From NCBI GenBank assembly GCA_029688905.1, contig JARULB010000008.1, forward strand, positions 62,001-126,000: a stretch of DNA of 64,000 nucleotides. The letters are read 5' to 3'. The position numbers and the translations under genes are program-made. The notes under the pieces are model-generated. The model was not told the origin of the DNA, did no database searches, and worked only from the letters and a program-made list of their open reading frames with translations. Every line of letters begins with the position of its first letter. Position 1 is the first letter of the stretch. This stretch comes from Balneolales bacterium ANBcel1 (lineage in GTDB: Bacteria; Bacteroidota; Rhodothermia; Balneolales; Natronogracilivirgulaceae). Of the stretch, positions 1 through 64,000 are shown in pieces.

Positions 1-2322
1 GAGTTTGCCGCCCGTGAAGATGACCGGTTCCATTTTGTGATGCGCGACTCTTTCGGCCTGGAGAACAGCAACCCGTTCCGATTCCGGCTCAGCGTGATCC
101 CGGACCGGCCGCCGCATGTGGAGATTCTCAGTCCGGAGCGGCATGTTCACGAGTTCATCCAGGGAACCGTTCCACTGCTCTATGAGTATGAGGACGATTA
201 CGGGTTTACGGCGGCCGAACTTCACTACCGATTGCACAAAGCTTTTGTGGATGTGCCCGTTGAAGGGATGGTTACGCTGGAAACTCCGCAGCGCAACCGG
301 GGCATGGCCGACCACGACTGGGACGTGAGCAGAATGAACCTCGGACCGATGGACCGGCTGGAATACTGGATTGAAATCACCGACAACAACGAGGTCGAAG
401 GCTACCAGACCAGCCGTTCCGCCACCCACATCATCGAGATACCGTCGCTGGCCTCCCGGTTTTTTGAGCAGGAGGAGAAGGAGGAGGCGATTGAAAGCCG
501 TCTCTCGGAAGTGGAAGAGACCTACCAAAGGATGCAGCAGGATATGCAGGAGCTGCGGGAGCGGATTCAGACACAGCCGGACGATGACTGGGAGCAGTCA
601 CAGATTCTCGACGACATCCAGGATCAGCGTCGTGATATCGAGGAGCAGATCGAGGAGATGCGGCGGCAGTTTGATGAATTGACGCGCGACATGGAGTCGC
701 AGGACCTCATGTCGGAGGAAACGCTCAGCCGTTACCGGGAGCTGCAGGACCTGATGGACGAAATCGACGACCCCGAAATCCTGCGCCTGCTGGAAGAGAT
801 GCAGAAAAACCTGGGCGATATGGATCAGCGTCAGCTCCGGGAACAGCTTGAGAACATAGAGTTCAACGAAGATCGGTACCGGGAGCGGCTGGAACGGACC
901 ATGGAGCTGTTCAAGTCACTTCGCCTTGACGCCGACCTCGACAGGGCCTCGAAGCTGCTGGAAGAACTCAGCCGGCAGGAATCCGAACTCTCCGGGCAGG
1001 AGTCCTTTGGCGAGGAGGAAATCCGGCAGCAGGAACAGATCCGCGATCAACTGCAGGAGCTGTCGGACAAGATCCAGTCAATGCCGGAGAAGAGTCCGGA
1101 GCGGCGCAAAGACCGCATCCGTGAAATGAGTGACGAGATGCGAGACCGCATGGATCAGCTCGACCACCAGATGGAGGATAACATCCGGCAGATGCAGGAC
1201 AGCGGCAACGGTAACGGCAACGGTTCGGATTCGGATGAGATCCGCAACCAGCAGCAGGACATGAGCCGTCAGATGCAGGAAATGGCACAACAAATGTCGG
1301 GCATGAGGATGCAGATGCAGCAGGAATCCATTTCGATCAATATCCGTGCCCTGGAATACATCCTCGACACTCTCCTGCTCCTCTCCGAAGAACAGGAGGA
1401 TGTGGTGCATCGTACCTCCGATCTGGCTTCGAACAGTCCGGGATTTATCGAACAGGCCCGGCGCCAGAGAACCATCAGCGGCCAGTTCGGCATGATCACC
1501 GATTCGCTCTACCAGGTATCTGCCGAAATCTCTCAGTTTTCGAACAGGATCAATGACCGGAAGAGGGATGTCCAGCGCAACATGGACCGCGCGCTTGGCT
1601 ACCTGATCGACCGAAACCGCTCCAGTGCCGTTGCGCAGGAGAGAACCGCACTTGGCGGCCTCAACGAGATCGGCACCATGCTGGCCGACCTGCTGGATCA
1701 GCTCTATCAGATGGAGAACGACGGCGATGGCGGCGGCGGCATGATGAGCATGGACCAGATGATGGAGCAAATGCAGGAGATGTCGCAGGACCAGCAGCAG
1801 CTCAACCAGCAGATCCAGGACTTTATCAACGACCTCCAGGGGGAACGACTTACGCAGGACCATATGGAGCGTCTCGAACAAATGGCCCGGGAACAGAACC
1901 GAATCCGCGAAGAGATGCGGCGCCTGCAGCGGAGTAGCGGCCGCGGCGGCGACCGGCTGATGAGTGAAATCGAGCGAATGGCCCGGGAAATGGAGGATGC
2001 GATCAACGATCTGCGCGGCGGCTCAACCGATGACCTGATGGTCGAGCGGCAGCAAAATATCCTTTCACGAATGCTGGAAGTCGAGGAATCCATCCACAAA
2101 CGGGACGAGGACGAAGATGAACGCCTCGGGGAGACCGCCGGCGACTACGACCCGCGCGATGTCCCGGAAATGACCATGGAGGAGCTCCGGGAGAGAATCC
2201 GGGCAGGGGTTCAGCAAACCGACTACACCCGGTTCCGCGAAGAGTACCGCCGGCTCATTGAGCGCTACTTCCAGCTTATGGAAGAGTATCTTGAAGACGA
2301 CCAAACGCGCTCCATGCGGTAA
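1..2322 (+). CDS. DUF4175-like coiled-coil protein, 5' end outside window
   Basis: The reading frame is open from the first base, so the true start lies upstream; 773 residues are visible. The first ~150 residues look like a beta-rich region (VIPDRPPHVEILSPE, then a YEYEDDYGFTAAELHYRL stretch), typical of the end of the periplasmic part of DUF4175 proteins of Bacteroidota and Proteobacteria. From about residue 155 to 750 it is almost continuous coiled coil, very rich in Gln, Glu, Arg and Met, broken by Gly-rich joints near residues 400 and 575 (GNGNGNG and GDGGGGMM). The missing N-terminus would normally carry membrane helices. Family membership is from remembered pattern and composition; the function of DUF4175 proteins is unknown, and a cell-envelope scaffold is only a guess. 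No partner gene follows on the same strand. Confidence 0.75.
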   Translation, partial: EFAAREDDRFHFVMRDSFGLENSNPFRFRLSVIPDRPPHVEILSPERHVHEFIQGTVPLLYEYEDDYGFTAAELHYRLHKAFVDVPVEGMVTLETPQRNRGMADHDWDVSRMNLGPMDRLEYWIEITDNNEVEGYQTSRSATHIIEIPSLASRFFEQEEKEEAIESRLSEVEETYQRMQQDMQELRERIQTQPDDDWEQSQILDDIQDQRRDIEEQIEEMRRQFDELTRDMESQDLMSEETLSRYRELQDLMDEIDDPEILRLLEEMQKNLGDMDQRQLREQLENIEFNEDRYRERLERTMELFKSLRLDADLDRASKLLEELSRQESELSGQESFGEEEIRQQEQIRDQLQELSDKIQSMPEKSPERRKDRIREMSDEMRDRMDQLDHQMEDNIRQMQDSGNGNGNGSDSDEIRNQQQDMSRQMQEMAQQMSGMRMQMQQESISINIRALEYILDTLLLLSEEQEDVVHRTSDLASNSPGFIEQARRQRTISGQFGMITDSLYQVSAEISQFSNRINDRKRDVQRNMDRALGYLIDRNRSSAVAQERTALGGLNEIGTMLADLLDQLYQMENDGDGGGGMMSMDQMMEQMQEMSQDQQQLNQQIQDFINDLQGERLTQDHMERLEQMAREQNRIREEMRRLQRSSGRGGDRLMSEIERMAREMEDAINDLRGGSTDDLMVERQQNILSRMLEVEESIHKRDEDEDERLGETAGDYDPRDVPEMTMEELRERIRAGVQQTDYTRFREEYRRLIERYFQLMEEYLEDDQTRSMR

Positions 2323-2368
2323 TTGCATTGCCGGCTCGACGGCTCGACGTTTCGGACTGATTGCCGGC

Positions 2369-3133
2369 TTACCCCTGATCCTTCCCGTCCGGCTTCTGGT
2401 TACGCGCTATCAGCTGTTCGTACGCCTCCAGCACGCCCCTGGTCGCTTCGCCCGACATCACAGCAGCTACCCGGCGCACCTCCGGGATGGCGTTCGAAGG
2501 CGCAAACGCCGCGCCGGCCCATGCAAGCGCCTTCAGGTCACCGGATGAATCCCCGATATAGGCAATCTCCCCGCTTGAAACGCCGTACTCATCCGCAAAA
2601 AAACGGAGGCCCGACTCCTTGTTGCACGCCCTGACAATCACATTCACGGATATCTCGGTATGATGAACCTCTAAGGCGGGATACTCCGCTTCCACTTTCT
2701 CCCGTGCGATTTCGTAGATCTTGCGGATCTGTCCGTAGTCGTTGTGCACCATGCCGATGTCGGTGTGTTTCGTATACTCGTGCATCACCTCCGGAAACCG
2801 GGGAAAGACTTCCCGCTCAAACCACTTCCGTAGTTCGCCGGACTGCTTCGCTATCTCTTCGGTATAATGGGGCGACCAGGTCAGTTTGTTGGTTTCCGGG
2901 TGATAAAACCCGCCGCCGCTTTCAAAGATGATGGTATCACGGATTCCAAGCCACTGGGCCACCGCCTCTGCATAGGGAAGCGGACGCCCGGTGCAGAGAG
3001 TTAGACTAGGGATGTGCTCAGTGTCCCTGCTTTGAAGCTGCAGCTCCCGGATACGGGTTACCGCAGGCCAGTCGGGCGAACGAAACGGAATTGTCAGACA
3101 GCCGTCAAGGTCAAGAATAAAATATCGAATCAT
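2369..3133 (-). CDS. HAD-superfamily phosphatase (phosphoglycolate/sucrose-phosphatase-like)
   Basis: A 254-residue soluble HAD hydrolase. Motif I is at residues 8-14 (DLDGCLT, nucleophile D8 and acid/base D10), motif II is T48 in TLCTGR, motif III is probably K172, and motif IV is GDSSGD at 194-199. The cap lies between motifs II and III (about residues 80-160), the C2 arrangement seen in Cof-type, archaeal phosphoglycolate phosphatase and sucrose/mannosylglycerate phosphatases. All catalytic residues are present, so it should be an active phosphomonoesterase; the substrate cannot be read from the sequence. It is the last gene of a reverse-strand group with the VWA protein and a glycerate 2-kinase; that makes a role near glycolate/glycerate metabolism possible but unproven. 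Length fits the family. Confidence 0.85.
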   Translation of the reverse strand: MIRYFILDLDGCLTIPFRSPDWPAVTRIRELQLQSRDTEHIPSLTLCTGRPLPYAEAVAQWLGIRDTIIFESGGGFYHPETNKLTWSPHYTEEIAKQSGELRKWFEREVFPRFPEVMHEYTKHTDIGMVHNDYGQIRKIYEIAREKVEAEYPALEVHHTEISVNVIVRACNKESGLRFFADEYGVSSGEIAYIGDSSGDLKALAWAGAAFAPSNAIPEVRRVAAVMSGEATRGVLEAYEQLIARNQKPDGKDQG

Positions 3134-3222
3134 GGGATGGTTACTGGTTGAAAAGAAGCCCCATGATACAGAGAGATCCGGACTTTTTCACACTGCATTG
3201 ATGGTATTTTCAGGGCTGGACA

Positions 3223-4257
3223 TCAAGGCGGGGTATGCTCCGGCCTCCGGTAGCCCGGTATCAGCAATGTGGCTGTAAAACAGAGCAGACTGAGAGTCAG
3301 CGGTATCGCAAAACGGTTCCGGTACAGGGTAATCTCTTCGGTTGCGAATGTACTGCGGTCGAGGTGTCCCAGCTGGCGGATGAACCCCTCGATGTTGTGG
3401 GCCGTCCGCGAAATCTGGAAATACTGCCCCCCGGAAAGTGACGCCATTTCACGCAGTATCTCCGGCTCGAGCCGGGTCGTTACCACCTGGCCCTGACGGT
3501 CGCGGTGAAAATCCACAAATGCCCCGGTCTCGGGATGGTGATGCGGGATGCGTCCCCCCTCTTCGGTCCCGATGCCAACCGTGAAGATATATACATTCAT
3601 CCCAAGCAGTTGCCGGAGCGGCTCGCTGTACCGGTCCATGTGGTCCTCTCCATCGGAAAAAATCATCAGCACCCGCGCGGGATCGTCGCGCCCGGATCGC
3701 GATGAGGACTCAAAAGCACTTACCGCCTCTTCAAACATCGGCCGAAAATCGGTAGTGGTCGACGGCATGATATCCGGTTCGGCGATATCCAGGAACATGC
3801 GGAACGCGGAGTAGTCGGTGGTCAGCGGGCAGTGCAGCATGGCATGGCCCGTGAACAGAAGCAATCCGATGCGGTCATTGCTCAAATGCTCCAGCAGCCT
3901 GTTAATTTCAAAACGCGCCTTCTCGAGACGGTTCGGGCGCACATCCTCGGCCAGCATGCTCAGGGAAAGATCAAGGGCGACAATCAGATCCAGCTGATCA
4001 CGATGCACTTCCCTGACTTCAGTTCCGATTTTGGGTCCGGCGAGTGCCATGATCAAAAACAGCAATCCCGCATAAAACAGCCCTTCCTTAATGCGAAGAG
4101 CTCGTTCCACGCGATGCGGCTGCAACCGCGAAAACAGGGTATCCGAAAAGTATTTTTCCCGCCGTTTCCGGAAGCGCCAGGCTGCATAGCGCCCGGCGCC
4201 ATAGAGCAAAGGAATCAACAATAACAACCAGAAATAGCCGGGGGAGTCCCAAATCAT
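3223..4257 (-). CDS. VWA-domain membrane protein, BatA/BatB-like
   Basis: 344 residues with the layout of Bat (Bacteroides aerotolerance) proteins: a short N-terminal membrane helix (about 8-22), a cytoplasmic basic linker, a second helix (about 58-75), a von Willebrand A domain from about residue 88 to 290, and a C-terminal helix (about 316-336). The metal-ion-dependent adhesion site is complete: D96, S98 and S100 in DLSLS, the Thr of CPLTTDYSAF and the Asp of FSDGED. In other genomes Bat proteins stand beside a MoxR ATPase and a DUF58 protein; neither is present here, so this is an orphan copy. Its ATG overlaps the stop of the glycerate kinase gene (ATGA), which suggests translational coupling. 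Function beyond envelope-associated protein binding is not known. Confidence 0.85.
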   Translation of the reverse strand: MIWDSPGYFWLLLLIPLLYGAGRYAAWRFRKRREKYFSDTLFSRLQPHRVERALRIKEGLFYAGLLFLIMALAGPKIGTEVREVHRDQLDLIVALDLSLSMLAEDVRPNRLEKARFEINRLLEHLSNDRIGLLLFTGHAMLHCPLTTDYSAFRMFLDIAEPDIMPSTTTDFRPMFEEAVSAFESSSRSGRDDPARVLMIFSDGEDHMDRYSEPLRQLLGMNVYIFTVGIGTEEGGRIPHHHPETGAFVDFHRDRQGQVVTTRLEPEILREMASLSGGQYFQISRTAHNIEGFIRQLGHLDRSTFATEEITLYRNRFAIPLTLSLLCFTATLLIPGYRRPEHTPP

Positions 4258-5672
4258 TTCTCTATCAACACTATTTGAATATCCATCAGGTTGTTACCTG
4301 TAACGCCGATCTGCAGCAAACCGTCTGTTTTCCGGAAAAAATTCCAGGAGTCGTTGTTTTCCAGGTACGGCTCGGGGTCCACCCCCAGTTTTCTGGCATC
4401 CAGCCCGGTTTGTGCATTGCAAACGGCCCCGGCGGCATTGGTCTCGCCGTCACGCCCGTCGGTTCCCCCGCTCAGAAACGTAATATGATGCTGTCCCTCC
4501 AGGGCCATAACCGCACTCAACGCCATTTCCTGATTCCGGCCGCCTTTGCCGTTGCCCTTCACCGTAACGGTTGATTCCCCGTAGTAAATCAACGCGGCGG
4601 GTTTCTCTACCGGCCGGTTGCGCACCAGCACATCCACCGCCTCACCCGAAATGGTTTTGGCAACCTTGCGGGCTTCACCCGTCATAAACCCCTCATGCAC
4701 ATGGGCATGATACCCCAGTGAAATCGCCCCTTTTTTGATCTCTTCGGCAACTTTCTCGGCGCTGGCCAGAACATTGAAATGCGTGGGATATTTTTGGGCG
4801 GATGTCTCCCCGGCATCCGTTCGGCCATCATCAGACCGGCCGGCCGGCTTTTGGCTGAAAAACCCTGTTCCCGCCGCCGCATTCGCTTTTGGAGCTTCCG
4901 GCTTCAGCAACAGCCTCAGAACGGCACGCGGCACTCTCTTGTCGATATCGTATTTCCTCAGCAGCTCCAGCGCTTCCTCCGGGCCGACCGGGTCATCGAC
5001 CAGCGGACCGCTTCCAATGTCTGCGGGATCATTGCCCGGCACATCCGAAATGGCCAGCACTTCCACCATGGCCTCGCCAAAACAGGGCCGGAGCTTGCCG
5101 CCCTTCACTTTCGAAACACTCTTCCGGATTCGGTTGATCTCCCGGATCGGGGCCCCGCATCGCAGCAATTCACGATACAGGCCGCGGATATCCTCCATTT
5201 CAAGATCATCATGAGGCATACAAAGCAGGGACGAGCTCCCGCCGCTCATCAGATAGATGACCAGGTCCGTCTCTCGCACATCGGAGGCCACCTCCATCAG
5301 CTCAAATGTGGCGGTAAGGCTGTTCAGGTCCGGCACCGGGTGGGACGCCTCAAACTGCTGAATACGTTCGGTATCCGTTTTCAGTCCGTAGGGACAAATA
5401 ACGATCCCGTCGTAGATCCATTTGCCCAGAACACGCTCGAGCTCCAGCGCCATGCGTCCGGCCGCCTTTCCGGAGCCGAACACCCAGATCCGGCGATCCT
5501 CCGGCAGGGCGTAGGAGCGCCCGCAAACACTCAGGATATCATCATCCGGGATCACGTTATCGCGAATGATCTTTTCGGGGGCCACGGCTTCGAGTCCGTG
5601 GAGAAACAGTCGCCTGATGTCCTCCGCCTGTTTCTGGTAAATTTTATTCTCCTTCTTGACCGTCATGGGCAT
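4254..5672 (-). CDS. Glycerate 2-kinase (DUF4147/MOFRL family)
   Basis: About 472 residues from the chosen ATG at 5672 (another ATG follows at 5666). Longer frames run upstream to 5885 but would cross the cysS promoter region and give a low-quality N-terminus, so they were not used. The N-terminal DUF4147 half has the nucleotide-binding GSGKAAGRMA segment and the SGGSSSLLCMP loop; the C-terminal MOFRL half has KGGRNQEMALSA and LSGGTDGRDGETNAAGAV. The family phosphorylates D-glycerate to 2-phosphoglycerate, feeding glycolysis from glyoxylate/serine-derived glycerate. A ~40-residue low-complexity linker rich in Ala/Gly/Lys (around 4790-4900) joins the halves. The stop overlaps the start of the VWA gene. 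The gene is divergent from cysS across 222 bp. Confidence 0.9.
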   Translation of the reverse strand: MPMTVKKENKIYQKQAEDIRRLFLHGLEAVAPEKIIRDNVIPDDDILSVCGRSYALPEDRRIWVFGSGKAAGRMALELERVLGKWIYDGIVICPYGLKTDTERIQQFEASHPVPDLNSLTATFELMEVASDVRETDLVIYLMSGGSSSLLCMPHDDLEMEDIRGLYRELLRCGAPIREINRIRKSVSKVKGGKLRPCFGEAMVEVLAISDVPGNDPADIGSGPLVDDPVGPEEALELLRKYDIDKRVPRAVLRLLLKPEAPKANAAAGTGFFSQKPAGRSDDGRTDAGETSAQKYPTHFNVLASAEKVAEEIKKGAISLGYHAHVHEGFMTGEARKVAKTISGEAVDVLVRNRPVEKPAALIYYGESTVTVKGNGKGGRNQEMALSAVMALEGQHHITFLSGGTDGRDGETNAAGAVCNAQTGLDARKLGVDPEPYLENNDSWNFFRKTDGLLQIGVTGNNLMDIQIVLIEK

Positions 5673-5788
5673 ATCCGGCAGCCTGGGTTCGGCGTTGAGC
5701 GTTATCGGTTGATCGACAGCCCTCCGAAAATAAGAAATCCCGCAGTCTATGTTGCGGAATATCGGCAAAATAAATTCGCCATTTATCC

Positions 5789-5818
5789 TTTCGCCCCTCC
5801 TTTCGTATCTTCGGATAC
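5789..5818 (+). promoter_or_regulatory. Candidate cysS promoter with embedded UUCG hairpin
   Basis: TTTC at 5789-5792, 13 bases, then TATCTTCG at 5806-5813, close to the Bacteroidota -7 element TAnnTTTG. The same bases form a perfect 5-bp stem closing a TTCG loop (GTATC-TTCG-GATAC, 5805-5818). It lies 82 bases before the cysS ATG. The similarity to the boxes before hisG and purF is what raised it above background; no transcription start is known. Confidence 0.3.
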
Positions 5819-5894
5819 ATTCCGGCAGCCTGCAGACCGGTTCACGCACACCGGCCATCCCCAATCTCAAACCACAATCTTCCATTTACCCCAC

Positions 5895-7397
5895 ATGGAG
5901 AACCTTCAGATCTTCAACACCCTTACCAGAAAAAAAGAGACCTTCAAACCGCTGAAAGAGGGTTTCGTCGGAATCTATGTATGCGGCCCGACTGTTTACG
6001 GCGACCCTCACCTGGGGCATGCAAAAAGCTATGTGAGTTTTGATGTGGTGGTGCGCTATTTCCGATATCTGGGCTACCGGGTACGGTACGTGCAGAATAT
6101 CACCGATGTAGGGCATCTGACCGACGATGCGGATGAGGGCGAAGACAAGATGGCCAAACAGTCACGGATCGAGCGACTGGAACCGATGGAAATCGCCGAA
6201 AAGTACACGTATCGCTATTTCCGTGACATGGACCGACTGAACGTGATGCGGCCGGACATCTCGCCACGCGCAACCGGCCATATTCCCGAGCAGATCGCCA
6301 TGATCAAAACCCTGATTGCCAAAGGGCACGCCTATGAAGTGGACGGCAATGTCTATTTCGACGTTACCTCCCTGCCGGACTACGGCAAGCTGAGCGGACG
6401 CTCGCTGGATGAGGCCGAGACCGGTTCAAGGGTGGAATCCAGCAGCGCCAAACGGAATCCGGCTGATTTCGCCTTGTGGAAAAAAGCCGACGATTCGCAC
6501 ATCATGCAGTGGGATTCCCCCTGGGGGGATGGGTTTCCGGGATGGCATATCGAGTGCTCCGCCATGGCCACCAAATACCTGGGCAAAACCATCGACATTC
6601 ATGGCGGCGGACTGGAAAACCAGTTCCCCCATCACGAGTGTGAAATTGCACAGTGTGAAGGGGCGCATCACGAACCGTTTGTTCGTTACTGGATGCACAA
6701 CAACATGGTGACGCTCAACGGCCAGAAAATGGGTAAATCCCTTGGAAACGCCATTTCACTCGAGCAGTTTTTCAGCGGAGGCCATGAGCTCCTGAGCCGC
6801 ACATGGGCGCCGGAAGTGATCCGGTTCTTCCTGCTTCAGAGCCATTACCGAAGCACCACCGATTTTTCAGAAACGGCACTGGAGGCAGCTGAAAGCGGCT
6901 ACCGCAACCTGGTGGAGGTGCTGAACCTGCTGCACGCTGCCGCAACGGCATCAGAGGCATCAGCGACGGAACGGCAGAACGGGCCGGATACGCACGATCA
7001 CGCCGCCGCATTTGACATCGGCGCGCTCAAACAGGGGCTGCACGAGCGGATGAACGACGATTTCAACAGTGCGCGAGCGATCGCGTTTCTGTTTGAGCAG
7101 CTGCGTCCGTTAAAAGCGGGACTTCAGAACGGCAACGCCCCATCCAATGTTGATGACCTGTTCCATTTTGTCGCCTTGTTTTGCCGCGATGTGCTGGCGA
7201 TCTGGTCACCCGAGGATCAGGCCGGCGGCTCCGGCGACCTGCCGTTTGACGGGGTGATGCAACTGCTCCTGGATCTGCGTCAGCAGGCGCGAAAGAACAA
7301 GGATTGGACCACGGCCGACCAGATCCGCGACCGGCTTGCGGAACTTGGTATTTCGGTGGAAGATGGCCCCGAAGGCTCGATATACAAACTCGGTTGA
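5895..7397 (+). CDS. cysS: Cysteinyl-tRNA synthetase
   Basis: 500 residues from ATG 5895; class I synthetase that charges tRNA-Cys in the cytoplasm. C30 and the HIGH motif (HLGH, 39-42) open the Rossmann fold, and KMSKS is present as KMGKS (K278-S282). The zinc ligands are visible: C30, the Cys of WHIECSAMA and the His/Glu of HHECEIAQ. The C-terminal half has the usual helical anticodon-binding domain ending in KDWTTADQIRDRLAELGI. The open frame runs far upstream (to 4779), but that stretch is antisense to the glycerate kinase gene; the start at MENLQIFNTLTRKKE matches the family exactly. The domain after KMSKS carries a low-complexity Ala/Thr-rich insert near residues 350-370. Essential gene, high certainty. 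Confidence 0.97.
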   Translation: MENLQIFNTLTRKKETFKPLKEGFVGIYVCGPTVYGDPHLGHAKSYVSFDVVVRYFRYLGYRVRYVQNITDVGHLTDDADEGEDKMAKQSRIERLEPMEIAEKYTYRYFRDMDRLNVMRPDISPRATGHIPEQIAMIKTLIAKGHAYEVDGNVYFDVTSLPDYGKLSGRSLDEAETGSRVESSSAKRNPADFALWKKADDSHIMQWDSPWGDGFPGWHIECSAMATKYLGKTIDIHGGGLENQFPHHECEIAQCEGAHHEPFVRYWMHNNMVTLNGQKMGKSLGNAISLEQFFSGGHELLSRTWAPEVIRFFLLQSHYRSTTDFSETALEAAESGYRNLVEVLNLLHAAATASEASATERQNGPDTHDHAAAFDIGALKQGLHERMNDDFNSARAIAFLFEQLRPLKAGLQNGNAPSNVDDLFHFVALFCRDVLAIWSPEDQAGGSGDLPFDGVMQLLLDLRQQARKNKDWTTADQIRDRLAELGISVEDGPEGSIYKLG

Positions 7398-7604
7398 GCG
7401 GATTCCGGCAGGTTACCCCGCTCCTGAATCAATACCGATGCTATCACCACATACAATCCCGCACTCATGCCGTTGTGACAACAGGATGCCGGTTACGCAT
7501 GAACCTTTGGCTTCGGCGCGGCGGGTAGCTATCGCATCATGAATACACGGCACTGCACAATGTTTTACCACATTCTCTGAACTCACCCACTAGTTATCGT
7601 CCCC

Positions 7605-8693
7605 ATGTCTTCTGATCATTTTTACTGGGAAGGACAGCCGATCCTGCATCAGTTCGGCGAAATCTCCCTTCCGTTCGCTTTCAGCATACCCGGACTCATT
7701 CTGGCGGTGATCGCTTTTCTGCTGCTACCCGGCTATCTGGCCAAATATCTCTCCGGCCAGGCCGATGACAGTCAAAGCAAAAAGAGGCGGCGAAAAAAAC
7801 GGAAGGAGGGTGCCTCCGGTGATCCGGATGAGGAGCTCACGGGATGGCAGTCGTTCGGGCTGTTCATCGCGCTGCTGGCGATCGGCCAGATCCTGTTCCT
7901 GGTACTGCCGGGCCCGACGTTCGAGCAAATCGGACCCATTACCGTGCGCTGGTACGGATTCCTGTTCGCGCTGGCCTTTCTCACCGGCTACTTTATCGGC
8001 CGCAAACTCTTCCGGGATGCCGGCGTGGATGTACAGCTGGCCGACCGCCTTCTCACCTACATTGTGGTGGCGACCCTGTTAGGCGCACGGCTGGGCCATG
8101 TCATCTTCTATGATTTCGACTATTACATCCGGAACATCCACGAGGTGCTGTTACTCTGGCGGGGTGGTTTGGCCAGCCACGGCGCCACCGTCGGGATCCT
8201 GATCGCGCTTTGGCTCTACATCCGAAAGTATCCGCAGATCACCTTTTTCTGGCTGACCGACCGCCTGAGTATTCCGGTAATCCTGGGCGGCTCTTTTATC
8301 CGTGTCGGCAATTTCATGAATTCCGAAATCATCGGCCTTCCCTCCGACCTGCCCTGGGCCGTTATTTTCGCAAGGGAGGATCTGCTTCCGCGCCATCCGA
8401 CCATGCTGTACGAAGCCCTGATCTGCATTGTAATACTGGTCGTGCTGGTCGCGCTGTACTACTATTTCAGAAAAAAACCGCCGGAAGGGCTGCTTACCGG
8501 TGTGTTCATGATCCTGCTGTTTACCAGCCGCTTTTTTATTGAATACACCAAGGTGGAACAGGCCGCCTTCACCGAAACCTGGATGGTCGGAATGGGCCAG
8601 CTTCTCAGCATTCCGTTTATCCTGTTCGGGATCTGGGTGCTCTGGAAAAAAGTGCAGTGGCCCACTTCCGGTACCATTCCCCCAAAAGAGTAA
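7605..8693 (+). CDS. lgt: Prolipoprotein diacylglyceryl transferase with extended N-terminus
   Basis: 362 residues, about 90 longer than typical Lgt. It transfers diacylglycerol from phosphatidylglycerol to the lipobox cysteine of prolipoproteins in the inner membrane. The conserved core begins near residue 106 (IGPITVRWYGFLFALAF) and contains the catalytic His (H192, in LASHGATVG where most members have HGG) and the Lgt signature with R233, N236 and the following SEIIG. The extra N-terminal part has one more hydrophobic segment (about 22-45), then a strongly basic stretch (KKRRRKKRKE, about 60-69) and a second segment (about 82-100). Together the protein should have eight or nine membrane helices. 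It serves the lipoproteins encoded elsewhere in the window. ATG at 7605 is the only reasonable start. Confidence 0.93.
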   Translation: MSSDHFYWEGQPILHQFGEISLPFAFSIPGLILAVIAFLLLPGYLAKYLSGQADDSQSKKRRRKKRKEGASGDPDEELTGWQSFGLFIALLAIGQILFLVLPGPTFEQIGPITVRWYGFLFALAFLTGYFIGRKLFRDAGVDVQLADRLLTYIVVATLLGARLGHVIFYDFDYYIRNIHEVLLLWRGGLASHGATVGILIALWLYIRKYPQITFFWLTDRLSIPVILGGSFIRVGNFMNSEIIGLPSDLPWAVIFAREDLLPRHPTMLYEALICIVILVVLVALYYYFRKKPPEGLLTGVFMILLFTSRFFIEYTKVEQAAFTETWMVGMGQLLSIPFILFGIWVLWKKVQWPTSGTIPPKE

Positions 8694-8696
8694 GGG

Positions 8697-8929
8697 TATC
8701 GCACAACTGTGGATAAAACCCCCGCCGGTTTCCGGACAGAGAGTGTGTGTGACAGCGGCTGGCCGATCTCGAGTAAAGGTGTGTGACAGCGCGGCCTGTT
8801 GATTTCCGGTATCGGCGTGAGACAGCGGTCTGCCGGTGAAAAACCGGGCCTCGATTTTACCGGTGATTTCCCTATTTTAAAACGACTGTAGAAGCAAACA
8901 AATCATTTAAAACTGGGGAAAAGTTACAG
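8697..8929. repeat. lgt-hisA spacer with three imperfect direct repeats
   Basis: A 233-base spacer that contains GTGTGACAGCG at 8747-8757 and 8781-8791 and GTGAGACAGCG at 8817-8827, spaced 34 and 36 bases. The first and third copies are preceded by TTTCCGG at the same approximate distance. No reading frame is convincing here. The copies could be protein-binding sites or remnants of a local duplication upstream of hisA. Confidence 0.4.
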
Positions 8930-9655
8930 ATGCAAGTCATTCCTGCCATCGACCTGTTGAACGGACAGGTTGTGAGATTGAAAAAGGGGGATTATAACGA
9001 AGTCACCGTCTATTCCGACAATCCGGTTTCATTCGTCAACCGGTTTCGTGAGGCGGGTTTTACGCATATCCATGTGGTGGATTTGAATGGAGCACGGGAA
9101 GGGCGATTTGTCAACCTGCCCGTGATTGAAACGATCATTGAGGAAACCGGCGTAAGCGTCCAGTGCGGCGGGGGGATCAGGAGTCGCGGTGATATCAAAA
9201 CACTGATCAAGGCCGGTGTCGCCCGGATCGTAAGCAGTTCGATGGCAGCCCAGTATCCCGACGAGTGGCAGGCCTCGATCGACATGTACGGCGGTGACAC
9301 CTGCATCCTCGGTCTGGACATCAAAAACGGCAAAATGGCTTACGGTGGATGGGAGGAGACCTCGGATGAAAGCGCGATGGATTTTCTCGGCGGAATGGTC
9401 CGCCTGGGGGTGAAAACCATCCTCTGTACGGATGTGTCGCGCGACGGAATGCTCACGGGAATCAACTCCGGCCTGTACAACGAAATTTCGAAACGGTACC
9501 CCCAGGTGAACATCATCGCATCGGGAGGTGTCGCCGATGAAGAGGACCTGCGACACCTCGCCATCGAAGGGATGTACGGCGTGGTGGTGGGCCGGGCCTT
9601 TTACGAAGGTAAACTGAGTCTCGAGAGGATGATCGCCTACCACAACCCTGATTAA
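8930..9655 (+). CDS. hisA: Phosphoribosylformimino-5-aminoimidazole carboxamide ribotide isomerase
   Basis: 241 residues, normal length for HisA, a (beta/alpha)8-barrel that carries out the Amadori isomerisation of ProFAR to PRFAR in histidine synthesis. The N-terminal IPAIDLLNGQVVRL supplies catalytic D8; the phosphate-binding loops are seen as QCGGGIRSRGD and IIASGGVADEEDL, and the second half-barrel has CTDVSRDGML. It stands apart from the other his genes: hisF-hisIE start 2.5 kb downstream after two unrelated reverse-strand genes, and hisG-D-C-B-H lie 35 kb away. The related fold of HisF is distinguished by the start [11 protein letters not shown] of that gene. High certainty. Confidence 0.97.
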   Translation: MQVIPAIDLLNGQVVRLKKGDYNEVTVYSDNPVSFVNRFREAGFTHIHVVDLNGAREGRFVNLPVIETIIEETGVSVQCGGGIRSRGDIKTLIKAGVARIVSSSMAAQYPDEWQASIDMYGGDTCILGLDIKNGKMAYGGWEETSDESAMDFLGGMVRLGVKTILCTDVSRDGMLTGINSGLYNEISKRYPQVNIIASGGVADEEDLRHLAIEGMYGVVVGRAFYEGKLSLERMIAYHNPD

Positions 9656-9695
9656 CGGCAATCAGCCTGCCACAACCCGGATGCCACCGATCCGT

Positions 9696-11117
9696 CTACT
9701 CCTGCCGAACGGTAATTTCCAGCGATTGCTCGCCCCCGGCGGGAACTGCTACAGCGTACACACGGCGATCGGCCGACTGCTCTTCAGGCTCCATGCTCTC
9801 TTTCATGATTCGGCGGACCCCGTGCAGCGGCACTTCAACCATCACCACCACGTCATCGCCGGATGCGTTACTGACCGTGATCTGACGCTGTTCCTCCTGT
9901 GTTCTTCCGGCTATTTGATCCCGTGCGGACACTTGTTCGGTAACCGCGATATCAAACGCCTCGCCGGTGGTCACGCGGACCCGCTCACCGGCGGTTTTAC
10001 CTGAAATACGGTCCTGGCCCAGCAGCTCCAAACGTCGACCGGTGCCGGCTTCTCCGGTTTCATAGACCCTGACCTCACCTGCCGGCATGGGGTTCCCCAA
10101 CCCTTTGGCCCCTTCATTGGAAAACTGGTAGGTCACCGATACGCTTCTCGCATCCCGGAACCCGGAGGAGAACGGCCGGGCTGTGTGCCGGTACTCTTTT
10201 TCAAAGGCGATATCGAAGGCCGTTATGAGGGGAATCTGGAGGGTCTCCTGCTCCCGGAGATCCCGTTTCCCGTCCAGCTCATAGACGTAGTAGTCCGCCA
10301 GCGGCTCCGGCGCTGTGCCGGCGGCATCAGCCCGCATCATCTCCCGGCCATGAGGCGCACCGAAATAGTCGTAGGCATGGCGGGGTGTAACCGAAACCTC
10401 GCCGGCCACCAGGCGCAGGCCTGCCCCGGAAAAATCGGTGCCGGTAAGGTTGCGTATCGTGGCCCTGCCTTCCAGCGATGCTTTCCGGGATTCGTGATCC
10501 AGTACCAGGCTGTAATCCGCTTGCCACGACAGGTTATTGGCAATGTAGTACAAGTCCAGCGCATAGGTTCCGGCTTTCCCGACAGAAATACCGGCGTGGA
10601 TACGCGCGCCCTCGCTTTTCACGGGTGGCATGGAGTCAAACTCCAGGCGATACTGGTAGGGATTCTGCAGCAGAGTGTATTTCCCGCTGTCGAGCTTGAG
10701 GATGAGCCGCCCCTGGGAAAAATCCACCAGTTCTCCCTCAATCAGCTGATCGGTCTCACTGATCATGCGGATGTGCCGGCCGGTCAGTTCCCGGAACAGG
10801 CTGTCCCACCCATGAAATTCGGAGTCAATCCGGAGTTCGGTTATCTCTCCATCCACAACCAGATGCACCGACCCGGTATCCATCTGCCGGGCCAACTGAT
10901 CCAAAACCACCCGGCTTTCACCTGCCGGCAGCTGCACTTCGCGGCTGTCATGGACCCAGGCAAAACGGGGATAGATCGTCAACTCCAGTGCCTTTCGCTC
11001 TCCGCTGTCCGCGAGAAGCAGTACCGGCGCCGCCATCAGAAAAATCAAAACCGCCATGGTTCCACGCGTAATAGCACCTTGCCAAAGACGTTCTCGCCTG
11101 CCATTCATTTTTTTCAT
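9696..11117 (-). CDS. DUF4139-domain secreted protein
   Basis: 473 residues with a signal peptide: a basic start (KKMNGRRERLWQGA) followed by a hydrophobic core around residues 19-36 (TMAVLIFLMAAPVLLLADS). The mature part is beta-rich and ends in the region typical of DUF4139, with SDSG/EVPLHGVRRI-like segments and a strongly conserved pattern NNLSWQADYSLVLD near residue 195. DUF4139 proteins are widespread and of unknown molecular function. It is convergent with hisA (40 bases between stops) and shares no obvious operon. The start may be residue 1 or 4 (both Met); this does not affect the signal peptide. Assignment is by pattern memory and should be checked with a profile search. Confidence 0.75.
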   Translation of the reverse strand: MKKMNGRRERLWQGAITRGTMAVLIFLMAAPVLLLADSGERKALELTIYPRFAWVHDSREVQLPAGESRVVLDQLARQMDTGSVHLVVDGEITELRIDSEFHGWDSLFRELTGRHIRMISETDQLIEGELVDFSQGRLILKLDSGKYTLLQNPYQYRLEFDSMPPVKSEGARIHAGISVGKAGTYALDLYYIANNLSWQADYSLVLDHESRKASLEGRATIRNLTGTDFSGAGLRLVAGEVSVTPRHAYDYFGAPHGREMMRADAAGTAPEPLADYYVYELDGKRDLREQETLQIPLITAFDIAFEKEYRHTARPFSSGFRDARSVSVTYQFSNEGAKGLGNPMPAGEVRVYETGEAGTGRRLELLGQDRISGKTAGERVRVTTGEAFDIAVTEQVSARDQIAGRTQEEQRQITVSNASGDDVVVMVEVPLHGVRRIMKESMEPEEQSADRRVYAVAVPAGGEQSLEITVRQE

Positions 11118-11390
11118 GATCGAATACTCTGTTACTTACGTGGTGATGAGGTGAATACAAGAATTCACGGCCGGACGGTACCGCAATGCACCGTTACGTG
11201 CTACAAACAGATCTTTTGTGCCATCGCATCGGGGAGCGGGGGAACAATTCGGCCCGGGGCAGCGGCCACATCCACCAACAGATACACTCCAAACCGGAGC
11301 ATACCTATCGGCCGGACACGGACATCGACAGATCACATCATCGGCTTCATGCCTGGTGAGCTTTCTTCGCCGTGTATCGAAGCACAGAAA

Positions 11391-11984
11391 TCAGTAGATC
11401 ATATCATCGGCCAGAACGAATTCGGCACGATAGCGCGGCTCGTCGTGGCGCTCGAGATAATAGACAAACGTCATCTCTTCCAGATCAACTTCCATCATCC
11501 AGACATTGGTGGATGCTTCCGGCAGCATCTCCGCGGTTTCGTCATCGGCGGGGAAAAACTGGCGAAACGCATCACCGCGATGATCGGCAAATCCGCCGTA
11601 GTTGGTGAGGTCTTCCGGGGTGCCGTCTTCATGGCGATGATCATGTTTAAGCAGCAGGTCTCCGTCTTGCAGAGTCAGCACCCAGGTACGTGACGTGTTA
11701 TCGTCCACATGGAAGGGGATCCTGATCTCATTCTCTTCGCACACAGCGACATGCATGTAGAGCTCGGCTCCGACCATTTCATGATCGGGATCCTCGGGAT
11801 AGGTAGTCTCCCCATAGAATTCCTGATCGCACAGGCTTCGGAGGGTTTCGAAAAAGGCTTCGTGGGTGGTCAGCTGAAACTCCTCTTCGGTGACTACCGG
11901 CTCCTCGCCGTTACAGGCCAGGCCGGACAGTGAAAGGGCGACCAACAGGGTCAACAGGGACAAACGATGTGAGAAGGCAAACAT
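11391..11984 (-). CDS. Small uncharacterised lipoprotein
   Basis: 197 residues from the ATG at 11984, chosen because it gives a compact lipoprotein signal: MFAFSHRLSLLTLLVALSLS followed by the lipobox GLAC. The longer frame from 12023 would add 13 polar residues before it. The mature protein is acidic (many Asp and Glu), with the segment YYLERHDEPRYRAEF near its end and histidines clustered in LKHDHRHEDG. I do not recognise the family; the overall pattern (a short lipoprotein whose body describes one compact beta-rich domain) is common in this group. It faces hisF across a 132-base divergent spacer. Confidence 0.7.
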   Translation of the reverse strand: MFAFSHRLSLLTLLVALSLSGLACNGEEPVVTEEEFQLTTHEAFFETLRSLCDQEFYGETTYPEDPDHEMVGAELYMHVAVCEENEIRIPFHVDDNTSRTWVLTLQDGDLLLKHDHRHEDGTPEDLTNYGGFADHRGDAFRQFFPADDETAEMLPEASTNVWMMEVDLEEMTFVYYLERHDEPRYRAEFVLADDMIY

Positions 11985-12116
11985 ATGTTGTTCAATTTGA
12001 TTATTTTGGGATGATAAAGCCACGTTTCCCGGCTATTGCGATACCGGGAAAAAGCCGTTCGGAAAAAAACTTGTCGAACCGGATGGTAAAACAATTACAC
12101 CAAAAAAGCAGAAGTA

Positions 12117-12872
12117 TTGTTAGCAAAACGTATCATTCCCTGTCTTGATATAAAGGAAGGGCGCACGGTCAAGGGGGTTAACTTTGTAGGCCTCCGGGAC
12201 GCGGGCGATCCGGTGGAGCTGGCCGGACGCTATTCCAACGAAGGCGCCGACGAACTCGTTTTCCTCGATATCACCGCCACCAATGAAAAGCGCAAAACCC
12301 TGGTACCGCTGGTGCGCGACATCGCTCGGCACATCCGCATACCGTTCACCGTAGGAGGTGGTATCGGCAGTGTGGATGAAATCGAGGCTTTGCTTCATGC
12401 CGGAGCCGACAAGGTTTCGCTGAACAGCAGCATTGTCCGCAACCCCGACCTGATCACCGAAGCGGCCGACCGGTTCGGCTCCCAGTGTGTAGTGGCCGCC
12501 ATCGACGCCAAGCGAACCAACGGATCGTGGAATGTCTATATAAATGCCGGACAAAAAGATACCGGAATCGACACCATCGACTGGTGCCGGGAGGCTGCCG
12601 AGCGCGGCGCCGGCGAAATCCTGCTCACCAGCATGGATCGCGACGGCACCAAGATCGGGTTCGACAACGAGCTGCTTGCCCTGGTATCGTCGACTGTGGC
12701 CGTTCCGCTGATTGCCAGTGGCGGGGCCGGAACCATCGGCCACTGCCTGGATGCCATCACAAAGGGAAAAGCGGACGCGGTACTGGCTGCGAGTATTTTC
12801 CATTTTCGCGAGATCGAAATCTCCGACCTCAAACAGGCCATGCATGATGCCGGCATAGCCGTACGCCTGTAG
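12117..12872 (+). CDS. hisF: Imidazole glycerol phosphate synthase cyclase subunit
   Basis: 251 residues. HisF closes the imidazole ring using ammonia from HisH, giving imidazole glycerol phosphate and AICAR. The start is a TTG codon at 12117, fixed by the family's invariant beginning [11 protein letters not shown]; there is no ATG in a usable place. Catalytic D11 is in PCLDIKEG and the second acid in SMDRDGTK; the phosphate sites are VGGGIGS and ASGGAG. The partner glutaminase gene hisH is about 36 kb away instead of next door. hisIE follows after 114 bases on the same strand, so the two are probably co-transcribed. Confidence 0.96.
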
Positions 12873-12986
12873 GCCCTTGCCCGAACCGGCAACACGCATG
12901 CCCGTGAGGGTTGACAGGCGCCATAGCCGTCCCCGCCCACAGGTTTTGGTGCCGAATAACTTACCGACGCAACAACCCCCTTTTCC

Positions 12987-13619
12987 ATGATTTCAGCCAA
13001 GGATATTGATTTTGACAAAGACGGCGGACTGGTACCGGCCGTAATTCAGGACAGCCACACCAAACAGGTGCTGATGCTCGGCTACATGAACCGGGAAGCC
13101 CTGCAGGAAACGATCGAAACCGGCAAGGTTACCTTCTACAGCCGCTCGAAGAAACGGCTTTGGATGAAAGGTGAAGAATCGGGCAATGTGCTGAATGTGG
13201 TCAGCGTCCAGCACGATTGTGACAATGACGCCATTCTGGTGGAAGCCAGTCCCGTCGGACCAACCTGCCACACGGGCGAAACCTCCTGTTTTCATCAGCT
13301 TCCCTACCATGCCCCGGCCAGGCCGGATGGCCCCGATGGCGGACTCGCTTTCCTGAACGAACTTCAGGAGTTGCTCTATGAACGCAAAACCCGACTCCCG
13401 GAGGGATCCTACACCAGTAAGATGTTCCGGAAAGGCCGGGATAAGCTGGCACAGAAAGTGGGCGAAGAAGCCGTGGAGACCGTCATTGCGGTGAAGAACT
13501 CCAGGGATGAGTTCACTTATGAAGCCTCCGACCTGCTGTTCCACCTGATGATGCTGCTCGTCGGCGAAGGCATGAAAATCGAAGACCTTGTTGAAGAGCT
13601 GAAAAAAAGGCACAAATAG
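12987..13619 (+). CDS. hisIE: Bifunctional phosphoribosyl-AMP cyclohydrolase / phosphoribosyl-ATP pyrophosphatase
   Basis: 210 residues that carry out steps two and three of histidine synthesis. The HisI half (about 1-115) has TFYSRSKKRLWMKGEESGN, the metal site QHDCDNDA and the Cys pair region CHTGETSCFH. The HisE half (about 120-210) has the all-helical YERKTRLPEGSYTSKMF and KVGEEAVETVIA motifs. The two domains are joined by a ~12-residue linker rich in Pro/Gly/Asp. Length is that of the usual fusion. It follows hisF. High certainty. Confidence 0.97.
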   Translation: MISAKDIDFDKDGGLVPAVIQDSHTKQVLMLGYMNREALQETIETGKVTFYSRSKKRLWMKGEESGNVLNVVSVQHDCDNDAILVEASPVGPTCHTGETSCFHQLPYHAPARPDGPDGGLAFLNELQELLYERKTRLPEGSYTSKMFRKGRDKLAQKVGEEAVETVIAVKNSRDEFTYEASDLLFHLMMLLVGEGMKIEDLVEELKKRHK

Positions 13620-13763
13620 TCTGCCGACGGATTTTTGGGCTAATGTGGAAATGTAACGGCATTCCGAACCTTCAACACAGGTAAGCACGACACGTCGGGA
13701 GTCCATGCCGGCCGCCTCATCCGGACAAACAAGACCTCTTTGGCAAAAGATCACCGCGCTGTA

Positions 13764-16583
13764 ATGTTTTACCGTGTTATACCAGTCATGCCGATATTGC
13801 TGCTGCTTCTGCCCGGCCTGCTGCTTGCCCGGAGCACCGGCAGCGAAGACCCGGCCCGCGGAAACGCGAAAGACGTGGTGATCAACGAAATCCAGGCATC
13901 CAACAACTCCACACTTCCCGATAATGATGGTGACTACGAAGACTGGATAGAGCTGTACAACGCCGGCGCCAGCACCGCGTATATCGGCTACTTCGGCCTG
14001 TCGGACGACCACAGCCAGCCTTACCGTTGGATTTTCCCGGCCGGCACAAAAATCCCTCCGGGCGAATATCTCCTCATCTGGGCTTCCGGCAAAGACCGGG
14101 CAACACCCGGTAAGCCGCTGCATACGAATTTCGCAATTGCGCGTGAAGGTGAGGGCTTGGTGCTGACCGACATTGACGGCAATCTGATAGATAAGGTCCC
14201 GCCGACACCGATTCCGTCGGATCTCTCTTTCGGCCGGCAGCCCGACGGGTCCGATACCTGGCGCTTTTTTCAGGAACCCACGCCCGGTGCTTGCAACACC
14301 GCAGCCACCGGGTACAACAGCATATTGAATGCGCCCGAAGCCCATCCGCCCGGCGGGTTTCATGCCGGGAAGGTTACCGTAAACCTGAGCGGCTACCCCG
14401 GGGACGCCGAGGTTCGTTATACGCTGGACGGATCCGAGCCGACGGCCGATTCGCCGCTCTATGACGGCCCAGTCATCATAACCGACCGTTCCGAAGAACC
14501 CAACGACCTTTCCGAAATCCTTGACATCTCGCACCGGTACGCGCCGGCGGCATCACCCGAAGAGAACGTGTACAAGGGCACAGTGTTGCGGGCCAGGGCC
14601 TTCCGCGAAGGCGACATCGCGGGTCCGGCGATGACCGAAACCTATTTTATCCATGATGACGGGGCCGACCGCTACTCCTTCGCCGTGATCAACCTGTCCA
14701 CCGACCCCGACCATCTTTTCGGCCACGAAAACGGGATTTACGTGCTGGGCCGTGTTCATGAGGAGTGGATTGAGCAGGGCGGCAGGAATTTCAATGGTGG
14801 TGCTCCTGCCAATTATAACCAGCGGGGGCGCGGCTGGGAGCGGCCGGCTCATATGGTGATGTTTGATGAGGATGGAAACCAGGTGGTGAGCCAGGATATC
14901 GGCATCCGGATTCACGGGGGATGGTCCCGGGCTTTCCCTCAGAAAAGCTTCCGCCTCTACTCCCGCAGCGACTATGGCGAAAGCCGGTTCCGGTACCGAT
15001 TCTTTCCGGACCTGGAGCTTGACGATTTCAACCGGCTGATACTGCGGCAATCGGGTCAGGATGTGACCTCCACCATGTTCCGGGATATCTTCATTCAGGA
15101 AAGCGTCGGGCACATGCAGTTCGACATTCAGCATTACCGGCCGGCGATCCTGTTTCTGAATGGCGAGTACTGGGGCATTTACAACATCCGGCAACGGTAC
15201 GACCGCCACTATATCGAGACGCATTACGATGTCGGGGAAGATGAGCTGGACTTGCTGACCCGCTCGGCGGAGACTCCCAAAGAGGGAGACAACACGGACT
15301 ATCTGGTGCTTCGCGGATACATAAACAGCCGGGACATGTCGGAACCGGAACATTACGAGTATGTCAAACAGCACATCGACACCGATAACCTCATCGACTA
15401 CTTCATCGCTCAGATATACTCCGACAACCGCGACTGGCCACACAACAACATCGATTTCTGGCGGATGAACCACGGCGAATACCGTCCAGACAGCTCCATA
15501 CCGGAACAGGACGGTCGCTGGCGGTGGCTCATGTTCGACACCGACTGGGGGTTCGGCTGGCTCTCCTCCATCAACAACAACACCCTGGACCGGGTAACCG
15601 GCGATGGCCGTGAACCCTGGGCAAATCTGGTCTTTGACGGGCTTATGGACAACCGGTCGTTTCGTAACCGGTTCATGAACCGGTTTGCCGACATGCTGAA
15701 TACCGCTTTTCTGCCGGAGCGGCTTCACGGGCTCCTGGATTCGCTGGAAGCCCTCTATGCCGTTGAAATTGCCGAGCACATCGCCCGCCGCGGACATGCG
15801 GGCAACTGGGAGTATCCCATGAGCAAAAACGCGTGGCGGCAGGAGGTGGCAGAGATACGTGACTTTGCCGAAGGCCGACCCGCTTTCCAAATGCGGCATT
15901 TGATGCGCTATGACAACCGGGATACCATCCCCCTGCTCCTTGATGTTACTACCCCCGGCAAAGGGCACATCCAGGTCAATTCCATTGCCATTGATCCGTC
16001 GACACCCGGGGTCGGTGATGCCCCCTGGCCCTGGTCGGGCACCTATTTCCGGAATATTCCCGTGCAGCTGTCCGCAGTACCGGAGGATGGCTTTGAATTT
16101 GCGAGGTGGGTCTCGATACCTCCGGAGCAACCTCCCGACAGCACCGGCAAATCACAGAACAGCCGGATATCGGATGATGGTGAGCCATATGGAACACCCA
16201 TCACCATAAGCACGGATCCTTCCCTGACCCTGCCGATGACGGAGCCTGTTCGGCTCGCAGCAGAATTCCGAGAAGAAAAAACACCCACCGGCATCCCTGA
16301 GGAACAGCCGGACACCTATGCCCTGCACCAGAACTATCCGAACCCCTTCAATCCGCAAACCCATATCACCTTCACGCTGCCGGTTGCGGAACATGTTGTG
16401 ATCGACGTATATGACATCACCGGCCGGCACATCACACGGCTGCTTGACGAACAGCGCAGTGCCGGGCGGCACCAGATCACTTTCGGCCCTTCCGGCGGCA
16501 CCGAACTGGCCAGCGGTATTTATCTGTACCGGATGGAAGCCGGCAAGTGGTCAGAAACAAAAAGAATGACCCTCATCAAATAA
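13764..16583 (+). CDS. Secreted CotH-kinase/lamin-tail protein with T9SS sorting domain (copy 1)
   Basis: About 939 residues from ATG 13764; a TTG at 13740 is an alternative, but the ATG gives a clean signal peptide (VMPILLLLLPGLLLARS). Domains in order: lamin-tail domain (about 35-150, INEIQASNNSTLPDNDGDYE), chitobiase-C-like Ig domain (about 200-290, RYTLDGSEPTADSPLY), CotH kinase domain (about 350-700) with LNGEYWGIYNIRQRYDRHY, NNIDFWRMN and the acidic FDTDWGFGW, an InlB-repeat-like stretch (about 725-830, PVQLSAVPEDGFEFARWVS) and a C-terminal T9SS type A sorting domain starting at NYPNPFNPQT. Known CotH proteins are secreted protein kinases; the substrate here is unknown. It is followed by a terminator and by a paralogue. 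Expected location: outer surface or medium. Confidence 0.9.
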   Translation: MFYRVIPVMPILLLLLPGLLLARSTGSEDPARGNAKDVVINEIQASNNSTLPDNDGDYEDWIELYNAGASTAYIGYFGLSDDHSQPYRWIFPAGTKIPPGEYLLIWASGKDRATPGKPLHTNFAIAREGEGLVLTDIDGNLIDKVPPTPIPSDLSFGRQPDGSDTWRFFQEPTPGACNTAATGYNSILNAPEAHPPGGFHAGKVTVNLSGYPGDAEVRYTLDGSEPTADSPLYDGPVIITDRSEEPNDLSEILDISHRYAPAASPEENVYKGTVLRARAFREGDIAGPAMTETYFIHDDGADRYSFAVINLSTDPDHLFGHENGIYVLGRVHEEWIEQGGRNFNGGAPANYNQRGRGWERPAHMVMFDEDGNQVVSQDIGIRIHGGWSRAFPQKSFRLYSRSDYGESRFRYRFFPDLELDDFNRLILRQSGQDVTSTMFRDIFIQESVGHMQFDIQHYRPAILFLNGEYWGIYNIRQRYDRHYIETHYDVGEDELDLLTRSAETPKEGDNTDYLVLRGYINSRDMSEPEHYEYVKQHIDTDNLIDYFIAQIYSDNRDWPHNNIDFWRMNHGEYRPDSSIPEQDGRWRWLMFDTDWGFGWLSSINNNTLDRVTGDGREPWANLVFDGLMDNRSFRNRFMNRFADMLNTAFLPERLHGLLDSLEALYAVEIAEHIARRGHAGNWEYPMSKNAWRQEVAEIRDFAEGRPAFQMRHLMRYDNRDTIPLLLDVTTPGKGHIQVNSIAIDPSTPGVGDAPWPWSGTYFRNIPVQLSAVPEDGFEFARWVSIPPEQPPDSTGKSQNSRISDDGEPYGTPITISTDPSLTLPMTEPVRLAAEFREEKTPTGIPEEQPDTYALHQNYPNPFNPQTHITFTLPVAEHVVIDVYDITGRHITRLLDEQRSAGRHQITFGPSGGTELASGIYLYRMEAGKWSETKRMTLIK

Positions 16584-16610
16584 AACCGGAAGAATCCCGG
16601 TTATTTTTTT
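16584..16610 (+). terminator. Rho-independent terminator after CotH copy 1
   Basis: AACCGG (16584-16589) and CCGGTT (16597-16602) form a 6-bp stem around a 7-base loop, followed by A and seven T (16604-16610). It begins one base after the stop codon of the first CotH gene, so the second copy should have its own promoter or depend on readthrough. Confidence 0.75.
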
Positions 16611-16664
16611 ACCATGCTACTGGTATAAACCCAACGCATCCTTCAACCGTATCATCGTTCCACC

Positions 16665-19600
16665 GTGTACTCGTTCCGCTTGTTTATAGCACCCATTATT
16701 GCGTGGCTCCTGACGCTTTCGGGCGCAAGCGCCGTCAACGGGCAGCCTGCGGTAGTCATCAACGAGCTCCAGGCGTCCAACAATACGACGCTTGCCGACG
16801 AGGACGGGGATTACGAAGACTGGATCGAGCTTTACAATACGGGTGTGGATACGGTGAATGTAAGCTGGTTCGGGCTGTCGGACGACCCCGGGCGGCCTTT
16901 CAGATGGACCCTTCCTCCCGGCACGGAAATCGCGCCCGGTGAGTTTCTCCTGATCTGGGCTTCCGGAAAAGACCGGAGCGATCCCGCGAATCCGCTGCAC
17001 ACCGGCTTCAGTATCGCCCAGGCGGGAGAGCCGATTCTTCTTACCCATTTCCAGGGAACCCGTATTGACGAGGTCGCCCCGACACGTATCCCCTCCGACA
17101 TCTCATACGGGCGCTACCCGGACGGTGCGCAGGAATGGTACTTTTTCACGGAACCGAGTCCCGGCGCACCCAATACCAAACCTGCCTACCGGGGCCAGGC
17201 CGCCGATCCGGTGTTATCGCACCAGGGCGGTTTTTACCAACGCGAAATCGTCCTTGAGGCAACCGCCTCGGCCGGCGACACCATCCGCTATACCCTGGAC
17301 GGATCGGAGCCCACGCTCAGTGATCCGATAATGCCGGATTCGTTCCGGATCGGGGTCCGTGAACCTGCCGACAAACTGCTGTCACAAATTCCGACCAATC
17401 CCCCGGAAACCTCTGAACAGCACGCCTGGAAAGAGCCGGCCGTAACTCCGTTTCTGGCAACGGTACTCCGTATGCGCGCTTTCAATGGCGATGCCATGCC
17501 TTCGCGAATTGCAACCCATACCTTTTTTGTATCCGGTGATGATCCGGCCGACACCCGGCCTTTTGCCGACCGCTATCCATTGCCGGTGATCTCTCTGGCC
17601 ACCGACTCCCTGAGCCTGTTCGATCACGAAACCGGCATCTACATTCCCGGCAAACGCTACGAAGATAACTGGTACGTGCCGCCCTGGGGACATCCCTATG
17701 CCAACTATTTCAACCGTGGCATGGCATGGGAGCGTCCGGCTTCGATGGAGTTCTTCGACCCGGAGCAGGGGCGGTTACACCACCAGGATATCGGCATCCG
17801 TATTCACGGGGCGATGTCGCGCGCCATGCCCATGAAATCCCTCCGCCTCTATGCGCGAAGTGAATACGGGGAGCGCCGCTTTGAATACGCCTTCTTCGAC
17901 CACCCGGACTCCCACCCCGAATACCAGGCTTCCGGTGGGTCCGCAGATGAGCCTCCCTCCTACAACCGTTTGATACTGCGCAATTCCGGTCAGGATTTCT
18001 ACCGTTCAAGCACACTCTTTCGGGACGCGATGAGCCAGGGGCTGGTCAGCCACCTTAACATGGATACGCAGGCCTACCGGCCGGCAATTGTATTCATCAA
18101 CGGAGAATACTGGGGTATCATGAATATCAGGGAGCGGTACGACCGCCACTATCTCGCGCGTACCTACGGCCTCGACCCGGATCACGTCGACTATCTCGGG
18201 GCATTGTCCACCGTCACCGAAGGAGACCGAATCCACTATCAGGAGTACCGCAACTATCTGAGAGACCATAATCTGCCTGACGGCCTCCACTACGCCCACA
18301 TAAGCACCCTGCTCGACATCGACAATTTCCTGGATTATAATATCGCAAACATATATATCAACAATCTCGACTGGCCAGGCAACAACCGCGAGTATTTTCG
18401 TGCACGAACCGAATACGACCCGGACGCGCCGCCGGGACTGGACGGACGCTGGCGCTATATGCTCATCGACACCGATTACGGCTTCGGACATCAAAACCGC
18501 TGGGATGATGCCTACCATGACATGCTGGCCGTCGCCACCGGCACTCCGAGCGACGAAGCTCCCAACCCGACCTGGTCGACGATAGAGTTGCGAAAGCTCC
18601 TGGAAAACCCGGAATTCCGACATCGTTTCATCACCCGGTTCGCCGACTATCTGAATTCGTTTTTGGCGTCGGAGTATGTAGTGCGCCATATTGATCACTA
18701 TCGGAAACTGCTTGATCCGGTAATCGAGGAGCATATCGACCGCTGGGGATACCCGTTGCGAAGAAGCTCCTGGGAGAGCCACATCGAAGTGATGAACCAT
18801 TTTGCCGAAAAACGCCCGTTCCATATGCGGGAACACCTGATGCACTATTTTGATCTGGGAGATACGGTTACCGTGACGCTTGATGTGAACGGCCCTCCGC
18901 GCAGCGGCCATATCAGAATAAATGAAATGGCGGTAAACGGTCACACCAGAGGAGTTTCGGACACGCCCTATCCTTGGTCAGGCATCTACTTTACAGAGGT
19001 TCCGGTCGAAGTGACCGCCATACCCCGCAGCGGCTACCGGTTCGCAGGATGGGCCGAATTCCCGGATCACAGCTCCGCGCAAATGACCCTGGTTCCGGAC
19101 GGTGACATTACACTTACAGCCCTGTTTGAGATCGATGAGTCGCCGGATCATGTTCCGGCGTCGCACAACCTCGCCGATGGCCCCTTCAATTTCGGATACT
19201 GGCCGGGCGATGCTCCCCCCGGCAGCTTCCCCGATCATATGCATTTCCTCTACATGGACCGCAAACATCCCGGAACGGAGGCCTGGCCTGCGGGAACCAT
19301 CGATATGCCGTACAATCGTGACACCGGAACCCGCCTCCTGGGACTGGGAGATCAGGGCATCGCCTTTGCCAACAGCGACTCGGACGGGGATGCCATGGAT
19401 CCCTATGAACATCGTTTGGGTGGAGCTCTCGTCGGATTGCGGACCATCGACCATCATTTTATCGATGTAAGCTGGACCGCCGAAACCATCCAGCCAAATG
19501 ACCGGGATTACGCCCTTCGGCTGGAATACCGGACCGACACGGATGAGCCGTTTCGTCCGGTGCTCGACCACCGCAACCTGCCTGTACTTTATCGGAGCAA

Positions 19601-20237
19601 CGATCAGCCTGGCCATAAAGCTGTAGTCGGACCGGTGACACTTCCCGGTGACGCAGAGAATCAGCCCTATGTCCAGTTGATGTGGCGCTATTACAAGATG
19701 AGCGATGCGGGAAGCGGAAAAGCGGCAGGAATCGATGAAACGGCTGCAAACGAACCTGGATCCGGCGCCGGGGAAATCCGGCAAAACGAACGGGCGGACA
19801 GCGACGTTCCGGCTGGAAGTCAGAGTGCCTCCCCCGGCAAAAGCGGCGCAGATTCAGAAACCGGGTCCGGCGGAAATCCACCCATCTTGCGCCTGGATGA
19901 CATTTACATCACCTCCACACCACTTGCCGCCGATGAGGAGGAAGTCCCGGTTCCCGAGGCGTTCTCCCTGCTGCAAAACTACCCGAACCCGTTTAACCAC
20001 CAAACCCTGCTGCCCTTTGAGCTGGCGCAACCCGGAAGAGTGACGGTCACGGTCTATTCGATTGACGGCAGGCTGGTTAACCGCTATGAGGAAGGGCGGC
20101 TGCAGGCGGGAAGCCACGTACTGACGATCCGGATGGCCGGATGGGCCAGCGGCATGTACCTCGCGCAAATACAGGTTATTTCGGATGGTGGAGAGGTGCT
20201 GTACCGCGGATCACGCGGGATGACGCTGATCAAGTAA
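16665..20237 (+). CDS. Secreted CotH-kinase/lamin-tail protein with T9SS sorting domain (copy 2)
   Basis: 1190 residues, starting at GTG 16665, which gives a signal peptide (FIAPIIAWLLTLSGASA). It repeats the order of copy 1: lamin-tail domain (about 25-140, INELQASNNTTLADEDGDYE), chitobiase-C-like domain (RYTLDGSEPTLSD near 210), CotH domain (about 300-690) with INGEYWGIMNIRERYDRHY and LIDTDYGFGHQN, and an Ig/InlB-like stretch. It differs by an extra ~230-residue region (about 825-1060) with FANSDSDGDAMDPYEHRLGG, absent from copy 1, then a Gly/Ser/Ala-rich linker and the T9SS domain at LLQNYPNPFNHQT. The two copies share clear sequence identity and look like an old tandem duplication. Substrate unknown; secretion through T9SS is inferred from the tail. 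Confidence 0.9.
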   Translation: MYSFRLFIAPIIAWLLTLSGASAVNGQPAVVINELQASNNTTLADEDGDYEDWIELYNTGVDTVNVSWFGLSDDPGRPFRWTLPPGTEIAPGEFLLIWASGKDRSDPANPLHTGFSIAQAGEPILLTHFQGTRIDEVAPTRIPSDISYGRYPDGAQEWYFFTEPSPGAPNTKPAYRGQAADPVLSHQGGFYQREIVLEATASAGDTIRYTLDGSEPTLSDPIMPDSFRIGVREPADKLLSQIPTNPPETSEQHAWKEPAVTPFLATVLRMRAFNGDAMPSRIATHTFFVSGDDPADTRPFADRYPLPVISLATDSLSLFDHETGIYIPGKRYEDNWYVPPWGHPYANYFNRGMAWERPASMEFFDPEQGRLHHQDIGIRIHGAMSRAMPMKSLRLYARSEYGERRFEYAFFDHPDSHPEYQASGGSADEPPSYNRLILRNSGQDFYRSSTLFRDAMSQGLVSHLNMDTQAYRPAIVFINGEYWGIMNIRERYDRHYLARTYGLDPDHVDYLGALSTVTEGDRIHYQEYRNYLRDHNLPDGLHYAHISTLLDIDNFLDYNIANIYINNLDWPGNNREYFRARTEYDPDAPPGLDGRWRYMLIDTDYGFGHQNRWDDAYHDMLAVATGTPSDEAPNPTWSTIELRKLLENPEFRHRFITRFADYLNSFLASEYVVRHIDHYRKLLDPVIEEHIDRWGYPLRRSSWESHIEVMNHFAEKRPFHMREHLMHYFDLGDTVTVTLDVNGPPRSGHIRINEMAVNGHTRGVSDTPYPWSGIYFTEVPVEVTAIPRSGYRFAGWAEFPDHSSAQMTLVPDGDITLTALFEIDESPDHVPASHNLADGPFNFGYWPGDAPPGSFPDHMHFLYMDRKHPGTEAWPAGTIDMPYNRDTGTRLLGLGDQGIAFANSDSDGDAMDPYEHRLGGALVGLRTIDHHFIDVSWTAETIQPNDRDYALRLEYRTDTDEPFRPVLDHRNLPVLYRSNDQPGHKAVVGPVTLPGDAENQPYVQLMWRYYKMSDAGSGKAAGIDETAANEPGSGAGEIRQNERADSDVPAGSQSASPGKSGADSETGSGGNPPILRLDDIYITSTPLAADEEEVPVPEAFSLLQNYPNPFNHQTLLPFELAQPGRVTVTVYSIDGRLVNRYEEGRLQAGSHVLTIRMAGWASGMYLAQIQVISDGGEVLYRGSRGMTLIK

Positions 20238-20270
20238 CAGAATATGGCTGTTCCCGTCCACTGAAACGGT

Positions 20271-20308
20271 TAAAAAAAACGGGCAGCCGCCATTACGACA
20301 GCCACCCG
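20271..20308 (-). terminator. Terminator for the DUF4397 gene
   Basis: Read on the minus strand, a 13-bp stem with several G-U pairs runs from CGGGTGGCTGTCG (plus-strand 20308 down to 20296) through TAA to TGGCGGCTGCCCG, followed by eight T (plus-strand A run 20272-20279). It stands about 85 bases past the stop of the DUF4397 gene and has no T run for the opposite direction. Confidence 0.75.
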
Positions 20309-20393
20309 CTTTCTGATACACATGGTGATGCAATCTAATCAAATCCCGGGTCATCCGACCTCGGGAGTAATTATTTCAGCCGGTCAAATGACG

Positions 20394-21515
20394 CTACTTG
20401 ACCAGCATCATTTTCCGGACATCGGAAAAGGTCCCGGCCTGGATGCGGTACAAATAAAGTCCGCTTGACAACGAAGAGGCGTCAAATGTCACGGAATGGA
20501 CACCCGCTTCACGCCTTCCCTCCGCAAGAGTGGCCACTCTCTGGCCCTGGATATTGAACACTTCCAGTGTCACGTCGGAGCTTTCGGGAAGCGTAATTGC
20601 TATCTGTGTTGTCGGGTTGAAGGGGTTGGGGTAATTCTGTGCCAGCTGGAAAAGCTCCGGCTGATCCACAAACGTGCCCGCGTTTGTGGAAACGCCCTCG
20701 GGATCAAGCACCAGCGTTGTGCCGTCGGGAAGAGCTACCAGCAGTGTCAGTGACGCGCCGCCCTGGTTGTCACCCGGACTCAAAAACCCGGATGCGAGCA
20801 CGGCAGCCCCGAGTCCGTCGGCTCCTGACAAGTCAGCCATGAATTCAAACAGCGCATCGCCCGTTTCGGATGAGCCTTCCAGGCCTATCAGGATCGTGTA
20901 GGGGGACGCATCCACGGAGATGAGATCAGTGTGGGCGGTATAAGCCGCACCGGTTACCAGTACCGGTCCATCCTGCACCCACACGTCCACGGCCGGGACG
21001 TCGGTCGCGCCATGCCAGATGAAGAAATCCACTCCTCCGTCGGCGGCAGTCTCGGCCGATCCCTCAACAACAAACAGGTCAAATGCGGTCGACGTGCCGT
21101 CGGGGTTGGGCGCGAAACCGTCGGTCAGCACTCCGTTTGCGATCACCGTGTAGGTCTCACCGGCGGCAAAATTGGCTCCGTCCAGGGTGTAGGCCGCGTC
21201 ACCTGCGGGATCGGCTCCGGCGGGATAGATCTCGATGGTCAGGGCCACTCCTGCGGGCACATCCACAAATGCGGTAGCCTCGCGGAACGAGAGCGCTTCA
21301 ACGAACAGGTCGCCGTTGACATAGATATCCACCGTTTCGGCGGCGGGGTCGGCCGCGTTATGGATGATTTGCGCGCGGGCGGTTTCTTCGCTTGCAATGA
21401 TGTCACCGGCATTGCTATCTTGGGCTATAGCATGAGATGTCAGTAATATCAGCGGGAGAACAGCTGTCAGAAACAGACGTAGCAGACCCGGTTTTCCAGT
21501 ATTATTGTACTTCAT
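20394..21515 (-). CDS. DUF4397-domain secreted protein with T9SS sorting domain
   Basis: 373 residues from the ATG at 21515, which begins a clear signal peptide (LLRLFLTAVLPLILLTSHAIA). Two DUF4397-like beta domains fill about residues 40-265: the first around AQIIHNAADPAAETVDIYVN, the second around FFIWHGATDVPAVDVWVQ. Such domains are usually found in surface proteins and have no known activity. The C-terminus is a T9SS type A sorting domain (NYPNPFNPTTQIAITLP to YLYRIQAGTFSDVRKM). The protein is strikingly acidic and Ala/Gly-rich. It is convergent with the second CotH gene, so this forms a cluster of three T9SS cargo genes. A longer frame starting at 21557 exists but only adds a polar tail before the signal. 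Confidence 0.88.
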   Translation of the reverse strand: MKYNNTGKPGLLRLFLTAVLPLILLTSHAIAQDSNAGDIIASEETARAQIIHNAADPAAETVDIYVNGDLFVEALSFREATAFVDVPAGVALTIEIYPAGADPAGDAAYTLDGANFAAGETYTVIANGVLTDGFAPNPDGTSTAFDLFVVEGSAETAADGGVDFFIWHGATDVPAVDVWVQDGPVLVTGAAYTAHTDLISVDASPYTILIGLEGSSETGDALFEFMADLSGADGLGAAVLASGFLSPGDNQGGASLTLLVALPDGTTLVLDPEGVSTNAGTFVDQPELFQLAQNYPNPFNPTTQIAITLPESSDVTLEVFNIQGQRVATLAEGRREAGVHSVTFDASSLSSGLYLYRIQAGTFSDVRKMMLVK

Positions 21516-21829
21516 GGTTCCGTTGGTTTGGGTGAATTTGTTTGGAATAATCTCCATGTTAGCAGGCTGCCTTCGAACTCATCCTGCGCAACCCAAAAAG
21601 CAAATCCGACCTGAAATCATTCCCGGAACCATGGAGTTTTTTTTTAAAGCGGGGTCGGCACTATTCATTCAAAAATCCATTAACCAAGCTCTGACAAAGC
21701 GTTACATACCCTGCAAAATATGTGGCACGTCAGAGTACCGAACCTGTTCCGATATCAGTATCTTCGGAATGACCGGAGAAATTCGGACTGTAAAGCGCAC
21801 TGGAACAGCCCTCATCATCAATTATCCGG
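21516..21829. other. Divergent spacer between DUF4397 gene and histidine kinase
   Basis: 314 bases without a convincing gene. It holds a nine-base T run near 21640 and the box TATCTTCG at 21759-21766, 64 bases before the kinase ATG, similar to the boxes before cysS and hisG. No -33 partner could be found for it. Promoters for both flanking genes should lie here. Confidence 0.35.
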
Positions 21830-22753
21830 ATGGAAAAAGAAATCACACGAGACGTGGATCTGCTCGAAGAGCAGATTATCCTTCTCAACATGCACAGTTT
21901 TCTGAATATCATTAATATCCTTCATTCGGAAATTTTGCAGTTGCGGGATCACCTTGATTCAAACACCGCTTTTGACGATTGTCTCCAGGTGATCGGAAAC
22001 ATACGGAAAAGCCTCGGCGGCGACAGCCCGGCTCTGATCACATCCCATCAAATGCAGGAATTTCATGTTTTTGTGGAACAGGAAATTGAGAAGGAACTCG
22101 AGCTGATTCGCCATACCGACATCAAGAGCAAGGAGATATACTCCTCGGTTGACAACATACGCTCGCTGTTCCGAATCATTCACATCCGTGTCCGTGAACT
22201 GCTTGCCAGATACGATCAACCGGAAACCTGGGCTACACACGACCTCTCACAAATTGAAAAAAGCATTACGACTTTTCTGTCGGCTATCGCAAAAAACAGC
22301 AAGGGAAGCTACGATATCGTCTATGATTTGCGGGACAAACGTAAAGGCGACTATCTGGTTACCCTGGACCTGTCCAGTGTGGACAACGAGAAGATCGTTA
22401 TGCCCTATGTGCTGGCCGATTGCTTTCGCGACCTGATTGCCAACGCCCGCAAATACACTCCTCCCGGCGGGAAAATTGTTTCACGGCTTTCCGACAACGG
22501 CCGCCACATCACGATCCAGGTATCGGATAACGGTGCCGGCATACCGGAAGATGAAATTGAGAAAGTGGTGGATTTCGGTTACCGGGCATCCAACGTTTTG
22601 GAGAGGAAGACTATGGGAGGTGGATTCGGCCTCAGTAAAGCGTATTTTGTGACCAGGAGTCTGGGTGGCCGGATGTGGATCGAATCGGAGGTCAATTCCG
22701 GAACCACCATCACCATGCAGATTCCCAGAAACAACTCGCAAAGAAATTCGTGA
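21830..22753 (+). CDS. Soluble sensor histidine kinase
   Basis: 307 residues, no signal peptide or membrane helix, so cytoplasmic. The C-terminal half is a clear HATPase_c domain: N-box with N205 (RDLIANARKYT), G1 box DNGAGIPEDE (233-242) and G2 box GGGFGLSK (263-270). The N-terminal half is helical and lacks a textbook HisKA; H22 in LNMHSFLNIINIL, followed by an Asn, is the most likely phosphorylation site. No sensor domain (PAS, GAF) is recognisable and no response regulator lies nearby, so it is an orphan. The next gene (DUF4301) begins 20 bases later on the same strand and is probably in the same transcript. The signal sensed is unknown. Confidence 0.85.
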   Translation: MEKEITRDVDLLEEQIILLNMHSFLNIINILHSEILQLRDHLDSNTAFDDCLQVIGNIRKSLGGDSPALITSHQMQEFHVFVEQEIEKELELIRHTDIKSKEIYSSVDNIRSLFRIIHIRVRELLARYDQPETWATHDLSQIEKSITTFLSAIAKNSKGSYDIVYDLRDKRKGDYLVTLDLSSVDNEKIVMPYVLADCFRDLIANARKYTPPGGKIVSRLSDNGRHITIQVSDNGAGIPEDEIEKVVDFGYRASNVLERKTMGGGFGLSKAYFVTRSLGGRMWIESEVNSGTTITMQIPRNNSQRNS

Positions 22754-22773
22754 ACTGATAACCCGATTTCTCA

Positions 22774-24348
22774 ATGGATTCCAAACACGTTTTTACCGAT
22801 CAGCTGAAACAACAAATCATAGAAAGGGGGATGACCACCAACCAGGTGGAAGGGCAGCTTGACCGGTTCCGTCAGGGGTTTCCGGATCTGCAGCTGGTTC
22901 GTTCCGCTGCCATTGATAACGGAATCACACAATTTCCTGACAAGGAGCACCGCACCTATATCGACCGTTTTGAACAGGCGCAAAGCGAAGGTCGGGTCAT
23001 GAAATTCATTCCGGCATCCGGGGCCGCCTCCCGAATGTTCAAAACCCTTCAGTCGATGCTGAACGCCCCTGAGAAATTGACCCCGGACTATTTCGACAGC
23101 CATCCCGATGATGAGGGAGTCTCCTTCACCCGTACTTTTCTGGGTCAACTTGAAAACTTTGCCTTTTTTGAAGACCTGCAGCAGGCGCTGCAGAACAAGG
23201 GGCTGGATGCGGTCACATTGAGAGAGCAGGGAGATTATCACACTTTGATCTCCCACGTTCTGGAGGAAAAGGGCCTCGGACTGGCCTCATTGCCCAAGGC
23301 GTTGATTCCCTTCCATCGCTATTCCGACCACAGTCGCACCCCGATGGAAGAGCATATCGTTGAAGCGAAAGAGTACACAAAAAAGGCGAACGGCAATGTG
23401 CGCATTCACTTCACCATCTCACCCGAGCACGAATCGCTTTTTCATGAGAGGCTGGAGATGGTGCGGGGCCGTTACGAGGCCGACGGCACAAACCTGCTGG
23501 TCGAAACCTCCTTTCAAAAGCCGGAAACCGACACCATCGCCGCCCGCCCGGATTTCAAACCGTTCCTGGATGACAGCGGAAAAGCTGTCTTCCGGCCGGG
23601 GGGACACGGGGCTTTGCTGGCCAACCTGGAGCAACTGAAGGCCGATATCGTCTTTATCAAAAACATCGACAATATTGTGCCCGACAGACTTCGCGAAACC
23701 ACCTATCGCTACAAAAAGGTGATCGGCGGATGTCTCATCATTCTGCAGGATGAAATCTTTTCCTTCCTTAACGAGCTGGAGAGCGGTTCGGTTGAACCAT
23801 CGCACCGCAAGAATATGCTTCATTTTGTGAGGGAAGTGCTCTGCATCGAGCCCCCTGAGGGAATCACCGCGGAGAGCCCCGATACTTCCCGGGTCGACCA
23901 ATGGCTTTTCGACCGATTGAACCGTCCTTTGCGAGTGTGCGGTATCGTCAGGAACGAAGGGGAGCCGGGAGGCGGACCGTTTTTCGTTCGGGGTAGCGAC
24001 GGCAGCATCACCCCGCAGGTGGTGGAAGATGCCCAGATCAACCACGATGATCCACGTCAAAAGGAGATCTTTGAATCATCCACACACTTCAACCCCACCG
24101 ACCTGGTCTGCGGCCTGCGCGATTACAAAGGGCGTCCCTTTGACCTGGAGCCGTTCAGGGATGCGGATACCGGGTTCATCTCCCGGAAATCGCACCAGGG
24201 CCGGGAGTTGCTGGCGCTCGAACTGCCCGGACTCTGGAACGGCAGTATGGCCTTTTGGAACACGGTCTTTGTGGAAACCCCTACCGAGACCTTCACCCCG
24301 GTCAAGACCGTAAATGACCTGCTCAGAGATGTCCATCAAAGCGAATAG
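22774..24348 (+). CDS. DUF4301 protein
   Basis: 524 residues matching DUF4301, a family common in Bacteroidota. A glycine-rich loop PASGAASRMFKTL at about residues 80-92 resembles the nucleotide-binding loop of sugar nucleotidyltransferases, and VIGGCLIILQDE and CGIVRNEGEPGGGPFFV are other conserved family segments. The family has been guessed to be related to nucleotidyltransferases, but no activity is known. The protein is soluble. It sits 20 bases after a histidine kinase gene, which may be a functional link or only chance. Length is typical of the family. Confidence 0.85.
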   Translation: MDSKHVFTDQLKQQIIERGMTTNQVEGQLDRFRQGFPDLQLVRSAAIDNGITQFPDKEHRTYIDRFEQAQSEGRVMKFIPASGAASRMFKTLQSMLNAPEKLTPDYFDSHPDDEGVSFTRTFLGQLENFAFFEDLQQALQNKGLDAVTLREQGDYHTLISHVLEEKGLGLASLPKALIPFHRYSDHSRTPMEEHIVEAKEYTKKANGNVRIHFTISPEHESLFHERLEMVRGRYEADGTNLLVETSFQKPETDTIAARPDFKPFLDDSGKAVFRPGGHGALLANLEQLKADIVFIKNIDNIVPDRLRETTYRYKKVIGGCLIILQDEIFSFLNELESGSVEPSHRKNMLHFVREVLCIEPPEGITAESPDTSRVDQWLFDRLNRPLRVCGIVRNEGEPGGGPFFVRGSDGSITPQVVEDAQINHDDPRQKEIFESSTHFNPTDLVCGLRDYKGRPFDLEPFRDADTGFISRKSHQGRELLALELPGLWNGSMAFWNTVFVETPTETFTPVKTVNDLLRDVHQSE

Positions 24349-24721
24349 CTTCCGGCAGGTGACCTGCGCGGCACAGGATGGCAGGCCGCCGGCACTCGGT
24401 TGCATCCGAAACCTGGCTGTCTACAGCACACCACGACTGCGCCCCGTGCATTTTGCCACTTCCTGCGGAATGCTCCTCGTCCGGTTTACCGGTGATTCCC
24501 CGGGCGATGGCTGCAAAACGGGTTGCAGTGCCGTTGCCGTTGAATAATGCTGGCTGTTCCTCCGGAATGAATGACAACCACAGCGTTGTTACTGATTACA
24601 TCCGGAAAGGCCGGTACAGAGCACTCTCAAAACGGAGGTTGCTTCGGCCTTTCGCTTGAATTCCGGTGGCAGGCCGCAAGGCATACCACCCTCACCAAAA
24701 ACGATAACAAGGAGTGATTTT
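24349..24721. other. Spacer with three short inverted repeats before the osmC-like gene
   Basis: 373 bases. Perfect inverted repeats are seen at 24355-24367 (GCAGGT-G-ACCTGC), 24481-24492 (CCGGT-TT-ACCGG) and 24511-24528 (CTGCAA-6-TTGCAG). None is followed by a T run. Short frames exist on both strands but none looks like a protein. It may be a structured leader or simply degenerate spacer. Confidence 0.3.
24709..24714 (+). promoter_or_regulatory. Strong Shine-Dalgarno sequence of the osmC-like gene
   Basis: AAGGAG seven bases before the ATG at 24722. This is one of very few good ribosome-binding sites in the window and decides the start: the frame is open back to 24656 but the homology also begins here. 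Confidence 0.8.
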
Positions 24722-25150
24722 ATGCCCAAGAGAAAAGCCAACGCCGAATGGAAAGGAAAACTGCCGGAAGGTACGGGAACGCTTGCTTTGGAAAGCGGTG
24801 CCTTTCAGGGTTCGTACTCATTCTCGTCCCGCTTCGAAGACGGTGCCGGAACCAACCCCGAAGAACTGATCGCGGCGGCCCATGCCGGATGCTACTCCAT
24901 GGCCTTGTCCGCCGAGCTTGGAAAAAGCGGATACGAGCCTCAAAGCGTAAAAACGGAAGCAGTCGTTAACCTGGTGAAAGACGGTGACGGGTTTACCATT
25001 ACCGATATTGAACTGGTGTGCGTTGCCCATATTCCGGGGATCGACGAGGCCACGTTTAACCAGTTTGCCACAGGTGCCAAAGAAAACTGCCCGGTTTCCA
25101 GGGTACTGGCGGGAGCGAAAATCAACCTGAAGGCCACACTGAAAAACTGA
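24722..25150 (+). CDS. OsmC-family peroxiredoxin
   Basis: 142 residues, the length of OsmC/YhfA-type peroxide reductases that remove organic hydroperoxides with a thiol pair. The two catalytic cysteines are visible in AAHAGCYSMALSAEL (about residue 57) and AKENCPVSRVLAG (about 121). The N-terminal KRKANAEWKGKLPEGTGTL strand pair and the NPEELIAAAHAGC helix are characteristic of the OsmC subgroup. It is flanked by a strong SD sequence and by a strong terminator, so it is a single-gene unit that is probably well expressed or stress-induced. Confidence 0.95.
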   Translation: MPKRKANAEWKGKLPEGTGTLALESGAFQGSYSFSSRFEDGAGTNPEELIAAAHAGCYSMALSAELGKSGYEPQSVKTEAVVNLVKDGDGFTITDIELVCVAHIPGIDEATFNQFATGAKENCPVSRVLAGAKINLKATLKN

Positions 25151-25172
25151 CTTTACCCTGCATCCTGATCTG

Positions 25173-25216
25173 CGGCAACATCCCCACCGAAACAGCGGGG
25201 TTGTTGCCGTTTTTTT
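25173..25216 (+). terminator. Rho-independent terminator after the osmC-like gene
   Basis: CGGCAACA plus CCCC (25173-25185) pairs with GGGG plus TTGTTGCCG (25197-25209) and is followed by seven T (25210-25216). The strongest terminator in the window. Confidence 0.92.
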
Positions 25217-25243
25217 GATCCTGCCCGGATCGTAACAGAAATC

Positions 25244-26266
25244 ATGAACACATTACCCGGACATTCTGCGCTTCTCTCGCTGCTTCTGGCTCTGATTGCC
25301 GGAATTGCCGCCATGCCCGCGCCCGTCTGCGCAGATGAGCTGGATCATCCCGTCAAACTGCCGGCGCACTTCCAGAACGGACTGATTTTTCTCAAGCCGG
25401 TAACCGAGGAGGGCGATACACTCCGCTTTTTTATCGATTCCGCCGACGGTAGTATCATCTATGAGGGAGCCGTAAACCGACTTGGGCTGACAGCCATCAA
25501 CGCTGTAATCATGGGACGCGAACAACAGGCCGCCTTCCTCCCCCCCTTCGACGAAGACAATTTCATTCCCTCGCCATCGCTCTCCGACGGACTCCTTCCC
25601 GTACGGGCCGACGACCGCAAGCCGCCCCACCATGAAGCGATTCTGGAAAATGCCGACGGAATACTCGGCAGCACCTGGTTCGCCCAACGCACCTGGTCCA
25701 TCGACTACCGCAGGGAGCGAATCTATCTCATCCCCACCGACCAGGATACGGTGTCTGATGCGCTGAACGGGCGTCCGGAGAATTTCGAAGCGGGCACCGC
25801 CATCCCCATCTCGTTCCGTGATGAGAACGGTAGCGGCCGATACCACTTTGCAAACCTGCCCGTTATCGTTGCCGGTGATACCCTCTCCATGGTCCTGAAA
25901 ACCGGCAGCACCATTGTCATTGACGAGGAAGTTCGCGCCGAACTGGATCACCCGGTCTCGTTTTTTCCCGCGGGACTGATAACGGACTCCGTTTTCAACC
26001 GGTGGCGGCAGGAGCATCCCGATTGGCGAATTATTGAGAACGCGGATCTCCATTATGGAAGCGACCTGATTGAGGTACCCACTGTCCGGATCGGTTCTCA
26101 TGAAGCGGGTCCGGTCTATTTTGCCGTTCGGCGCGACGAAGCCTTTGACGACTGGTTTTCCCAATTCACCGCCGATAGTGTGGTTGGAGCGCTGGGCCCG
26201 GACGCCTTCCGGGGAGCACGCATTACCATCAGCTATCCCAATGAGCTGATCCTGATTCACGAATGA
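25244..26266 (+). CDS. Secreted two-lobed aspartic-protease-like protein, probably inactive
   Basis: 340 residues with a signal peptide (ALLSLLLALIAGIAAMPAPVCA, cleavage near 30). The rest looks like two copies of the clan AA aspartic-protease lobe. Lobe 1 has LRFFIDSADGS (61-70), then ADGILGSTWF (137-146) and IDYRRERIYLIP; lobe 2 has LSMVLKTGST (214-223), then VVGALGPDAF (313-322) and ITISYPNELI. Active members have D-[TS]-G in both lobes; here lobe 1 reads D-S-A and lobe 2 reads K-T-G, so catalysis is unlikely. That is an inference from pattern reading. The last bases overlap the rlmN start (ATGA). Function unknown; periplasmic binding protein or protease relic are possible. Confidence 0.6.
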   Translation: MNTLPGHSALLSLLLALIAGIAAMPAPVCADELDHPVKLPAHFQNGLIFLKPVTEEGDTLRFFIDSADGSIIYEGAVNRLGLTAINAVIMGREQQAAFLPPFDEDNFIPSPSLSDGLLPVRADDRKPPHHEAILENADGILGSTWFAQRTWSIDYRRERIYLIPTDQDTVSDALNGRPENFEAGTAIPISFRDENGSGRYHFANLPVIVAGDTLSMVLKTGSTIVIDEEVRAELDHPVSFFPAGLITDSVFNRWRQEHPDWRIIENADLHYGSDLIEVPTVRIGSHEAGPVYFAVRRDEAFDDWFSQFTADSVVGALGPDAFRGARITISYPNELILIHE

Positions 26267-27402
26267 GAACCGTAGTTTCGATGCCGATTCCAGATAATAC
26301 CACCCCATCCTCCGGCCGCACCAACCTGTCTGCTTTGAGCCGTGAACAGCTCTCACGGTTCTGCCGGGAACGCGGACTTAAGCGCTATCGCTCCGACCAG
26401 ATCTTCCAATGGATCCATCATAAGAACGCGGCCTCTTTTGACGAGATGACCAACCTCCCCAAAGCACTGCGGGATGAACTGTCGGAACATGCGGAATTGA
26501 AAGGCGCGGTTCGGGCGAGCATCAACCGCTCCAAAGACGGCACCACGAAATGTCTGTTTCGCCTGCATGACGAAAAACTGGTTGAAGCGGTACTGATCCC
26601 GGAGTTTTTTGACGACGGCGTAGCTGACCGCCTGACCGTCTGTGTCTCTTCCCAGGTGGGATGTGTTTTCGGATGCAGTTTTTGCGCCACCGGCAAGATG
26701 GGCCTCTTCCGCAATCTCACCATCGGTGAAATAACCGGACAGGTGCTCTCCATAAATGCCATTGCGGAGGAAGAATATGGCAAGCGCATCACCAATGTGG
26801 TTTATATGGGGATGGGAGAGCCGTTCCACAACTACGCTCCGGTTGTCGAATCAGCCGCCATTTTGTGCGATCCGCTCGGCTTGAATCTGTCGCCGAAACG
26901 GATCACCCTGTCGACGGTCGGCCTGACCCGCCAAATCCGGCAGTATGCCGATGAGAATCACGCCTTCAATCTTGCCATCTCTCTGCATGCCGCCGACGAT
27001 GACAAGCGAAACAGGATCATGCCGATCAACGAGAGCCTGAATCTCAAGGCCCTGCGGGAGTCGCTCGAACACTATCACCGGATCTCGGGCAACGGCGTCA
27101 CCTACGAGTACCTCCTGTTCGACCGCTTTAACGACACGCCGGACGATGCCCGGAAACTGGCCCGGATTTCGCGCTGGGTTCCATCCAAAGTGAACATCAT
27201 CATGTACAACGATGTGGAGGGAGTGACGCTTCAACGCGCGAAAGAGGAACGGCTTAACAGTTTCCTGGCCGAACTGAACCGGCTGCGGGTGCGTGCGACA
27301 GTCCGTCGAAGCCGCGGGGACGATATTGATGCGGGATGCGGGCAACTGGCCATCAAAGAGCAGGACGGCACCGGCAAGACCATGGCCAAAAACAACGCCT
27401 GA
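26263..27402 (+). CDS. rlmN: 23S rRNA (adenine2503-C2)-methyltransferase
   Basis: 379 residues; radical-SAM enzyme that methylates A2503 of 23S rRNA and A37 of some tRNAs. The cluster motif is CVFGCSFCATG (CxxxCxxC), preceded by SSQVGC; the mid-domain GMGEPFHNY and SLHAADDDKRNRIMPIN follow, and the methyl-carrier cysteine is the one in DDIDAGCGQLA near residue 359. The first Cys of the pair, expected near residue 119 in TVCVSSQVGC, is also present. The ATG overlaps the stop of the preceding gene; ATG 26281 is a possible later start. A 20-residue polar tail follows the usual end. Confidence 0.96.
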   Translation: MRTVVSMPIPDNTTPSSGRTNLSALSREQLSRFCRERGLKRYRSDQIFQWIHHKNAASFDEMTNLPKALRDELSEHAELKGAVRASINRSKDGTTKCLFRLHDEKLVEAVLIPEFFDDGVADRLTVCVSSQVGCVFGCSFCATGKMGLFRNLTIGEITGQVLSINAIAEEEYGKRITNVVYMGMGEPFHNYAPVVESAAILCDPLGLNLSPKRITLSTVGLTRQIRQYADENHAFNLAISLHAADDDKRNRIMPINESLNLKALRESLEHYHRISGNGVTYEYLLFDRFNDTPDDARKLARISRWVPSKVNIIMYNDVEGVTLQRAKEERLNSFLAELNRLRVRATVRRSRGDDIDAGCGQLAIKEQDGTGKTMAKNNA

Positions 27403-27567
27403 CACCTCCCTGCCGGCCGCGGCCTCATCTGAAGCACCTCCTCTTTTCCGGCGCAGCACATTTTCGAATCCGTTGCTTTGCCTGTGGGCTCGACTCCCGG
27501 TATGCCGGATAATGAACCGACGTGAAACAGTACCCATGCCCGGTACGGCTCAAACCTTCGGATGCCC

Positions 27568-29244
27568 TCAGAACGGGAAATCCTCCTCCGGCTCCTCGTA
27601 ATCCAGCTCTTCAAACACGGGCGGGGTGGCTTTGGCATGGACCTGGTTGCCGTCAACATAAATTGCGCGATAGGGTCGGGTCGGACAGATATACTCACAT
27701 CCACCGCATCCGACACAATGCTCCGGATGAATTTCCGGGAGGGTGAGGCCGTCCTGCCAGGGTACCATGCGCACGGCCTGTGTGGGGCAGTGTTCCGCGC
27801 ATGCGCCGCAAGCCGTGCCCTCCGCTTTTACCACGCAATTGTCAAGTTCCAGACGAACCACCCCGAGCTGGCTGAGATGCTTCTCCTCCATACCCAGAGG
27901 AAGCAGGGCACCGGTCGGACAAATTTCCGTGCAGATCACGCAATCAAAGCTGCAGTAACTGGCGTGGAAATCCATGCGGGGCTGCATCATCCCCGTAAAC
28001 CCGTGTTCCAGAAACGAGGGCTGCAGCACCCTGGTCGGGCAGGCGCTCACACAGAGCTGGCAGGCTGTGCAGTTATCCCTGAAGTGGTCGAGGCCGACCG
28101 ATCCCGGGGGTGAGACGGGATGATTTTTCTGTTCGGGGATAGTAGACGGGCGGGTTACCTCAACATCGACCTCATCCCGCCGGTCGTTTGGCTGCGCGGC
28201 TTTCGTTGCCGAAACGCTGGATAACGCCGTGCCGCCGGCGAGCCACCCCGAAAGGTGGTAGAGGAACTTGCGCCGGTCGGTACCGCAGTAGTGGACACCG
28301 TCACGTGCCGGCCCGACAACGGGAGGTGCCTCCGTGTCATTCCGGGCAACATCCGTCCCTTTCTTCTTACCGGACGAAAACCACTGGTTTTTGTAGTCAA
28401 TTCCCTGCCGGGAGCAGACCTTCAGACAGTTGAAACATCCCACGCAGCGGCTGAAATCGACCTCGTTATTTTTCAGGTCAATACACTCCGCCTTGCAATT
28501 CAGCGAGCACTTGGCGCAGTGGTTGCAAAGATCGTCATCAATTTCGATGCGATACATCGCTTTTTTCGAAAGGAGTCCGAGAAAGCTACCTACCGGGCAT
28601 ACCGTATTACAGTAGAGACGGCCCCTGGTAAACGAAAGCCAGACGACCAATCCGAGCATAAATGCCGGAAACACCAGCGGCGCGGCTGTCATGCGGCGTG
28701 TCTCCACATCATACAGCGTGTAGATGTCGTGCGACTGCAAAACCCAGGCCGCCATGTTGTTCATCCAGAAATAGACGGGCCTCACCAGTCCGGAAAATAT
28801 TTTCCCGAACAGGCTGAACGGATCCAGAAGATTCAGAAGAAAAATACTGCCGGACAAAAACGTGACCACGGTGATTGCCAGCAAACCGTAACGAAGCAAA
28901 TTCTTCGGAGGTGACGGGCGATAGCGAACACGCCTGCCTCTGATGCGGGTGTACTGTTTAGAAATCCAGGAGACCACATCCTGAAGCACTCCAAGCGGGC
29001 AGACCGTGGAGCAGTAAATCCTGCCAAACAGGAGGGTCGCCGCCACCACCACCAGAAAGCCGAGTGTCAGAAAGCTGATCAGATTCAGAAACTTGATCAG
29101 CGACGGGACAAACTGAATCCAGGTTATTCCGTTGATCAGGGATGATGAAAACGTGCCGGCAAAATCCAGAAACAGGAAGCCGGTGAATATCAGAAACAGC
29201 AGGGAGATGACCACCCGGCCTGCCTTCAGCGCTTTAGCTCGCAT
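27568..29244 (-). CDS. Membrane-bound polyferredoxin (NapH-like N-terminus, multiple 4Fe-4S motifs)
   Basis: 558 residues. The N-terminal ~230 residues carry about five membrane helices and two CxxxCP motifs of the NapH/CcoG type (GRIYCSTVCPLG, GRLYCNTVCPVG). A first ferredoxin block follows at about 245-285 (CNHCAKCSLNCKAEC, CVGCFNCLKVC). After a Ser/Pro linker the C-terminal part (about 385-540) has further ligand sets: CTACQLCVSACP, CSFDCVICTEICP, CGACAEHCP and CVGCGGCEYICP. That is enough for at least six 4Fe-4S clusters. It should move electrons across or along the inner membrane. The gene lies 12 bases downstream of a Tat-exported DUF362 gene, a pairing I associate with Bacteroidota genomes. 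Donor and acceptor are unknown. Confidence 0.9.
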   Translation of the reverse strand: MRAKALKAGRVVISLLFLIFTGFLFLDFAGTFSSSLINGITWIQFVPSLIKFLNLISFLTLGFLVVVAATLLFGRIYCSTVCPLGVLQDVVSWISKQYTRIRGRRVRYRPSPPKNLLRYGLLAITVVTFLSGSIFLLNLLDPFSLFGKIFSGLVRPVYFWMNNMAAWVLQSHDIYTLYDVETRRMTAAPLVFPAFMLGLVVWLSFTRGRLYCNTVCPVGSFLGLLSKKAMYRIEIDDDLCNHCAKCSLNCKAECIDLKNNEVDFSRCVGCFNCLKVCSRQGIDYKNQWFSSGKKKGTDVARNDTEAPPVVGPARDGVHYCGTDRRKFLYHLSGWLAGGTALSSVSATKAAQPNDRRDEVDVEVTRPSTIPEQKNHPVSPPGSVGLDHFRDNCTACQLCVSACPTRVLQPSFLEHGFTGMMQPRMDFHASYCSFDCVICTEICPTGALLPLGMEEKHLSQLGVVRLELDNCVVKAEGTACGACAEHCPTQAVRMVPWQDGLTLPEIHPEHCVGCGGCEYICPTRPYRAIYVDGNQVHAKATPPVFEELDYEEPEEDFPF

Positions 29245-29256
29245 AGTGAAACCCTG

Positions 29257-30174
29257 TCAAATGCGCAATCTGCTGATATTCAGATTTTCCAGATCCAGGG
29301 TTCCGATCCCCATTTCCTGGCCGATACGGATGTGGCCGACTTCCCCGGGCTGAAGACCGAACAGCAGGCTTGAGGCCGCGTCGGCGGCGACCACGTCGGT
29401 GGAAATCACCTGCGCCTCCATGGTCACGACATCCTCCACGGAAGTGCCTCTGGGTCCGTTTCGCATCATAACCCGATAGGCATCCACAATATTGAGGTCC
29501 GGTTTGCGATAGGTGGCATAGTCGGTGATGCACTGATGGAGGTCGTTGCGGTGGTAGTACACACGATCCCAGACATTGCCCATCATGTTCTTCATGGCAA
29601 CGCTGAGCGAGGCCCCGCCATGGTGCTTCAGCACCGGAACATTGATATAGACATCCGAATCCTGAAGCAGCTCATGCTCTTTGGTGCTGGTAAGGCGCTT
29701 TCCCCTGGGAATTTCGACCTCCCTGTAAAACCGTTCGGCATTGGCCGGCACCATTTGTCCGCCGGCTTCGGTCACCGCCTTTTCGATACCGCTTCGGGAA
29801 TAGCATTCTCGCCAGTTGTCGAGGGTGTGATCAAATACCCGCACCCGGCTGGCCCCGGCCTCCAGGCAATGCTTGACGATCCGGCCAACCAGTTCCGGAT
29901 TGGTATTGGCGGCCCTTTCCGGCGGCAGATCGAAGCTGGCATTGGGTTTTATGACCACCGATTGACCCGGCTGTACAAATTTTTCCATCCCGCCTAATGC
30001 CGCAATTCCGCGTTCGAACATTTCCGCAGCTCCGCCGCCACGAATGGCAACAAGGTCATACGGCAGACCGTTGGAGTCGGAGGCCAGTGCCGTCGCGTGC
30101 TTTCCGATACCTGCGGATGTGCCCAGAAATACTCCGGCGCCAATGGTTTTAAGAATAAAATCTCTTCGTTTCAT
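29257..30174 (-). CDS. Tat-exported DUF362-domain protein
   Basis: 305 residues from the ATG at 30174, chosen because it begins a twin-arginine signal (MKRRDFILKTIGAGVFLGTS). The body is a DUF362 domain: VVIKPNASFDLPPE, NVPVLKHHGGASLSVAMKNMMGNVWDR near 200, and a conserved ADAASSLLFGL near the end. DUF362 proteins often accompany or are fused with ferredoxins; their activity is not known. Tat export points to a folded, perhaps cofactor-containing, periplasmic protein, and the polyferredoxin gene 12 bases downstream is its likely electron partner. Upstream sequence to 30510 is open in frame but has no sensible N-terminus. Confidence 0.88.
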   Translation of the reverse strand: MKRRDFILKTIGAGVFLGTSAGIGKHATALASDSNGLPYDLVAIRGGGAAEMFERGIAALGGMEKFVQPGQSVVIKPNASFDLPPERAANTNPELVGRIVKHCLEAGASRVRVFDHTLDNWRECYSRSGIEKAVTEAGGQMVPANAERFYREVEIPRGKRLTSTKEHELLQDSDVYINVPVLKHHGGASLSVAMKNMMGNVWDRVYYHRNDLHQCITDYATYRKPDLNIVDAYRVMMRNGPRGTSVEDVVTMEAQVISTDVVAADAASSLLFGLQPGEVGHIRIGQEMGIGTLDLENLNISRLRI

Positions 30175-30643
30175 AATAATGTGGTTTAAACTGCCGGGGT
30201 GTAATGTGCTGAAACAATGGTTGCTTTTGGAATGGTCGACGTTTCGGATGTTTCCGGAACCGGCCCCTGGTCGCAGGCAGGTATCTGAACTGCGAGGCTG
30301 GATTGCCGGCTGCGGCCCGACGAAGCCGAGTTTCCGGGTTTTCCAAATGTTCTGTTTTGCGGGTCGGTGATTCAGTATTCCTGGTGAACCCCGTTGCCGG
30401 TGACCCGGCCCGTCCTGCAACGGTTTTTCTAAATAATTAATGACAGCGATCTGCTGCCGATTCAGAGTATAATATTTTGTATAATCAATACTTTCTGCAT
30501 GTAATAGCATATAACGAAATCTTCAATTTTTCAACCTCTAAATAGCGCAGCAATCATACTGCTCTTATCCCCTGACAGGCACGAGCATAAGCGGCCGGCT
30601 TGCGTTGAGGACTTAAATATCGGTACAGGAAGACACCAAGATT
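30175..30643. other. 469-base divergent spacer between DUF362 gene and larC
   Basis: No convincing gene. An AT-rich block at about 30425-30545 contains the direct repeat GTATAAT at 30467-30473 and 30479-30485 (12 bases apart), both resembling -10 boxes, and a small hairpin GCAG-8-CTGC near 30547. Promoters for both operons are probably here. No riboswitch fold was recognised. Confidence 0.35.
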
Positions 30644-32050
30644 ATGAAAGTACTTTATTATGACTGTTTCGCGGGTATCTCCGGCGACATGCACCTGGGT
30701 GCGATGATTGATGCCGGGGTGGATCCGGATCACCTCATCAACGAACTGAAGAAACTGCCTCTGAGCGGCTATCGGCTTAATATCTGCCGGGATCAGCGCA
30801 AAAGTATTGAAGGTACCCGGGTAGATGTGGTACTGGATGGCCCACTTAACGCCGGGAACGGGGACAGTGTTGATGGCAACGAGGGACATAATCACGGCCA
30901 CCACGACCATGATCACAACCATGGGCACAGCGGCCATCATCATCATGACCACAGCCATGACCACGATCACTCCCATGATCATCATCACGGCGACACTCAC
31001 GGACACAGCCACGATGACACTCACGGACACTCTGCCCACGGACATGATCACGGCGACCATCATCATCACCCGCATCGCAACCTTGCCGATATCCGCGAAA
31101 TCGTACACAGCAGCGAACTGCCCGAAGCGACAAAAAAACGTGCCATGAGCATGTTTCTGCTTATAGCCGAAGCGGAAGCGAAAATCCACGGGGTCTCCAT
31201 CGATGAGATTCACTTTCACGAAGTCGGAGCCGTAGACTCGATAGTGGACATTACCGGGGCTGCCATATGCCTGGAGTATCTGAAACCGGACCGCATACTG
31301 AGCTCCACCGTCGAATTAGGCAGCGGCATGGTGCGTTGCGCCCATGGCATCATGCCTGTCCCCGCGCCGGCGACATCGGAGATTCTGAAGAACATCCCCG
31401 TGCGAACCGGCACGGCCCGGCACGAGGCCACCACTCCTACCGGCGCCGCGATCCTTGCCGCCAATGTGAATGCGTTCACCGATACTCTGGCTTTCACACC
31501 TCATCGCACCGCATATGGTATTGGTCAGCGCGACACCAACATCCCCAACATCCTGAGGATTCATATCGGCGAAATGGAGGAAGCGGACGATACCGGGCTG
31601 CTGCACATGATCGAATGCAACATCGACGACATGAACCCGGAGTTCCACGATCATGTGATGGAGAAATTGTTCAAAACCGGAGCACGTGACGTATATCTGA
31701 CTCCGGTCATAATGAAGAAAAGCCGTCCGGCTGTAGTTCTGAGCGTACTGTGTGATGCCGCCCTGCAGGAAGAGATCACCGAAACCCTGCTCCTTCACAC
31801 AACCACTCTGGGTGTCAGGAATTACCCGGTCTCGCGCGTCACACTCGACAGGGAAATCACCAGAATCAGCACTTCCCTGGGGGATGTGACCATCAAGCAA
31901 ACGTGGCACAAAGGCCGGCTCCTGAAATGGAAGCCGGAATACGAGGACTGTAAAATATTGGCGGACAAGCATGAAATCCCCCTTCGCGAGGTCTGCCGTA
32001 TCGTGGAAGCGGAAGCCGCTCAGCAATTGGAAACAAAAGCAGGGAAATAA
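30644..32050 (+). CDS. larC: Nickel-pincer cofactor biosynthesis protein LarC
   Basis: 468 residues. LarC inserts nickel into the pyridinium-dithio mononucleotide made by LarB and LarE, using CTP. The N-terminus has the family start MKVLYYDCFAGISGDMHLGA; later FHEVGAVDSIVDITGA, ATTPTGAAILAA and NIDDMNPEF are conserved. Residues 82-144 are a metal-binding tract with 33 His among 63 residues. In Lactiplantibacillus the gene is split by a programmed frameshift into LarC1/LarC2; here it is one continuous frame. It leads a larC-larE-larB operon (larE begins two bases after the stop). No larA or other obvious nickel-pincer enzyme gene is in the window. Confidence 0.96.
   Translation: MKVLYYDCFAGISGDMHLGAMIDAGVDPDHLINELKKLPLSGYRLNICRDQRKSIEGTRVDVVLDGPLNAGNGDSVDGNEGHNHGHHDHDHNHGHSGHHHHDHSHDHDHSHDHHHGDTHGHSHDDTHGHSAHGHDHGDHHHHPHRNLADIREIVHSSELPEATKKRAMSMFLLIAEAEAKIHGVSIDEIHFHEVGAVDSIVDITGAAICLEYLKPDRILSSTVELGSGMVRCAHGIMPVPAPATSEILKNIPVRTGTARHEATTPTGAAILAANVNAFTDTLAFTPHRTAYGIGQRDTNIPNILRIHIGEMEEADDTGLLHMIECNIDDMNPEFHDHVMEKLFKTGARDVYLTPVIMKKSRPAVVLSVLCDAALQEEITETLLLHTTTLGVRNYPVSRVTLDREITRISTSLGDVTIKQTWHKGRLLKWKPEYEDCKILADKHEIPLREVCRIVEAEAAQQLETKAGK
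30885..31075 (+). repeat. His-codon repeat tract inside larC
   Basis: About 190 bases of CAC/CAT-rich sequence. A 15-base unit (GACACTCACGGACAC) occurs at 30992-31006 and again at 31016-31030, a 24-base period, next to runs of CATCATCAT. It keeps the frame and is prone to length change by slippage. Confidence 0.8.
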
Positions 32051-32052
32051 TT

Positions 32053-32910
32053 ATGGCCATCGACCAACCGACTCAAAACGGGCGCAGCACATCCGAAAAG
32101 TACGCCGATCTATTGGAAATCCTGCGCAATTGCGGAAAAACCGCAGTCGCCTTTTCCGGAGGGGTTGACAGTACGTTCCTGCTGGCCGCTGCCGGTGAGG
32201 CGCCAACCGAAAAGCTGGTCGCCCTCACCATGAAACAGCCCTATTTCCAGCAGCGTGAACTGGAAGAAGCCGCTGCCTTTGTGAAGGACTTCGGGGTGGA
32301 ACACCGTGTGATCGAGGCACCGGTCGATCCCCGCATCATGGAAAATCCACCGAACCGGTGTTATCTCTGCAAGACAGCGACATTTAAGAAATTTCGCAAG
32401 GAGCTCGATTACATGGGGTTCGACACGCTGCTGGACGGGACCAATGCCGATGACACCCACGAATACCGGCCGGGCCTTCAGGCCATTGAGGAACAGCGGG
32501 TACGGAGTCCGTTGATGGAGGCGGGCCTGACCAAAAACGACATCCGTCTGCTTTCCAGGGAAATGGGGCTGCCGATCTGGGACAAACCCTCCAATACGTG
32601 CCTGGTCACCCGCATCCCGTACAATACGAAAGTACTCAACGAGGATCTGCGTCAGATTGAAGAGGCCGAGTTCTATCTCAAAGAGAAAGGATTCCTTGTT
32701 GTGCGTGTCAGGAAGCACGGCGACCTTGCCCGGATTGAGGTGGAGCCCGAACTGATTGCCCGCCTTGCCAAACCGGAAATCATGAATGCGACGGTAGCCT
32801 ATTTCAAGAAACTCGGCTTCCGCCATGTGTCACTTGACCTGGAGGGATACATGACAGGCAGCATGGACAAAGCCATTCTTGAAACATCACAAACCGGCGC
32901 TGCCCGGTAA
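32053..32910 (+). CDS. larE: Sacrificial sulfur transferase LarE
   Basis: 285 residues; N-type ATP pyrophosphatase that adenylates a carboxylate of the LarB product and adds sulfur to it. The PP-loop is AFSGGVDSTFLL (33-44). C183 in SNTCLVTRIP matches the cysteine that in Lactiplantibacillus LarE gives up its own sulfur. Two more cysteines form C103-x-x-C106 (NRCYLCK). This three-cysteine set recalls the LarE type that holds a 4Fe-4S cluster and so need not destroy itself in each turnover; that reading is an inference. It lies two bases after larC and 32 before larB. Confidence 0.95.
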   Translation: MAIDQPTQNGRSTSEKYADLLEILRNCGKTAVAFSGGVDSTFLLAAAGEAPTEKLVALTMKQPYFQQRELEEAAAFVKDFGVEHRVIEAPVDPRIMENPPNRCYLCKTATFKKFRKELDYMGFDTLLDGTNADDTHEYRPGLQAIEEQRVRSPLMEAGLTKNDIRLLSREMGLPIWDKPSNTCLVTRIPYNTKVLNEDLRQIEEAEFYLKEKGFLVVRVRKHGDLARIEVEPELIARLAKPEIMNATVAYFKKLGFRHVSLDLEGYMTGSMDKAILETSQTGAAR

Positions 32911-32942
32911 CCTGCAACACGACCCGGCCAGGAAAAACCATC

Positions 32943-33710
32943 ATGAACAGAAAAACACTGGAAACACTGCTCAACAGCGTCAGAAAAGGAGAAGTTAAGA
33001 TAGAAGACGCGATTGAAAAAATCTCTGATCTGCCTTTCAGGGAACTGGGCTATGCCAAAATTGACCATCACCGGGAACTGCGCACAGGCTATCCCGAAAT
33101 TGTCTTTGGTCAGGGTAAAACCAGGGAGCAAATCGCCGGTATCGTCCGTTCACTGCACACATCGGGCAGCAACGTTTTGGTAACGCGCACCGGTCCCGAA
33201 CCGCATCAGGATATCCTGGAGTTCTGCGCCCATGCGGAATATCACCCCGAGGCACGCTGCATCACCATCCGCAACCGCGATCCTCAACTCACCGAAACCA
33301 CTATTGGCGTTATTACTGCGGGAACCTCCGATATCCCCGTAGCCGAGGAAGCCGCGGTGACCGCCGAGATTTTTGACAACCGGGTGCATCGAATTTATGA
33401 TGTCGGTGTAGCCGGTATTCACCGGCTGTTTGAAAGGCTCGACACCATCCGGCAGGCGCGTGTTTTGATTGTGATTGCGGGCATGGAGGGCGCGCTGCCA
33501 AGTGTGGTCGGCGGACTGGTAGACAAACCTGTAATCGCCGTGCCGACCAGCATTGGATATGGAGCAAATTTCGGCGGCATATCGGCCTTGCTGGGCATGC
33601 TTACCAGCTGTGCCAGCGGCATCAGCGTCGTCAACATCGATAACGGTTTCGGAGCCGCTTACCAAGCCTCGATGATCAACAGTATCGGCACACGCGGCAG
33701 CCGTCAGTAA
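32943..33710 (+). CDS. larB: Nickel-pincer cofactor biosynthesis protein LarB
   Basis: 255 residues; related to PurE (AIR carboxylase). LarB carboxylates and hydrolyses nicotinic acid adenine dinucleotide, the first step of the cofactor path. The PurE-like core is in the second half: VITAGTSDIPVAEEAAVTAEI near 120, VIAGMEGALPSVVGGLVDKPVIAVPTS near 175 is the family's best-kept part, and YGANFGGISALLGML follows. Last gene of larC-E-B. Its final seven bases overlap, tail to tail, the end of a small membrane-protein gene on the other strand. Confidence 0.96.
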   Translation: MNRKTLETLLNSVRKGEVKIEDAIEKISDLPFRELGYAKIDHHRELRTGYPEIVFGQGKTREQIAGIVRSLHTSGSNVLVTRTGPEPHQDILEFCAHAEYHPEARCITIRNRDPQLTETTIGVITAGTSDIPVAEEAAVTAEIFDNRVHRIYDVGVAGIHRLFERLDTIRQARVLIVIAGMEGALPSVVGGLVDKPVIAVPTSIGYGANFGGISALLGMLTSCASGISVVNIDNGFGAAYQASMINSIGTRGSRQ

Positions 33711-33922
33711 CTGCTGTGCTGTGAGGCGTCCCTGCTCATCTCATACTTGAGATAGACCTCCTTGCCCAGCCAAACGATCGCGGCAAAAGGCACAACGACA
33801 AACAGAACCCCGAGCAGGATTTTGGATTTTCTTTGATATGGGGCCCTGGAAAGCGCCGCCATGGACGCAGCCCACAAGAAGATAAGGAGAAGTGACAGCA
33901 TCGCAGGGAGAATAAACTCCAT
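33704..33922 (-). CDS. Small two-helix membrane protein (PLDc_N-like)
   Basis: 72 residues from the ATG at 33922. Two hydrophobic segments (about 3-22 and 35-54) are joined by a basic loop (SRAPYQRKSK), and the C-terminus is polar. The pattern, including the WAASMAALSR loop and FAAIVWLGKEVYL second helix, is like the phospholipase-D nuclease N-terminal (PLDc_N) family, also found as stand-alone short proteins. It overlaps the larB end by seven bases. Function unknown. ATG 33952 would add ten residues with no improvement. Confidence 0.6.
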   Translation of the reverse strand: MEFILPAMLSLLLIFLWAASMAALSRAPYQRKSKILLGVLFVVVPFAAIVWLGKEVYLKYEMSRDASQHSSY

Positions 33923-34085
33923 GGTGCCGTAGTGATGATGTAATAATACCATGAGAAGTTAATTTACGTACAGATTCTTTTCGGTAATAAAACACTTTTC
34001 AGGGAGAAAACGAAATGGGAACAATCCACGACATCCGATATACCCCAACTGAAGGCACATATTTACACATTAATCACGAATCAGA

Positions 34086-34445
34086 TTAAATCCGCACAAA
34101 AAGGGAACGCCGTTTCTTCTTCGTCACGTTGCGGGTTTTGTGTCCTTTACCATCGGTATCCTCCACCAGCACCACGTCCCCCGTCCCAAAGCGTCTTGTC
34201 TCACCCAGGCTTGTCGTAATTTCAATCTCACCATCCAGCAGAATGATAAACTGCCTGGCCGGCGCATTATGAAAATCCCAGTCGTAGTCAGCGGCGTTTT
34301 CACGGAACTGCAGACTTTCGACATCAAACTCCTGTGAAAGATACCCGATCATGCCCTGGTCATGCAGCGGCACCGGCACCTCTTCAAAACGGGTATCCCC
34401 TTGCTCATCCGAATACAATCTGGTGTAGTGCATCCTTTTCTCCAT
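34086..34445 (-). CDS. Cupin-domain protein
   Basis: 119 residues (114 if the second Met at 34433 is used). The two cupin motifs are in poor but recognisable form: HNAPARQFIILLDGEIEI and GTGDVVLVEDTDGKGHKTR. The usual metal-binding HxH is reduced to one His in motif 1 (FHNAP) and one in motif 2 (GKGHKTR), so metal binding is uncertain. A single small cupin of this type could be a sugar-binding, dioxygenase-like or sensor protein; the sequence does not say. It faces the asparaginase gene across a spacer with several inverted repeats, which may control both. Confidence 0.75.
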   Translation of the reverse strand: MEKRMHYTRLYSDEQGDTRFEEVPVPLHDQGMIGYLSQEFDVESLQFRENAADYDWDFHNAPARQFIILLDGEIEITTSLGETRRFGTGDVVLVEDTDGKGHKTRNVTKKKRRSLFVRI

Positions 34446-34463
34446 TCACATTTGTTGGTTTAA

Positions 34464-34495
34464 TTCCGTTTCTTAACGGAGACATGTCAACGGAA
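34464..34495. promoter_or_regulatory. Nested palindromes between cupin and asparaginase genes
   Basis: TTCCGTT (34464-34470), TCTT, AACGGA (34475-34480), GACATGTC (a perfect 8-bp palindrome, 34481-34488), AACGGAA (34489-34495). The first arm can pair with either of the two AACGGA arms. It sits in the 66-base divergent spacer, 16 bases before the asparaginase ATG, a good place for a repressor site. Confidence 0.45.
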
Positions 34496-34511
34496 AACAA
34501 GCAAACCTGCC

Positions 34512-35612
34512 ATGAACGTTTCCAGCAGATACTTTCTCCTGTGCTGTGCCCTTTTTACCGCCGCCGGACTCCTTCCTTTAATCGGATGCAGCTCTGAAAA
34601 TCCAGAACCAGCCATGAAATCGATCGATCAAAAAGAGTACGCCATCGCCCTGCATGCCGGAGCCGGTGTGATCTCACGCGACATCGATTCCGATGTCCGT
34701 GACGGTTACCTTGCTTCGCTGGAAGAGGCACTGATCATCGGCCGTGACCTCCTCTCCAACGGAGCTTCCAGCCTGGATGCCGTCGAAACGGTCATCCGAT
34801 ACCTGGAAGACGACGAGCGTTTCAATGCGGGACGAGGGGCCGTTTTTACAAGCGAAGGAAAGCACGAACTGGACGCCTCCATTATGTCGGGGGCGGATCT
34901 GGATGCCGGTGCGGTAACTGGCGTGCGAACGGTGCGAAATCCTATCTCACTGGCGCGTAAGGTTATGGAAGAGAGCCGCCACGTCATGTTTGCCGGCGAC
35001 GGAGCCGAGCAGTTCGCCGATCAAACCGGACTTGAACGGGTTGAAAACAGCTTTTTCAGCACCGAACGGCGCCGGCAGCAGCTGGAACGTGCACAGGAGC
35101 AGGCCGAAGTATGGCTGGATCACAGCGACGAGAAACAAGACGCGCGGGCTTCCGAAACCACATCGTCCTCTGCCAGGGGTAAAGCCGGTAACGCCGGCGA
35201 TGGACGCTACAGCACGGTTGGCGTGGCTGCACTGGACCGCGACGGCAACCTGGCTGCAGGCACATCCACAGGGGGCATGACCAACAAGATGCCCGGCCGG
35301 ATCGGCGACTCTCCCGTTATTGCCGCCGGAACCTATGCCGACAATAACTCCTGCGCGGTATCCGCCACCGGGCACGGCGAAAAATTCATTCGCAATGCGG
35401 TGGCCTATCAAATTTGCGCCATCATGGAATACCGGGGAGCCACCCTTGAAGAGGCCGCTCGGACCGTCATCCACGGTAAACTGGATGAAGGCGACGGCGG
35501 GATTATCGCCGTGGACAGGTTTGGAAACATTTCGATGGAATTCAGTTCTCCCGGGATGTTCCGCGGAGCCGCCGATTCCGAAGGCCGGTTTGAAGTCGCC
35601 ATCTGGAATTAA
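34512..35612 (+). CDS. Lipoprotein isoaspartyl peptidase / L-asparaginase (Ntn hydrolase)
   Basis: 366 residues. The N-terminus is a lipoprotein signal (FLLCCALFTAAGLLPL) with lipobox LIGC and lipidated C26, so the enzyme is anchored in the envelope. The rest is a plant-type asparaginase: IALHAGAGVISR, RFNAGRGAVFT, LDASIMSG, and the autoprocessing site where T235 (GDGRYSTVGVAALD) becomes the N-terminal nucleophile of the beta subunit; GTSTGGMTNKMPGR and SATGHGEKFIR follow. A ~30-residue Ser/Thr/Ala-rich linker before T235 is longer than usual. It should release Asp from Asn or from beta-aspartyl peptides. It ends three bases from the stop of the BCCT gene. Confidence 0.92.
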   Translation: MNVSSRYFLLCCALFTAAGLLPLIGCSSENPEPAMKSIDQKEYAIALHAGAGVISRDIDSDVRDGYLASLEEALIIGRDLLSNGASSLDAVETVIRYLEDDERFNAGRGAVFTSEGKHELDASIMSGADLDAGAVTGVRTVRNPISLARKVMEESRHVMFAGDGAEQFADQTGLERVENSFFSTERRRQQLERAQEQAEVWLDHSDEKQDARASETTSSSARGKAGNAGDGRYSTVGVAALDRDGNLAAGTSTGGMTNKMPGRIGDSPVIAAGTYADNNSCAVSATGHGEKFIRNAVAYQICAIMEYRGATLEEAARTVIHGKLDEGDGGIIAVDRFGNISMEFSSPGMFRGAADSEGRFEVAIWN

Positions 35613-35615
35613 CCG

Positions 35616-37127
35616 CTACCTGTCTGTCCGGAAGCCTTCCACCCTGACTTCATACTGCAATCCTCTCAACAGGCCAAGGCTCATCAGCAGCATGATAACC
35701 GTAAACGGCAATGCGGCCGTGATCGCCATTTTCTGAAGAGCTTCCAGTCCGCCGGCATAGAGCAGCACTGCGGCTGTTCCGGAGATTACCAGGCCCCAGG
35801 TCAGTTTCTTATAAGTGGGCGGATGGAGTTTTCCACCGGAAGTCATCATGGAAAGCACAAAGGTTGCGGAGTCGGCCGAGGTGATAAAAAACACCGACAG
35901 GAGCAGTATCGTGATGAGGCTCAGAAGGTGTGTAAGCGGGAAATGTTCGTAAAGCAGAAAAAGGCCGACCGAAACGTCTCCGGCTATACTTTCCGCGATA
36001 CCGGCCTGGTGTGTGAGTTCAAGATCAAATGCCGCACCTCCGAACGCGCTGAACCAGACAAAAGTGAGTAGCACAGGCACAACCAGGGCCCCGGCAACAA
36101 ACTCACTGATGGTCCGGCCACGCGAAATACTGGCCACAAAGAGACCAACAAACGGTGCCCAGGCAATCCACCAGGCCCAGTAGAAAAGCGTCCAGGACTG
36201 TGTCCATTCATAGCCGCGGAACGGATTGGTCGACAAACTCATGCTCAAAAAATTGGTGGCGAAATCGGCTGTGGTCTGCGTAAAAATATTGAGGATGTAG
36301 ACGGTGGGGCCCATCACCACCATAAACGCCAGCAGGGCGATGGCCAGCACTATGTTGGTCTTGCTCAGAATCTGGATGCCCTTGTCGACGCCCGTCATGG
36401 TAGAGATCAGGAAAAAAACGGTAACCACAGCAATCACAACGAGGGTGGCGGTAAAACCGGCTTCAAACCGAAACACTTCGCCGAGTCCCGATGTAATCTG
36501 CATTGCCCCGAGTCCAAGTGAAGTGACAATACCAAAGATGGTCGCAAATACTCCGAGTATATCGATCAGGTAGCCGATCGGACCGTAGATCCGGTTTCCG
36601 ATCAGCGGGTAAAAACAGCTTGATATCAGAGGCGGCATCCCGCGGCGAAATGAAAAATAGGCGATACACAGACTCATGGTAATGTAGATGGCCCACGGCT
36701 GAATTCCCCAGTGAAAAAAGCTGTACTGCATGGCAAAACGCGCTGCTTCACCCGATTCCTGGCGGATATGTTCCGGTGGATTCAGATAGTGACTCATTGG
36801 CTCAGCCACTCCCCAGAAAATCAGGCCGATTCCCATTCCGGCCGCGAAAAGCATACTGAACCAGCCGAAATAGGAAAATTGCGGCTTTTCATGCTGTTGC
36901 CCCAGCTTGAAGCTGCCGTATTTGCTGAGTGCCAGGTAGAGATTGAACAGCAGAAACAGCAGCGCTGCAACCATATACCCCCAGCCAAACAGTTCCAGAA
37001 TCTGCCCATGCACAAAGGTGGCAAATGCGAACAGATGGTCAGGCAGAAAGATCCCCGGTATGGCAAATACCAGAACCATAAACAGGGAAATCACGAAAAC
37101 GAGATTATTTTTGAGCCGTTCCATCAT
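35616..37127 (-). CDS. BCCT-family betaine/choline/carnitine transporter
   Basis: 503 residues with about twelve membrane helices. The signature is clear: FHWGIQPWAIYITMSLC (helix 3 region), TLFYWAWWIAWAPFVGLFVA and SRGRTISEF, and the glycine stretch GMGIGLIFWGVAEP. BCCT carriers take up osmoprotectants such as glycine betaine with Na+ or H+; which substrate is used here is not readable. The short C-terminal tail means there is no long osmosensing domain. It is preceded, 15 bases upstream, by a universal stress protein gene, so the two probably form an operon linked to osmotic stress. Confidence 0.95.
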   Translation of the reverse strand: MMERLKNNLVFVISLFMVLVFAIPGIFLPDHLFAFATFVHGQILELFGWGYMVAALLFLLFNLYLALSKYGSFKLGQQHEKPQFSYFGWFSMLFAAGMGIGLIFWGVAEPMSHYLNPPEHIRQESGEAARFAMQYSFFHWGIQPWAIYITMSLCIAYFSFRRGMPPLISSCFYPLIGNRIYGPIGYLIDILGVFATIFGIVTSLGLGAMQITSGLGEVFRFEAGFTATLVVIAVVTVFFLISTMTGVDKGIQILSKTNIVLAIALLAFMVVMGPTVYILNIFTQTTADFATNFLSMSLSTNPFRGYEWTQSWTLFYWAWWIAWAPFVGLFVASISRGRTISEFVAGALVVPVLLTFVWFSAFGGAAFDLELTHQAGIAESIAGDVSVGLFLLYEHFPLTHLLSLITILLLSVFFITSADSATFVLSMMTSGGKLHPPTYKKLTWGLVISGTAAVLLYAGGLEALQKMAITAALPFTVIMLLMSLGLLRGLQYEVRVEGFRTDR

Positions 37128-37142
37128 ATCACTTGTATCGGG

Positions 37143-37967
37143 TTATATACCGGAGGGTGGTTCGGCGACGATCAGCAAGGAACTGTTCACCCGGTGGGGA
37201 AGAGATTCGGCGTTGGATCCAAGAATATTGTCAAGTGGCTTCTTTTTTTCATTGCGACCGACAATGACAAGGCCGGCGTCGCTGCTTTTGGCGACACGCG
37301 CAATCTTGCGGCGGATGGATCCTGTAGCCAGTTCCGTTCGGGAAGATTTGAATCCGCCGTGGCAGGCTTCGGCCAGCCGCTCCATCTTGATCCGCATCTC
37401 CCGCTCTCTTTTGGCATCTGTTTCAGGATCAGGCGCGCGATCCCTGACATGCAGAAATTTCAGATGACTTCCCGGCCAGGGAGCACGCTTCAGCAGGGGT
37501 AGTACCTTTTTGTCGGCCTCCTTGCAATCGGTGGCATACAGGACAACCGACAGCCCGGAGTCGCCGCCGGAATATCTTCGGCTTTTGTGGATCAGCGTTG
37601 TAAAACTGCACATTCGCAGTATGTCGATATCCGGACTACTCAGAATCGCACGTTTAATCACATTTTTTCTCTTCCAGGGAATAGCGATGTAGTCGGCCTC
37701 CTCTTCGACAGCCAACCGGCACACGTTGGAAGCGATCCCGCCGCTTCCCGTAGCGGTGCTTACCCGGAAATCATGACGCTTAAACAGCTCCTCGAGCTGT
37801 GCCAGGGCATGATGCACGTTTGAATCCGGTTCCGCCCCTCCGACGCCCTCAACAATGTGGCAGAAACAGACAGTGTCGGTTCCCAGAAGGCCCAGGTATT
37901 CCGCCATCTCTTCCATCCTGGCCTCCGGCTCTTTCAAACTAACTGGTATGAAGGCTTTTTTGAGCAT
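37143..37967 (-). CDS. Universal stress protein, two tandem UspA domains
   Basis: 274 residues. Both halves have the UspA fold. The second has the ATP-binding pattern VIVGRNEKKKPLDNILGSNAE followed by VNSSLLIV (about 232-270), close to the G-2x-G-9x-G(S/T) consensus; the first half (about 5-150) has a weaker equivalent around IAIPWKRKNVIKRAI and SSPDIDILR. It lies 15 bases before the BCCT transporter gene. In other bacteria Usp proteins bind or regulate transporters, so a regulatory role for this carrier is plausible but inferred. Confidence 0.88.
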   Translation of the reverse strand: MLKKAFIPVSLKEPEARMEEMAEYLGLLGTDTVCFCHIVEGVGGAEPDSNVHHALAQLEELFKRHDFRVSTATGSGGIASNVCRLAVEEEADYIAIPWKRKNVIKRAILSSPDIDILRMCSFTTLIHKSRRYSGGDSGLSVVLYATDCKEADKKVLPLLKRAPWPGSHLKFLHVRDRAPDPETDAKREREMRIKMERLAEACHGGFKSSRTELATGSIRRKIARVAKSSDAGLVIVGRNEKKKPLDNILGSNAESLPHRVNSSLLIVAEPPSGI

Positions 37968-38438
37968 GCGCCGGGCTTTCGTTTGGTTGCAACTGCATCA
38001 CGGACCTTGCCGATGTTGAAAAGTAGCAGTTTCCGATGGAAAGACCATACCCTGATCGCCATGAAACTCAGCTCATAATCGATATCGGTTCTCTGGCTCT
38101 CTATACTCCCGTCCCGGGGCAGGATCGGCCGGTGGAAGAACCCTCTTTTTATAAGCTTTTACATTAAGCTTTCCTTATATTCACTGGCACTGTTTTTGTA
38201 TGCAATTCGTTGCATAAGTGACAGAAGGCGCAAAAAAATTTTCGTTACCGGGTCTTGTTGTGGCTGGATGATTTGGCTGCCGGCCATATGATAAGCGAAT
38301 GAACGGCCCTGGTCTGCACCGGGTGTACATTGTCAGGCGCCACGAAATAACAGGGCCTCTCCCGTATTATTAGAAGCAATTGCAACGTATGGCATTACAC
38401 CAGCGGAGCGATACAGATCCAATTCCGGTACAGAGCAC
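37968..38438. other. 471-base spacer with two inverted repeats
   Basis: No convincing gene. AT-rich around 38145-38240, probably the promoter zone for the Usp-BCCT operon. Two copies of AAGCTT (38153-38158 and 38166-38171) lie 13 bases apart, and 28 bases further is a perfect 7-bp inverted repeat around TTCG, TATGCAA-TTCG-TTGCATA (38199-38216). Confidence 0.4.
38199..38216. promoter_or_regulatory. Perfect inverted repeat, operator or hairpin candidate
   Basis: TATGCAA-TTCG-TTGCATA, seven perfect pairs. It can act as a DNA operator (an 18-base dyad) or, if transcribed, as a TTCG-capped hairpin. It is not followed by a T run, so not a terminator. Confidence 0.4.
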
Positions 38439-39800
38439 ATGAGTTTTTTGATATCCTTACAGCATACTGCACTAATGACCGTTTCAACAATCCAGACTGT
38501 TTCAAAACACCTGCCTGCCGTTGTGGCCGCAATCATTATCCTGGGCCTGGCATGCAACGATAATGCCCGTGCACATACGCCACTTTCGAATGCCTCGGCC
38601 GAGAAACCTGCGCGGACATTGTCATCGTTTGAAGTAAAACCATCCCTGTACCTTGACTGTCAGCAGTGCGACTACAACTACATCCGGGAGCACATCCGCT
38701 TTGTCAATTACGTGAGGGATCGCCAGCAAGCGGATATTCATGTGTTTATCACAACCACCCCCACCGGCGACGGTGGACGGCAGTACGAGTTTTCCTTCAT
38801 CGGAAGAGGTACATACAGCGATATTCGCTTTGATTTCACCCGGCTTACCGGGCGGGACATGACAGACAGCCAAATTCGTGAGCACGTAAAACAGGCCATC
38901 GAAATGGGGCTTGCGCCATTCATGATTCAAACTCCCATCGGTGACCGGTTTGATTTGCAGTTCCATGGCGTTGATGAAGACCTTTTTCCGGATATTGCCG
39001 TTGATGACCCCTGGAACCACTGGGTATTTGAAATTTATGCAGGCCGCTTCCAGCTTCAGCTGGAGAGTCAGCAGAAAAATTTTGACTCCCGATGGGGAGT
39101 TTGGGCGGATCGCGTGACCGATGACTGGAAGTTTCGCATCCGGCCCTATTTCAACTATCACTACGAGGAGATTGACCGGGAAGACGAGGAGAAAGCCGTC
39201 AGCCACCGCCACCGGCACGGACTGGACACCTATGCCATTAAAAGCATAACGGACCACTGGTCCATTGGCCTCTTCGGCGACTACCTGACCCGCAAAGACC
39301 GGAATACGAAACACCGCATCCGTATAACCCCCGGTATCGAATACAGCATTTTTCCGTACGACGAGGCCACTCGCAGGTCGATTACCCTGAGATATCTTGC
39401 GGGATATACCTATATCGACTATTACGAACCGACCATCTTCGACAAAACGGAGCAGCAGTTGCTGAACCAGCGCGTGGAGATCCGGAGTCAGTATACACAG
39501 CCCTGGGGAAACATCAATCTGGGTGTGATCGGCTCACACTATTTCCACGATTTCGATTTCCGAAGGCTTGATACCTATCTGCGGCTCTCCATTCGACTGA
39601 CCGAAGGCCTTTCCCTGAGTTTTCAGACCGATTACAACATTGTCCAGGACCAGCTCACGCTGCGGGCGGGCGAACAGAATCTTGAAGATATCCTGCTTGC
39701 ACAGCAGGAAATGGCTACCGATTACTATCTGAGGGGGTTGATTGCCATCTCCTACACCTTCGGTTCCGATTTCGCAAATATCGTAAACACCCGGTTTTGA
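38439..39800 (+). CDS. Uncharacterised outer-membrane protein
   Basis: 453 residues. A signal peptide ends at about residue 45 (AIIILGLACNDNARA). The first mature part (about 65-165) is a mixed domain with DCQQCDYNYIREHIRFVNY and FITTTPTGDGGRQYEFSFIG. The rest is alternating beta-strand sequence (WVFEIYAGRFQLQLESQQ to IAISYTFGSDFANIVNTRF) ending in Phe, as in outer-membrane beta barrels. I have seen this protein type in Bacteroidota annotations as hypothetical but do not know a named family. ATG 38475 is a second possible start and also leaves a signal. No operon partner. Confidence 0.7.
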   Translation: MSFLISLQHTALMTVSTIQTVSKHLPAVVAAIIILGLACNDNARAHTPLSNASAEKPARTLSSFEVKPSLYLDCQQCDYNYIREHIRFVNYVRDRQQADIHVFITTTPTGDGGRQYEFSFIGRGTYSDIRFDFTRLTGRDMTDSQIREHVKQAIEMGLAPFMIQTPIGDRFDLQFHGVDEDLFPDIAVDDPWNHWVFEIYAGRFQLQLESQQKNFDSRWGVWADRVTDDWKFRIRPYFNYHYEEIDREDEEKAVSHRHRHGLDTYAIKSITDHWSIGLFGDYLTRKDRNTKHRIRITPGIEYSIFPYDEATRRSITLRYLAGYTYIDYYEPTIFDKTEQQLLNQRVEIRSQYTQPWGNINLGVIGSHYFHDFDFRRLDTYLRLSIRLTEGLSLSFQTDYNIVQDQLTLRAGEQNLEDILLAQQEMATDYYLRGLIAISYTFGSDFANIVNTRF

Positions 39801-39825
39801 CAGGCAGGTGCCGACCCGGGCCGAA

Positions 39826-40926
39826 TCAGTTGATCCGGTTCAGCATGCGCCGCACCCGTGGCAGGAACCGTTCTCGATCCCAGGAGAAGTATATTACCCA
39901 GGCTCTGCCGACAATGTGGTCATCCGGGACAAATCCCCAGAAACGGCTGTCTTCACTGTTGTCGCGGCTGTCGCCGACCATGAAGTAGTAGTCCTGGCGG
40001 ATGGTGTACTGATCGGTGGTATCTCCGTTGATGATAAACAGGTTCTGATCTCTTGAAACCGTGTTGCGCTCATACCGGGTGACAATATCCTCGTAGAGGT
40101 GCCAGTTCTCATCAGTCAGGATAACCTGCTGTCCTTCAAACGGGATGATGATATCCGGCAGGTTGTGGTAGTTCCCCGAAAAGCCGGAGGCGAAGGTGAA
40201 CGGCTGTCGTGCGTAATCATTAAAACTTTCGGGCAGCACAAGCGGCTGAACCGAGGCGATTTCGGGCCATTCCGCCATGGCATCGGCAACATCGGCGGTC
40301 ATGTTGATTCGATAGCGATCCCCGGACGACTGCAGAACCTGTCCACCGGCATTCCGGACTTTGCTTGGGCTAAGCCTCAGTCGCTGACGCACCTGCACGT
40401 CATAGTGCTGCTCGAACGTATCCAGGTGTTCTTCAGGCTGGCTGTTGATGTGGATCACCTTGTCGCGAATACTCAGCGTATCTCCGGCTATACCGACGGT
40501 CCGCTTGATGTAATTTGTTTTCTGGGAGATGGCCTCGTCCTCAATGGGGTAATTGAAGACCAGAATATCACCTCGGCGCACACTCATGAACCCCGGCATG
40601 CGGAACCAGGGGAGCTCCAGGCCACGGATATAGATGCCGGTAAACGGGATGCCGACGGTCATGGGACTTCGGGCGCCGTAATGCAGTTTGGAGACCAGAA
40701 GGAAATCGCCGGTCAGCAGTGTCGACTCCATCGACGGGGTGGGGATGCGGAACGCCTCCAGAAACAGAGCCCGGATAATCAATGCTGCGACAGCGGCAAA
40801 CAGGATAGCGTCCAGCCACTCCCGGGCCCAGGATTTCGCGTTTTTAGCCTCTTCCCTGGATTTCCTGTCCAGAGCCCGGCGGCTTTCTTTTCGCCTGGTA
40901 TTTTTCTCTTCTTTCTTTCCGGCCAA
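39826..40926 (-). CDS. lepB: Signal peptidase I
   Basis: 366 residues; cleaves signal peptides of exported proteins at the outer face of the inner membrane. The start is a TTG at 40926; no ATG precedes the membrane helix. A very basic N-terminal tail (residues 2-32) is followed by one membrane helix (about 38-58) and the Ser/Lys dyad: S65 in PTPSMES and K141 in YIKRTVG. The GDNRDNSEDSR-like box appears as GDSRDNSEDSRFWG near 330. An unusually long insertion (about 165-300) separates the boxes. The gene follows lepA and one unknown gene on the same strand; in E. coli lepA and lepB are also adjacent. Confidence 0.95.
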   Translation of the reverse strand: MAGKKEEKNTRRKESRRALDRKSREEAKNAKSWAREWLDAILFAAVAALIIRALFLEAFRIPTPSMESTLLTGDFLLVSKLHYGARSPMTVGIPFTGIYIRGLELPWFRMPGFMSVRRGDILVFNYPIEDEAISQKTNYIKRTVGIAGDTLSIRDKVIHINSQPEEHLDTFEQHYDVQVRQRLRLSPSKVRNAGGQVLQSSGDRYRINMTADVADAMAEWPEIASVQPLVLPESFNDYARQPFTFASGFSGNYHNLPDIIIPFEGQQVILTDENWHLYEDIVTRYERNTVSRDQNLFIINGDTTDQYTIRQDYYFMVGDSRDNSEDSRFWGFVPDDHIVGRAWVIYFSWDRERFLPRVRRMLNRIN

Positions 40927-40987
40927 AGCAGTTTCAATTAATACGTTAAGGGGGACAGTTCAGGATCGCTGTATAATACGGCGCTTT

Positions 40988-41719
40988 TTATTTCAATTCC
41001 GCAGGCCGGGCAACCTTTTCGTTGAAAAACGAACCGTCGCGATAGCCGGCACGATACCACTGCTGCTCATTCAGCTCATAATAATGGTCTTCATATTCTC
41101 CCAGTTCGGGCACATTCAACAGCGTTCGTGTCAGTGTCCGCTTCACTTCGGGCATCAGATCCACGTATCGGCTGGCTCCGGCAAAAACCAGCCCCCTTCC
41201 GAAAGGCCCGTCAATATCCAGCACCATCATCGGTATGTCACCGTCGATAATAAACCAGTACTCAAACTGAATATAATGTCCGGGGCGGAATCCGCTTTCG
41301 CCCATGAGATGCTTGAGCTTCTGTGTCGGGTCGCCATAGGCTTTCTGAAGGCGGGCTCTCAATTCCCGGGTGGGTATCCGGTCGATGGCGGTACCGGCCT
41401 CAAAACCCGCGCCGGTCCACTGCACATCCCGGAAGCGGCGTTCAAAACGGACTCGGTCGCCGGTTTCCACTTTCACGATTTCCGGTTCCGCCAGCAGATC
41501 GCGAGGCTGCTCATCGCCATATCCGCCGGCATCGGGTGATACTATGGCTGTATAACCGGATTCCGGGGCAGAACGGTGTGCTGCCGGCAGACGTTCACCG
41601 CCGGTCCATGCCGTTCCTGCAGACGGCAGGAAAAGCAGCGGCATCAGCAACAGCAGGAGACATGCCGATGGCTTGTCCACTGTCCGGCCCCTACACGATA
41701 TCGTCCAGAAATCAGTCAT
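40988..41719 (-). CDS. Uncharacterised secreted protein between lepA and lepB
   Basis: 243 residues from ATG 41719, which overlaps the lepA stop by eight bases; a GTG at 41680 would give a better-sized signal peptide ([20 protein letters not shown]). The mature part has an N-terminal Gly/Ala/Pro-rich stretch and then a mixed domain (about 130-243) containing [36 protein letters not shown] and the C-terminal [18 protein letters not shown] do not recognise it. The position between lepA and lepB suggests a role in secretion or envelope, but that is context only. Confidence 0.75.
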
Positions 41720-43508
41720 TGTCCATCGATAGCACAACGAGGAATGCCTCCTGGGGGATTTCAACGGATCCCACCTGCTTCATCCTCTTCTTGCCTTCCT
41801 TCTGCTTTTCAAGCAGTTTACGTTTTCGGGTGATGTCGCCGCCATAGCACTTGGCAGTTACGTCCTTACGCAATGCCCTTACCGTATCACGAGCTATGAT
41901 TTTCGCACCGATGGCCGCCTGGATAATCACTTCATACATCTGCCGGGGGATGAGTTTTTTGAGTTTGCCGCACAAACGCCTGCCCCATTCATAGGCTTTG
42001 TCCCGATGAACAATGCAGGATAGGGCATCGACAGGATCGCCATTCAGCAGTATGTCGAGCTTGACAAGCTGGCCCGGCCGGTTGCCGATCAGATCATAAT
42101 CCAGCGAGGCGTATCCCCTGGTCTGACTTTTCAGCCTGTCGTAAAAATCAAACACGATTTCGGCCAGCGGAAGCTCGTAAGTGATATCCACCCGTTTGGT
42201 ATCAAGGTACATCGTATTGACAAACACGCCCCGCTTATCCTGGCAGAGTTTCATCACCTGACCGATGTAGTCGGACGGGGTAATTATTTGCGCCTTGATA
42301 TACGGCTCAAGTACCCTGTTTATTTTGCCGGGCGGAGGCATGTCTGTGGGATTGTCCACCACGACCTCCTTTCCGTCGGTGGTTTCAACGATATACTCCA
42401 CGTTCGGAACGGTGGTTATGATATCCATGTCGAACTCCCGGTCCAGGCGCTCCTGAATAATCTCCATGTGGAGCATACCCAAAAAACCGGCACGAAAACC
42501 GAAACCCAGGGCGGCGGAGGTCTCGGGAACGTATTGCAGCGAAGCGTCATTGAGCTGCAGCTTCTCAAGGGCCGTGCGAAGGCTTTCAAAATCCTCGCTG
42601 TTGGTGGGATAGAGCCCGCTGAATACCTTGGGTTTGACTTCCTTGTAGCCGGGGATCTGTTCCTTGGCCATGTTGGCATGCTTGGTGACCGTATCCCCCA
42701 CTTTGGTATCTTCCAGCGATTTGACACTGCCGATGATGTATCCCACCTCACCGGCCGAAAGCGTCTTTCCCGGCACGGGCTTGATGGTCAGATAGCCGAT
42801 TTCATCGGCCTCATAATCCTTGCCGGTTGCCATAAAACGGATTTTTTCGCCCTGCTGGAGGGTGCCGTCCAGGAGCCTGACATACACCACCGAACCCCGG
42901 TAGGTATTGAAAACGGAATCGAATATCAGCGCCCTCAACGGCTTTTCGGGATCACCCTCGGGGGGCGGAACTCTCTTTACAATCTCCTCAAGCAGTGCAT
43001 CCACCCCTTCGCCCGTTTTTCCGGATACCGGGATGATCTCCTCGCGTTGGCATCCGATCAGATCCATCACCTGCTGGGCCGCGCTTTCCACATCCGATCC
43101 GGGCAGATCAATCTTGTTGAGTACCGGGATGATCTCCAGATTCTGGTCAATGGCCTGGTAAAGGTTGGATATGGTTTGCGCTTCGACGCCCTGGGTGGCG
43201 TCCACAATCAGCAGTGCGCCTTCGCATGCTTTCAGTGCCCTGGAAACTTCATAGGCGAAATCCACATGGCCCGGCGTGTCGATCAGGTTAAAATGGTACA
43301 ACGCGCCGTCCATCGCCTTGTAGTCCATACGAATAGCATGACTCTTGATCGTGATACCCCGCTCACGTTCCAGGTCCATATCATCCAGTATCTGTTCCTG
43401 CATCTCCCGCTCTGTGATGGTGCCGGTCCTTTCCAGGAGCCGGTCAGCCAGCGTGGATTTCCCATGATCAATGTGAGCGATGATGCAAAAATTTCGGATG
43501 TTCTTCAT
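41712..43508 (-). CDS. lepA: Elongation factor 4 (LepA, back-translocating GTPase)
   Basis: 598 residues, the standard length. The GTPase domain has [10 protein letters not shown] (P-loop), DTPGHVDF and NKID; the C-terminal LepA-specific domain is intact, with [24 protein letters not shown], and the final part [20 protein letters not shown]4 binds stalled or mistranslocated ribosomes. First gene of lepA-unknown-lepB on the reverse strand; divergent from hisG across a 168-base spacer. Confidence 0.97.
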
Positions 43509-43620
43509 CTGAGGCTAATTAATTCTGTATGGTGATAAGCTTTATAAAATACGAAATATCCCTGCCAATCGTAACCAAATCCTGCATATGGTGGCACGAA
43601 AAACAATAAAAACATGTAAA

Positions 43621-43646
43621 TTTCACCGGTCATATTTTTATCTTTG
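43621..43646 (+). promoter_or_regulatory. Candidate hisG promoter
   Basis: TATCTTTG at 43639-43646 is an exact TAnnTTTG, the Bacteroidota -7 consensus; TTTC at 43621-43624 lies 14 bases upstream, closer than the textbook -33 box. If it is used, the transcript starts near 43653, so a TTG start at 43644 could not be translated. Confidence 0.4.
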
Positions 43647-43676
43647 CCCGTAATCCTGAACCCAACCCCACAAATT

Positions 43677-44549
43677 TTGGAGCAAAACAATTCTTCGCTG
43701 CGAATCGCCATTCAAAAAGGCGGGCGGCTTTCCGAAAAAACACTGCTGCTGCTGGAAAACATCGGCCTGGAGTTCGACAACTACAAAAACCGAATACTGG
43801 TACCCTGCAGGAACTACGATGTGGAGCTGCTGCTTATCCGCGATGATGACATACCGGAATATGTCCAGGACGGAATCTGTGAACTGGGCTTTGTAGGACA
43901 TAATGTCTGGGCGGAGAGCAAAGCGGATGTCACGCCGCTCCGTGGACTCGGTTTCGGGAAGTGCAGGCTCTCTGTCGCCGTGCCAAAGAACGGCGGGTTT
44001 TCCGCATTGAAGGATCTGAACGGACGCCGGATTGCCACCAGTTATCCGGTACTCACCCGCGAGCATTTTGAAAAGCAGGGTCTCTCCATAAAAACCATTG
44101 AAATCTCGGGAGCGGTTGAAATCGCCCCGACGCTCGATGTCGCCGATGCGATTTCCGATATCGTTTCGACCGGCGGAACTCTCAAAACAAACGGGCTGAT
44201 CGAACTGGAAACCATCCTCGAAAGCGAGGCCGAGTTGATTCGAACCAACCGGCCGATTGCCGATCACAAACAGGAGCTTATTCAGAAGTTCCTGATGCGA
44301 ATGGAGGCCCGTCAGAAAGCCGAGAAAAGCCGTTATATTATGATGAACGCTCCTGCCGACGCGTCCGATCAGATTTGCAGCATTATCCCCTCGCTGAAGA
44401 GTCCGACCGTACTGCCGCTTGCGGAAGAGAATATGGTCGCCATCCACTCGGTCATACCCATCCATCGGTTCTGGGAAGTGATGGAAGAGCTTAAAGCGGC
44501 CGGTGCCTCCGGTATCGTCATTCTTCCGATAGAAAACATGATCGTATAA
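43677..44549 (+). CDS. hisG: ATP phosphoribosyltransferase, long (HisGL) form
   Basis: 290 residues; first and controlling enzyme of histidine synthesis, joining ATP and PRPP. The core begins with LRIAIQKGGRLSEKT. DVELLLIRDDDIPEYVQDG and GAVEIAPTLDVADAISDIVSTGGTL are in place. The C-terminal ~75 residues (ENMVAIHSVIPIHRFWE to ILPIENMIV) form the ACT-like domain that binds histidine in long-form enzymes, so no HisZ is needed. There is no ATG start. TTG at 43677 leaves eight residues before the core, like other family members; TTG at 43644 is possible but overlaps a -7-like promoter box. hisD follows after 27 bases. Confidence 0.95.
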   Translation: MEQNNSSLRIAIQKGGRLSEKTLLLLENIGLEFDNYKNRILVPCRNYDVELLLIRDDDIPEYVQDGICELGFVGHNVWAESKADVTPLRGLGFGKCRLSVAVPKNGGFSALKDLNGRRIATSYPVLTREHFEKQGLSIKTIEISGAVEIAPTLDVADAISDIVSTGGTLKTNGLIELETILESEAELIRTNRPIADHKQELIQKFLMRMEARQKAEKSRYIMMNAPADASDQICSIIPSLKSPTVLPLAEENMVAIHSVIPIHRFWEVMEELKAAGASGIVILPIENMIV

Positions 44550-44576
44550 CTCCGGATCCTGAAAAAAACTGTTATC

Positions 44577-45884
44577 ATGCTGAAACGGCGGTACCTGAAA
44601 TCCCTTGATCACGCGGCTCTAGAAACGCTGTGCAAACGGCCGAGGCTGGACAGTGCCGACATAACGCCCCGTGTCACGTCGATCATCGACCAGGTCCGGG
44701 AGCACGGAGATCGTGCTGTAGCGGATCTCACGGAAACGTTTGACGGTGTGAGGCCCGATCCACTGCTCTACCCGGTACGCCCTCTGGAGGAGATTCCTGT
44801 CAGCACCTCGACGCTTGAAGCCTTCACATTGGCATTCAACAACATACTGGCGTTTCACAAAGCTCAATTGCCGCAGGATCTTGAAGTCCAGACCATGCCG
44901 GGCGTTATCTGCAGGAGAGAATCGCGGCCTGTCGAACGAGTCGGACTCTATATCCCCGGCGGCTCCGCTCCCCTTCCCTCCACCGCTCTCATGCTGGGGG
45001 TACCCGCATTGCTGGCCGGATGTCCCTACCGCATCCTGGCGACACCTCCAGGCCCTGACGGTAAACCGCCCCTGGAAGTGGAACTCGCCGCAGCTCTCAC
45101 CGGTATTCCCTCGATCTACATGGCCGGCGGAGCCCAGGCCATCGCGGCCATGGCATACGGGACAAGTACCATCCGCAAGGTTGACAAGATATTCGGACCG
45201 GGTAACCAGTATGTGACCGAAGCCAAAATGCTTTTGCAAAACAGCGACGCGCTGGTCTCTCTGGATCTTCCGGCCGGCCCTTCCGAGGTCATGGTACTGG
45301 CCGAACAGAACAGCAATCCGGCATTTGTTGCCTCCGACCTGCTTTCACAGGCCGAACATGGTCCGGACAGCCAGGTGGTACTGGTAACCGTCGGCGACCT
45401 TGACCCTGAGCCGGTCAACTCGGAGCTGAAAAAACAGTTGGAAAATCTGCCACGAGCCGAAACGGCCCGTAAAGCGTTGTCCCACAGCTTTGAGATCGTC
45501 ACAGAGACCGCCGGTCAGGCCATTGATGTGGTCAACCTCTATGCTCCTGAACATCTGGTGATCCATTTTGACATTACCAGGGAACAGATTGGCGCCATCC
45601 AGCATGCCGGCTCCGTTTTTCTCGGGCCATGGACTCCCGAAAGTGTGGGTGATTACGCTTCCGGCACCAACCACACCCTGCCCACCTACGGCTACGCTCG
45701 TATGTACAGCGGCGTCTCTGTCGACAGTTTTCTCAAATACATCACATTTCAGGAACTGGATCCGGACGGACTGCGAAGCATTGGTCCGGCCGTGGCCACT
45801 ATGGCCGACACCGAACAGCTCCATGCGCACAAGAATGCCGTCACGATTCGCCTTGCCCATCTTGAAGACCAAACTCCAGGCTGA
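44577..45884 (+). CDS. hisD: Histidinol dehydrogenase
   Basis: 435 residues, typical length. Zinc enzyme that oxidises histidinol to histidine with two NAD+. VERVGLYIPGGSAPLPST and the signature GNQYVTEAKMLLQ...SLDLPAGPSEVMVLAEQ are present; the metal and base residues are in LLSQAEHGPDSQ (Gln, His) and in YASGTNHTLPTYGYARMYSG. It lies 27 bases after hisG and is followed by a 174-base spacer before hisC. High certainty. Confidence 0.97.
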   Translation: MLKRRYLKSLDHAALETLCKRPRLDSADITPRVTSIIDQVREHGDRAVADLTETFDGVRPDPLLYPVRPLEEIPVSTSTLEAFTLAFNNILAFHKAQLPQDLEVQTMPGVICRRESRPVERVGLYIPGGSAPLPSTALMLGVPALLAGCPYRILATPPGPDGKPPLEVELAAALTGIPSIYMAGGAQAIAAMAYGTSTIRKVDKIFGPGNQYVTEAKMLLQNSDALVSLDLPAGPSEVMVLAEQNSNPAFVASDLLSQAEHGPDSQVVLVTVGDLDPEPVNSELKKQLENLPRAETARKALSHSFEIVTETAGQAIDVVNLYAPEHLVIHFDITREQIGAIQHAGSVFLGPWTPESVGDYASGTNHTLPTYGYARMYSGVSVDSFLKYITFQELDPDGLRSIGPAVATMADTEQLHAHKNAVTIRLAHLEDQTPG

Positions 45885-46058
45885 TGGACCGTCGCATTAA
45901 TGAACTTTTCCAGCACATACAGCACAATATACTCCATGCCCCAGGCACTTGAATTATTAAGCAGACCGCAACCCCGCCAGCGGCCAACACTCGTGGCGGA
46001 ACCTTTATCATCATCCGTTACTTTTACTATTATCTGCACCACTCATTATTGACCCAAT

Positions 46059-47129
46059 ATGGCAGAACCCAAAAAACCATTTAATCCCGAGCCGTGGATT
46101 CGTCCGAATATCCGAACGCTCTCTCCCTATCATGCCGCACGTGACGATTTTCAGGAGGGGATCCTGCTGGATGCCAATGAAAACAGCTTCGGGCCCGCCA
46201 TTCCCACAGACCGGCCGCTGCATCGGTACCCGGATACCAATCTGAATGTACTTAGAGCAAAGTGGGCGGCTTATCGGGGACTGGCCCCGGATCAGGTATT
46301 TGTCGGTGTGGGCAGTGATGAAGCCATCGACCTTCTTATGCGCGTTTTCTGCGAACCGGGCAGGGATGAAATCGTGACAACCCCCCCCACCTACGGGATG
46401 TACAAGGTCTCGGCTCGCATTAACAACGTCGGGGTTTCGGAAGCGGCTCTTACCAGTGACTTTCAGCTTGATGCGCAGATTGTATTGTCACGCGTCACCC
46501 AGCGCACGAAGCTCATTATGCTATGCTCTCCCAACAATCCGACCGCCAACAGCCTTGGCGAAAAAGAAATCAGACGTATACTCAATGACTTCAAGCGACT
46601 GGTGGTTGTCGACGAAGCCTATGTCGACTTCAGCAGCCGGGAAAGCCTTTGCAGCCTGATTGATGAATATCCGAACCTGGTGGTACTGCAGACACTGTCC
46701 AAGGCGTTCGGAATGGCAGCCATCCGCATGGGCGCCGCGCTGGCACATCCGGCTGTTATTTCCTGGATGATGAAGGTCAAGGCTCCCTACAATGTGAACA
46801 GCCTTACAGCCGAACTAGCGTTGGAAGCTTTCGAACACACTGACCGAATGCGGGAGCATGTTGAAAAAATCAAAGCCGAGCGAACCCGGCTTGCCGAAGC
46901 CCTTGCCGGCCATCGTGATGTTGTGACCGTATTTCCATCCGACACCAATTTTCTGCTCGTCCGCTTCCGCAAAGCCCTGGAGTGGTACCGACATCTGGCA
47001 TCCAGAGGCGTCATTGTGCGGTATCGCGGTGACCAGATTCATTGCGAAGATACGCTTCGTATCACCACTGGAACAGCCGCTGAAAATGATCGCCTGCTTG
47101 AAGAGCTCAATAATCATGACGCGCCATGA
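46059..47129 (+). CDS. hisC: Histidinol-phosphate aminotransferase
   Basis: 356 residues; PLP aminotransferase of fold type I that turns imidazole-acetol phosphate into histidinol phosphate. DANENSFGPAIPTDRPLHRYPD is the HisC N-terminal signature, SPNNPTANSLGEKEI holds the Asn that binds PLP, VVDEAYVDFS gives the Asp, and LSKAFGMAAIRMGAAL contains the Schiff-base Lys near residue 213. Arg in LRITTGTAAEND binds the substrate phosphate/carboxylate. 20 bases before hisB; likely one transcript hisC-B-H. Confidence 0.96.
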   Translation: MAEPKKPFNPEPWIRPNIRTLSPYHAARDDFQEGILLDANENSFGPAIPTDRPLHRYPDTNLNVLRAKWAAYRGLAPDQVFVGVGSDEAIDLLMRVFCEPGRDEIVTTPPTYGMYKVSARINNVGVSEAALTSDFQLDAQIVLSRVTQRTKLIMLCSPNNPTANSLGEKEIRRILNDFKRLVVVDEAYVDFSSRESLCSLIDEYPNLVVLQTLSKAFGMAAIRMGAALAHPAVISWMMKVKAPYNVNSLTAELALEAFEHTDRMREHVEKIKAERTRLAEALAGHRDVVTVFPSDTNFLLVRFRKALEWYRHLASRGVIVRYRGDQIHCEDTLRITTGTAAENDRLLEELNNHDAP

Positions 47130-47149
47130 CGCGTTAAATCCCTGCTGAC

Positions 47150-48073
47150 ATGCCCTCCAAATTGCTTCTTCATGTCCATCCTGACGCACTCGCTCCGGAT
47201 CGCGACAACCTCTATATGAGATCGGAATCTCTGAGCGCGCTCAAGAAACTTTCCGTCAACGGCATTCGACTGGCCGGCAATCCCGCTGAATATGGCAAAA
47301 ACGCAGCGATACTGATAGCGCAGGAAGACATCCTCTTTGGCGATACTCCCGATTCCGACCCGCAGATTTCGGCTCTGCCCGCCCTCCATGTCCGCTGCGA
47401 CAGCACCGGAAGCCTGGTGCTGTCCGCCGAAGATAAACCCGACCGGACCTTCCCCGGATGGCCCGAACTGGCCGGCCACCTCATGCTCGGACACCGTTCC
47501 GCATCCCACGTCAGAAAAACGGGAGAAACCGATATTTCGGTGGTTATAAACCTGGACGGTACCGGCATCGCAGATATCCAAACCGGTATTTCGTTTTACG
47601 ATCACATGCTGGAACAAATATCCCGGCATGGCTATATGGATCTTTCCATACGCTGCAACGGAGATTTACACATTGACGAGCATCACACAATCGAAGACAC
47701 CGCTATAACGTTGGGTGAAGCCATTGGCCTGGCCCTGGAAAACAAACGGGGTATCGGCAGGTACGGTTTTGTAGTAGCCATGGACGAAACCCGTTCTCTG
47801 GTGGCACTGGATTTGTCTGGACGGCCCTGGTGTGTTTTCGAGGGTGCCTTCCGCCGGGAAAAAGTCGGTGATTTTCCGACGGAGATGACCTCCCACTTTT
47901 TCCATTCGCTGGCCATGTCGCTGAAGGCGACGCTTCATGTATCCGTCAAGGGAGAGAACGACCATCACCAGATCGAGGCCTGTTTCAAGGCGCTGGCAAG
48001 ATCGTTGCGTCAGGCAGTTGACCGGAACGAAAATTATCTCGACATTCTGCCTTCTTCAAAAGGACTGTTATGA
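47150..48073 (+). CDS. hisB: Imidazoleglycerol-phosphate dehydratase with degenerate N-terminal region
   Basis: 307 residues. Residues from about 120 on are a complete HisB dehydratase: ETDISVVINLDGTGIAD, DHMLEQISRH (H152, H160), DEHHTIEDTAI (H178, H179 and the acids), EMTSHFFHSLAMS and NDHHQIEACFKAL, which hold the two Mn ions. The first ~118 residues look like a shortened, decayed copy of the HAD histidinol-phosphatase domain of bifunctional HisB (about 165 residues in E. coli): KLLLHVHPDAL stands where DxDGT should be, and the rest is barely alignable. With both nucleophile and acid gone, phosphatase activity is not expected, so another enzyme must supply it. ATGA overlap with hisH. Confidence 0.93.
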   Translation: MPSKLLLHVHPDALAPDRDNLYMRSESLSALKKLSVNGIRLAGNPAEYGKNAAILIAQEDILFGDTPDSDPQISALPALHVRCDSTGSLVLSAEDKPDRTFPGWPELAGHLMLGHRSASHVRKTGETDISVVINLDGTGIADIQTGISFYDHMLEQISRHGYMDLSIRCNGDLHIDEHHTIEDTAITLGEAIGLALENKRGIGRYGFVVAMDETRSLVALDLSGRPWCVFEGAFRREKVGDFPTEMTSHFFHSLAMSLKATLHVSVKGENDHHQIEACFKALARSLRQAVDRNENYLDILPSSKGLL

Positions 48074-48744
48074 TTGCCATTATTGATTACAAAGCGGGAA
48101 ACCTGGCATCGGTGTCCAATGCGATGGACCGCCTCAAGGCTGCATACCGTATCACCAACAAAATTTCCGTACTGGAGGATGCCGACGCCGTAATCTTCCC
48201 TGGAGTAGGCCACGCCGGCTCTGCCATGAGGGATCTGCAGGCAAACGGCCTGGACACCTGGCTGCGTCAAACCCGTAAACCCGTGCTTGGAATATGCCTG
48301 GGAATGCAGCTTCTCTACGAGGATACCACGGAAGGCCCTACCCGGACCCTTGGAATTGTACCCGGGCGACTGAAACGATTTCTGCCCGAGAAAGGGAAAG
48401 TGCCTCACATGGGCTGGAATACCGTTTTGCCTGCGGGCACCGATCCTGCCGTCGAAGCGCCACCCCCATCCGGCGATCCTTCACCGGACCTGGGTCAGAC
48501 GCATCCACTGTTCAACAATATCACACCGGGCACCCATTTTTACCATGTACACAGCTACTATGCGCCAGTGACCGGTCACACCATAGCACAGTCACGCTAC
48601 TCCGAGCCCTTCACAGCGGCTGTCGCATTCAATAACTTTATGGGGGTACAGTTTCACCCTGAAAAGTCCGGGATTCCGGGCCAGCAGGTCCTGCAAAACT
48701 TTGTGGATCTGGTATATGGAAGACAGCCCATGAACGGGGGCTGA
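48070..48744 (+). CDS. hisH: Imidazole glycerol phosphate synthase glutaminase subunit
   Basis: 224 residues. Type I glutamine amidotransferase that hands ammonia to HisF. The nucleophile Cys is in LGICLGMQLLYED (about residue 78), and His/Glu of the triad are in VQFHPEKSGIPGQ near 200. The oxyanion part is GVGHAGSAMRDL. An extra ~20-residue Pro/Gly-rich segment (about 128-145, DPAVEAPPPSGDPSPDLG) is inserted before THPLF, which is longer than most family members. Its ATG overlaps the hisB stop. hisF, its partner, is encoded about 36 kb upstream. Confidence 0.95.
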   Translation: MIAIIDYKAGNLASVSNAMDRLKAAYRITNKISVLEDADAVIFPGVGHAGSAMRDLQANGLDTWLRQTRKPVLGICLGMQLLYEDTTEGPTRTLGIVPGRLKRFLPEKGKVPHMGWNTVLPAGTDPAVEAPPPSGDPSPDLGQTHPLFNNITPGTHFYHVHSYYAPVTGHTIAQSRYSEPFTAAVAFNNFMGVQFHPEKSGIPGQQVLQNFVDLVYGRQPMNGG

Positions 48745-48774
48745 GTGCTGCAGGAGAGAGGCATTAAAAACTGA

Positions 48775-48801
48775 TTTTCGCCATGCTCTTTTGTATCTTG
48801 A
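48775..48801 (+). promoter_or_regulatory. Candidate purF promoter
   Basis: TTTTC at 48775-48779, 14 bases, then TATCTTGA at 48794-48801, a one-mismatch version of TAnnTTTG; 36 bases before the ATG. The spacing matches the hisG candidate exactly. Confidence 0.35.
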
Positions 48802-48837
48802 AAGTTTAGACTGTAACTCAAATCTTTTCTGTTCGGA

Positions 48838-50337
48838 ATGTCCGACAAACCACACGACTATTGCGGTATTTTCGGGATTTTCAACCACCCCGAAGCCGCT
48901 GTCTACACTTACTATGGCCTGCACGCGCTGCAGCACCGGGGTCAGGAATCGGCCGGTATCGTAACCTCCTGGTTTGATCCGGCTAAAAGCATCCCTGTGA
49001 TGCCGCAGCACAAGGGTTTCGGGCTGGTGCTGAATGTTTTCGAAAACCAGAAAATTTTTACCGAAAAGCTGCTGGGGCACGCGGCCATTGGTCACAACCG
49101 GTATTCAACTTCCGGATCGGCGGTCAACGCTACCAACATCCAGCCGTTTCGTGTTCACTACAAAAACGGCAACCTGGCAATCGGCCATAACGGAAACCTG
49201 ACCAATGCCAACAGCCTCAGAAAGAGACTGGAAAACCGGGGCGTCATTTTTCAGAGCACATCCGACACCGAGCTGATTCTGCATTTGATCTCCCACAGTG
49301 AAAAATCGACACAGCTGGATCAGATCATGGACGCGTTGCAGCAGATCGAGGGCGCCTACTGCCTGGTTCTGCTTACCGACGACAAGCTGATCGCGGTCCG
49401 TGACCCCAACGGCTTTCGTCCGCTTGCCCTCGGCAGAAATGGTGAAAGCTGGCTGGTTGCCAGTGAGACCTGCGCGTTCGATATCAATGATGTCACATAT
49501 GTCCGTGACGTCAACCCCGGAGAGGTGGTCATCATCGACCGGCAAACTATCGAAGACGGAGAGCCGCGCTCGATGCATCTGGAGCGGAAGAAGGATACCG
49601 GAGTTAGTCAGTGCATTTTTGAATATGTCTATTTTGCACGCCCCGACAGCCGCATTTTCGGCGAAAACACGGATAAAGTCCGCCGGAAAATCGGCAAATA
49701 CCTGGCCCGTGAGCATCCGATCCCCGAAGTGACCGGCACCAAAACCGGCAAGCACCCGATCGTCATTTCTGTTCCCGACTCCAGCAATACGGCCGCTTTG
49801 GGTTATGCGCATGAAAATCAGAAAAACGGCTACGACTGCAAATACGAAATCGGACTGATCCGCAACCACTACGTGGGCCGCACCTTCATTTCCCCGGGCC
49901 AGGCTTCACGCGACCTGAAGGTACGGACCAAGTTCAATACGGTGAAGGGGGTTCTTCAGGACCGGGTAGTTTTTCTGGTGGATGATTCCATCGTGCGCGG
50001 AACCACCTCGGCGCATCTGGTTAAAATGATCCGCAAGGCCGGGCCCAGGGAAATACACTTTCTGGTCAGCTCCCCGCCCATCATCCATCCCTGCTTTTAC
50101 GGAATGGACTTTCCGAGTCCGGATGAACTCATTGCGAATGTCCACGACAAAGACCTGGACCGCATGAGGCGGGCCATCGGAGTCGATTCCCTGCGCTATC
50201 TCTCGCCGGAGGGACTGGTGAACGCGGTCAGGGAGGCGCAGCCCGAGGGACTCGGTTACTGCACGGCCTGTTTTACCGGCGAGTACCCGGTACCGGTAAC
50301 CTCCCGCATGCTAAAAGAAGAAAACGAATTTTATTGA
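48838..50337 (+). CDS. purF: Amidophosphoribosyltransferase (propeptide and Fe-S type)
   Basis: 499 residues; makes phosphoribosylamine from PRPP and glutamine, the first step of purine synthesis. The nucleophile is C9, in DYCGIFGIF; the eight residues before it form a short propeptide that must be removed. Four more cysteines (SQCIFEYVYFARPDS; IHPCFYGMDFP; GYCTACFTG) fit the 4Fe-4S cluster of the Bacillus-type enzyme, unlike the E. coli type, which has neither propeptide nor cluster. The PRPP loop is VVFLVDDSIVRGTTS. hisH ends 93 bases upstream, so purF may have its own promoter; engB follows after 30 bases. Confidence 0.97.
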   Translation: MSDKPHDYCGIFGIFNHPEAAVYTYYGLHALQHRGQESAGIVTSWFDPAKSIPVMPQHKGFGLVLNVFENQKIFTEKLLGHAAIGHNRYSTSGSAVNATNIQPFRVHYKNGNLAIGHNGNLTNANSLRKRLENRGVIFQSTSDTELILHLISHSEKSTQLDQIMDALQQIEGAYCLVLLTDDKLIAVRDPNGFRPLALGRNGESWLVASETCAFDINDVTYVRDVNPGEVVIIDRQTIEDGEPRSMHLERKKDTGVSQCIFEYVYFARPDSRIFGENTDKVRRKIGKYLAREHPIPEVTGTKTGKHPIVISVPDSSNTAALGYAHENQKNGYDCKYEIGLIRNHYVGRTFISPGQASRDLKVRTKFNTVKGVLQDRVVFLVDDSIVRGTTSAHLVKMIRKAGPREIHFLVSSPPIIHPCFYGMDFPSPDELIANVHDKDLDRMRRAIGVDSLRYLSPEGLVNAVREAQPEGLGYCTACFTGEYPVPVTSRMLKEENEFY

Positions 50338-50367
50338 GGCGGAATCATCGCTAAAGGAAACGGCACC

Positions 50368-50967
50368 ATGACCATACAAAAAGCGGAATATGTGCTGAGC
50401 GCTCCGGATCTGTCGACATGTCCGGACGGCGGGCTGCCGGAGGTCTGCTTCGCCGGACGTTCCAACGTCGGGAAGTCATCGGTCATCAACGCGTTGACCC
50501 GCCGCAAAAAGCTGGCCCACACCAGCAACACCCCCGGCAAGACCCGCAGCCTCAATTATTACATCATCGACGATGCGTGGTATCTTGTTGATATGCCCGG
50601 ATACGGATATGCAAAAATATCCAAAGGGGAGCAGTCGCGCTGGGGCCGGGAAATGAAACGCTACCTGATGGAGCGGGATACGCTGCGGCTTGTGGTTGTA
50701 CTTCTGGACATACGCCATACGCCCTCGTCACTGGACGAGGAGTTTCTTTTCTGGCTGGGGAACCATCAGATACCGTTTTGCGTGGTAGCCAACAAAGCCG
50801 ACAAGATTTCAAAGAACCGTCAACAGCAGCAGAAGAGCAGCATACAGAAATTGATTAAGGAGATGAATATCGACGTACCGGTCTTTACATCGTCGGCGGG
50901 AAAACCGGAAACACTGGACCCCCTTCAAGCTTTCATCGGGGATTTTCTTGCTGTTTCCAATCTCTGA
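50368..50967 (+). CDS. engB: Ribosome-biogenesis GTPase EngB (YsxC/YihA)
   Basis: 199 residues; GTPase needed for assembly of the large ribosomal subunit. G1 is FAGRSNVGKSSVINA, G2 region TPGKTRSLNYY, G3 DMPGYGYAKIS, G4 ANKADKIS and G5 TSSAGKPETLD. Length and arrangement are normal. It lies between purF and serA on the same strand, spacing 30 and 51 bases. High certainty. Confidence 0.97.
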   Translation: MTIQKAEYVLSAPDLSTCPDGGLPEVCFAGRSNVGKSSVINALTRRKKLAHTSNTPGKTRSLNYYIIDDAWYLVDMPGYGYAKISKGEQSRWGREMKRYLMERDTLRLVVVLLDIRHTPSSLDEEFLFWLGNHQIPFCVVANKADKISKNRQQQQKSSIQKLIKEMNIDVPVFTSSAGKPETLDPLQAFIGDFLAVSNL

Positions 50968-51018
50968 GCTTGCAAAACATGAAATGGCATCAGCCTTTTG
51001 ATAACAAAATAGAACACA

Positions 51019-52611
51019 ATGGCCTATAAAGCACTTTTACTGGATGGCGTGGACCCTGTCTGCGGTGAGATTTTCGAGCAACGAGGATTTGAGGTAACCG
51101 AAGCATCCGGCATGCAGTCGGATGAGCTCGAAAAGATAATCGGCGACTATCATGCTATGGTAGTGCGGAGCGCGACCAAAGTCACACTGCCCCTTCTGGA
51201 AAAGGCGGTAAACATGCGAGTGGTCGGAAGGGCCGGTGTGGGTGTGGACAATATCGACCTCGACGCCGCCACCCGCATGGGCATCCTGGTAATGAACACG
51301 CCCGACGGCAACACCATCTCCACCGCCGAACACACCTGCGGCATGATCCTGGCTCTTTCCCGGAACATTCCCGCCGCGGTAAGCTCCCTGAAGGAGGGGC
51401 GCTGGGACCGTAAAAAGTACCTGGGCACCGAGATCCATGGAAAAACCCTGGGCATCATCGGCCTCGGTAAAATCGGCTCCGGTGTGGCCGCGCGAATGAA
51501 ATCCTTTGGCATGCATATCATCGGCTTCGACCCCTACACCACCCACGAACGAGCCGCAGAGATGGGGGTTGAGATGAAGGGGCTGGATGAAATTCTCGCT
51601 TCCGCCGACTACCTGACGGTTCATACGCCGCTCACGGACCAGACGCGTGACCTCGTCAGTCAAAAAAATGCCGACCGGATCAAACCCGGCATCAAGCTGA
51701 TCAACTGCGCGCGCGGCGGCATCTACAATGAAAGCGACCTGCTGTCACTGATCGAACGCGGTATCGTCAGCGGGGCGGCCCTGGATGTGTACAGCAATGA
51801 GCCCCCCTCAGACGATCTGAAGGAACTGCTGCAACACCCCGCGGTTATCTGCACACCGCATCTGGGTGCATCCACCCAGGAAGCCCAGGGAAAAGTCGCC
51901 GAGCAGATCGCCCGGCAGATCGCGGACGCTATTGAGCAGAAAGGGTTTCAGGGCAGCCTGAACGGCAAGTCCATTGCACTGAGCACCAACAAGGAGGTGC
52001 AGCCGTTCCTCCAGCTTGCCGAACGGTTCGGGCACTTCCTCTCCCAGATTGCGCCGAAACACACCGAAGAGCTCTCCATCACATATAGCGGAACCTGCGC
52101 GAAACACTCCCAGGTCCTCACCGATTCCCTTCTCAGCGGCTTCATGAAGGGGAGTGTCGATGATGTGGTAAATCTGATCAACGCCCGGTATCATGCCGAA
52201 ACCAGGGGGCTGAAAATTTCCGAAACCATCAGCCGTGAAACTCAGACCTACTCCGACCTGATTACGGTCGATCTCGGTCCCAAGGCCGATTACCGCAAGC
52301 TTTGCGCAACGCCTTTCGGAGAAAACGATTACCGGATTGTATCCATCGACGGCTTCAGTATTGAAATCCACCTGGAAGGCGAAATCATCCTCTACCAAAA
52401 TATCGACAAACCCGGCATGCTGGCGGCAACAAGCGGCGCCCTGGCCAAAAGAGACATCAACATCGCCTCGCTGAGCCTCGGCCGTGACCTGAAAAACGCC
52501 CAGGCCATTACCGCATTCACCGTAGATACTACGCTCGACGAAAAAGATGTGGATTACATACACCGCATCGACGGCGTCAATGTGGTCAAATACGTGAGCA
52601 TACGGGTTTGA
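51019..52611 (+). CDS. serA: D-3-phosphoglycerate dehydrogenase, long form with ASB and ACT domains
   Basis: 530 residues; first step of serine synthesis. Substrate domain [20 protein letters not shown] domain [17 protein letters not shown] and the catalytic Arg in [13 protein letters not shown], Glu near HPAVICTPH and His in [10 protein letters not shown]. The second half (about 325-450) is the intervening ASB domain found in type I enzymes, and the end (about 455-530) is an ACT domain ([20 protein letters not shown]) that in relatives binds serine for feedback control. serA feeds one-carbon units to the following metH. Confidence 0.97.
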
Positions 52612-52699
52612 TTCATCGGACCATCATTTTGCAAACCTGGCGTCCGGAGAACGGGTCATTGCATCTGTTTCCACTGCGCTATTTCAAAAAAGGCACGTG

Positions 52700-55600
52700 A
52701 TGCACGACATTCGACAAGCACTTGCAAAGCGCATCCTGGTACTTGACGGAGCCATGGGAACCATGATCCAGGAACACCGGCTCTCCGAAGAGGACTTCCG
52801 GGGCGACCGGTTCCGCGATCACACGTGCGAGCTCCAGGGAAACAACGATCTGCTGAGCATCACCCGTCCCGCCCTTGTTGCCTCCATCCACGAAGCATTT
52901 CTGGAGGCCGGTGCCGATATACTGGAGACCAATACTTTCAGCTCGAATCCCGTTTCGCAGAAAGATTACGATCTGGAGGAGCTTGTCTATGAGCTGAATT
53001 ACGCCTCGGCCTCCATCGCCCGCAAGGCCGCCGACGACTTCACCCGAAAAGATCCGGAGAAACCCCGTTTCGTAGCCGGCGCCATGGGTCCGACCAACCG
53101 GACTCTCTCCCTCTCCCCCGATGTCAACGACCCCGGTTTCCGCGCGGTTACCTTCGACGAAATGGTCGCCTGTTACGCCGCACAGATTCCCGGCCTGATG
53201 GACGGCGGGGCCGATGTGCTGCTGGTTGAAACCGTATTCGACACCCTGAACTGCAAGGCCGCCCTGTTCGCCATCCAGAATTATCGCCGGGAGAGCGGAA
53301 ACAATGTCCCGGTAATGATTTCGGGCACGATCGTGGACCAAAGCGGGCGCACCCTCTCGGGCCAGACCACCGAAGCATTCTGGATCTCCATCTCCCACAT
53401 GCCCAACCTGCTGAGTGTCGGTCTGAATTGCGCTCTCGGCTCCAGCCAGATGCGCCCCTTTATCAAGGAGCTCTCCGAAATCGCCACCGTGCCGGTTACC
53501 CTGTACCCGAACGCCGGGCTGCCCAACGAATTCGGCGGATATGACGAATCCCCCGACTTCATGGGCGAACAACTTGAAGAGTACCTCAGGGAGGGGTGGC
53601 TGAATGTCATCGGAGGCTGCTGCGGGACAACGCCGGAGCACATCGCCCGTTTTTCCAGCATCGCGGCCGGACACCGGCCCCGCCCCATTCCCGAAGCGGA
53701 GCCCTATCTGCGATTAAGCGGACTGGAACCGCTCGTTGTCCGCCCGGAGACCAATTTCGTCAATGTCGGTGAGCGAACCAATGTCACCGGCTCTCTGAAA
53801 TTCAAGCGCCTCATCCGTGAGGAGCAGTACGAGGAGGCGCTATCGGTTGCCCGTGAACAGATCGAGAACGGCGCGCAGATCATCGATGTAAACATGGATG
53901 AGGGGATGCTGGAGTCGGAAAGCGTTATGACCACCTTCCTCAACCTGATGACGGCCGAACCGGATATCTCCCGGGTGCCGGTGATGGTCGACTCCTCCAA
54001 ATGGTCGGTTCTCGAAGCGGGGCTCAAATGCCTCCAGGGGCGGTCGATCGTCAACTCTCTGAGCCTCAAGGAGGGAGAAGATATCTTCCTGGAGCAGGCC
54101 CGAAAGGTACGTGACTACGGGGCGGCGGTCATTGTCATGGCTTTTGACGAACAGGGGCAGGCCGACTCTTACGAACGGCGCATCGAAATCTGTGAGCGCG
54201 CCTATCGGCTGCTGGTGGATACAATCGGATTCCCGCCCCAGGACATCATTTTCGACCCCAACATCCTGACGGTTGCCACCGGTATCGAAGAGCACAACAA
54301 TTACGCCGTCGATTTTCTGAAGGCCACGGAATGGATTAAAAAGAACCTGCCCCATGCGAAAGTAAGCGGCGGCGTGAGCAACATCTCCTTCTCCTTCCGC
54401 GGAAACAATCCGGTAAGGGAGGCGATGCACGCCTCCTTTCTGTACCATGCGATCAGGGCGGGACTTGATATGGGGATTGTCAACGCCTCCCAGCTTGAGG
54501 TGTACGAAGAGATCCCCAAAGATCTTCTGGAGCGGGTGGAGGATGTCCTTTTTAACCGGCGCCGCGATGCCACCGAGCGCCTGGTCGATTTTGCAGAGAC
54601 GGTCAGGGAAAAAGCCGCCGGACCCGCGAAAACGGACGAGTGGCGCAGCCGTCCGGTCAACAAGCGCCTGGAACACGCCCTGCTCAAGGGAATCGTGGAT
54701 TATATTGAGGAAGATACCGAAGAGGCCCGCAAACAGTATGACCAGGCTCTGGAGGTGATAGAGGGGCCGCTCATGGATGGGATGAATATTGTGGGGGACC
54801 TGTTCGGCGAAGGCAAGATGTTCCTGCCGCAGGTGGTAAAGAGCGCCCGAGTAATGAAAAAGGCGGTGGCCTATCTGATCCCCTTCATCGAAGAGGAGAA
54901 AAAGCGGCAGAAAGATACGCGGCCCAAGGGCAAGGTACTGCTGGCCACGGTCAAGGGCGATGTACACGACATCGGGAAAAATATCGTCGCTGTGGTCCTG
55001 GGGTGCAACAACTATGAAGTGATCGACCTTGGCGTGATGGTGCCTTCCCGGAAAATCATGGATGAGGCCGTTGCACAGAAAGTGGATGTGATCGGGGTCA
55101 GCGGCCTCATAACCCCCTCGCTTGACGAGATGGTCGGCCTGGCCCGGGAAATGGAGTCGCAAGGAATGGATCTCCCGCTGCTTATCGGCGGTGCAACCAC
55201 CTCCCGCATCCACACGGCTGTCAAGATCGCGCCGGAATACCGGTCGCCGGTTATCCATGTACTCGACGCCTCCAAAAGCGTGCCCGTGGTGAGCAACCTG
55301 CTCTCCGACAGCGCCCGGAAGGGGCTGGTTGACCGGGTGCGGACCGAGTATCAGCAGCTCAGAGAAAAGCATTCAAAACGGACGCAGACCAAGAGCTATG
55401 CCACGCTGGAGCAGGCGCGGGAGAACCGGACTCCCATCATCTGGGGAGAGAAGGATGTCGCGGTGCCGAAGCGTACCGGAATTATTCCGTTGGAAGCCCC
55501 CGACCTCAAGACCCTCAGCAGATACATTGACTGGACCCCGTTCTTCATAACCTGGCAGCTCACGGGCAAATATCCTGCCATCCTGCAAGACCCCGAAGCC

Positions 55601-56401
55601 GGTGAACAGGCTCGCAAACTGTTTGACGACGCGCGTCACATGCTGGACCGAATCATCGCGGAGCAGTGGCTCCAACCGCAAGCGGTATGCGGGATTTTCC
55701 CCGCGAACAGCGTCGGCGACGACATTGAAGTGTATGAAGATGAGTCCCGGAGCCGCGTCAAGGCCCGGCTCTGCATGCTTCGGCAACAGACCCGCAAACG
55801 GAAGGGGCAACCCAACCGGGCGCTGTCCGACTTTGTCGCGCCCAAAGAGAGCGGCCTCGCCGATTACATCGGCGGATTTGCCGTGACGGCCGGACACGGT
55901 ATTGAAGAGCCCCTGGCACGTTTTGAAGAAGACCAGGACGACTACAGCGCCATCATGCTTAAAGCGCTGGCCGACCGGCTTGCCGAAGCGGCCGCCGAGT
56001 GGCTCCATGAAAAGGTGCGGATAGAACTGTGGGGATATGCTCCGGACGAAAACCTGGATAACGAAGCGCTCATAAAGGAAAAATACCGGGGTATCCGCCC
56101 GGCACCGGGGTACCCGGCCAATCCGGACCATACCGAAAAAGAGACCCTCTTCAGCCTGATCGAAGCCACTGAAAGAACCGGCATCACCCTCACCGAAAGT
56201 TACGCCATGCATCCTGCGGCTTCGGTATCCGGACTCTACATCGCTCACCCCGAAGCGGCGTATTTTGCACTGGGCACCATCGTAAGGGACCAGGTCGCCG
56301 ATTACGCGCAACGCAAAAAAATGACGCTGGAAGAAGCCGAGAAATGGCTTGGTCCGCAGCTCGCCTACGATCCCGCCAGCGAGCGCAAGGAGCCGGCCTG
56401 A
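52700..56401 (+). CDS. metH: Cobalamin-dependent methionine synthase
   Basis: 1233 residues from ATG 52700 (a GTG directly before it is an alternative). The four modules are complete: homocysteine domain (1-330) with zinc cysteines near 245 (GLNCALG) and 305-306 (GGCCGTT); pterin domain (about 350-610, [13 protein letters not shown]); B12 cap and binding domains (about 640-890) with the axial-ligand motif DVHDIG at 754-759 (H756); and activation domain (about 900-1233, [17 protein letters not shown], binds S-adenosylmethionine). No cobalamin or SAM riboswitch was seen in the 88-base leader. It meets an MTHFR-like gene tail to tail. Confidence 0.97.
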
Positions 56402-56407
56402 GGTTGG

Positions 56408-57382
56408 TCAGATTTTTATCAAGCGGGTTGCCAATTCGCGGGCATGCGGAAAGTTCCTTAGGCCCATTGCCGTGATGTTCAGCGCCATGGGTACCGGTAC
56501 GGGCAAGGCACTGTTAAAAGAGTGGATTCTTTCCCAAACCTCTGTCATCAGGTCCAGTGATGCCTCCGCCGGATCGCCGCTCTGCATAATTTGCCACTCG
56601 ACCTTTTCGGGGATGAAGACCCCCAGCCACCGCAGGAAGTCAATATCCTTTTGGGCGGATACAGGAGTAAAACTCCAGTAGATCATTGGCAGCCTTGCGG
56701 CCTTCTCCGTCAGCAAACCGGAGAGCTCATCCAGCATGGAGACCGGGGTTTCCGACTCCGTAATAATCTGCGTGGTGAAGAAATCGGCACCCGATTCACA
56801 TTTTTGAAACACTCTTTGCGCTTCCGAAATCCCTCCCACATCACGGTTCGGGATGCAGATATTGCCCACGGAGAAATCGGTGGAGGGCAGGCTTCCGTCC
56901 AGATACCTGTGTCTGCCCCGGTTCAAAAACTGCTTCGCCATACGATTTCCCTCGGTCACCGACGGTCCGGGGTATTCGATCTCCGGCGACTCCCCACCCA
57001 CGAATACAACCTTTCTGATGCCATACTCTCTGCGAGTGTCCAGCAGCCACTGCTCCTGATCGGCAGGCGGCTGCTTGACAATCACTCTGTTGATGACATA
57101 CTCGGTATCCATAAATTCGGCCAGCATTCTGGCGTAGTCGCGGGGTGAAACTCTTCTTTTGAAGGCACTCCTGCGCTTCCCCCGGTCCCCTTTCTGCGTT
57201 TCATCCTGAATTTCCGGCAGGTTGATCACATCGACAGGGACACGCTGCCGGATGCTGTCCAGGTACGCCTTGTGCCGGGACAATCCCTCCTGCTCCTTGC
57301 CGAGCTCCGGAGGGAGAATCTCTATCATCAGCGGTACGCGGAAATGATTGCGGGAAATATCGTCTTTACTATCAGGATTCAT
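56408..57382 (-). CDS. Methylenetetrahydrofolate reductase-like protein
   Basis: 324 residues with the layout of the MTHFR barrel but low similarity to standard MetF. Corresponding segments: MIEILPPEL (usual EFFPPK), VFVGGESPEIEYPG (usual LRGD), SVGNICIPNRD (usual GYPEGH region), CESGADFFTTQIIT (usual GADFIITQ) and MIYWSFTPVSAQKDIDFLRWLGVFIP (usual PI.GI.P). Convergent with metH (stops six bases apart), which needs the product 5-methyltetrahydrofolate; a role in that supply is likely. A more distant member could instead be a NADH-independent or orphan type. Last gene after the SppA fusion, 22 bases downstream of it. Confidence 0.75.
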   Translation of the reverse strand: MNPDSKDDISRNHFRVPLMIEILPPELGKEQEGLSRHKAYLDSIRQRVPVDVINLPEIQDETQKGDRGKRRSAFKRRVSPRDYARMLAEFMDTEYVINRVIVKQPPADQEQWLLDTRREYGIRKVVFVGGESPEIEYPGPSVTEGNRMAKQFLNRGRHRYLDGSLPSTDFSVGNICIPNRDVGGISEAQRVFQKCESGADFFTTQIITESETPVSMLDELSGLLTEKAARLPMIYWSFTPVSAQKDIDFLRWLGVFIPEKVEWQIMQSGDPAEASLDLMTEVWERIHSFNSALPVPVPMALNITAMGLRNFPHARELATRLIKI

Positions 57383-57404
57383 GGATAATGCTGTCGGTTG
57401 CAGG

Positions 57405-59894
57405 TCACTGTATTTGTTTATGGTCCAGGTACTTCATCCAGCTGAAATCTTCAAAGGGCATGATGATCAATGGGGAGGCGTTGTATTCGATCATCAGTTC
57501 CAGGTACTCCTTCACCGGATCTTTCTGTTCGATATCCGGCGCACCGGAACCGAAAATTCCACCCAGCAGCAGCGAAAGGGAAAACGGCTGGAGTTCGGGA
57601 CCTTCGACGATTATCACTTTGTCGTCCGGCCTGAGTCCGGCTTTCTCACGCGCAATGCCGATAGCGGCATAGAGGCTTCCAAGCTCATCCACCAGATTGT
57701 GTCCGAGCGCGTCGGCGCCTGTCCAGATTCTGCCGGCGGCAACTTCCCGAATGTCATCGGCCTCCGCTCCGCGGCCCTCGGCCACTTTTTCGATGAAATC
57801 ATCATAAAGATGGTTCACGCGCCTGACCATCCCTTCACGTTCTGCTTCGGTGAGGGCACGGTTCGGCAGACTCAAGCCGATCAGAGGGAGCGTTGGGCCG
57901 AAAGAGAGATCGGCCGACTTTCCCCGGCTCACGTAATCGGCATTAAGCCTCAGTTTGTTGCTCATGCCGTCATCCCAGATCCAGCCGGATGCCACACCAA
58001 TGCTTCCGGTGATGGTATTCGGTGTTGCCACGATGGTGTCGGCATACATCGAGATCCAGTATCCGCCGGAAGCGGCAACCGATCCCATGGAAACGATGAC
58101 CGGCTTCACTTCCGTTGTCTTCCGGAGTTCTTCGGCCACAAGATCGGAGGCAAGCGGATCACCGCCCGGCGAATCGGCTCTCAGCACAATGGCTTTCACC
58201 TCCCTGTCGTTTCGCATTTTACGGATTTCCCGGGACAGTACGCGGGCTCTGATTCCGCTGGTGTTCATGGTCGGTCCCTGGGCATAGAGCACCGCGATTT
58301 TTGAGGCGGGTCCCCAGTGGTCATCGCCCGGCTTCTGATAGGCGTACATCTGACCAGGAGCGATGCTGCGCTTCCTGCTTCCCTCCAGCTTTTCGATGAT
58401 ATCCGGAATATCGGCAGGGCGGCCGAGCGTATCCGCGATACCGGCTTCCACCAGGTCGGCGGCTGTAAGATAGAGGCCGCGGTCGATCAACGCGTCGAAC
58501 TGTTCGTCATCCAGCCCGCGGGAGGCGGTTACATCACCTCTGACCAGCTCATAAAAGCCATCGATCATCACCTGACGCTGTTCCCGGTCGGCATCCGACA
58601 TGTCGCTTCTTGAGATCATTTCAAAAGCCGACTTGTACTCCATTTCCCGGAATTCGTCAAACCCGATGCCCACGCTTTCCAGCAACTCCGCCAGATAAGT
58701 ACTGCCGGTTACATAACCTGGAATGGAAAGGCTGCCCTGCGGGTCAAGAATCACGTAGTCGGCAACCGATGCCAGATGGAGGGTATTCATGCCACCCCTC
58801 TCAATGAAGACAATCACCTTCTTCCCGCCGGCCTGAAATGTTTCCAGGGCATCGCGTATCTCCCAGGTTTTGGCGTGATCAACGCCAAGTGTGGAAATAT
58901 CGAGCACAATACCGGCTACGGAAGGATCCTCTCCGGCCTCATGGATGTGCCGCAGCACGGGAAGGTAGGTCTGCCGGTTGTCCAGGAACCTGAAGTTCTG
59001 GTAAGGCAGGGCGCCGCGCAGCGGCATATTCACATAGCGGTCGTTCTTGCGGATGTGGCGGTCGAACGGATTGCGGTCTTTGGCTCCCATACGAATACTG
59101 TAGGAGTTGTACCGGTGATTCGCGTCGGTGTCGCGGTGTGACTGATAGCTGACACCCGTTCTTCCGAAGCTGAACTGGATGCCGGCGGTATAGCCGATAT
59201 TGTCGATATAGCGGCCGGTGAGTCGAAGGCCCGACATAATTTCCGCCGCAAACCCGGCCGACCAGCGACCATCCAGAACGCCATCGGTCTCATGATTAAC
59301 GGCGTAATCGCCGAAAAGCGCCAGAACAGGCGTCCCCGTCGGGCGAATCGCCAGATCGGCGACGGCTTCATAATAATTGCCGTCGAAGGTAGTGGTGCCC
59401 ATCATCCCGAATGACAAATAGCGGTTCGGCCGGGAGATGGTTCCGAAAGTGATGTTGGTCTTCAGATCGAACAGATCGGTATCGCCGCCATACCAGTTCA
59501 GCGCGATACCTGCGGCGGCGGCGTCCGTACCTCCACCGATTGCGATGCGATAGTCCCGGTAAACCTGATCCATCCAGTCGTTTCGGACAAAGCTGAATGC
59601 CGCGCCAGGAAATCCGAAGAAGCCGCCGTAGCGCCGGACATCCGTCCAGAATTCGTCGGAAGACCAGTGGAACGCGATATCCGGCTGATGCAGAAACTGC
59701 AGCATGGCGGGGTTATCGTATCCATACAGGCCGGAATTCATCACTCCCGGTGACGTCAGCAGGAAATCGGTGCGCTGATAGTAACTCTCAAAACCGATGC
59801 CCTGGGAGGTGTTGTCTGACTGAGCAAGGGAAACAGGCGTAAAAGCCAAAAGGAGAAGGATCAAAACCATCCCGTAGCAGTAATAGTGTTTCAT
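57405..59894 (-). CDS. sppA: Beta-barrel / SppA signal-peptide-peptidase fusion
   Basis: 829 residues from ATG 59894 (MKHYYCYGMVLILLLLAFTPVSLA is the signal). The first ~270 residues are beta-rich with GLYGYDNPAML near 57-67, like PorV/FadL-type outer-membrane barrels. From about 310 on it is a full 67K-type SppA: tandem ClpP-fold halves with the catalytic Lys K421 (MEYKSAFEMISRSDMS) and Ser S609 (SVAASGGYWISMYAD) both in place. SppA normally sits in the inner membrane and degrades released signal peptides; here the N-terminal helix typical of E. coli is replaced by a barrel-like part. Gene order pfkB-type kinase, rdgB, this, MTHFR-like on one strand. Confidence 0.88.
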   Translation of the reverse strand: MKHYYCYGMVLILLLLAFTPVSLAQSDNTSQGIGFESYYQRTDFLLTSPGVMNSGLYGYDNPAMLQFLHQPDIAFHWSSDEFWTDVRRYGGFFGFPGAAFSFVRNDWMDQVYRDYRIAIGGGTDAAAAGIALNWYGGDTDLFDLKTNITFGTISRPNRYLSFGMMGTTTFDGNYYEAVADLAIRPTGTPVLALFGDYAVNHETDGVLDGRWSAGFAAEIMSGLRLTGRYIDNIGYTAGIQFSFGRTGVSYQSHRDTDANHRYNSYSIRMGAKDRNPFDRHIRKNDRYVNMPLRGALPYQNFRFLDNRQTYLPVLRHIHEAGEDPSVAGIVLDISTLGVDHAKTWEIRDALETFQAGGKKVIVFIERGGMNTLHLASVADYVILDPQGSLSIPGYVTGSTYLAELLESVGIGFDEFREMEYKSAFEMISRSDMSDADREQRQVMIDGFYELVRGDVTASRGLDDEQFDALIDRGLYLTAADLVEAGIADTLGRPADIPDIIEKLEGSRKRSIAPGQMYAYQKPGDDHWGPASKIAVLYAQGPTMNTSGIRARVLSREIRKMRNDREVKAIVLRADSPGGDPLASDLVAEELRKTTEVKPVIVSMGSVAASGGYWISMYADTIVATPNTITGSIGVASGWIWDDGMSNKLRLNADYVSRGKSADLSFGPTLPLIGLSLPNRALTEAEREGMVRRVNHLYDDFIEKVAEGRGAEADDIREVAAGRIWTGADALGHNLVDELGSLYAAIGIAREKAGLRPDDKVIIVEGPELQPFSLSLLLGGIFGSGAPDIEQKDPVKEYLELMIEYNASPLIIMPFEDFSWMKYLDHKQIQ

Positions 59895-59961
59895 ATTCGC
59901 AGCGTTTGTTAGCAGGTACAAGTCCCCGGTTGGTGGAACTCACGGTTGAAAAAACAAAGAA

Positions 59962-60585
59962 CTATCTGTCGGATATCTCCTGAAGGAACTTCTGCAATGC
60001 GCGGCCGCGATGGCTAATCCTGTTTTTCTCGGATGGGTCCATCTCGGCAAAACTGAGGTCATATCCCTCGGGCATAAAGAGCGGATCGTAACCAAATCCG
60101 CCATCCCCCCGTTCTTCTGTAAGTATGACACCGTTGCAGATTCCCTCAAACCGGCGTAATCCATGCGTATCGATATAGGCAAGTACGGTTCGAAACCGGG
60201 CTTTTCTGTCTTGCGCCGACGGCAGGTGCTTCAGTGATGTCAGCAGTTTCTTACGGTTTCTGGCGGAATCGGTTTCAGGTCCGCCGTAACGGGCCGAATA
60301 GACTCCCGGCATGCCGTCCAGAGCATCCACTTCCAGTCCGGTATCATCGGCCAGAGCAGGAAGGCCCGTTTTATCAAATACGAACCGGGCTTTGATTTCG
60401 GCGTTCTCTTCGAGGGTCCGGCCGGTTTCTTCGATCTCACAGGGACCGGCAACCTCCGTAAGAGAGCGTACCCGGATACCGGAGCCTTTGAGCAAATCAT
60501 TCAGTTCAGTGACCTTAGCGGGATTTCCCGTGGCCAGTACAAGCTGCCGCTCCTCCTCATTGGAAGTAAACAAACCGGACATCAT
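59962..60585 (-). CDS. rdgB: XTP/dITP (non-canonical purine NTP) pyrophosphatase
   Basis: 207 residues; removes deaminated purine triphosphates (ITP, XTP) before they enter DNA. RQLVLATGNPAKVTELN is the family N-terminus, LADDTGLEVDAL the catalytic Asp region, GVYSARYGG and GFGYDPLFMPEGYDLSFAEM the others; the end SHRGRALQKF is typical. A 12-residue N-terminal extension (SGLFTSNEEE) comes before the usual start; the second Met is at 60582. It follows the PfkB-type kinase by six bases. Confidence 0.96.
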   Translation of the reverse strand: MMSGLFTSNEEERQLVLATGNPAKVTELNDLLKGSGIRVRSLTEVAGPCEIEETGRTLEENAEIKARFVFDKTGLPALADDTGLEVDALDGMPGVYSARYGGPETDSARNRKKLLTSLKHLPSAQDRKARFRTVLAYIDTHGLRRFEGICNGVILTEERGDGGFGYDPLFMPEGYDLSFAEMDPSEKNRISHRGRALQKFLQEISDR

Positions 60586-60591
60586 ACCATA

Positions 60592-61509
60592 TCAGCTTCT
60601 TTCGGGGATGGTACTGAGTTTTCGAAAGGCATCGTACCGTTTTCCAATATCAAAACGGGAGAGTTCTTCAAACCGACCGGTACCAAAAGCTTCGACACAG
60701 AAACTGGCCATCACGGAACCGTAAACAACGGCCCGGCGCAGATTTTCTTCAGTAAAACGGTCGGCGCGTGAGAGCCATCCGGAAAATCCACCCATGAAGC
60801 TGTCACCGGCGCCGGTAGGATCGACGATATTACTGAGGGGATAGCCCGGAACAGAAAACACCGACTGGTCATAATACAGATTGGCACCATGCTCACCTTT
60901 TTTGATAATCAGGAAGCGGGGTCCTTTTTCACGGATCAGTTTTGCGCTTTTCAGCAGGTTGGGTTCTCCGGTCAGTTCGCGCGCCTCCTCGTCGTTGATA
61001 ATCAGGACATCCACACGGGAGATCGTCTCTTCAAGGGCTTCCCTGGCACCGGAAATCCAGAAATTCATGGTGTCGCAGACGATCAGCTTCGGCTGCGTAA
61101 CCTGATCCAGCACTTTCAATTGCAGGCCGGGGTCAATGTTTCCCAGACAGACGATGCGACTGCCTTTATATGCTTCCGGAATAACCGGGTTGAAGTGTTC
61201 GAACACATTCAGCTGAGTGTCAAGCGTATCCCGGCTGTTCATGTCGTCATGGTACCTGCCCTTCCAGAAAAACGTATTCCCCGTATCATCCACTTTGAAC
61301 CCTTCGAGGTCGACCCCCCGGTCTTTAAAAAATTTGAGATCCTTCTGGTCGAAGTCGCTTCCAACGGTACCCACCAGCCTCACCGGCTGAGTGATATAGC
61401 TGGATGATACCGAAATATAGGTAGCTGATCCGCCAAGGGTGCGGTCCACTTTACCGGCGGGTGCTTCAATTCCGTCATAAGCCACGGATCCAACAACAAG
61501 TACACTCAT
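60592..61509 (-). CDS. PfkB-family sugar/nucleoside kinase
   Basis: 305 residues; ribokinase fold. Signature 2 is DPTGAGDSFMGGFSGWL near 240-256, with the catalytic Asp of GAGDS; the N-terminal GGSATYISVSS is the first signature. IIKKGEHGANLYYD fills the usual place of VVVT-G. Substrate cannot be read; the closest remembered pattern is the adenosine/inosine-type or unassigned sugar kinase seen in Bacteroidota. It is the first gene of a reverse-strand operon with rdgB. It is divergent from the winged-helix regulator gene. Confidence 0.9.
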   Translation of the reverse strand: MSVLVVGSVAYDGIEAPAGKVDRTLGGSATYISVSSSYITQPVRLVGTVGSDFDQKDLKFFKDRGVDLEGFKVDDTGNTFFWKGRYHDDMNSRDTLDTQLNVFEHFNPVIPEAYKGSRIVCLGNIDPGLQLKVLDQVTQPKLIVCDTMNFWISGAREALEETISRVDVLIINDEEARELTGEPNLLKSAKLIREKGPRFLIIKKGEHGANLYYDQSVFSVPGYPLSNIVDPTGAGDSFMGGFSGWLSRADRFTEENLRRAVVYGSVMASFCVEAFGTGRFEELSRFDIGKRYDAFRKLSTIPERS

Positions 61510-61603
61510 GATACGCTACAATTATTCTAAATTAGAGGTGCCAAAAAACGACAGTGTGTCTTTTAAATAACAATTTTGTTAAAGTACGCTTTTCGGTGAG
61601 GCT

Positions 61604-61966
61604 ATGCAAAACGACGATGTTACAGTATATACTACTCTGCTTATGCGCCGTCCCAAATACATCATATTTGATTACAACAAAATCGACAAGCTGCTCCACA
61701 ACCGGTTGCGGCTTGCCCTCCTCTCTTCGGTGGCCTACTCCGAGGAGATCGATTTCTCCACGCTCAAGAATACGGTCAAGGCAACGGACGGTAACCTCGG
61801 CAGGCAAATTCAGATTCTGGAGGAATCCGGCTATCTTACCACCCGTATCCGGCACAGTGAGAAACGGCCTCAAAAAATGGTGACATTGACGCCAAAAGGC
61901 CGGAGCGCTCTGATACGTTATAAAAAGCATATCATGACTCTGCTGCAATTTCAGGATTCCATGTAA
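61604..61966 (+). CDS. Winged-helix transcriptional regulator (HTH_34 type)
   Basis: 120 residues. A single winged helix-turn-helix domain: FDYNKIDKLLHNRLRLALLSSV, then IDFSTLKNTVKATDGNLGRQIQILEESGYLTT and the wing KRPQKMVTLTPKGRSAL. This is the short MarR/ArsR-related group in which the helix after LKNTV reads DNA. Start 61604 is ATG; ATG 61643 lies closer to the domain and is an alternative. Eight bases before the Nudix gene, so likely in the same transcript; a role in controlling it is possible. Confidence 0.85.
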   Translation: MQNDDVTVYTTLLMRRPKYIIFDYNKIDKLLHNRLRLALLSSVAYSEEIDFSTLKNTVKATDGNLGRQIQILEESGYLTTRIRHSEKRPQKMVTLTPKGRSALIRYKKHIMTLLQFQDSM

Positions 61967-61974
61967 CGCGTGTT

Positions 61975-62685
61975 ATGTCCTTCGAAACCCACTCTACTTT
62001 CTCCGATTACTGTAAAGCCGTGATGGAGCGGCGCCTTCCCGGCCGCGATGCACAGGCGGCCATGGCACCGGTACCGGACAATCGCCCGGATACGTCACAG
62101 TTGCCGGAATCGGGCGTTCGACAGAGCAGTGTTCTGGTGCTTTGTTCCCTGGAACAGCCGGTTTCCATTTTGTACACTCTGCGCAATAAAACCCTGACCA
62201 ACCACGCCGGCCAGATCAGTTTTCCGGGAGGTCGCCAACAGCCCGGCGAGGCTCTCCGGGAAACCGCCATGCGAGAGACCGCAGAGGAGGTCGGCATTTC
62301 ACCCAACCAATACGAAATCACCGGATCCCTGAGTCCCCTTTTTGTGCCCCCCTCCCGGTTTGTCATACATCCCTGGCTTGCTTTTTGCCGCAGACGGCCC
62401 CGAACCATACCCCGGCCGGAGGAGGTCAGCGACATCTTCTGGGTGACGGCTGCAGATCTGTTGGACAGCGGCAACATCCGCACCCGCGATGAAACTTTTC
62501 GCAACAATAGACTGCGCATCCCCTATTGGGATGTTCATTCCGAACCACTTTGGGGTGCCACCGCAATGATCACCTCCGAACTGGTTGCGCTATACCACCG
62601 TTTTCTCACGCAACACGAGCGTGGAAACACGGATGGCCTGGCCGGCCGATGTGAATCCCGTCCATCCAAAAATGACACCCCGTAA
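61975..62685 (+). CDS. Nudix hydrolase, CoA pyrophosphatase type
   Basis: 236 residues. The Nudix box GGRQQPGEALRETAMRETAEEVGI is complete, and the preceding TNHAGQISFPGG plus later PPSRFVIHPWLAF are the marks of the YeaB/NudL group that cleaves coenzyme A and acyl-CoA to phosphopantetheine and 3',5'-ADP. The N-terminal ~60 residues (ALPDR-, Pro-rich) are longer than in E. coli NudL. It follows the regulator gene and overlaps the MnmD-like gene by 14 bases. Confidence 0.9.
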   Translation: MSFETHSTFSDYCKAVMERRLPGRDAQAAMAPVPDNRPDTSQLPESGVRQSSVLVLCSLEQPVSILYTLRNKTLTNHAGQISFPGGRQQPGEALRETAMRETAEEVGISPNQYEITGSLSPLFVPPSRFVIHPWLAFCRRRPRTIPRPEEVSDIFWVTAADLLDSGNIRTRDETFRNNRLRIPYWDVHSEPLWGATAMITSELVALYHRFLTQHERGNTDGLAGRCESRPSKNDTP

Positions 62686-63538
62686 CGTTCTCACAAACGA
62701 CGGTTCGGCGACCCTGTACTCCGATCGGTATCGTCAGCACTATCACAATATTGCCGGGGCTCTTACCGAAAGCCGCCACGTGTTTTTTGAGCGAACAGGA
62801 CTTTTCGAGGCGCTCAAATCCCATCGCGACATAACCATTTGCGAGACGGGGTTCGGTTCCGGCTTTCACCTGATCCTGATGGAGTGGCTCAGGCATCTGA
62901 CCGGCTCCCGTTCCACCGTATTTTACTACAGCGTCGAAAAACATCCGGTGCCGCCCGACCAGATCCGGGGCATGGGGTTCGAAAAGCTTTTTCCCGGGGT
63001 ATCCGGCAAGGGCGATGACGAAGCCGCTGAAGGTCCGGCCGGGGAGGCCTCCCCGATCGCCGGCAGGGTGCCATCCCCCCCACTGACACCGAACTCCCTG
63101 GGCCGGTTAGCGGATCTGGCCGAGGCTCTGTATGCTGCGGATTCCGGCGCTACGGTATCCTCGACCATGACGGGTCAGGGCGGCCAAACCTTCGCGCACA
63201 TCTACCGGGGTGATTTTTTTGACTGGGACCTTTCACAAATTCATCAGCCGGCCCATTTCTTCCTGCACGACGCCTTTTCGCCGGATGCCAATCCGGAGCT
63301 ATGGACAAAGGAGGCCTTTTCGAAACTGTTGCAGGCTGCCGATTCACGGGCCATGCTCGGCACCTACTGCTCGGCCACCCGCGCCAGGGCCGCCATGGTG
63401 CTTGCCGGCTGGCATGTCGCCAGGGCTGCAGGTCCGCCCGGCAAACGGGAGATGACACTGGCCTCTTCGGATGAAGCCATGCTCGAGGGATACAAGCCGG
63501 TGAACGCGGAGAGGCTGCGGGAGCGTTTCGGCACGTAA
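62672..63538 (+). CDS. MnmD-like tRNA 5-methylaminomethyl-2-thiouridine methyltransferase
   Basis: 288 residues from ATG 62672, chosen because the family begins shortly before RNVLTNDGSATLYSD and because it limits the overlap with the Nudix gene; ATG 62633 is an alternative. SAM-binding TCETGFGSGFHLILMEW and the MnmC/MnmD motif DAFSPDANPELWTKEAF with GTYCSATRARAAMVLAGW and PGKREMTLASS are clear. The enzyme would finish the modified wobble uridine of several tRNAs; the FAD oxidase half of MnmC is absent, as in the stand-alone MnmD. A ~45-residue Gly/Pro/Ala insertion (about residues 105-150) is unusual. Confidence 0.88.
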   Translation: MTPRNVLTNDGSATLYSDRYRQHYHNIAGALTESRHVFFERTGLFEALKSHRDITICETGFGSGFHLILMEWLRHLTGSRSTVFYYSVEKHPVPPDQIRGMGFEKLFPGVSGKGDDEAAEGPAGEASPIAGRVPSPPLTPNSLGRLADLAEALYAADSGATVSSTMTGQGGQTFAHIYRGDFFDWDLSQIHQPAHFFLHDAFSPDANPELWTKEAFSKLLQAADSRAMLGTYCSATRARAAMVLAGWHVARAAGPPGKREMTLASSDEAMLEGYKPVNAERLRERFGT

Positions 63539-63552
63539 CAGGACACCGGTCA

Positions 63553-64000
63553 TCAGACCGAACGAACGGGCAGCCTACCCAGCAGTTTTCCCAGGAACTT
63601 GCGGCCGTAAACCCGGCGGATGTGACTCATGTCGGCCAGTACGATCATTCGCTCCCGGCTTCTTGAGAACGCCACATTCAGCAGCCGAGGGACCGAAAGG
63701 CCGTTTTTGGCCTCATCAAATGGACGCACCGAATAGTGCTGCACCGAACCATTTCGCGGCTCGCCGGTCATGACTGTATCCAGGATAATCACCTTCTTTT
63801 CCCGTCCCTGAAACGTGTGGATGGTTCCAATTTCGAGATCATACCAGCGGTTCTTGCCCCGCAGTTCCCGCCGCAGGTGCCATACGGCCGACCGGAACGG
63901 GACAATGATGCCGATTTCATTCAGCCCGGTATACATTTCGGTCAGTTGACGGCGCACCAGGTCTGCCAGCAGCTCCGTATGCACATCATTGACCGGCTGA
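63553..64000 (-). CDS. C-terminal part of a DNA2/NAM7-like superfamily I helicase, 5' end outside window
   Basis: The frame is open to the last base; about 149 residues are visible. Motif V/VI region of AAA_12-type helicases: IGIIVPFRSAVWHLRREL, LEIGTIHTFQGREKKVIILDTV (motif V) and LLNVAFSRSRERMIVLADM (motif VI with the arginine finger). The ATPase and most of the enzyme lie beyond the window. Whether it is a repair enzyme, a nuclease-helicase fusion or a stand-alone type cannot be seen. Convergent with the MnmD-like gene (14 bases). Confidence 0.85.
   Translation of the reverse strand, partial: QPVNDVHTELLADLVRRQLTEMYTGLNEIGIIVPFRSAVWHLRRELRGKNRWYDLEIGTIHTFQGREKKVIILDTVMTGEPRNGSVQHYSVRPFDEAKNGLSVPRLLNVAFSRSRERMIVLADMSHIRRVYGRKFLGKLLGRLPVRSV

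Follow-up and report, generated by a model that had tools for sequence, protein, structure and literature searches.

SppA is known for clearing signal peptides at the inner membrane, and in E. coli it carries one N-terminal inner-membrane helix. This enzyme, also called protease IV (67K type, family S49; 3bez, 3bf0), has two S49 domains per chain, with the catalytic lysine in the first and the serine in the second. Among outer membrane (OM) barrels, FadL, TodX and TbuX have 14 strands and an N-terminal plug with an NPA motif, and PorV of the type 9 secretion system (T9SS) translocon (6h3i, 8gl6) has the same barrel fold. In FadL, the long extracellular loops 3 and 4 form a ligand groove. Its plug reportedly depends on the NPA motif for substrate-induced opening (PMC8407342). 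Barrels of this kind with appended domains have been described in Treponema pallidum, whose FadL-like proteins continue into C-terminal helical/TPR domains (PMC8407342).

We analysed a gene that combines features of both groups, located in a 64,000-nucleotide stretch of Balneolales bacterium ANBcel1 (hereafter the window; GCA_029688905.1, contig JARULB010000008.1, positions 62,001 to 126,000). The open reading frame (57405..59894 of the window, minus strand, ATG start) encodes an 829-aa protein that shares with E. coli SppA the two S49 domains and the distribution of catalytic residues between them, but has a signal peptide and a predicted 14-strand barrel where the membrane helix would be. 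The fusion resembles FadL, TodX and TbuX in strand number, in its N-terminal plug with NPA motif and in fold (Z 22-23), but differs in its very short extracellular loops, the lack of a Pfam match for the barrel and the C-terminal peptidase. With PorV it shares the barrel fold (Z 23) and, weakly, a sequence profile around the NPA motif, whereas it does not match the PorV family model and also occurs in genomes without a T9SS. As in T. pallidum, a FadL-type barrel is joined to an added soluble C-terminal domain, which is helical there and an enzyme here. We propose, with a probability of roughly 0.62, that this protein is an SppA-type peptidase whose inner-membrane anchor was swapped for a FadL/PorV-type barrel, most likely for envelope quality control.

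The fusion contains a complete double-domain SppA

A complete double-domain SppA occupies residues 300-760 of the fusion (all feature coordinates below are on the minus strand of the window). Pfam Peptidase_S49 (PF01343) matched two stretches (2.3e-57, 193.7 bits against a gathering cut-off of 24.9), as did SppA_dom, and phmmer aligned residues 310-755 with E. coli SppA 3bez (2.3e-52). The first S49 half spans about residues 300-520 (58335..58997) and the second residues 531-760 (57615..58304). From the phmmer alignment, with the 3bez chain offset worked out by hand, the catalytic lysine of E. coli SppA corresponds to K421 in the first half (codon 58632..58634) and the nucleophilic serine to S609 in the second (codon 58068..58070); the aligned E. 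coli positions are K209 and S409. Both residues were invariant in 49/49 homologues. The modelled peptidase also has its two S49 domains in tandem and folds like SppA when compared with 3bez (Z 37.8, rmsd 3.0, 454 residues aligned by VIA). With NCBIfam TIGR00705 (SppA_67K) the fusion scored 283.4 bits, under the equivalog cut-off of 311.45, and the helix that directly precedes the peptidase in the SppA 67K type is absent, with the signal peptide and barrel in its place. The fusion is very probably an active SppA-type serine/lysine peptidase.

The N-terminal part is predicted to be a 14-strand OM barrel

Residues 1-24 (59823..59894) form a signal peptide, modelled as a helix at residues 2-23, with predicted cleavage at about A24/Q25 and no lipobox cysteine; residues 22-30 are of low confidence in the AlphaFold2 model. 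This model, built on a 49-sequence alignment (mean pLDDT 86.1, pTM 0.79), displays 14 strands within residues 72-269 (59088..59681), and the N-terminal segment ahead of them contains short helices. When the barrel was folded by itself from a single sequence, the pLDDT was 33, and this model was left out of the analysis. To compare folds, 1000 Foldseek candidates were realigned by VIA. The best matches to the barrel were FadL (2r88; Z 23.1, rmsd 3.0, 228 aligned) and T9SS PorV (6h3i_F; Z 23.1, rmsd 3.2, 244 aligned; 8gl6_F, Z 23.0), followed by TbuX (Z 22.1) and then OmpG (Z 16). Sequence identity to the matched barrels was only 6-10%, and the barrel profile found no match among PDB sequences, the relation being visible by fold comparison only. 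The 270 N-terminal residues had no match in Pfam or NCBIfam. Genome contigs searched with only the barrel yielded 55 loci.

Two alignment-wide tests were performed on the sequences, with the structure model supplying strand borders only. Hydrophobicity alternated between inward and outward strand positions by 1.17, as compared to 0.64 +/- 0.13 in within-strand shuffles (0/20,000 as high), and the same test revealed no alternation in the strands of SppA itself. Predicted periplasmic turns were more conserved than predicted extracellular loops (2.90 vs 1.58 bits; 0/20,000 permutations). A soluble beta-sandwich was rejected for the N-terminal part, given that its strands alternate and that its top matches among solved structures are all OM barrels. 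In the model, this part is a 14-strand OM-type barrel.

Two pieces of the N-terminal part are the best conserved. The FadL-like plug segment (residues 48-68; 59691..59753; 3.54 bits) contains GLYGYDNP, invariant across the 49-sequence alignment; within it N61-P62 are invariant and A63 is present in more than 90% of sequences. A profile of the fusion matched the PorV-family proteins of this genome exactly at the NPA segment (P 0.0012; reversed profile, 0.24), and by sequence GLYGYDNP carries the NPA motif known from the plug of FadL. The end of strand 14 and the junction with the peptidase (residues 266-276, SIRMGAKDRNP; 59067..59099) average 3.25 bits. Invariant charged residues also lie in or beside barrel strands, for example E218 and R268. 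Conservation of the plug and of the barrel-peptidase junction hints that the barrel is more than a holder, and argues against a purely passive anchor.

The original prediction of a barrel ahead of a complete SppA with both catalytic residues is borne out by the 14 modelled strands (residues 72-269, mean pLDDT 86), the Z of ~23 to FadL and PorV, and the invariance of K421 and S609. Its suggestion of a peptidase at the OM is well supported as a probable location by the modelled fold, the strand alternation, the loop conservation and the replacement of the membrane helix by a signal peptide. Fourteen strands that start from a periplasmic N terminus finish in the periplasm, as in the FadL-fold orientation, and the peptidase is therefore predicted to face the periplasm rather than the cell surface.

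The fusion is conserved across phyla and appears to have been transferred

In all 55 loci SppA follows the barrel unless a contig end cuts the gene, and one locus is split over two frames. Because the entire fusion is conserved at these 55 loci, which span several phyla, chance is excluded, and a frame or assembly artefact was ruled out on the same grounds. Carriers comprise Balneolales, Ignavibacteria, Chlorobi- and Bacteroidetes-labelled genomes, Saccharospirillum, Natronospirillum, three Bacillota-labelled MAGs and one contig labelled Latescibacterota. The three Bacillota-labelled MAGs have Omp85, which indicates that an OM is present. The barrel form was found in 15/20 genomes of the window's own family, several of which are incomplete, in 11/148 genomes of its phylum, and in the query genome only among 274 genomes of the Saccharospirillum class.

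Most of the 20 family genomes also encode an ordinary SppA, about 590-620 aa long, and ordinary SppAs of the window's genome and related ones have an N-terminal membrane helix. The window's genome carries both types, as do most carriers. In eight carriers the barrel form was the sole S49 peptidase found, for example in a single-contig, 99% complete genome (G151) and in the Ignavibacterium chromosome CP070637 (G203); here, it may cover the job of ordinary SppA too. A 1312-aa S49 frame in another genome (G154) was rejected as a further fusion, since its extra length comes from read-through of a frame upstream of an ordinary SppA. The genome of locus L049 (G197) contains two S49 frames of more than 800 aa and thus apparently has barrel-SppA in duplicate.

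In a tree built from the peptidase part, a single branch with full support separates barrel from ordinary forms, with the root placed by assumption and a distant subfamily left out; this topology is consistent with a single fusion event. The Saccharospirillum and Natronospirillum copies (L043-L046, L048) nest among those of Balneolota (support 97), a placement indicating that the whole fusion was transferred across phyla from Balneolota into Gammaproteobacteria. The copies from Bacillota cluster with those labelled Ignavibacteria and Bacteroidetes (support 99). The copy on the contig labelled Candidatus Latescibacterota (L040) falls inside Balneolales, reflecting either a mis-binned contig or gene transfer. 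The second, distant subfamily (L145, L147-L151), from the same phylum, comprises proteins of 800-888 aa with ~22% barrel identity and keeps the plug motif as [YLI]NPA; a simple [FY]KS search did not find the lysine motif in two members (L150, L151).

A probable role in envelope quality control

A periplasm-facing SppA at the OM would probably serve envelope quality control. The fusion would be exported by Sec and its barrel inserted into the OM, leaving the peptidase moiety on the periplasmic side, beginning about 14 residues past the last strand, where it may assemble as an SppA tetramer beneath the membrane. There, it could cut membrane-associated or misfolded polypeptides at the inner face of the OM, candidate substrates being failed OM proteins, lipoprotein fragments and stray hydrophobic peptides, while the ordinary SppA, retained by most carriers, works alongside it at the inner membrane. 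The eight carriers with no other S49 peptidase fit poorly with a purely OM role.

The barrel might instead be a working FadL-like channel that lets hydrophobic peptides or lipopeptides in or out, with the attached SppA digesting them upon arrival in the periplasm, either for uptake and digestion or as protection against membrane peptides. The FadL fold, the invariant NPA plug motif reportedly needed for FadL opening (PMC8407342), the conserved plug and junction and the invariant charged residues would all suit such a channel. However, the predicted extracellular loops are 2-9 residues long and weakly conserved, so that the fusion lacks the surface groove that loops 3 and 4 build in FadL, which argues against FadL-like capture from outside; we consider the channel a minority possibility. 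Similarly unlikely is a coupled OM machine, in which a gated-plug FadL-type barrel would take hydrophobic polypeptides laterally out of the membrane, or from the exterior, and feed them directly into a periplasmic SppA chamber, amounting to intramembrane-type proteolysis at the OM.

Alternatively, the fusion could be a plain SppA for which the barrel is just another export or holding device, its location having little functional meaning. The eight carriers in which it may simply substitute for ordinary SppA favour this explanation, but most carriers retain both forms, and conservation of the plug, the periplasmic turns and the junction exceeds the needs of a passive anchor; we therefore regard it as improbable.

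The original prediction had further raised a possible link to secretion in a T9SS-using cell; a T9SS role is not supported. SprA was absent from 8/35 carriers (five Saccharospirillum/Natronospirillum genomes and the three Bacillota MAGs), and the barrel-SppA family must therefore work without a T9SS in these; no T9SS genes lie beside the fusion gene, and the NCBIfam PorV model NF033709 matched the window's genome at other loci only. In Flavobacterium columnare, deletion of SppA abolished gliding and raised vesicle release (PMC13236525), but this SppA is of the ordinary helix-anchored type, unlike barrel-SppA. A T9SS accessory, in which a PorV-like shuttle brings the peptidase to process or clear T9SS cargo, is thus very improbable given the SprA-less carriers, the periplasm-facing peptidase and the absence of T9SS neighbours, even though PorV is among the nearest solved barrels, SprA is present in all tested Bacteroidota-type carriers, the window's genome encodes SprA together with members of the PorV family, and loss of the ordinary F. 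columnare SppA affects gliding.

The analysis suggests that some bacteria run a second, OM-anchored 'signal peptide peptidase'. If so, a conserved, horizontally transferred family would put SppA-type proteolysis on the OM, offer a direct handle on the removal of OM debris and add a FadL-fold barrel joined to an enzyme. The fold components are already known, but their combination has no Pfam or NCBIfam model, and because the barrel has none, these proteins are likely annotated only as 'signal peptide peptidase SppA'. Our searches of an open-access paper library found no description of the combination. Cultured carriers such as Saccharospirillum impatiens make barrel-SppA testable.

Gene neighbourhoods

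No conserved gene neighbourhood pointing to substrates was found around the barrel-SppA loci; in the window the neighbours are housekeeping genes (pfkB, rdgB, metF and metH), retained in close relatives only. At nine Ignavibacteria-type loci, an ABC ATPase gene lies beside or near barrel-SppA on the opposite strand, MlaF-like in eight (L061, L062, L069, L072, L073, L078, L080 and L081; on the 5' side) and LolD-like in one (L079); the four ATPase genes scanned, three of them MlaF-like, scored under equivalog cut-offs. An MlaF- or LolD-like ATPase beside or near the gene is a weak hint of OM upkeep that, given these scores, we do not count as evidence. In the window, the gene separating metH from barrel-SppA (56408-57382, minus strand) encodes a divergent methylenetetrahydrofolate reductase that scores under the Pfam cut-off.
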